Shown here: positions 1 to 22,466 of the stretch, piece after piece
Layout: each line of letters opens with the position of its first letter
How positions within the stretch are numbered: the first letter of the stretch is position 1
Source of the DNA: a virus
DNA: 22,466 bases
Reading direction: 5' to 3' (one strand)
IMG/VR virus record: IMGVR_UViG_3300024356_000309
Coordinates: 1-22,466 of that record
The notes under the pieces: generated by a model
What the model saw: the letters and a program-made list of their open reading frames with translations, nothing else
The model's database searches: none
Told to the model about the DNA's origin: nothing
Translations under genes and position numbers: made by a program

Positions 1-328
1 AACCGCTCTCGAGCAATCCTTCCGTTTCCTTAACATCAAAGTCAAGCGTACACCAGAAACCGTCTTCTGCATCTAGACAAACGTAGATCATATCTTCCCA
101 CGGACGCCAAGTTTCTACATCATTAACGCCATTAGTTTGGAAACTTTGATTAGCACCAAAATAGATATGCTTGCAGTTATGATTACGTGCAAGTTCCATA
201 ATAACATATGGGTCGTGAACACCTACAACAAATAAGGTCTTCATTCCAAATGCAGGAGTGCGTTCAATCTCCACACCAGTGAAGAATGTAATACCTTCGC
301 TGACTCCGTCTGTGTAATCACGCTTCAT
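1..328 (-). CDS. Conserved phage protein, 3' part missing; possibly QueE-like
   Basis: The 109 visible residues start MKRDYTDGVSEGITFFTG and run off the left edge, so the C-terminus is missing. The ATG at 328 overlaps the stop of the preceding gene (ATGA at 325-328), which indicates translational coupling. A conserved-looking core reads KTLFVVGVHDPYVIMELA, followed by KHIYFGANQSFQ. The radical-SAM CxxxCxxC motif of true QueE is not present in this part. From memory, similar proteins in T4-like marine phages are sometimes labelled preQ0-biosynthesis or QueE-like. The TGT/DpdA-like gene nearby fits that, but the function is inferred from neighbourhood and recollection, not from a catalytic motif. 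I am sure the gene is real and unsure of its role. Confidence 0.7.
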   Translation of the reverse strand, partial: MKRDYTDGVSEGITFFTGVEIERTPAFGMKTLFVVGVHDPYVIMELARNHNCKHIYFGANQSFQTNGVNDVETWRPWEDMIYVCLDAEDGFWCTLDFDVKETEGLLESG

Positions 329-891
329 TCATTTTCCTTAAAGTCAATAACATTGCCATCTTCGTCGGCTTGGATAATACGACGATAACCGTTTTCGCCT
401 TCAATCACAATAGGACCCCAAATCCACATTTCGCTATCACTAGAAGACCAATCTCTGCTTTCTAGTGCATCGTAATAGCCATCTTCTTCCATTGCTTCTT
501 CAATTTCTGCTTGCTCATCTTCGTCAATGTCATCTGGCCATTCTACGTCTGCCCAACAACCGTCAAAGGTTGATTCGAGCTCAACTTCTTCAATATTATT
601 ATAGTAGCAGTTGTTAATATCTATGCTGTCTTTAGATCCATCACCGCCTGGTACATAATCAAACTCAAACTTTGGCGGGTTTCCATCGTTAGTATAAACA
701 ATCCAAGATCCTCCACGCCAACCAGTTTTGTGAATAATTTCTTGTCCGTCTTTAGTAAAGTGTTCGTGTTCTTCAATAGACTTTTTGTAGTATGTACTTA
801 CAGTCCAAGCGGTAAGTTCTTTCTTTTCTGTAGTTTCGTCGCTACTATATGATGGTGAGGTATCGTCTGATGAAAAAGGCCAAGTTGCCAT
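325..891 (-). CDS. Very acidic 188-aa protein of unknown function
   Basis: I do not recognise a family. The protein has about 49 Asp/Glu against about 13 Lys/Arg, a net charge near -36. The densest acidic patch is at residues 118-137 (WPDDIDEDEQ followed by an EEAMEED stretch). The N-terminus is Ser/Thr-rich, and Trp and Tyr are frequent in the rest, so it looks like a folded acidic protein rather than simple low complexity. It has an AAGGA-type ribosome site and sits about 40 nt behind the best sigma70 promoter in the window, so it is probably expressed early by host RNA polymerase. Its stop overlaps the start of the next gene. A DNA-mimic or inhibitor role is possible, but this is speculation from charge and promoter only. 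Confidence 0.85.
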   Translation of the reverse strand: MATWPFSSDDTSPSYSSDETTEKKELTAWTVSTYYKKSIEEHEHFTKDGQEIIHKTGWRGGSWIVYTNDGNPPKFEFDYVPGGDGSKDSIDINNCYYNNIEEVELESTFDGCWADVEWPDDIDEDEQAEIEEAMEEDGYYDALESRDWSSSDSEMWIWGPIVIEGENGYRRIIQADEDGNVIDFKENE

Positions 892-893
892 AA

Positions 894-1064
894 TTATTTT
901 TCCTTTTTAGCAAATAATCTTTTAATGGACTGAATTAAATTATAGTATCTAAAATGATAATTGTCAAGAAATGCTGAGCTCAAAAGAGGTTCTCTATGCG
1001 GACATCTTCCTTGATTCCAATCACAATTTGGTTGAATTTGTAAATTACAGGTTTGGCATTTCAT
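894..1064 (-). CDS. 56-aa Cys-containing protein, possible zinc ribbon
   Basis: This small gene begins MKCQTCNLQIQPNCDWNQGR, with a CPHR motif directly after. Cysteines at positions 3, 6, 14 and 21, with a His at 23, could bind one zinc. The C-terminal half is basic and ends IKRLFAKKEK. Its ATG overlaps the stop of the DUF465 gene (ATGA at 1061-1064), and its stop lies 2 nt before the ATG of the acidic-protein gene. Proteins with this CxxC/CPHR pattern recur as short hypotheticals in T4-like marine phages, as far as I recall. A sigma70 promoter for the next gene lies inside its 3' half. Zinc binding is inferred from spacing only, and the function is unknown. Confidence 0.75.
   Translation of the reverse strand: MKCQTCNLQIQPNCDWNQGRCPHREPLLSSAFLDNYHFRYYNLIQSIKRLFAKKEK
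939..967 (-). promoter_or_regulatory. Consensus sigma70 promoter (TTGACA-17-TATAAT)
   Basis: Read on the minus strand, a perfect -35 (TTGACA, 967-962) is separated by exactly 17 nt from a perfect -10 (TATAAT, 944-939). The expected start is near 932, leaving a leader of about 40 nt before the acidic-protein gene at 891. The promoter lies inside the coding sequence of the preceding small gene. A 12/12 match with ideal spacing is very unlikely by chance and suggests strong early expression by host RNA polymerase. Confidence 0.85.
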
Positions 1065-1243
1065 TCTTCCAACCCCGCCTGTTTTGCCCTTAGCATTTCG
1101 ATCTCATCTTTTAAAAAGAGTCGTTTCTTTTTAAGTTCGTGAATATTCTCTTCCCCAAATATTCCTGTTCTTTCCATATCGTCTACTTTTTTATCAAGCA
1201 TACGATGTGCTTCTTCCAAGTGCTTAATTCTATTTTCGTACAT
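1061..1243 (-). CDS. DUF465 / SlyX-like small coiled-coil protein
   Basis: This 60-residue protein starts MYENRIKHLEEAHRMLDKKV and continues with LKKKRLFLKDEIEML. It is a helical, heptad-like protein matching the DUF465 (YdcH-type) pattern, in which a short helical hairpin ends in a KKxRLxLKDE motif. The ATG at 1243 was chosen over an in-frame start at 1312, because the family begins here and the upstream extension would lie inside the HNH gene. The start follows the HNH stop by 1 nt, and the stop overlaps the next gene as ATGA. Members are common in bacteria and phages, and their biochemical role is not established. Confidence 0.85.
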   Translation of the reverse strand: MYENRIKHLEEAHRMLDKKVDDMERTGIFGEENIHELKKKRLFLKDEIEMLRAKQAGLEE

Positions 1244-1244
1244 A

Positions 1245-1646
1245 TTAAACCTCTTCAAATAAAGTTGTGAACATCTTATTTGTATAAGAATATTTCTTTT
1301 TGTGATCTCCAAACATTTTACTTTTTTCGTTATGGCAATTTGCGCACAAGATTTTTAAATTGTCTGAAGATGTATTGCCTTTATCACCGTCGTGATGATC
1401 TATGGTAAGACTTCTATACGGATCTCTACAAAACCATCCAAGGTATCCTGATTGGTTTTCGCATCCTTTTGATTGCATCCATTCGTCCACTTCAAACCTT
1501 AACACAGTTCTATGAAGATTGCAAAAAGTTTTCCATTTCCAGGTAGGTGTACCATCTTTTTTAACATAACCTTTATGGTACCCTACTTGAGTATTGCAAC
1601 CGGGTAAACTACATTTAGGAGCGTGATTCCTAGATAGAGATCGCAT
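1245..1646 (-). CDS. HNH endonuclease
   Basis: This 133-residue protein has an HNH nuclease core near residues 80-110: LTIDHHDGDKGNTSSDNLKI followed by LCANCHNEKSK. The His pair 84-85, Asn96 and His105 are the expected metal and catalytic positions. A structural zinc site is likely formed by Cys62, Cys73, Cys101 and Cys104. A second, N-terminal zinc site may use Cys12, Cys17, Cys42 and His45. Free-standing HNH genes of this type in T4-like phages are usually homing endonucleases, and no intron or intein is visible here. It sits between the dpdA-like gene (stop 8 nt upstream) and the DUF465 gene. An alternative role in DNA processing or restriction cannot be excluded. Confidence 0.88.
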   Translation of the reverse strand: MRSLSRNHAPKCSLPGCNTQVGYHKGYVKKDGTPTWKWKTFCNLHRTVLRFEVDEWMQSKGCENQSGYLGWFCRDPYRSLTIDHHDGDKGNTSSDNLKILCANCHNEKSKMFGDHKKKYSYTNKMFTTLFEEV

Positions 1647-1654
1647 TTTAAGCC

Positions 1655-3211
1655 TTATTCAACTTTTAAATTATCCAACTCTTCGTCTTCTCTGTCGTCA
1701 GTCCAAGGAACTTCAACAGTTCCATCTTCTTTGACTTCATCAAAAAGACTATCTACAATGTTAGTAACACCACCACGTAGACGAGCACCTTCTAAGTTTT
1801 GTAAAAATCCAAGACGTTCTGCTTCAGCAATCATTTCAAATGCTTCTTCTTTAGTCTTGAGTTCAAACAATTCTTCAACAAATCTATTAAAATACAGAAT
1901 GTTGCGCGGTACCCATTCTGAGTATTCATCACTTTTATCTGCATCTTTAACCTTGCGCCAGTGTCTCCAATCTGGTCTGTGACTTGCATATTCAATATCT
2001 GCTAGATTATTAGATCTTTGAACAGCACGAATGTGACATTCAACATTATGACCCATCATTAGAGCATAGGCAAAACTATCCCAAGAAGTTTTACCTTCTT
2101 TACCAATCTTGTTTAACATTCCCGGTGCATAGTGGCAAATATCAGCGACTGTAAGTCTGCGACCAAAATCGGATTCGAAAGGAAAAGGTATATCGTGCCG
2201 TCTGGCAAGACTCTTATTGTCCGGGGCTTTATCCATGATAACAGAGAATCGCTTATTGGTATGTTGGGCGTTAGTATATACCAATCCGTGAGCTGTTGCG
2301 ATGAAAGGTGATGCGCAGTCAAAGGAAATTGTGAAGTTTTCATTTACGTGCTTTCTAATTTGACGCTGAATGCTTGTTAGATAACAAGCCCAGTCCAACT
2401 GTGCAGTACCCAAGAAGTGCATCCAATCCTTGCCTTCTAGCATACCGTCAAACCGCATAGTAATCAGTCTACGTAGTGTAATAGGCATCTTACACATATT
2501 AGCACCACCCATAGCCCATCCTTCTGCGGCTCTGTCTCCGTACTTGCTAGTATCGGAGTATTCTTTTACACCCTGGTACCACGCTTCTGCGTTTTCCCAG
2601 TTACTACCCTGTAAAACATTTAACAGTTTAGTACCGCCATCTTTTGCACCTAAACGATTTTGAATAAAATATTCATTGTTAAATCTTGTTTTATCTAAAC
2701 AATCTTGAAATGATTTTAAACCTGTCTTTGGACTATGAATATGGTCACAAGCCCAGGTCGGAACGTCTAGCATCATTGACCAATCAGCAGTAACATCTAG
2801 CCAAGTTAAGATCTTTTCGCGAGTTTTATTTGCTTCTGAGCCTTCAAAATTTTGCCAGTCGAACTTAATAACACCTTTACCGATCTGATAACCGCCTGAA
2901 TCACCTAATATCATAGTAGCGTTACGATCACGTTGTTGAATCATAGATTCTTGTGTGATACTTTTATTAATGTCTAACTGTGCGTGACCTGCTGAATACA
3001 ACGCATATTTGTAATAAAAATAGCCTTGCTCTGGATTCAAGAAGTTCATACCTTCAATGCCGCGATCAAATCCTTGAGGAACGCGATCGTCTGGAATAAA
3101 TTTTTCTAAACGTTGTTTTGCAACGTATGTAGAATAGAAAGAACTAATAGCAGGTAAGTAAACCGCATAGTCTTTCTGTAATGGTGTTAAATCAACTGGT
3201 TGTTGTTTCAT
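1655..3211 (-). CDS. dpdA: TGT-like base-exchange enzyme, DpdA family (7-deazaguanine into DNA)
   Basis: The 518-residue protein carries the landmarks of the tRNA-guanine transglycosylase barrel in order. There is a DSGGYQ motif at 104-109 (the TGT substrate-binding DSGGFQ), a LNVLQGS segment near 197-203 (TGT GIVQGG), a GWAMGG segment near 231-236, HFLGTA near 265-270, and FDCASPF at 297-303, whose Asp298 matches the TGT nucleophile in its FDCVxPTR motif. A later HNVECHIRAVQ resembles the conserved TGT segment near the zinc domain, but the CxCxxC zinc motif of tRNA TGT is not visible. Phage proteins of this shape are known as DpdA and exchange guanine in DNA for preQ0-type bases that block restriction. 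The start overlaps the upstream gene by 20 nt. DNA rather than tRNA as substrate is inferred from phage context. Confidence 0.8.
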   Translation of the reverse strand: MKQQPVDLTPLQKDYAVYLPAISSFYSTYVAKQRLEKFIPDDRVPQGFDRGIEGMNFLNPEQGYFYYKYALYSAGHAQLDINKSITQESMIQQRDRNATMILGDSGGYQIGKGVIKFDWQNFEGSEANKTREKILTWLDVTADWSMMLDVPTWACDHIHSPKTGLKSFQDCLDKTRFNNEYFIQNRLGAKDGGTKLLNVLQGSNWENAEAWYQGVKEYSDTSKYGDRAAEGWAMGGANMCKMPITLRRLITMRFDGMLEGKDWMHFLGTAQLDWACYLTSIQRQIRKHVNENFTISFDCASPFIATAHGLVYTNAQHTNKRFSVIMDKAPDNKSLARRHDIPFPFESDFGRRLTVADICHYAPGMLNKIGKEGKTSWDSFAYALMMGHNVECHIRAVQRSNNLADIEYASHRPDWRHWRKVKDADKSDEYSEWVPRNILYFNRFVEELFELKTKEEAFEMIAEAERLGFLQNLEGARLRGGVTNIVDSLFDEVKEDGTVEVPWTDDREDEELDNLKVE

Positions 3212-3560
3212 AATCTCTCGCTAAATGTGCTGTAAGTTCTACTCTTGTCTTTGCCTGTTCTAATTGGTCTAATGCAATGCGAACTGCTTCGTTAGTTGTT
3301 GCTAACTTGTACCATTCTTCTTCTTGCTTCATACGTTTAATAGCCCAGTCAATGGCTTTTTCTGCGTCATTATTTAGGCCTACGTTTGCAGACCCTGCAT
3401 AAATCTTCATCCACGTATGGCCATCAAATACTTCCATATCGCTGCCGTTTAATCTCAACATACCTTGAGAAGGATTTGACATATTAGATGACACATAGGG
3501 AAGCGAACTTCCCCCTGCGGCATACATATGTTTGCTGGAACTACTAACGTTATTAATCAT
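3192..3560 (-). CDS. Conserved T4-like phage protein of unknown function (122 aa)
   Basis: The N-terminal half is Ser/Asn/Gly-rich and contains GMLRLNGSDMEVFDGHTWMK, a pattern like the short beta-structured repeat (MRYN...MEVYDG..W) seen in phage tail-fibre and collar-type proteins. The C-terminal half is helical (DAEKAIDWAIKRMKQEEEWY) and ends in a possible coiled coil. The ATG overlaps the sliding-clamp stop by 1 nt (TAATG), and the end overlaps the dpdA-like start by 20 nt. The position next to gp45 suggests transcription with the replication genes, while the N-terminal motif hints at a virion or fibre-related protein. I cannot decide between these. Confidence 0.8.
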   Translation of the reverse strand: MINNVSSSSKHMYAAGGSSLPYVSSNMSNPSQGMLRLNGSDMEVFDGHTWMKIYAGSANVGLNNDAEKAIDWAIKRMKQEEEWYKLATTNEAVRIALDQLEQAKTRVELTAHLARDYETTTS

Positions 3561-4297
3561 TAGGCCGCCTGTGCTGGAATAATGTATTTGTATGTTGCCA
3601 ATCCGCTGTCTAGAGTGATTTGGATAGCACCTTCATTTGACAAACTCATCTTTGTGTTGTTGACATCGGCAATCTTAAGAATGCTCAAGATTGGAAGCAC
3701 CGGCCAAGTCCAACCACGATCCAGTTTACCTGCAACGTTCTGTGCAAAAATAAACTCACCGCCGTGTGTGCTTGCATCACCAAAGATAAATTTCAAATTG
3801 CCACCGTCAGTTTTTGCAAGGAATGTTGGATGTTCGCTGTTAGCACCAGCTTGGAAATTAAAACGCTGTACAGCAGCAACGGTTGGCTCTAGTTCAACAT
3901 CCCACTTAACACCGCGGAACTTAACAGTCTTCATCTTTTCGTTGATGATTTCCTGATTCATAAAGCGATAGTCGTTGCGGAAATCGCCGTCTTTGTTTTC
4001 AAAGTGGATACCGACGGGGATAGTTTCACCATTACGTTCTGCTGATGTGATAGTAATTTTTGCATCATCCTTGTATTCGCTGCCATCTAACAAATATTTC
4101 AACTTGTTAAGTTGCGGCATACCAAATACACCAATCATATCTGGATAAGGATTAGCAGTTTCTGCATCCATAATAACTGAACGGTCATCTGCCATTGAGT
4201 TAATTGTAGTCTTTTCTTCTGTGCCTGTAACTTTGACTGTGGTTAAAAAGCCTAGGTTTTGTGTATGTGACACAATGTCTTGTAAAATGTCTTTCAT
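3560..4297 (-). CDS. 45: Sliding clamp (gp45-like DNA polymerase processivity factor)
   Basis: This 245-residue protein matches T4-like gp45 in length (T4: 228) and overall pattern. It has an N-terminal segment MKDILQDIVSHTQNLGF, a region ending in PQLNKLKYLLDGSEY, a central VAAVQRFNFQAG and a C-terminal TYKYIIPAQAA. The clamp forms a trimeric ring that tethers gp43 to DNA and, in T4, also activates late transcription. It lies directly downstream of the polymerase gene and has its own host-type promoter (TTGATT-17-TATAAT) and a GGAG ribosome site about 9 nt before the ATG. The call rests on fold-like similarity and context, not on a catalytic motif. Confidence 0.85.
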   Translation of the reverse strand: MKDILQDIVSHTQNLGFLTTVKVTGTEEKTTINSMADDRSVIMDAETANPYPDMIGVFGMPQLNKLKYLLDGSEYKDDAKITITSAERNGETIPVGIHFENKDGDFRNDYRFMNQEIINEKMKTVKFRGVKWDVELEPTVAAVQRFNFQAGANSEHPTFLAKTDGGNLKFIFGDASTHGGEFIFAQNVAGKLDRGWTWPVLPILSILKIADVNNTKMSLSNEGAIQITLDSGLATYKYIIPAQAA

Positions 4298-4321
4298 TTA
4301 GATATCTCCATGTATATTAAG

Positions 4322-4350
4322 ATTATATTTAGATCGTGAATAAAAATCAA
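4322..4350 (-). promoter_or_regulatory. Sigma70-type promoter upstream of the sliding clamp
   Basis: Minus strand: TTGATT (4350-4345, 4 of 6 consensus), a 17-nt spacer, then TATAAT (4327-4322, perfect). The predicted start is near 4315, about 18 nt before the ATG, which leaves room for the GGAG ribosome site. It begins 8 nt after the gp43 stop and would allow clamp expression independent of the polymerase. The spacer also contains CTAAATA, which resembles the phage late-promoter octamer, so dual use is possible. Confidence 0.65.
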
Positions 4351-4358
4351 CCTTGAAA

Positions 4359-7028
4359 TCACTCAAAATCAAATAATTTGCTAAAGGTATTATCATTTCT
4401 AGTAGAACTGATATCCCATTCTAGTACTCCAATTAAGTTTTCTAATTTTTCATCGATAACAGTAGTTTCCATCAAACCGTCATCGAATGGTAAATCTTTA
4501 AACCATTGAGGTAAACGTAGTTCGTCTACAGGATATGCTACTGACGTATATCCCATAGGATTGTCTTTTAATTTGCAGACAATGACTTTTGCTCCGTCGA
4601 CGATTTGCATTGAGTATTTGTCGTCGTAGAGGCGTTTGAGCGTATTCCAATTAAGGCTTGCTCTAACATGACCAGGCATATTTGCCTTGCCAGCTTTCTT
4701 CTCTTTACTGGCGTATTCTGTAATGTTGTTTGCACGTTTTGGTGATCCTTTCTCCCATCCTGGGCGTGTTTTAAAATCTGTTCTAAAGTCTGTAATAAAC
4801 TCTAGTACTTCTTCTTGCGGAGCTCCATTAAGAACTTTTGTAAGTACGTCACTTAAAAAGTCTTGGATAACAACCGGGGTATCTGACCTTTTGAGGTCAA
4901 GCCCCATTGCTTTGATCTTGCCTGGCTTGCCATCGACGTCTGCCCGCTTTCCTTCTTTGTCGTAGTAGAGCACGGCATATCGTTTCTTTGTGATGAATAG
5001 TCCTTTGGAAGCAACAATCTCGCGACCTGCTTTGATGACCTCTCCTCGAGATTTTGGAACGTGGAAGGCATCTTGCATGAATTTGACGAAAGTACCATTT
5101 ACAGTTTCTCCTATAGTGTCATAAAGTTCAACAACGTTTTCCTTATTCCAAGGAACAAGGCCCTTCTCAATGTCTTTCTTCAGCGTTGAATAAGCTGAAA
5201 AATAACAAGAGTCTGTGTCACCGTAGATCACTGATTTGCCAACGTGATCATATTCTCCGGTAATAATTTCATTAACTTTACTTGCCATATGTTTGGCAAT
5301 CTGACGTCCTGTAAGCGTAGTACTTTGACCAATTCTATTATCAAAGAAACGGCAACCTGGGTTAAGAATAGCACCGTACAAACTGTTTAGGTTAATCTTC
5401 TTAACTAGTTGTCGTTTATCCCAGTATTCTTCTTCAACAGTATTACCTGCCTTGATGCATTCTTTAAGTTTGGCCTGCATCTCTTTACGTTCTTTGTACC
5501 AACGTGCTAACAGACCTGGAATGATACCTTCTACTTCATAGGTAAAGATAGTTCCATTTGCTGAGATCATCCAAGGTTGGTTGCTTTCAAAGATTAAATC
5601 ATAGATTTGTGCGGCCGACAGGGTATCACTACCGCCGCCTTCCCAGTCGATGGTAATTTCTCGACCAACTTCTTTGTTCATAACAGAAGTATATTCTAAT
5701 GATCCAAATATTCCTTCCCAAGCAGCAGCAAATGATTTACCCTTGCCCATTTCTGTTTCAAGATGTGCTTTGGTACCATCTGCACGTAGTTGTCCTACAA
5801 TAGTTTCCGGGCCCATATTCAGCGCACGAATCGCAGACGGATACAGTGAGTTAATATCTAATGAGCCAATCCACTCGTGGATGCCTTTCTTTGGATATGC
5901 AACATAAGCGCCAGCGGCCTGTGTGTCTCCTTGCTCCTCCATCTTTTTACGATTAGGAACAATCATACCACGACGGTGAGCTTCATTAATAATGGCTTGT
6001 TCAGTTACGGCAACAGCACCCATTGTTGTCTGTAGCAGAACTGTGTTTTCGTGTGCAATCTTGTTGGACAGGTCTAGGAATTTTAGTTTCTTATCTAGTT
6101 TGTCAAGTAGTGCAGTATCTTGTCTGTTATATTCAATAAACTTTTTAAAGTCATTGTTATATAATTGATCAAGCGTTCCCTCGTAGGCAACCTTCTTTTC
6201 ACCAACTTCCATTTCACCGATGGCATCTAATCGATAGGTGTGTCTTTCTTCATATGTGTATTTTCGATATAATTCTAAATAGTCCATATGCACACGACCG
6301 ATAAGATCATATGTAACAGCAGTCTTTCCGTACTTTTCGTATTCACGTTTCTTAGGATAACAATCCCACAAACAGAAACGTTTAGTATCCTCTTTGCTTA
6401 GAACTTTAATAACACGATTTACAGTATACGGAATATCAAAACCTTCACTGTTCCAACCAGACAACACATCAGCATCTTGAATAAGATCTAAAAATGTATC
6501 CAACATATCTGCTTCGTTGTCAAATAACATCGTGTTAGGAAATTCTTCGACAGCCTTTTGAGCTTCTTCCATTGACATTGTCTTTGGAGGAATAGCAAGA
6601 CATACAAGTGTGTCCAACCATTGCAGGTGAACAGCAATTGCGGTAATTGGCATAAATGCATCATCAGGCGAAGCGTAGCCACGTTCTGGATCAAAATCTA
6701 CTTCAATATCGAAGTAGGCTGCATTTAGTTTCGGCGCATCAATGTTTAGATAATGATCTTCTAAACAACGAAAGATTGGATTAATATCTGATTCGTATAG
6801 TTTTTTGTTAGAATGAATTGCAAGTTCTTTGCGAAGTTCTTTTACATTCTTACAACTTACACGGCTTAGTGGTTCACCCTTGATAGATTGAAATTTACCT
6901 TTAGGGTCATAGTAATAGAAAAGATGTTTGGCAGGATAATCCTTAAAATGCCTTTCACCTTTATCATTTCGCTCGACGACACGAATAGTATCGTCCTCGC
7001 GATCATAGAAAGCGTCAACGTAACTCAT
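4359..7028 (-). CDS. 43: DNA polymerase, family B (gp43-like) with 3'-5' exonuclease
   Basis: This 889-residue replicative polymerase has all the expected motifs. Exo I is YFDIEVDFD with Asp107/Glu109, Exo II is GWNSEGFD at 191-198, and Exo III is YNRQD with Tyr300 and Asp304. Polymerase motif A is DINSLYPS at 391-398, motif B is KKINLNSLYG near 543-552, and motif C is YGDTDS at 602-607. A KKRY motif (TKKRYAVL) lies downstream. The C-terminus ends SKLFDFE, a hydrophobic tail of the kind that docks to the sliding clamp. Both the nuclease and polymerase sites look intact. The ATG at 7028 was chosen because it follows an AGGAG ribosome site and gives the normal MSYVDAFYDRE start; an upstream in-frame start at 7064 lacks support. 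Confidence 0.97.
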   Translation of the reverse strand: MSYVDAFYDREDDTIRVVERNDKGERHFKDYPAKHLFYYYDPKGKFQSIKGEPLSRVSCKNVKELRKELAIHSNKKLYESDINPIFRCLEDHYLNIDAPKLNAAYFDIEVDFDPERGYASPDDAFMPITAIAVHLQWLDTLVCLAIPPKTMSMEEAQKAVEEFPNTMLFDNEADMLDTFLDLIQDADVLSGWNSEGFDIPYTVNRVIKVLSKEDTKRFCLWDCYPKKREYEKYGKTAVTYDLIGRVHMDYLELYRKYTYEERHTYRLDAIGEMEVGEKKVAYEGTLDQLYNNDFKKFIEYNRQDTALLDKLDKKLKFLDLSNKIAHENTVLLQTTMGAVAVTEQAIINEAHRRGMIVPNRKKMEEQGDTQAAGAYVAYPKKGIHEWIGSLDINSLYPSAIRALNMGPETIVGQLRADGTKAHLETEMGKGKSFAAAWEGIFGSLEYTSVMNKEVGREITIDWEGGGSDTLSAAQIYDLIFESNQPWMISANGTIFTYEVEGIIPGLLARWYKERKEMQAKLKECIKAGNTVEEEYWDKRQLVKKINLNSLYGAILNPGCRFFDNRIGQSTTLTGRQIAKHMASKVNEIITGEYDHVGKSVIYGDTDSCYFSAYSTLKKDIEKGLVPWNKENVVELYDTIGETVNGTFVKFMQDAFHVPKSRGEVIKAGREIVASKGLFITKKRYAVLYYDKEGKRADVDGKPGKIKAMGLDLKRSDTPVVIQDFLSDVLTKVLNGAPQEEVLEFITDFRTDFKTRPGWEKGSPKRANNITEYASKEKKAGKANMPGHVRASLNWNTLKRLYDDKYSMQIVDGAKVIVCKLKDNPMGYTSVAYPVDELRLPQWFKDLPFDDGLMETTVIDEKLENLIGVLEWDISSTRNDNTFSKLFDFE

Positions 7029-7103
7029 TTTTCTCCTATGCAATTTACGGCTTGCAAATACCAAAAATGCGGTTTATGGCCCAGCCTACCATCTATCTTA
7101 TAT

Positions 7104-7394
7104 TTAACTAATTAGCATTCTTACCAGCCCAACACTATCAATGGTGGTGAGCAGGATGTAGTTAGCCAGCATCCCAAAAGATTTCCTAGTCCAAGCAGCC
7201 CAAGCATACATAGCACAACCAGTGATCCAAATAGGATATAAAGCAAGGAGTGGAGGATTGGGTACTGTGACAGCCATTGTGATGCTACATCCAATTGAGA
7301 TAGCCCAAGCAAGGAGCTCAATAATAAAACGTAAACGGTTAGATGCCCAATCATCTTTGATCCATTGTATAGTTGGTTGAAAATATTCTATCAT
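7104..7394 (-). CDS. Small phage membrane protein (about 3 TM helices)
   Basis: The 96-residue protein has hydrophobic stretches at roughly residues 22-43 (RFIIELLAWAISIGCSITMA), 47-66 (PPLLALYPIWITGCAMYAWA) and 74-93 (MLANYILLTTIDSVGLVRML). It starts MIEYFQPTIQWIKDDW and overlaps the dsbA-like gene by ATGA at 7391-7394. From memory, similar short membrane proteins sit next to dsbA in T4-like marine phages and are left as hypothetical. The last helix faintly resembles nicotinamide-mononucleotide transporters (PnuC), but the protein is far too short for one. No function can be assigned. Confidence 0.82.
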   Translation of the reverse strand: MIEYFQPTIQWIKDDWASNRLRFIIELLAWAISIGCSITMAVTVPNPPLLALYPIWITGCAMYAWAAWTRKSFGMLANYILLTTIDSVGLVRMLIS

Positions 7395-7651
7395 TCGGGT
7401 AAACGTTTGGTAACGCCCAAAATCATTTCAATTTCATCCCACTCTTCTTCGTGAGACTTCCAATTGTCTTTATGTGCAATCTTAATTGCTTTATTAATAA
7501 TGCTAGGTTTAACTTGTAGCTCTTCTGCTACGGCCTTAACGGTTTCTTTTAGGCCTTCTTGGAGATCTTCAATTTCGCGCAATACATTTCCACCTTCGTT
7601 AATGAGACGCTCAAGTTTAGCCTTTTCTTCTGGACCGTACATTTTTGCCAT
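7391..7651 (-). CDS. dsbA: DsbA-like dsDNA-binding late-transcription protein
   Basis: This 86-residue, mostly helical protein begins MAKMYGPEEKAKLERLINEG. A central region with KETVKAVAEELQVKPSIINK then AIKIAHKDNW looks like a helix-turn-helix-type DNA-binding segment. T4 DsbA has the same size, the MAK start and the AxxxLxxK...AxxxxHKDN pattern; it binds double-stranded DNA near late promoters and modulates late transcription. I chose the ATG at 7651, preceded by AGGAG, over an upstream in-frame start that would lie on the promoter. The gene is the first behind a terminator-overlapping sigma70 promoter. The family call is from pattern similarity and is likely but not certain. Confidence 0.75.
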   Translation of the reverse strand: MAKMYGPEEKAKLERLINEGGNVLREIEDLQEGLKETVKAVAEELQVKPSIINKAIKIAHKDNWKSHEEEWDEIEMILGVTKRLPE

Positions 7652-7676
7652 AGTATTCTCCTGTATATAAAAGTAT

Positions 7677-7705
7677 ATTATATAGCCACAAAAAAAGCCA
7701 GTCAA
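7677..7705 (-). promoter_or_regulatory. Sigma70 promoter overlapping a terminator, upstream of dsbA-like gene
   Basis: Minus strand: TTGACT (7705-7700, 5 of 6), 17-nt spacer, TATAAT (7682-7677, 6 of 6). The -35 falls in the loop and descending arm of the terminator hairpin, and the spacer contains its T-tract. The predicted start near 7670 leaves about 19 nt before the ATG at 7651, including an AGGAG site. Confidence 0.78.
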
Positions 7706-7721
7706 CCTATGACTGGCTTTT
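7693..7721 (-). terminator. Rho-independent terminator after the Lys-rich protein gene
   Basis: An 11-bp perfect stem (AAAAGCCAGTC paired with GACTGGCTTTT) closes a 7-nt loop, and on the minus strand it is followed by a run of T residues. It lies 18 nt past the stop at 7740 and separates the head-protein operon from the dsbA/gp43 operon. The A-tract on the other side could also make it work in the plus direction. Confidence 0.9.
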
Positions 7722-7739
7722 CTACACCTTTTGGTTAAA

Positions 7740-8618
7740 TTACTTTTGATCTTCGCTTAGTACGTCATACATTTCAAATACGCCGCCGTTACGTTCGTAA
7801 ATTAAACCTGCGTATAGATCTGCTTTCATACCTTCGCCTAGTTTAGCAACAGCAACACGTTGAGCCCAGTTGAACAATTCTGTATCAATTGCATCAATTT
7901 GTTGTTGACCGCCGCTTTCTTGAACCAACTGAACCATTTGCTTAAATGTTAGTTTTTGTTCTACACTTTCAGCAACAACTTTCTTAGAAGTTTTAACAGA
8001 TTCGTTTTTCTTGCCACCAAAGTATTTTGCCTGCTTGTCGCTCATACCTTTCTTGCCATCTTTCTTGTTACCGCCTTTTTCGGCAGCAGCTTTTTTCATT
8101 GGCTCTTTCTTGTCACCGTCTTTGTCAATGTCTAAGAAATCTGGCTTTGCACCTTCGTCCATTTTCTTTTCTTTCTTGGCTTTTTTATCTTCTTTATCAG
8201 ACTTTTTAGCCTCAACCATTTTTAGGAATTTAGACTTAAATTGTTCTGGATCTACAGATTCTTTAGCAGACTTACGAGCTTTTTCTTTACGCTTCTTGTC
8301 GTCCTTGTCATCTGAACCTGGATCGTATTCAAACTTGTCACGAGTGTGTTTTACACCTGTTGCAGTTTTTGTTAAAGTACCTGTTGAAGTTTTCTTTGTA
8401 TCGCCAGTTTTAGCATCAGCGTCAAAGCCTTCTTCAACTTCTTCTTTCTTTTCTTCTTTTGCTTTCTTTGCTTCAGCAATGTAAGAAGATTGTCCAGCTA
8501 AAACACGCAATTCTGCGTCTTCGTTTAACTGTACAGATTTTGGTAATTGAGGAGCAGCAGGAGTTTCGATCTTGCCGTCGATGCTCTCAATTTTAGTAAT
8601 TAGTGATTTAAAGTCCAT
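7740..8618 (-). CDS. Lys-rich, probable head-associated protein (292 aa)
   Basis: The middle of this protein (about residues 50-220) is very rich in Lys, Glu, Asp and Ala and probably disordered. It contains DFLDIDKDGDKKEPMKKAAA, a DxDxDG pattern like an EF-hand or dockerin calcium loop that recurs, from memory, in T4-like marine phage proteins. The C-terminal 60 residues look folded: LFNWAQRVAVAKLGEGMKAD then LYAGLIYERNGGVFEMYDVL. The N-terminus MDFKSLITKIESIDG resembles the leader motif of several neighbours. T4 prohead core proteins have a similar charged composition, so a scaffold or internal head role is plausible but unproven. A GATAAATA late-type element lies about 28 nt upstream, an AGGAC site precedes the ATG, and a strong terminator follows. 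Confidence 0.85.
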   Translation of the reverse strand: MDFKSLITKIESIDGKIETPAAPQLPKSVQLNEDAELRVLAGQSSYIAEAKKAKEEKKEEVEEGFDADAKTGDTKKTSTGTLTKTATGVKHTRDKFEYDPGSDDKDDKKRKEKARKSAKESVDPEQFKSKFLKMVEAKKSDKEDKKAKKEKKMDEGAKPDFLDIDKDGDKKEPMKKAAAEKGGNKKDGKKGMSDKQAKYFGGKKNESVKTSKKVVAESVEQKLTFKQMVQLVQESGGQQQIDAIDTELFNWAQRVAVAKLGEGMKADLYAGLIYERNGGVFEMYDVLSEDQK

Positions 8619-8645
8619 AATAAAAGTCCTAAAAGGTGTATACTT

Positions 8646-8653
8646 TATTTATC
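8646..8653 (-). promoter_or_regulatory. Late-promoter-like octamer GATAAATA
   Basis: GATAAATA on the minus strand lies 28-35 nt before the ATG of the Lys-rich protein gene, in the gap after the 81-aa gene. It differs by one base from the T4 late octamer TATAAATA and fits the looser NATAAATA described for T4-like cyanophages. Confidence 0.5.
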
Positions 8654-8894
8654 TTTTAATGAAGTTGCCTTCGCCAAAGATATTAGTTTTCATATTTAAT
8701 GCGTTATCTGTTGGCTTTTGTTTCTTGGGTTTAGGCTGCGGAGGAGCCTTTGTGCCAGATTTTCCCGGGCTACCAGTATAGCTTGTTTTTCCACGAGCTT
8801 TTCCTGGGCTAATATGCGGATTTGCAACGGTAGCAATATTACCTGCTGAAGTAGCACCTGCTGTGGCTGTTTCTAAAAGTTCACTTATTTTCAT
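8649..8894 (-). CDS. 81-aa Gly/Lys/Pro-rich phage protein
   Basis: The protein starts MKISELLETATAGATSAGNI, continues with NPHISPGKARGKTSYTGSPG and a PPQPKPKKQKP tract, and ends IFGEGNFIKR. It is small, basic and low in hydrophobic residues apart from the N-terminal motif, so it is probably extended or disordered. Close relatives recur, from memory, in T4-like marine phages without a function. The first eight residues (MKISELLE) match the capsid-targeting-like pattern of its neighbours. It has no clear ribosome site: the ATG sits 5 nt after a GATAAATA octamer that overlaps the stop of the upstream GH19 gene, so it may be translated by coupling. Confidence 0.8.
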   Translation of the reverse strand: MKISELLETATAGATSAGNIATVANPHISPGKARGKTSYTGSPGKSGTKAPPQPKPKKQKPTDNALNMKTNIFGEGNFIKR

Positions 8895-8899
8895 ATTAA

Positions 8900-8907
8900 T
8901 ATTTATC
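8900..8907 (-). promoter_or_regulatory. Late-promoter-like octamer GATAAATA overlapping a stop codon
   Basis: The octamer contains the TAA stop of the GH19 gene and ends 5 nt before the next ATG. If used as a promoter, transcription would start at or inside that start codon. Because it overlaps a stop codon it may be coincidental. Confidence 0.3.
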
Positions 8908-9628
8908 GCATAGCTAGCTGGAATGCTTGATGTTTTTCTTTACGTTGATCTAGATGTTTCATTCCTGGATTAATTGGTTTAGTTACAGATTTTGTATCTT
9001 TAAAACTATCAACTTTATTAGCAACACGGGTTTTCCAATACCATACTGCAACTTTGGCAGCAACTTCAGGTTTTTCTACAAGCTCTGGATGTTTTTCTAA
9101 AGGAAGACCTAGAGCTTCTCCGGCTTTTTTATAATTTTCTCGTCCAGTTAACTGAATATAACCACGTCCCTTATATTTGGCACCGTCCCCTGCTTGTTTG
9201 TTTCCTAAAATTTTTGCCTTGCGAGGAGCGTATCTAGGATCGTATTTTTTAAAATCTAAAGATCCACCAATTTCTTTCATATGTTTAAAGTCTAATGTTT
9301 CGTGAGCACATTGAGCTAGAAACGCAGCAAGCTCTGGCCCTTTTATACCTGCTTTCTCAGCAGCCTTTTTAAGGTACACTTCGTGCGGATTTCCTGTAAC
9401 AGATTTAGCAACATCTTTTTTGCTAATTGTTTTTAACGGATCTACTTTTTTGGTATGTTGTTGTTTTGCCTGTTGTACAATTGCAGGTTTATCGTTTTGG
9501 TTTTTTACTTTGCCTGCCTCTGCACTAGGACTGTGCCCTAATGCGGCAGCACCTAAAGCAGCACCGGCTACCCAGTCTTTCCAACCTTCCTCTAATTCTT
9601 GAGGAGTAATAAACTCTGCTGCTCTCAT
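8903..9628 (-). CDS. GH19 chitinase/lysozyme-like hydrolase, second copy, with unusual N-terminus
   Basis: The GH19 domain occupies about residues 80-241. FLAQCAHETLDFKHM carries the predicted catalytic Glu110, and KYKGRGYIQLTGRENY is the family's substrate-cleft signature. Enzymes of this family cut peptidoglycan or chitin. Residues 1-75 are not part of the domain. They comprise [15 protein letters not shown], then a small-residue hydrophobic stretch WVAGAALGAAALG with an SAEAG that could be a signal-peptidase-like site, then a polar Lys/Gln linker. The leader resembles capsid-targeting sequences, and LEE/G fits the T4 gp21 cleavage rule. This suggests a virion-borne hydrolase, distinct from the lysis-block GH19 at 18476-19111. 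The ATG overlaps the preceding stop (ATGA). Confidence 0.88.
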   Translation of the reverse strand: MRAAEFITPQELEEGWKDWVAGAALGAAALGHSPSAEAGKVKNQNDKPAIVQQAKQQHTKKVDPLKTISKKDVAKSVTGNPHEVYLKKAAEKAGIKGPELAAFLAQCAHETLDFKHMKEIGGSLDFKKYDPRYAPRKAKILGNKQAGDGAKYKGRGYIQLTGRENYKKAGEALGLPLEKHPELVEKPEVAAKVAVWYWKTRVANKVDSFKDTKSVTKPINPGMKHLDQRKEKHQAFQLAMR

Positions 9629-9819
9629 ACTTGACTAAAGGGATTAATTTTTTCGTCGGAGTCAATGCTTTGTTTTTCTGGATATACTAGATACGTGTCT
9701 ACACCAGCAATACCTCCCATAAACATTCCTTCTTTCATTTTATGAATAGGATCGTTGGGATCTAAGACGCAGTCTTCTTCACTGGTTTGTACATTATATG
9801 TTACACGATATTGTTTCAT
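9625..9819 (-). CDS. Small protein of unknown function (64 aa)
   Basis: The sequence begins [20 protein letters not shown] and contains [21 protein letters not shown] do not recognise it. The alternating pattern at the start (YRVTYNV) suggests a beta strand, and there is no membrane segment or signal peptide. It is tightly coupled: its ATG overlaps the Fe-S carrier stop (ATGA at 9816-9819), and its own stop overlaps the GH19 start (9625-9628). Its place between the Fe-S carrier and the hydrolase gives no clear hint of function. Confidence 0.75.
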
Positions 9820-10139
9820 ACAGCAAAACTACTCCCACATCCACAGGTTGTTTGAGCATTTGGATTTTTAATTACAAATTGACTGCCCATTAACTCTTCT
9901 TTATAATCTATGACAGCACCTTGTAGGTATTGCATACTCATAGAATCAACAAGAACTTTAAAATTTTCTAAAGGAATTTCGAAATCATCTTCGTTTTGTT
10001 CCTCGTCAAATGTAAATCCATAACTGAAACCAGCACAGCCTCCGCCTTGTACAAAGGTTCGAAGAGCTAGTTTAGGATTGTTTTCATCAATCAATAAATC
10101 TACGATTTTACTTTTAGCTGATTCAGTTATCTCAATCAT
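9816..10139 (-). CDS. A-type iron-sulfur cluster carrier (IscA/ErpA/HesB family)
   Basis: The 107 residues match a full-length A-type carrier. The start is [15 protein letters not shown], the first ligand is Cys35 in [14 protein letters not shown], and Cys99 and Cys101 lie in the C-terminal TTCGCGSSF. All three conserved cysteines are present, so it should be able to bind and transfer a Fe-S cluster. Length and motif spacing equal the bacterial proteins IscA and ErpA, and which of these it replaces cannot be decided. The gene is coupled to its neighbours (TAATG with the upstream gene, ATGA with the downstream one). It may support host or phage Fe-S enzymes during infection, but no obvious Fe-S client is encoded in this window. 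Confidence 0.95.
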
Positions 10140-10732
10140 TATGCAGTAGCCTTTTCACCTGTTCTAGATACTTCCCATTTCTTGCCAGTCTGTGCAGTTT
10201 TCTTACGGCACATATCTTGTAATCTACGAAGCTGAGCCATTTCTCTGTAATCGTCGGCATATGTTCCTTGACCTTGAAATACTTTCCATTTCTTGCCGTT
10301 AATGTAGATAGCAAAGTTGTTTGGAGGTTCTGTATTACCTTCGTCCCAGTCGTCTTCTCTATTTCTACGTCCAAATCCGCTTACGCTACTATCATAGTCT
10401 CTTTGATAAGCATCACGTCCAAAACCTGCTTCTGCCATACCTTTTTGCTTTGCTTCTTTTTCTAGGTCTGCCTTGCGTTGAATAATGGCCTGTTTAATTT
10501 CAGGATCTTTTCCGGCAATTGGATCCATTTGTAGGTCTTGTAGGGCTTTGCGTTTTGCTTGAAGGTCATCTTTATTGCGAAGTTCAGTTTCATCGACTTT
10601 ATTCTTGTGCTTAACATCACCTTGCTTTTGTGCTTTCTTTTTATCTTTGTGTGCGCCGGCACCGCTAGTTTTTTGATTCTTAGCTACAAAGTTTCTTGGT
10701 TTACTTGTTGGTATAATATCTTTTGCTCTCAT
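10139..10732 (-). CDS. Conserved phage protein with basic N-terminus and C-terminal folded domain
   Basis: The 197-residue protein starts [20 protein letters not shown], a leader like its neighbours'. A Lys/Gln-rich, probably disordered or coiled segment follows to about residue 98. A linker with [20 protein letters not shown] and EDDWDEGN then leads to a compact C-terminal domain: [20 protein letters not shown], then [20 protein letters not shown] and GKKWEV. The repeated KKW and YING strands suggest a small mixed alpha/beta domain. I recall the same C-terminal module in T4-like marine phages but know no function. Its start overlaps the nucleotidyltransferase stop by 4 nt, and its stop overlaps the Fe-S carrier start by 1 nt. 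Confidence 0.82.
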
Positions 10733-11703
10733 GACGACCTCTTTTGTTTTGGACCCTTACGTTCCTTCCATTTTTTATCTGTCGAACACCAATAGCGTCC
10801 GTATCCTTCCTCAATGCTGTCAATCATAGGATCGATACCTCTACTACGTATTCCGCCTTTCTTACGAATTTTTGCAAGCTCTTCTAAAGCATGACGAATT
10901 TGTTCAACATTCATTTTTAATTCATCAAATTGTCTTACCATAGTCTGCCATTCGCCTGGGCTAGCACCATCAACTCTACTGGCTAAATCTTTGATTTGAC
11001 CCGCTGCTCTTAACATTCTATATTTAAGTTTAGCAGGATTAGCTTTGTTGTGACTATGAATCATAGGATCCATTGGATCAGCAGGATCTAATTCGATAGG
11101 TGCTTCTGAAATACTTTCGGTAATTTTCATACCTTTACGAACAGCAACAAATAAAGGTTTAGCAAGTTCCCCTGCACCTGTTGCTTCTTTAAATCCTTCA
11201 AAATCGTTATTGGCAGCGGCAGCTCTTGCTCCACTGGCACTTACACCAGCAACGCCTTCTGCACCATCTTCTCTATCTCCGCTTGATACAAAATCTAGAA
11301 CATCAAATTTATAGAAACCGTGTGCTTTACCTTCAACACCGTTGTATCCTTCTAACAATTTTTTCATATCTTCTAAACGATCACTACCTGCAACAAACGT
11401 AGCTGCATTATAGCCGTTATCATAAAGATAAGAAGCAACTTTTACAACTGTATTAAGACCGGCATTATCTACAACATCTTTAGCATATTCTGGAAACATT
11501 TCTTTAATAAACTTTATTTTAGTTCCATAATCTAAAGGATTCTTTTTAGCATCTTGACTTTGACTAACAAATATCTGCATATCTCCGCCCTGGGCTTTCA
11601 TAGTATCTAATACCTGCTTATGGCCAATGGTAGGTGGATTCATTCTGCCAAAGCAAAATGTAACGTGTTTTGTTCCGCCTTCAAATAATTCAAACAATAA
11701 CAT
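10729..11703 (-). CDS. Cytidylyltransferase-like nucleotidyltransferase with C-terminal extension
   Basis: Residues about 12-190 form a nucleotidyltransferase domain. FGRMNPPTIGH at 18-28 is the HxGH-type nucleotide-binding motif, AGSDRLEDM follows near 105, and VSASGAR at 154-160 corresponds to the ISSTxxR motif. The family includes NMN, pantetheine-phosphate and glycerol-phosphate adenylyl/cytidylyltransferases; the substrate cannot be told from sequence. The leader MLLFELFEGG precedes the domain and resembles the T4 Alt head-targeting leader, with LFE/G fitting a prohead-protease site. After a linker with two further IxE sites (ITESISEAP), residues 210-324 form a second, helical, basic module containing EQIRHALEELAKIRKKGG. 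Overlaps of 1 and 4 nt link it to its neighbours. Confidence 0.88.
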   Translation of the reverse strand: MLLFELFEGGTKHVTFCFGRMNPPTIGHKQVLDTMKAQGGDMQIFVSQSQDAKKNPLDYGTKIKFIKEMFPEYAKDVVDNAGLNTVVKVASYLYDNGYNAATFVAGSDRLEDMKKLLEGYNGVEGKAHGFYKFDVLDFVSSGDREDGAEGVAGVSASGARAAAANNDFEGFKEATGAGELAKPLFVAVRKGMKITESISEAPIELDPADPMDPMIHSHNKANPAKLKYRMLRAAGQIKDLASRVDGASPGEWQTMVRQFDELKMNVEQIRHALEELAKIRKKGGIRSRGIDPMIDSIEEGYGRYWCSTDKKWKERKGPKQKRSS

Positions 11704-12038
11704 TACTTGTAATCGCCTTTTTCTATATGTTTTTCTTGTTCATCTGCAATGCGTTTGGCAAGATCGATTAATTTTTCTTTGGGGAATTTTTCTTCTTTAT
11801 CTTTAATATCAAATTTATCGCAATAATGTCCTACTGCTGTTTCAATAGGTCTAATGTATATTTTAAATACGTGAGGATTACCCTTGTGTTCTCTATGTTT
11901 TTTAATGGCAGGGAAGAAGTGCTGATCTAAAATTCCTGTATCGTTGTCAATAAAGAACTTTAAATCGTCTAACCAGTCAATATCTTGCTGGTCGTCTTTT
12001 GGTGCACCAATAGGGCTAAACATTTCTTTCAATAACAT
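11703..12038 (-). CDS. Conserved phage protein of unknown function (111 aa)
   Basis: The protein starts MLLKEMFSPIGAPKDDQQDI and continues WLDDLKFFIDNDTGILDQHF and FPAIKKHREHKGNP. The C-terminus is helical and charged (KEKLIDLAKRIADEQEKHIE). I recall close relatives in T4-like marine phages but no known function. The N-terminal MLLKEMFSP shares the leader-like pattern of neighbouring genes and of T4 gp22 (MLKEQLIAE). A GATAAATA element lies 25-32 nt upstream, and the leader between them can fold into a short hairpin (AGTATC with GATACT). Its stop overlaps the nucleotidyltransferase start by 1 nt. Confidence 0.82.
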   Translation of the reverse strand: MLLKEMFSPIGAPKDDQQDIDWLDDLKFFIDNDTGILDQHFFPAIKKHREHKGNPHVFKIYIRPIETAVGHYCDKFDIKDKEEKFPKEKLIDLAKRIADEQEKHIEKGDYK

Positions 12039-12062
12039 AGTATCTTCCGTAAGATGATACTA

Positions 12063-12070
12063 TATTTATC
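12063..12070 (-). promoter_or_regulatory. Late-promoter-like octamer GATAAATA
   Basis: GATAAATA on the minus strand lies in the 44-nt gap between genes and 25 nt before the ATG at 12038. It is the best placed of the five octamers, because it is intergenic, does not overlap a stop codon and has a short leader. Confidence 0.55.
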
Positions 12071-12082
12071 GAAAGTTTACTG

Positions 12083-12457
12083 TTAGCAATTATAACGGAC
12101 CGCAATAATTTGGCCGTCTTCGATGTGGTATTTTGCGCGAATAAACACAAATTTTCCGGTAATATTTGTGCTTCTATTAGAATTTGAGCTATCTAAATCA
12201 AACGTTTCTGTATGAACGTCAAACCAATCATTATCACCGGGGTGAAGTTCTAAAGTTGCTTGTAAAGCAATAGTACCTACAAATCCCTCAGTATGAAACA
12301 AGACAGTATGTATTCCGCTGCCGTTTTTATAATATCCTGCGCCTCTGCTTTTATCGGAATAAAATACCGCATCTGCATCTGTGCCTGCATCATAATCTCT
12401 GTTATATGCAGAATGCACACTGATATTTTCTAATAAATTAAAGGTTTCAAAGCTCAT
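12083..12457 (-). CDS. Probable virion beta-sandwich protein, function unknown (124 aa)
   Basis: The protein starts MSFETFNLLENISVHSAYNR. Its second half reads like a beta-sandwich: GSGIHTVLFHTEGFVGTIAL, then QATLELHPGDNDWFDVHTET, NITGKFVFIRAKYHI and a final GQIIAVRYNC. That pattern (strands with HP/PGxxDW turns) resembles phage decoration, neck or fibre domains seen in T4-like marine phages, but I cannot name the family. The leader contains NLLE/N, which could be a prohead-protease-like site. The ATG at 12457 was chosen; a GTG one codon upstream is also possible. There is no good ribosome site, and the start lies 4 nt after a stop codon, so coupling is likely. Confidence 0.75.
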   Translation of the reverse strand: MSFETFNLLENISVHSAYNRDYDAGTDADAVFYSDKSRGAGYYKNGSGIHTVLFHTEGFVGTIALQATLELHPGDNDWFDVHTETFDLDSSNSNRSTNITGKFVFIRAKYHIEDGQIIAVRYNC

Positions 12458-12460
12458 CAC

Positions 12461-13141
12461 TTATTTATCGGAAATAACAAAGTTGTAGATTCGACCTACG
12501 ACTTCCGAATTACGGAGTTTTAGCATCAGCAGAGTAGCTTCGTCTTCAACTAATACATACCTTCTATCCCAATTCCAGTCAGTGTTTAAAAACCAATTTT
12601 CTACAGCAGGTGTGCAAGTAACTTTACCATCTTGTTTCTTAAGCCAATCCAGATAACGTTGTTTTCCTTCTTTATCGCCTTTCATTTTGTGAGGTAATAG
12701 ATATACTCTATAATTATACCTACCTTTGGGCAATTTATCTACAGTGATATAATTTTGATTAGAATTTAATAGATCAATGCTAGAAGTACTAGGTTCAAAC
12801 CGATGCCGTAAGATATATTCAAACGATGTAGAAATTAAATCATAAAAAGAATTGTCGTTAGTGTATACGTCAATCAGACCACTTTCTATTCTTAGGCTAT
12901 ATAGATCTGCGGTATATTTTTTTAAAAATTGAACAAACGGAAGAATAACATCTTTATTATGCCAAGCTCTTTGTTTAAAAGAAAAATGATTTGTGTCTGG
13001 ATCTGGACCTAGACAAAATTGTTCTACTTCATCTAAATTTTTAGTTCTTAACAAGGCACAGCCTTCTATTGTAAAGCTGGCCTTGTATAACCATTTACCG
13101 TAAAATTTACGAGTTGTCTGTTTGGTCTTCTGTGATAGCAT
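12461..13141 (-). CDS. Protein of unknown function (226 aa)
   Basis: I do not recognise this protein. It starts MLSQKTKQTTRKFYGKWLYK, is rich in aromatic and basic residues and contains EQFCLGPDPDTNHFSFKQRA, SFEYILRHRFEPSTSSIDLL and ENWFLNTDWNWDRRYVLVED. It has no membrane segment, signal peptide or nucleotide-binding motif. The ATG lies 35 nt inside the 3' end of the clpA-like gene in another frame, preceded by AAGG, so its translation is probably linked to ClpA. It is not a gp62 clamp-loader subunit by any pattern I can see. It may act with the chaperone pair or belong to the head genes downstream. Confidence 0.75.
   Translation of the reverse strand: MLSQKTKQTTRKFYGKWLYKASFTIEGCALLRTKNLDEVEQFCLGPDPDTNHFSFKQRAWHNKDVILPFVQFLKKYTADLYSLRIESGLIDVYTNDNSFYDLISTSFEYILRHRFEPSTSSIDLLNSNQNYITVDKLPKGRYNYRVYLLPHKMKGDKEGKQRYLDWLKKQDGKVTCTPAVENWFLNTDWNWDRRYVLVEDEATLLMLKLRNSEVVGRIYNFVISDK
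12462..12469 (-). promoter_or_regulatory. Late-promoter-like octamer GATAAATA overlapping a stop codon
   Basis: The octamer spans the final Asp-Lys-stop codons (GAT AAA TAA) of the 226-aa gene and ends 4 nt before the next ATG. Use as a promoter is uncertain, because the motif is largely explained by those codons. Confidence 0.3.
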
Positions 13142-15464
13142 CCGATTCTACCTTAGCTTCTTCAGCGGCCCGTTGTGCTCTGAGTGCTTTCTTTTCTTCT
13201 TTAGTTAATGGTTTAGGAATTTCTGCAACTGTAAAGTCTAGTTTATCATCAACAATATCTACAGTTACTCGACCACCATTAACTAGATCGCCAAACAGCA
13301 CACGACGACTTAAAGGACTTTTAACTTCGTTATCGATAATACGAGCCAACGGGCGAGCACCCATTTTCTTATCATAACCTTTATCTGCTAACCAACGAGT
13401 AGCTTTAGCTGTAAGAACAATTTCAATTCCTTTATCTTTAAGTTGACCGTTGAGATCGCCAATAAATTTCTTGACAATTTGTTCAACAACTTTTTCGCTA
13501 AGTTTATTGAATTTAATTACAGCGTCAAGACGATTGCGGAATTCAGGAGCAAAGAATTTTTTAATTGCTTTATCATCTTCGCCGTCGCGTTCTAGTTCGC
13601 CGAATCCAATGGTATTACGTTCGTTATCGGCAGCACCTAGGTTAGATGTCATAATAAGAATTGTATTTCGACCATCTGCTTGTTTACCATTTGATCCTGT
13701 AACAAACCCGTTATCCATAAAAGCAAGAAGAATGTTAGAAACATCTGGATGTGCTTTTTCGATTTCGTCTAACAATAAAATAGAATTAGGTTGTTCTTGC
13801 AGTTTAGTAATTAACTGACCTGCGTTATCTTCGTAACCAACATACCCTGGAGGAGCACCAATTAACCGTGCAACACTATGCTTCTCTTGATATTCGCCCA
13901 TATCGAAACGAATAAGTTGCATACCCATCTTGTCTGCAAGTTGTTTAGCAGTTTCTGTTTTACCGCAACCTGTTGGGCCTAAGAATAAGAATGAACCAAT
14001 TGGTTTGTTAGGTGCTTTCATACCTGCTTGTGCAACCATAACTTTGTCAAGCAATGTGTCAACAGCTTTATCCTGACCGTAAACAACGGATTTCATTTGT
14101 GCATCTAATCCTGAAAGATTTTTGCTTTCTTTTTGTGCTACAGTCTCTAAAGGCATATTGATCATCTTGCTAAGTTCGTATGTAACTTGTTCGATGTCAA
14201 CAATTTGATCAATGCCGTCCATTGCTTCGTCGTCTTTAAGTTTGTAACGAGCCGCAGCACAGTCAATGATATCAATGGCCTTATCTGGAAGTTTCTTATC
14301 CGCCATATACTTGACAGATAATTTAACTGCTTGGTCAATAGCCGCATCACTAATTTTAACATTGTGATGTTGTTCATAATACTTTTTAAGACCTTTAAGA
14401 ATCTTAATAGTGATTTCTGGAGTAGGTTCTTCAATACTTACACGCTGGAATCGACGCATTAGAGCACGATCGCTTTCGAAGTATTTTCGATATTCTTCCC
14501 AGGTAGTAGATGCAATAAGTTTGATAATACCTTTGGTAAGAATAGGCTTAAGCATATTGGCCATATCGTTAGAACTTTGACTTGCAGCACCTGCACCGTT
14601 CATCATATGCGCTTCGTCGATAAAAAGAATAATTTTACCTTTCTTTTCAAGTGCTGATAAAACTGCTTTTAATCGCTCTTCAAAATCACCACGATATTTA
14701 CTGCCAGCAAGCAATGAACTAATATCAAGTGTATAAACTTGATGATCCTGAATGAATTTAGGGACTTTCTTTTCAAAGATCTTACGTGCAAGTCCTTCTG
14801 CAATAGCAGTCTTACCTACACCTGGATCACCTACCATAAGAACGTTACTCTTATTACGTCGAGCTAGAACTAGTTGAATTTTTTCAATTTCATCATCACG
14901 ACCAATAACAGGGTCAATCTTACGCTGCTTTGCTTTGAAGCTTAAATTTGTACAGAATTGATTTAAAATTCTATCTGCTTGATTTGTATTAACAACTTTA
15001 TTTTCGCTCAATTCGACCTCTTCTTCCTGTACAAAATTTTCTTGGAAATATTTTACAAATTTTTCTTTAGTTACACCACCTTTTGTTAAGAAGTAAAAGG
15101 CAAAACTATTCTTTTCTGATAACACACTGATGATTACATCGGCCACTTCCATTCGTTGACGGCCGCTAAACAACACCTGTGTAAAACAACGATTAAGCAC
15201 ACGTTCCACACTATTAGTTTTCTTTGGCTTAATATTTGGATTTGAAATCTTGATATCGTTAAGATTATTTTTTAGATAATGTTCAAGATTAGTTTTAATA
15301 AAAGTTGAATCTGCACCAAAACTTTCTATAAGTTTGAATGATTCATCGTCGTTCATAATACCAAAAACAATATGTTCGATGGTAATATATTCGTGACCTA
15401 AGTCTTTTGCAACTCTAATAGAGTCTTCAAAAATTTCTTGAAGTTGCTTACTTGGTTCGATCAT
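13107..15464 (-). CDS. clpA: ClpA-type AAA+ unfoldase
   Basis: This 785-residue protein has an N-terminal Clp repeat domain (about 1-145) and two AAA+ modules. D1 has Walker A GDPGVGKT at 212-219 and Walker B ILFIDEAH near 279-286. D2 has Walker A GPTGCGKT at 496-503 and Walker B ILLLDEIEKAH near 562-572. There is no long coiled-coil M domain between them, which makes it ClpA/ClpC-like rather than the ClpB disaggregase. The loop NTIGFGE contains IGF at 619-621, the position that docks ClpP in ClpA (IGL). It could therefore feed substrates to host ClpP or compete with host ClpA. It follows dnaJ by 3 nt with an AAGGA site and overlaps the next gene by 35 nt. Both ATPase sites look intact. Confidence 0.95.
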   Translation of the reverse strand: MIEPSKQLQEIFEDSIRVAKDLGHEYITIEHIVFGIMNDDESFKLIESFGADSTFIKTNLEHYLKNNLNDIKISNPNIKPKKTNSVERVLNRCFTQVLFSGRQRMEVADVIISVLSEKNSFAFYFLTKGGVTKEKFVKYFQENFVQEEEVELSENKVVNTNQADRILNQFCTNLSFKAKQRKIDPVIGRDDEIEKIQLVLARRNKSNVLMVGDPGVGKTAIAEGLARKIFEKKVPKFIQDHQVYTLDISSLLAGSKYRGDFEERLKAVLSALEKKGKIILFIDEAHMMNGAGAASQSSNDMANMLKPILTKGIIKLIASTTWEEYRKYFESDRALMRRFQRVSIEEPTPEITIKILKGLKKYYEQHHNVKISDAAIDQAVKLSVKYMADKKLPDKAIDIIDCAAARYKLKDDEAMDGIDQIVDIEQVTYELSKMINMPLETVAQKESKNLSGLDAQMKSVVYGQDKAVDTLLDKVMVAQAGMKAPNKPIGSFLFLGPTGCGKTETAKQLADKMGMQLIRFDMGEYQEKHSVARLIGAPPGYVGYEDNAGQLITKLQEQPNSILLLDEIEKAHPDVSNILLAFMDNGFVTGSNGKQADGRNTILIMTSNLGAADNERNTIGFGELERDGEDDKAIKKFFAPEFRNRLDAVIKFNKLSEKVVEQIVKKFIGDLNGQLKDKGIEIVLTAKATRWLADKGYDKKMGARPLARIIDNEVKSPLSRRVLFGDLVNGGRVTVDIVDDKLDFTVAEIPKPLTKEEKKALRAQRAAEEAKVESDAITEDQTDNS

Positions 15465-15467
15465 TAT

Positions 15468-16319
15468 TTAGATTCCTTCTTTAAGTTGTTTAATCTGTTC
15501 GATTTGATTATTGTTTAAATTCTTAGGTATTAATACTTTAATTTTTAACATCAAATGACCTTTTTGTCTAGTCCTCATATTAGGAAGACCTTCTCCTGTT
15601 ATCCGTAATGTTGTGTCTGGTTGTGTTCCTTGCGGAATGTTAATTGATAATTTTTTTAAATCTAACGTCGTTATCTCAACTGACGTTCCTAAAATTGCAT
15701 CCCAAACAGATATTTCTTTTTCTAAAAATAGAGTTGCACCTTCTCGTCTAAAAATAGGATGGTCTGCAACAAATACATTTACTATAAGATCTCCGGGTCG
15801 AAGAGAAGGAATTGAACTGTCTCCCATACCTTCGTATCTAATTTGTTGACCGTGTTCTATTCCCTGAGGAATCTGAATGTTGATCATTTTAGGTTTTCCG
15901 CCCGGCATTGATAATTCGGCGGTAAAATCTTTACCGTTTAGGACATCTTCTAATGTCACGGTTACGTTTATGTTTAGGGATTTGTTTTTCCTCATCGGTT
16001 GGCGACCAAAACCTCCAAACCCAAAATTACCAAACAAATCATTTATATCACCTGCACCAAAATGGAACTCAAAAGGATTTCCTGGGCCGTGATGATGGAA
16101 ACCTCCCATTCCTGGTTGTGCATTAGGATCTCCGCCCATATCGATAATCCGTTTTTTATCAGGATCGCTTAATGTTTCGTAGGCAGTAGATATTTCTTTA
16201 AATTTATTTTGGTCACCACCGCGATCGGGATGATGCTTCATCGCAAGTTTACGATAAGCCTTTTTAATTTCGTCGTCAGAGGCACCTCTCTGTAAACCTA
16301 GTGTTGAGTAATAATCCAT
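15468..16319 (-). CDS. dnaJ: DnaJ/Hsp40 co-chaperone, type II (CbpA-like)
   Basis: The 283-residue protein has an N-terminal J domain (residues 1-60) with the DnaK-stimulating HPD at 30-32. A Gly/Phe/His-rich region follows (about 65-107), then two beta-rich substrate-binding domains (KSLNINVTVTLEDVLNG; DLKKLSINIPQGTQPDTTLR). The CxxCxGxG zinc repeats of type I DnaJ are absent, so it is CbpA-like. I chose the ATG at 16319, where the family normally starts (MDYYSTLGL). An in-frame GTG at 16349 would lie on the promoter. Neither start has a ribosome site. The ATG lies exactly where transcription is predicted to begin, so the message may be leaderless. It forms an operon with clpA. The J domain should recruit host DnaK, because no phage DnaK is seen. 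Confidence 0.95.
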   Translation of the reverse strand: MDYYSTLGLQRGASDDEIKKAYRKLAMKHHPDRGGDQNKFKEISTAYETLSDPDKKRIIDMGGDPNAQPGMGGFHHHGPGNPFEFHFGAGDINDLFGNFGFGGFGRQPMRKNKSLNINVTVTLEDVLNGKDFTAELSMPGGKPKMINIQIPQGIEHGQQIRYEGMGDSSIPSLRPGDLIVNVFVADHPIFRREGATLFLEKEISVWDAILGTSVEITTLDLKKLSINIPQGTQPDTTLRITGEGLPNMRTRQKGHLMLKIKVLIPKNLNNNQIEQIKQLKEGI

Positions 16320-16325
16320 AGTAAC

Positions 16326-16354
16326 ATTATACAATAAAAAAAGGACCACGTCAA
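16326..16354 (-). promoter_or_regulatory. Sigma70 promoter for dnaJ-clpA, overlapping a terminator
   Basis: Minus strand: TTGACG (16354-16349, 5 of 6), 17-nt spacer, TATAAT (16331-16326, 6 of 6). The -35 lies in the loop of the terminator hairpin, and the spacer holds its T-run. Seven bases past the -10 is 16319, the A of the dnaJ ATG. Confidence 0.78.
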
Positions 16355-16365
16355 GTAGTCCTTTT
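16339..16365 (-). terminator. Rho-independent terminator, probably bidirectional
   Basis: An 8-bp stem (AAAAGGAC with GTCCTTTT) closes an 11-nt loop. On the minus strand seven Ts follow, so it ends the lysis-block transcript about 28 nt after the stop of the secreted-protein gene. The T-rich arm on the plus side could stop antisense transcription too. Confidence 0.82.
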
Positions 16366-16392
16366 ATTTAAGTAAGATTTACTGAGCTCAAA

Positions 16393-16596
16393 TTATTTTT
16401 TATCTGGCTTAGTTCCTTCAACTTTAGTGCCTTCTTTCTTTTCGTGTTTTTTCATAGTTTTGCATTTTTCAACTTCTTTACCTGTTTTGGCATCTTTAGT
16501 TTTAATGCAAACTTTTTCTGCCTTAGCTGGCGCATCTGCTGCTACTGCTGTAAATGAAAATGTTGCTGTAATTATTAGTGCTAAAAGATTTTTCAT
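16393..16596 (-). CDS. Small secreted Lys-rich protein (67 aa)
   Basis: A classic signal peptide spans residues 1-19 or so (MKNLLALIITATFSFTAVAA), with a probable cleavage after AVA. The mature part contains two cysteines (KVCIKTKDAKTGKEVEKCKT) that may form a disulfide, followed by a strongly basic, repetitive Lys/Glu/Gly tail. It should reach the periplasm by the Sec route. Similar short secreted proteins occur in Proteobacteria, from memory, but the function is not known. It is the last gene of the lysis block, has an AGGAG site and is followed by a terminator. A role in late periplasmic events or superinfection control is possible, and nothing in the sequence shows it. Confidence 0.8.
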   Translation of the reverse strand: MKNLLALIITATFSFTAVAADAPAKAEKVCIKTKDAKTGKEVEKCKTMKKHEKKEGTKVEGTKPDKK

Positions 16597-16608
16597 ATCT
16601 TTCTCCTT

Positions 16609-17145
16609 TTAAATTTCTGGTTGATCAGGTTGAACCGGCATTGGTTTACCTGAACTGCTGGTCATTACTTGAGCCTTTGGCGCTCCAAATCCTGTACTGC
16701 TACCAAAGCCGCCTGCTGGTGCTGCTGGAGGTACGCTTCCAAAGCCGCTTGAGCTAAAGCCTCCTGTGGTGCTTGCTGCTCCGAAACCTGACGAAGCTGG
16801 TGCCTGGAAACTGCTCGGTCCTGCTGGAGGAGGGCTAAATGTTGTTGGTTGTTGTATTCCGCCATTGTTTGCTCCATTTAATTTTTCTTGTGTACGACCA
16901 AATGCCGCAATACCTAATACCGCACCCATCGCGATATGGAATAAACCAGCACCTTGTAGTGTTAGTGGATTCCATTGTGTAATAGGACTATGTGTTAGAG
17001 TTTGTAACAAACTCCATAAGATTGGAAATACTACCATGTCCATCATACAGACAACCATATACATCCAACCCATCATTGGACGCCACTTAGCATTCATCCA
17101 ATCTTCTTTTTTCTTTTCGCTTTCGCTCTTTACTTCTTCTGTCAT
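16609..17145 (-). CDS. Holin-like membrane protein (GTA 3TM-holin type)
   Basis: Residues 20-90 contain a Trp/Met-rich hydrophobic segment (WRPMMGWMYMVVCMMDMVVF followed by PILWSLLQ) and a second one (LQGAGLFHIAMGAVLGIAAF). The pattern RPMMGW...TQWNPLTLQGAGLFH resembles the Pfam family of three-TM holins for gene-transfer-agent release. The N-terminus is charged and cytoplasmic-looking. Residues 95-178 form a low-complexity Gly/Ser/Pro/Ala tail with repeated GFG, which is unusual for a holin. It lies downstream of the endolysin and spanin genes, which supports a lysis role. The ATG has an AGGAG site. I am fairly confident that it is a lysis membrane protein, less so that it is the pore former. 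Confidence 0.75.
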   Translation of the reverse strand: MTEEVKSESEKKKEDWMNAKWRPMMGWMYMVVCMMDMVVFPILWSLLQTLTHSPITQWNPLTLQGAGLFHIAMGAVLGIAAFGRTQEKLNGANNGGIQQPTTFSPPPAGPSSFQAPASSGFGAASTTGGFSSSGFGSVPPAAPAGGFGSSTGFGAPKAQVMTSSSGKPMPVQPDQPEI

Positions 17146-17163
17146 GTGTCGCTCCTATTCAAT

Positions 17164-17724
17164 TTAAAACCAAAGGAATAATCCGTTGGCTGATAACAAT
17201 ATACCCACTCCTGCTACTGCAAAACTACTCCAAAACATTGGCATACTAACAGCAAGAATACTTGCTGATAAAACAACAATGGCTAATTGATATGCAGTTG
17301 ATGCATAACCAATCCACGGACTTGATTTTTTGGCGTGTTCGCGATCAGCTTCCATCTTACGAGCATTAACAGCAATTTCTTTCTTGTCGCTGTCCATACG
17401 TTCTGCTTCTGCCTTAAACTCTGCCTTTAGTTTAGGATCGCTGGTGGTCTTGCTGGCAATCTCATAACTAACTAAACGATTATTCTTGGCCTGATATTGT
17501 GCCCAAGCATTGTTAGCACCTAGGGTATTGTTAAGAACTGTAGAACTTAACTTGCCACCATACCAACTGTTAACTGCTAAGAATAAGGCAAATACGGAAA
17601 TAACCATACCTGCTTTGTCTTTAATCTTTGCTTCTCTTTCGCTTCGAGAACCCGCCGCTGGCTTCGGCGCATCTTCCTTAGGTTCTTTATTAATCAATTT
17701 TAAAATTGAATCATGCAATGCCAT
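17164..17724 (-). CDS. DUF4337-like membrane protein
   Basis: The 186-residue protein has a polar N-terminus, a membrane segment at about 39-58 (AGMVISVFALFLAVNSWYGG), and a long helical, charged stretch including NNAWAQYQAKNNRLVSYEIA. Two closely spaced C-terminal membrane segments follow (about 138-156 and 160-185). The xxxWAxYQAKxxR motif after the first helix is characteristic of DUF4337. The role of that family is not established. The gene is embedded between the spanin pair and the holin-like gene and may take part in lysis or act as an antiholin, but that is inferred from position only. An AAGGAG site precedes the ATG. Confidence 0.8.
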   Translation of the reverse strand: MALHDSILKLINKEPKEDAPKPAAGSRSEREAKIKDKAGMVISVFALFLAVNSWYGGKLSSTVLNNTLGANNAWAQYQAKNNRLVSYEIASKTTSDPKLKAEFKAEAERMDSDKKEIAVNARKMEADREHAKKSSPWIGYASTAYQLAIVVLSASILAVSMPMFWSSFAVAGVGILLSANGLFLWF

Positions 17725-17752
17725 TTATACGCTCCTTGTAAATGTGCTATGT

Positions 17753-18013
17753 TTATTTAACACTTTCTCTGATTTTCTTCTGTCCGTTATACCATTCAAC
17801 CCAGTCATCTACTTTTGCTTTACAATCGTAATATTCTTTATAATTATCTGCAACAGTTTCAACAATTGAACTTAATTTGTCGTTTTTAGGATCTACAGTT
17901 TTTAGATCTGGACAAGCAACTAACAAATCTTTAGGAACTTCCGGAAACGGCGGAATAGTCGTTAAACAACCTGTTAACAATACAGCAGGAATTAATAGTG
18001 CTAATCTTGTCAT
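17753..18013 (-). CDS. Outer-membrane spanin lipoprotein (Rz1-like)
   Basis: The 86-residue protein begins with a lipoprotein signal, MTRLALLIPAVLLTGC, with the lipobox LLTGC placing the lipidated Cys at 16. A short proline-containing segment follows (TTIPPFPEVP), as in o-spanins, and then a charged helical tail. Its ATG overlaps the stop of the inner-membrane spanin gene (ATGA at 18010-18013), the usual tight arrangement of Rz/Rz1 pairs. The pair spans the periplasm and fuses inner and outer membranes in the last step of lysis, which implies a Gram-negative host. It is longer than lambda Rz1 (60 aa), which is common in T4-like phages. Confidence 0.85.
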   Translation of the reverse strand: MTRLALLIPAVLLTGCLTTIPPFPEVPKDLLVACPDLKTVDPKNDKLSSIVETVADNYKEYYDCKAKVDDWVEWYNGQKKIRESVK

Positions 18014-18474
18014 TTCTTAGCCTCTGGATTAGTTGCTGCTTTGTTAATTATTTCATTAACCTTAGGGTCTAATTTACAATCTGCATTAATCTGACGTTCT
18101 ACTTCTTTAATTTCAGTTTTAACAGTATTGTAATATTCTACACGAACTTTTTGTTTTTTCTTGCGTTCTTCTTCGAGTTTTTTGTTAAGATTATTAGACT
18201 GGTCTTCCATTAGAGCAACCTTGTCTTCTAATTCTTTAACTTTTGCTCTCCAAGATGCTTCGGTATCGTAGCCGCCCTTGAAGTAAACACCGCTAACTAA
18301 AAGGGCAACACTTATGATCTGAATCAATAAATGATAAGGAGCCAACGCTGGAAACCAGCGAACGATCCGGTGTAGCAAAAAGAAACTTAATACTGTACCT
18401 ATGATACCTGCCAACAATACTAAATGTATAGCATACATTAATACTGAATCAGGTATCCACGCAAGCAACCACAT
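18010..18474 (-). CDS. Inner-membrane spanin (Rz-like), two N-terminal TM helices
   Basis: The 154-residue protein has hydrophobic helices at about 10-33 (SVLMYAIHLVLLAGIIGTVL) and 46-66 (YHLLIQIISVALLVSGVYF). A long charged coiled coil follows (KVKELEDKVALMEDQSNNLN, then KKLEEERKKKQKVRVEYYNT) to about residue 125. A coiled-coil periplasmic arm anchored at the N-terminus, followed directly by an overlapping lipoprotein gene, is the defining layout of an i-spanin. Two rather than one membrane helix is less usual and implies an outside N-terminus if the arm is periplasmic. The gene starts 1 nt after the endolysin stop. Confidence 0.82.
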   Translation of the reverse strand: MWLLAWIPDSVLMYAIHLVLLAGIIGTVLSFFLLHRIVRWFPALAPYHLLIQIISVALLVSGVYFKGGYDTEASWRAKVKELEDKVALMEDQSNNLNKKLEEERKKKQKVRVEYYNTVKTEIKEVERQINADCKLDPKVNEIINKAATNPEAKK

Positions 18475-18475
18475 A

Positions 18476-19111
18476 TTAGGCTCCTAATACGTGTAGTGCG
18501 TGGTTATAATGTTTAATACGATCTTCTAAACCAATAGTACCACCGTTGATACGCTTGGTTAATGTTAGAATGTCACCTTTGTCTGCCCATTGATTTAGGT
18601 TGTTTGTTTCCCAGAACCAGCAAGCTGATTGCACAGCACCTTCGAATGTCTGTAGATATTCACTGGCTTCTTCAACAGGAATATCTAACGACGCAGCAAA
18701 CCAAGTATAGTTTTCTTTACCAGTTAACTGAATAAGGCCGCGACCACAATAACGGAAACCATCGCCGCTATGCTCATCACCGTTGCCCATACGATTTGCA
18801 TAGATTCTATTAGCAATAGCTTCTTGCTTGTTGGGCAATGAAGCATATTGATTAGCAATGTCGTCATTCGGAAAATATTTAGGGAAAATCTTACGTAGAC
18901 TCGGAGCACGATAATTTAAGTTTTCTTTTAAAACTTTGAAACCGCCTGATTCGTGAGCGCATTGTGCTACAAAAGCTGCTACACGCTGCGGAGTATTAAT
19001 TTCGTAATCTGGAAGAATCTCGCATAGTGCATTATACCAATGATCTAGGTATTGATTACCGGGAATCATTTGTCCTAACTGTTCTTTTGTAAAATCAAAC
19101 GTAAAACTCAT
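18476..19111 (-). CDS. GH19 endolysin (lysis cassette copy)
   Basis: The 211 residues are almost entirely a GH19 domain. FVAQCAHESGGFKVLKENLN gives the predicted catalytic Glu54, and FRYCGRGLIQLTGKENY (about 119-135) is the cleft signature. A typical ERIANRxYANRMGNG-like segment lies in between (IANRIYANRMGNG). There is no signal peptide or membrane segment, so it is a cytoplasmic endolysin that needs a holin to reach the cell wall. It is directly followed by spanin genes and then a holin-like gene, which supports this. The other GH19 protein in the window (8903-9628) has a shortened central region and an added leader, so the two are diverged copies with probably different jobs. The start lies 2 nt after the preceding stop, with an AAGGAT site. 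Confidence 0.92.
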   Translation of the reverse strand: MSFTFDFTKEQLGQMIPGNQYLDHWYNALCEILPDYEINTPQRVAAFVAQCAHESGGFKVLKENLNYRAPSLRKIFPKYFPNDDIANQYASLPNKQEAIANRIYANRMGNGDEHSGDGFRYCGRGLIQLTGKENYTWFAASLDIPVEEASEYLQTFEGAVQSACWFWETNNLNQWADKGDILTLTKRINGGTIGLEDRIKHYNHALHVLGA

Positions 19112-19113
19112 TA

Positions 19114-19869
19114 TTATATCCTTTTCAATAACATAGAACGACTGCCGTTGTTAAAAACAAAATTTTCTCCAACTTTATTAATGTTGTAGTCGCCTAATAC
19201 TTTAGTTAGCCAAAACATCTCGCTAGTTGCTGCTTCGTCAACTGAATACCCGTCTTCAATGCCTTCTAAGATAGATTCGGTTGTACTGTCTTTAACAATC
19301 TGTAGTGTAATTTTATTATTGTAAGGTTTGTGAATAGTGATAACATCTCCATCTAATGTTAAATCGTCCATTAATGTTTTTGTAAAGAACTGTTTAACAT
19401 TTTCTGTTTGCATCTTATGCATAAACCCTTTATAATCATTAGGAGTATCTGGGATACGTTTTAATGAATCGCCTGATACTTCGTGTACTTGATTATCTTT
19501 ATAATATTTAAATTTAAAATTATCAATACCTGTTAGTCGTTGAACACCATAGGTTAAGTCCTTAATCTGTTCTGCTAGCTTTGGAGTACGACTAATTTCT
19601 ACAAAGACTGAATACTCGCCACTATTGTCTTCACCAGAACTAACATCCGCGTCTAAAACAAATGAATATCCTTTTTCAATGAACTCCATTAAGTCTTTTG
19701 CTGGACTTCTATCTTTTACTTTGAAACTAACAACACAGACGTCCTGATCTTCTCCCATTTTTGATTTGAAGCTGTCTACTTCAAATGTGGGATGGATCAT
19801 TTCTTGTAAATCTAAAGGACGAAGACCTTCATTAAGCTGCTGGTTGTTCTGCTGCTGGTTGTTCTGCAT
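19114..19869 (-). CDS. Phage protein of unknown function, probably structural (251 aa)
   Basis: I do not recognise a named family. The ATG at 19869 (MQNNQQQNNQQLNEGLRPLD) was chosen because AGGA lies 8 nt upstream; further-upstream starts would lie deeper inside the preceding gene. The N-terminus is Gln/Asn-rich because it reads a tandem repeat in a second frame. The rest is a mixed alpha/beta protein with DVCVVSFKVKDRSPAKDLME, GEYSVFVEISRTPKLAEQIK and DGDVITIHKPYNNKITLQIV. It is co-expressed with the upstream 181-aa gene, and the two are probably functional partners. The location before the endolysin suggests late expression. Confidence 0.8.
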   Translation of the reverse strand: MQNNQQQNNQQLNEGLRPLDLQEMIHPTFEVDSFKSKMGEDQDVCVVSFKVKDRSPAKDLMEFIEKGYSFVLDADVSSGEDNSGEYSVFVEISRTPKLAEQIKDLTYGVQRLTGIDNFKFKYYKDNQVHEVSGDSLKRIPDTPNDYKGFMHKMQTENVKQFFTKTLMDDLTLDGDVITIHKPYNNKITLQIVKDSTTESILEGIEDGYSVDEAATSEMFWLTKVLGDYNINKVGENFVFNNGSRSMLLKRI

Positions 19870-20377
19870 TTGCCATTTCCTGTGCTTGTTGTTCTGCTGG
19901 ATCGATATGAGCATTAACGCCAGATGCGCTAACAATGTCTTCAATCTTATTCTTATCTAATTCTGTATAACCTCTATTAATATCAGACATTAATTTCTTA
20001 GGCATTTTAATTTTAATCATCCATACTGGATGACGATCTAGTTTACCTTTTCTTGTTCCTGGTCTAATATCATCGGGGTCTTTAATTTTTCTAACAGAAG
20101 ATATTTCTGTTTCTGCAACCTGAACCTTGCAACCGTATTCTAACAAACGTTTTGCACCTTCGGGTTCCGGCATTTCATCTTTAGGCCACATAAAGGTACA
20201 TTCTACAAAATAGCGACTTTCGTGAGGTCCGGATACTAATTCACCGTCGAGCCAGTTGTCAAAAACATATACATCTAGTTCGTCAATTACTCTCTCAAAA
20301 TCTTTGAGTAGATTTAAACTATTGTTAGAACCGTAGATCTGTTCTATATTATTAATAATATCTTTAATATCGGCCAT
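19832..20377 (-). CDS. Conserved phage protein of unknown function (181 aa)
   Basis: The N-terminus MADIKDIINNIEQIYGSNNS is helical. A compact region follows with YVFDNWLDGELVSGPHESRY, FVECTFMWPKDEMPEPEGAK and RLLEYGCKVQVAETEISSVR. I recall this DNWLDGELVSGP...FMWPKDEMPEPEGA pattern from T4-like marine phages, where it stays hypothetical. The C-terminus ends in a low-complexity tail (AEQPAAEQPAA) encoded by a 15-bp tandem repeat. A GATAAATA element 16-23 nt upstream and an AGGAG site give a short late-type leader. It overlaps the next gene by 38 nt. Confidence 0.82.
   Translation of the reverse strand: MADIKDIINNIEQIYGSNNSLNLLKDFERVIDELDVYVFDNWLDGELVSGPHESRYFVECTFMWPKDEMPEPEGAKRLLEYGCKVQVAETEISSVRKIKDPDDIRPGTRKGKLDRHPVWMIKIKMPKKLMSDINRGYTELDKNKIEDIVSASGVNAHIDPAEQQAQEMANAEQPAAEQPAA
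19836..19865. repeat. Two perfect 15-bp tandem repeats inside a two-gene overlap
   Basis: The plus-strand unit gctgctggttgttct occurs twice in direct succession, with a degenerate further copy near 19888-19900. On the minus strand it encodes AEQPA twice at the end of one protein and QNNQQ-type residues at the start of the next, in another frame. Confidence 0.9.
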
Positions 20378-20392
20378 GATTTCTCCTACTTG

Positions 20393-20400
20393 TATTTATC
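20393..20400 (-). promoter_or_regulatory. Late-promoter-like octamer GATAAATA
   Basis: Minus strand, in the intergenic region, 15 nt before the ATG at 20377, followed by an AGGAG ribosome site. The placement suits a late promoter with a very short leader for the genes leading into the lysis block. Confidence 0.55.
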
Positions 20401-20453
20401 GAGATAATTTAATCATTACATATAACTTTTTCACGAAAATGTTAAATAAAAAT

Positions 20454-20499
20454 GTGTTCGGTCACGGACACTACGGTTTTTAGGGTCCGTGCCTAGCAC
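20454..20499 (+). promoter_or_regulatory. Long hairpin in the phoH leader
   Basis: The 5' arm GTGTTCGG-T-CACGGAC (20454-20469) pairs with GTCCGTG-CCTAGCAC (20485-20499), giving about 14 pairs (one G-U) with one bulged T and one mismatch, around a 15-nt loop. It ends 3 nt before the GAGGAGGG ribosome site (20503-20510). A TTAAATAA late-like box at 20442-20449 would put the transcript start at the foot of the stem. It could stabilise the message or control translation. It is not followed by a T-run, so it is not a terminator. Confidence 0.6.
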
Positions 20500-20521
20500 T
20501 TAGAGGAGGGCTAACCTTAAT

Positions 20522-21271
20522 ATGAAGAGAAATAGAGCGCAAAAGCAGCAGCGTAACCAAGCAGATCAGTACGATCCACGCTTTGACAGTAATGTAATCA
20601 ACATTGATCGCAGATTGAACGAAAAGCGCAAGCGAGTTCAAATTTATCCAAAAAATCTAAGTCAAGAGACTTATCTACTTAAACTAAACGATTCCCAGAA
20701 AAAGATTGTATTTGCTATCGGCCCAGCCGGTACAGGTAAAACTATGCTGGCCGTGCAGTGGGCAGTAGATCAGTTAAAATTTGGGCAAGCGGAAAAGATC
20801 ATTATTACAAGACCTGCTGTATCAGTAGACGAGGAACATGGATTCCTCCCAGGAGACTTAAATGAAAAAATGGCCCCCTGGACCAAGCCTATTTTTGATG
20901 TTTTTGCTGAAAACTTCAATGCTAAAGAAATTCAACATATGATCGAAGAGGGGGTGATAGAAACCAGTCCTTTAGCATATATGAGAGGCAGAACATTCAA
21001 AAACGCAGTGGTAATTGCAGATGAAATGCAGAATGCAACACCTAGCCAGATGAAAATGTTGCTGACGAGATTAGGAACTGAGTCTAAAATGGTTGTAACT
21101 GGGGACTTGCAACAAGCAGACCGTCCTAGCAACAATGGTCTTTTAGAGTTTTTACAACTCTATAATAATTTTAAAGACCATCGATACGTAGACCTAGTAC
21201 AATTTGACGTACAGGATGTAGAACGCCACGAGGCGGTAAAGGAGATTTTATCTATATACGGTGACTGTTAA
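20522..21271 (+). CDS. phoH: PhoH-like ATPase
   Basis: The 249-residue protein has a PhoH domain with Walker A GPAGTGKT at 67-74, a TRPAVSVDEEHGFLPGDLNE segment near 96-115, and Walker B VVIADEMQNATPSQMKMLLT at about 163-182, followed by VVTGDLQQAD. The N-terminal 45 residues are basic and probably flexible. PhoH proteins are P-loop ATPases, some linked to RNA metabolism or phosphate stress. Their role in phages is not settled, though they are very common in marine phages. It is the only plus-strand gene here, and its stop overlaps the stop of the convergent 80-aa gene within TTAA. The ribosome site GAGGAGGG lies about 11 nt before the ATG. Confidence 0.95.
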   Translation: MKRNRAQKQQRNQADQYDPRFDSNVINIDRRLNEKRKRVQIYPKNLSQETYLLKLNDSQKKIVFAIGPAGTGKTMLAVQWAVDQLKFGQAEKIIITRPAVSVDEEHGFLPGDLNEKMAPWTKPIFDVFAENFNAKEIQHMIEEGVIETSPLAYMRGRTFKNAVVIADEMQNATPSQMKMLLTRLGTESKMVVTGDLQQADRPSNNGLLEFLQLYNNFKDHRYVDLVQFDVQDVERHEAVKEILSIYGDC

Positions 21272-21510
21272 TCCTTAGGGAGATAGGGGGTCAACCGATC
21301 CCCTAGCATCCTCTTGTAAAATTCGAGCATATCGTCATATCCAGCATCTGGATTGAGCCCGTTTTTTACGCACTTCTTTTCCTTAAAGTCTAAGATGACT
21401 TTAGCGGTTTGTATGTGCTTCATTCTCAAATTATTTTTAAACTCTGTTACTTCGTCCCATAGGCCTGTGGGCTTACGAACATAGGTAACAATCATATAAC
21501 GTTCACTCAT
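21268..21510 (-). CDS. Conserved small phage protein (80 aa), function unknown
   Basis: The sequence reads MSERYMIVTYVRKPTGLWDE, then VTEFKNNLRMKHIQTAKVIL and DFKEKKCVKNGLN. A beta-strand start, a helix and another strand suggest a small alpha/beta domain. I recall this YMIVTYVRKP...QTAxVILDFK pattern from T4-like marine phages without a known function. It overlaps the dCMP deaminase stop by 8 nt and ends convergently against phoH with a 4-nt overlap, so there is no room for a terminator between the two. Confidence 0.8.
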   Translation of the reverse strand: MSERYMIVTYVRKPTGLWDEVTEFKNNLRMKHIQTAKVILDFKEKKCVKNGLNPDAGYDDMLEFYKRMLGDRLTPYLPKD

Positions 21511-22015
21511 CTAATTTCTCCACAACAATTCCGCTTTTTTCAAGGAATTTAATTCCTGTATCATCTCGATAATTTTCTCCGTAGAACACTCGACTAATGC
21601 CGGACTGATAGATAAGTTTAGCACATTCTATACAGGGGCTGTGTGTAATAAAAATATCAGCACCAAGACCGCTGTTATGTGATTTTGCTAACTTAGCAAT
21701 GGCATTTGATTCGGCGTGTAATACTTCTGGTTTAGTTTTTAGACCAAAATGAACGTTACAACCTGCTTCTTCATTCCATTCTTCGTAGGGATACTTGGCA
21801 AGAAATTCATCTGGATCAAGCCATCCTCCTGCTCCGGAGTCATAATCTCTATATTCGCAGTTGTTTTCCCAACCTGCGGGCATACCGTTGTAACCATAGC
21901 TGATTACTGTGTCGTCTTTGACAATAACGGCGCCGACGTGAAGGCGTTGTGCGTGACTTAATTTTGCAACACGTTTTGCCCAGTCTTTATAAAGATCTTT
22001 AAATTTTTGTTTCAT
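21503..22015 (-). CDS. cd: dCMP deaminase
   Basis: The 170-residue zinc enzyme has the cytidine/deoxycytidylate deaminase motifs. LHAESNAI has His100 (zinc ligand) and Glu102 (proton shuttle), and SPCIEC has zinc ligands Cys128 and Cys131. GYNGMPAG at 41-48 is the substrate-loop signature of dCMP deaminases. The insert between these motifs (about 49-95) has further Cys/His (Cys53, Cys86, His89) that could form the second zinc site seen in T4 dCMP deaminase. The enzyme turns dCMP into dUMP for thymidylate synthesis and biases the pool toward T, in line with the AT-rich genome. It overlaps the gp44 gene by ATGA. Confidence 0.94.
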   Translation of the reverse strand: MKQKFKDLYKDWAKRVAKLSHAQRLHVGAVIVKDDTVISYGYNGMPAGWENNCEYRDYDSGAGGWLDPDEFLAKYPYEEWNEEAGCNVHFGLKTKPEVLHAESNAIAKLAKSHNSGLGADIFITHSPCIECAKLIYQSGISRVFYGENYRDDTGIKFLEKSGIVVEKLDE

Positions 22016-22466
22016 AACAATTTAGCAAGTCTTACCAATGTAGCAGCAAGATTAATTTCCGGATCTGCACAGATTGTATGATCTACAAGACCTTGTTTAA
22101 TTAATAGAATTGCTTTGTCTTGATTATCTTCTGCTCCAAAGATATCTAAGTTGTCATAAAGCCAACGATATACTTCTTCCATTTCTTCTGCGCGAATCTT
22201 ACCACAGAGCATCTTACGTGCTTCTGTGATCTTGCCAGCCTTAAACAAGGTAACCATATCAAACTTCCAGTCTGCTTCGCCTTGATCGCCTTTGTTAGGA
22301 GCAGCTAGTTTGCCCTCATTAACATTTTGTTGTACTAGGTTAATACACTTACGAAGGTCTGGATAAGTTACCTTTACGTAATTATCCAAGGTGTCAAGAT
22401 CAAAGTCCACACCTTCATCGACGAGGATAGTAGCCACACGAGCAGTAAACTCTGTAATATCAGTAC
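22012..22466 (-). CDS. 44: Clamp-loader large subunit (gp44-like), C-terminal part only
   Basis: The reading frame is open to the right edge, so the N-terminal AAA+ domain with its Walker motifs lies outside the window; visible residues begin TDITEFTARVATILVDEGVD. The part seen matches the end of the AAA+ lid and the collar domain of T4 gp44-type loaders. VKVTYPDLRKCINLVQQN carries the sensor-2 Arg (PDLRK), and helical segments follow (LFKAGKITEARKMLCGKIRA, VYRWLYDNLDIFG, LAATLVRLAKLL). The full protein opens and loads the gp45 ring with gp62. No gp62-like gene follows it here, where the T4 order would put it. Confidence 0.85.
   Translation of the reverse strand, partial: TDITEFTARVATILVDEGVDFDLDTLDNYVKVTYPDLRKCINLVQQNVNEGKLAAPNKGDQGEADWKFDMVTLFKAGKITEARKMLCGKIRAEEMEEVYRWLYDNLDIFGAEDNQDKAILLIKQGLVDHTICADPEINLAATLVRLAKLL

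Follow-up and report, generated by a model that had tools for sequence, protein, structure and literature searches.

The seven neighbouring leader proteins encoded by one viral operon very probably start with T4-type capsid-targeting sequences, which, judging from their sequences, would load diverse cargo into the phage head and would probably be cut by the prohead protease gp21. The computations revealed a common motif, its enrichment, a preferred position of a cleavage-like site, modularity, promoter-like sites, a match to T4 leaders, and a co-occurrence with published virion detection in cyanophages. The window, i.e., the whole stretch of DNA that was analyzed, comprises 22,466 nt of the IMG/VR record IMGVR_UViG_3300024356_000309. 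All operon genes are on the minus strand, and the operon adjoins DNA polymerase and clamp genes. The features are as follows:

12462..12468, minus strand: ATAAATA late-promoter-like site, 4 nt upstream of the ATG that starts 12083-12457
12083..12457, minus strand: 124-aa protein; leader at 12428..12457, variant MSFETFNLLE/N, whose LxE lies at residue 10 as in T4
12063..12069, minus strand: ATAAATA late-promoter-like site, 24 nt upstream of the ATG that starts 11703-12038
11703..12038, minus strand: 111-aa protein; leader at 12012..12038, MLLKEMFSP (strict motif MLLKEMF)
10729..11703, minus strand: cytidylyltransferase-like protein (PF01467, phrog_3041); leader at 11677..11703, MLLFELFE/G
10139..10732, minus strand: 197-aa Lys-rich protein (DUF7230-like, below the cut-off); leader at 10706..10732, MRAKDIIPT
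9816..10139, minus strand: IscA-like Fe-S carrier (PF01521), without leader
9625..9819, minus strand: 64-aa protein, without leader
8903..9628, minus strand: GH19 hydrolase (PF00182, E 8.4e-14); leader at 9602..9628, MRAAEFITP
8900..8906, minus strand: ATAAATA late-promoter-like site, 5 nt upstream of the ATG that starts 8649-8894
8649..8894, minus strand: 81-aa protein; leader at 8868..8894, MKISELLE/T, followed by a gp23-segment copy
8826..8870, minus strand: candidate gp23-arm mimic TATAGATSAGNIATV, within the 81-aa protein
8646..8652, minus strand: ATAAATA late-promoter-like site, 27 nt upstream of the ATG that starts 7740-8618
7740..8618, minus strand: 292-aa Lys-rich protein; leader at 8592..8618, variant MDFKSLITK
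18476..19111, minus strand: second GH19 protein, MSFTFDF type, without leader; internal control

The original prediction had proposed a common start, M-x3-[D/E]-hydrophobic-hydrophobic. All seven starts were present as written, and the motif was exact in five of them, while MSFETFNLLE and MDFKSLIT are variants outside the strict form. The motif was indeed absent from the Fe-S carrier and the 64-aa protein, and the bodies behind the leaders are unrelated, as had been claimed: Pfam assigned PF01467, PF00182 and a sub-cut-off DUF7230 to three of the seven, and had no match for the other four. The background rate of the motif is about 1.5% at internal protein positions, and the probabilities of finding it by chance in five of seven leaders (p = 1.6e-8) or in five of nine operon genes (p = 9e-8) are therefore very small. 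Orthologues of the two variant proteins have similar starts, i.e., MSFETVKLLEN (record G004) and MGFETLKLLEN (G014) for the 124-aa protein, which matched a virion structural PHROG weakly (E 0.006), and MDFKSLLTK, MDFKTLITK and MDFKKLLNT for the 292-aa protein. In the 111-aa protein, E5 did not vary among 39 aligned sequences, that of the window included. Its AlphaFold model (mean pLDDT 86.5, about 50 for residues 1-20) predicted a helical body after a disordered stretch of 20 residues; the fold search with this model indicated no function and retrieved no PDB match at E <= 0.001, and the best hit in a viral library was an uncharacterised protein (3.2e-3).

The leader was also looked for next to head genes. 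Both gp21 and gp23 were present in eight of the 20 records searched, four of which (G001, G004, G006 and G014) were read whole. G001, a record of 134.8 kb with the same operon, contains gp21 (PF03420), gp23 (PF07068) and, judging from position, a portal gene. There, genes clustered with gp21 and gp23 also carry the leader: the motif occurred in 5/9 operon genes, 3/13 head-cluster genes and 1/103 other genes (Fisher 2.2e-6). An 83-aa protein starting with MLLNEFF sits in this head cluster. Among the relatives, the motif was present on 406 of 2580 distinct proteins with unrelated bodies, compared with 39 expected, and the tight form M[RK]xx[DE]phi-phi-xE on 152 compared with 0.13 expected, the rows not being independent in both cases. 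The leaders often have a basic residue at position 2, a hydrophobic residue or Ala at 3, an acidic residue at 5 and two hydrophobic residues at 6-7. Bodies were clustered at 70% coverage without proteins below 50 aa; this replaced a single-linkage clustering, which had chained 493 proteins via shared modules. Pfam analysis of 20 hand-chosen leader proteins of relatives left 12 unmatched, three matches were below the cut-off, and five were above it (DUF6321 twice, DUF6267, GP88, and NT5C with GH19).

Most of the main checks of the original prediction turned out in its favour. Among homologues of the five strict leader proteins, the strict motif was found in 68/68 members of the 81-aa family, 56/67 of the 111-aa family and 37/41 of the 197-aa Lys-rich family, but only in 43/71 cytidylyltransferases and 36/80 GH19 homologues. 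The non-strict cytidylyltransferases comprised 12 near-variants (e.g., MKLRQLFE), one protein whose leader comes later, and 15 starts that are internal or of other kinds. The shortfall in the GH19 family was mainly due to 34 untagged lysis-type proteins; the strict motif was present in 36/46 cargo-type and 0/34 lysis-type members. The tagged window protein has a GH19 domain, but is not of the untagged MSFTFDF type, which is encoded by a separate gene and is presumably the lysis enzyme.

The four (L/I)xE cleavage-like sites named in the original prediction were all present, i.e., LFE/G in 10729-11703, LEE/G in 8903-9628, LLE/T in 8649-8894 and LLE/N in 12083-12457. Thus, four of the seven window leaders have a site, and three have no (L/I)xE nearby. 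In the GH19 hydrolase LEE/G is at residues 12-14 and is followed by a hydrophobic stretch. An (L/I)xE within residues 5-12 was found in a fraction of 0.607 of 359 unique leaders, compared with 0.091 of 1939 other proteins. In the leaders of relatives it peaked at residues 8-9: E8 was present in 111 of the 170 unique leaders with L/I at position 6, and E9 in 103 of the 196 with L/I at position 7, while 10-14 each were expected, allowing for the bias of the motif itself to L/I at 6-7. The residue after the site was mostly A, S, T, N, D or G. The gp23 of this lineage keeps (L/I)xE/[ST] before its arm with varying flanks (YLAE, YLSE, NIME, PLME, ALFE), and this is probably its cleavage site, although MAFFT did not align LAE41 of gp23 with LTE/A of T4 gp23, but placed it about 12 columns later.

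The capsid targeting sequence of the T4 internal proteins IPI-III and Alt is reportedly known from work by Mullaney and Black. The T4 leaders quoted in the original prediction were correct (MKTYQEFIAE for ipII/ipIII, MELITELFDE for alt and MLKEQLIAE for gp22 in the T4 record), but it had been overlooked that ipII, ipIII and alt of T4 have their core motif one residue later than the leaders in the window. With a leader profile in fixed register, ipI, ipII, ipIII and alt scored below zero (-5.6 for ipII and ipIII) and were outside the top 22 T4 proteins. Only after the fixed register had failed was the profile allowed to slide by -1 to +2, at a small penalty; this put ipII and ipIII at ranks 1 and 2 of 256. 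Ranks 4-8 were occupied by T4 proteins outside the head-protein list of this analysis, and ipI was 13th, alt 17th, gp22 27th, gp67 74th, gp68 118th and gp23 245th. According to the available part of PMC9026906, the first ten residues of T4 IPIII are enough for targeting, residues 4 and 7 being involved in targeting and 8 and 10 in processing. After the shift by one residue these correspond to positions 3, 6, 7 and 9 here, and the counterparts of the targeting residues Y4 and F7 are mostly A/L/I at 3 and F/L/I at 6. The leaders share with the T4 internal proteins the short N-terminal form, the hydrophobic pair after an acidic residue, in part of them an (L/I)xE site, and the presence on unrelated proteins; the phages in both cases have gp21 and gp23. 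In contrast to T4, they are one residue shorter, have many more carriers, including a cytidylyltransferase and a GH19 hydrolase, and their genes are grouped in one operon beside replication genes. Head proteins of SPN3US and phiKZ-like phages are similar in that N-terminal propeptides, proposed to target cargo, are removed by the prohead protease after Glu (available part of PMC5694885), but several of these exceed 100 residues and the SPN3US motif is A-x-E.

Leader-bearing cytidylyl/NMN-adenylyltransferases have been reported in the virions of S-SM1, S-SCSM1 and S-CREM2, as far as the accessible text of the sources goes (PMC3037559, PMC9602691 and PMC10665884); they start with MKKFSAFLNEA, MKSFLQFLKEA and MKNFSSFLTEA, respectively. 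In S-PM2 virions the cytidylyltransferase was not detected, as told in the accessible part of PMC3037559, and the available text on the 14 virion proteins of S-CREM1 contains no word beginning with cytidyl- (PMC9964418). The accessible texts on S-CREM2 and S-SCSM1 caution about co-purified contaminants (PMC10665884, PMC9602691). The shifted profile did not separate the 28 detected non-structural from the 167 undetected S-CREM2 proteins (Mann-Whitney p = 0.12). Two T4 patterns were written after the profile table had been seen, the strict one copying T4 residues: the relaxed pattern was present in 5/28 detected non-structural, 0/24 structural and 0/167 undetected proteins (Fisher 4.4e-5), and the strict pattern in 3/28 compared with 0/167 (p = 0.0027). 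When the detected group also included the 24 structural proteins, the values were p = 0.013 (strict) and 6.5e-4 (relaxed). Within the detected non-structural set, 23 of 28 proteins do not carry the relaxed form. Syn9 (gp184-gp190), S-SM1, S-SCSM1 and S-CREM2 have a cluster extending from the cytidyltransferase to the gp61 primase, which, like the window, joins a leader-bearing transferase and a gp23-arm protein in one neighbourhood. It differs in that the leader is in T4 register, the arm proteins have no clear leader and most other members have none. In S-SCSM1, 7/9 products of genes 89-97 are annotated as virion proteins, and a clear leader was seen on only one of these seven.

The 81-aa protein repeats gp23 just after the LxE junction (LLE/TATAGATSAGNIAT compared with LAE/SATAGATSAGNVAT, the latter following LAE41 of gp23). 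The score was 70, compared with 37 for the next protein, and was reached by 0/100 shuffles. A similar arrangement is found in the small T4 protein gp61.1, in which the T4-type leader MKTFKEFIKE precedes a copy of the stretch that comes after FLTE in gp23. However, the 81-aa protein copies the arm of its own lineage, scores 21-23 with the seven T4-type arms, and is not a member of the gp61.1 family (it matches phrog_17311 only, gp61.1 matches phrog_1823 and phrog_2086). T4 gp61.1 and its cyanophage counterparts copy the arm of their own class, and a self-fit test with ten phages (seven T4-type, two cyanophages, one phage of the lineage of G001) revealed that each mimic fits its own phage best when the three arm classes are compared with one another. 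A fine-scale covariation of mimic and arm was not supported, only PX29 being self-best among the seven T4-type phages. The arm copies in T4 and cyanophages suggest a general capsid-arm mimic, and the chances are about even that T4-like phages have a general mimic of their own mature gp23 arm, which docks into the shell after maturation. In T4 and in this lineage the arm copy would lie directly behind leader and cleavage site, head maturation would expose it, and the protein with its fused part could then dock into arm sites of the shell. The prime example would be the uncharacterised gp61.1, and the mimic would have tracked the arm through three sequence classes.

Capsid targeting would proceed as follows. 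The operon may be transcribed late in infection, partly from its own late promoters. ATAAATA was not enriched in the window (5 sites compared with 8.7 expected), and thus only the placement of the sites counts as evidence. The first 8-10 residues would bind to the scaffolding core assembling on the portal, so that the proteins become enclosed in the prohead. Where (L/I)xE is present at residues 8-10, gp21 would cut after it and free the cargo, around which DNA would then be packed, for which basic bodies would be suitable. The cargo, which includes the nucleotidyltransferase, the muralytic enzyme and Lys-rich proteins among others, would accompany the DNA into the cell on infection.

It is unlikely, though the least so among the alternatives, that the leaders do target the core, but that the proteins build it and are then degraded by gp21 and gone from the virion. 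This has the targeting step in common with cargo loading and is compatible with it for single proteins. T4 gp22, gp67 and gp68 are core proteins that are cut to fragments (available part of PMC5694885), and the MLLNEFF protein of the head cluster would fit; however, enzyme homologues have been reported in mature cyanophage virions, in the accessible sources, and enzyme domains would presumably be purposeless in a scaffold. Somewhat less probable is a docking tag for another partner (tail, membrane or replication complex), the likeness to T4 being a convergence on a short amphipathic motif. The shortness of the motif, the three window leaders without cleavage site and the adjoining replication genes are in line with such a tag. 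It is at odds with the distribution of the strict motif in G001, where a single gene outside the operon and the head cluster carries it, with the (L/I)xE peak, with ipII and ipIII being the best T4 matches, and with the co-occurrence of T4-type leaders and virion detection in S-CREM2.

Recent duplication or recombination of the start region together with its ribosome-binding site, maintained through constraints on DNA or translation, is hardly credible. Close leaders do exist within one genome (e.g., MRAKEFI, MRAQEFI and MRAKEFV in G006), but codons and upstream DNA differ among the leader genes of one genome. The leader DNA is not conserved, the third codon bases varying across all leaders (1.2 to 1.7 bit in codons 3-7), while duplication would predict conserved DNA with free amino acid change and gives no reason for the kept (L/I)xE spacing. 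The conservation of the second base in codons 6-7 was dropped as circular evidence, because its low variation results from the motif itself having picked the rows.

Taken together, capsid targeting by a T4-type leader remains the favoured explanation. A handful of coliphage proteins are known to carry the T4 capsid-targeting leader, and in aquatic phages dozens of unrelated bodies would bear a tag of this kind. The gp23-arm mimic, if true, would give the uncharacterised T4 gp61.1 a testable head role. The tag would offer a mechanism by which enzymes could get into cyanophage virions, where their reported presence has been puzzling, and the leader may be a readable, genome-wide predictor of head cargo.

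The operon at positions 7740-12457 lies on the minus strand and comprises nine genes, and we read the gene content of the window, a virus record of 22.5 kb, as that of a T4-like phage. The original prediction had quoted seven short N-terminal leaders; all seven are indeed the starts of operon genes, and the four gp21 protease-type (L/I)xE sites that it had named are at the places described. In three of the leaders no (L/I)xE site is close by, and these may remain attached or be removed at a different place. The genes discussed below are:

8649-8894, minus strand, 81-aa protein
8903-9628, minus strand, GH19 hydrolase
10729-11703, minus strand, cytidylyltransferase-like protein
11703-12038, minus strand, 111-aa protein

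The operon also encodes a Lys-rich protein with similarity to DUF7230 below the cut-off and an IscA-like carrier without a leader; beyond the named ones, the bodies have no Pfam match. ATAAATA, which we take to be the T4-type late promoter motif, occurs five times in the window, below the 8.7 expected, and four of the five sites lie immediately before operon genes. The operon sites are also found ahead of the orthologous genes in three further records (4/4 in G014, 3/4 in G004 and 2/4 in G006). In G001, a 134.8-kb IMG/VR record with the same operon, 12 of the 15 [AG]ATAAATA sites lie at most 50 bases before a called gene, and such zones make up 2.2% of both strands.

The strict leader motif M-x3-[DE]-phi-phi has a background of about 1.5%, measured at internal protein positions, and at this rate its presence on five of the seven quoted leaders has p = 1.6e-8. 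The cytidylyltransferase and GH19 proteins of G001 are 100% identical to their window counterparts. A simple gene caller gave 125 genes for this record, nine of which carry the motif: five of nine in the operon, three of 13 in the gp21-gp23 cluster and one of the 103 others (Fisher 2.2e-6). In this record the leader is present also in the gp21-gp23 cluster, near which the original prediction had proposed to look for it. Across 155 loci and four whole records the strict motif was present on 406 of 2580 distinct called proteins (39 expected), and a tight form 152 times (0.13 expected), both counts including relatives. At 70% coverage, 94 body clusters have a leader-bearing member and 14, each with three or more members, have the leader in at least 80% of members; the clusters are not all independent, because linker modules are common to several. 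The third bases of the leader codons are variable, and therefore the leader DNA is not what is conserved; second-base conservation was discarded as circular evidence. Proteins with a leader have more basic bodies than the rest, at +0.054 versus -0.014 charges per residue (the rows are not independent).

Whether homologues keep the leader was one check in the original prediction, and its outcome was largely positive. The strict motif is present in 68/68 members of the 81-aa family and in 56/67 of the 111-aa family, where nine of the remaining 11 begin with MVKL and have an acidic residue at position 6; both the window-type and the T4-type register are thus present within this family. One cluster of 80 GH19 proteins was sorted by us into 34 of an MSFTFDF type, none with a leader, and 46 of a cargo type, of which 36 have the strict leader, eight are near-matches and two have an internal called start. 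The window has one GH19 gene of each type. In the GH19 protein at 8903-9628, residues 15-40 form a hydrophobic Ala/Gly-rich stretch after the LEE/G site (slash, presumed cut), and many cargo-type relatives have EGWKDWVAGAALGAAALG or similar; after removal of the leader, this stretch could serve as a signal or a membrane segment. The linkers between leader and enzyme in the cargo-type proteins (loci L001-L155) are pieced together from a small number of recurring modules, e.g., KRPRWAAYGPGPYGGYGY and NFADGKKPGRKGLAKRSGVN, which are shuffled between proteins.

A putative cleavage site is present in the leader far more often than expected. Among 359 unique leader-bearing N-termini, L or I at residue 6 is accompanied by E at residue 8 in 111 of 170 cases, and L or I at residue 7 by E at residue 9 in 103 of 196, where 10-14 in each set were expected, given how frequent E is in other proteins, a seven- to elevenfold excess. 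The residue following E is mainly A, S, T, N, D or G. The protein upstream of gp23, probably the scaffold, starts with MLDIVKQLFE/N in G001, G004 and G006 and with MLDFVKQLFE/N in G014. In gp23, the major capsid protein, (L/I)xE/[ST] directly before the arm is constant while adjoining residues differ (YLAE in G001 and five others, YLSE in G002, NIME in G012, PLME in Phosso and ALFE in RaK2). This site does not align with LTE/A of T4 gp23 but lies about 12 columns later (MAFFT), and therefore we only infer from the sequences that it is the maturation site.

Behind the same LxE junction, residues 9-23 of the 81-aa protein are a copy of this gp23 arm: the protein reads MKISELLE/TATAGATSAGNIAT, and gp23 of the same phage YLAE/SATAGATSAGNVAT. 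When the arm was compared with the whole proteome in four records, the 81-aa protein or its orthologue was the best match or second to one longer protein (in G001, score 70, next protein 37), and 0, 0, 1 and 0 of 100 shuffled arms reached the top score. Other phages have such mimics: T4 gp61.1 matches T4 gp23 on both sides of the FLTE site (score 82, with 46 for the next protein), Syn9 gp190 with its gp23 (103, next 43) and S-CREM2 gp160 with its own gp23 (95, next 41); S-SCSM1 97 resembles its own gp23 arm by eye. The latter two are virion proteins in the portions of the published data used here (S-CREM2: PMC10665884). The mimics of ten phages form three classes, seven T4-type, two cyanophage and one of the window lineage, and the mimics of each class match gp23 arms from that class but scarcely those from the other two; among the seven T4-type phages no preference for the own gp23 was found. 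In KVP40, PX29, AbTZA1 and phiKp_12 the arm lies behind a longer N-terminal part without a leader. Some annotators label mimic genes as capsid protein; no account of the relation to gp23 was found in the literature searched, in which gp61.1 is rarely mentioned. Candidate roles are filling of arm sites, anchoring of cargo or timing of the protease. A head-cluster protein of locus L180 (14226-15188, plus strand) has MRINELLTESQQVELQEGPLLNKIGSAVGKGVGTLAKGVG, i.e., two LxE sites and then a Gly-rich, glycine-zipper-like stretch, and is perhaps an ejection protein.

T4 proteins served as a yardstick. A profile for which no leaders but those of the present records were used did not pick out the T4 internal proteins in a fixed register. 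With shifts allowed, one residue more as in T4, ipII and ipIII ranked 1 and 2 of 256 T4 proteins and gp61.1 ranked 3, but gp24 came only 9th, ipI 13th, alt 17th and gp22 27th, and further T4 proteins stood among them. The parts of PMC9026906 used here assign residues 4 and 7 of T4 IPIII to targeting and 8 and 10 to processing, which after the one-residue shift correspond to residues 3, 6, 7 and 9 of the present leaders. The relaxed pattern M..[FYL]..F[LIFMV].E retrieved only ipII, ipIII and gp61.1 from the T4 gene set and only the cytidyltransferase from Syn9.

Such enzymes have been reported in virions of cultured cyanophages. According to the source sections used here, the cytidylyltransferase T4-GC190 is present in S-SM1 (PMC3037559), an NMN adenylyltransferase in S-SCSM1 (PMC9602691), and a cytidylyltransferase, a SAM hydrolase and a kinase in S-CREM2 (Table 3, PMC10665884). 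Each of the three transferases begins with a leader of the T4 type (MKKFSAFLNEA, MKSFLQFLKEA and MKNFSSFLTEA, respectively), and so does that of Syn9. In the same sections, the S-SCSM1 and S-CREM2 authors state that contamination could not be excluded and name no targeting route (PMC9602691, PMC10665884). Two results speak against the presence of the enzyme in virions: an earlier S-PM2 virion study is said not to have detected the cytidylyltransferase (PMC3037559), and in the S-CREM1 paper, which reports 14 virion proteins, words starting with cytidyl- are absent (PMC9964418). In S-CREM2, the relaxed pattern, composed after the profile-score table had been seen, is present in 5/28 proteins that were detected and are non-structural or hypothetical (the SAM hydrolase, the kinase, the cytidylyltransferase and two hypotheticals), 0/24 structural and 0/167 undetected ones (p = 4.4e-5); the profile score did not differ significantly between detected and undetected S-CREM2 proteins (p = 0.12). 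Seven of the nine S-SCSM1 genes 89-97, transferase included, are annotated as virion proteins, and only the transferase has a clear leader. S-SCSM1 virion protein 93 (L248, 41626-41835, plus strand) ends C-terminally with KRTFKEFLEYIE, a leader-like motif, and an S-CREM2 virion protein annotated as Cas9-like (L221, 7704-10313, minus strand) has the leader-like LRFASFMAEA some way in from its annotated start, around residues 17-26.

We infer targeting, cleavage and injection of the leader-bearing proteins in the window phage, and gp21 would take off the tag wherever an (L/I)xE site exists. The simplest account is that T4-type capsid targeting is applied to a large, shuffling set of cargo proteins.
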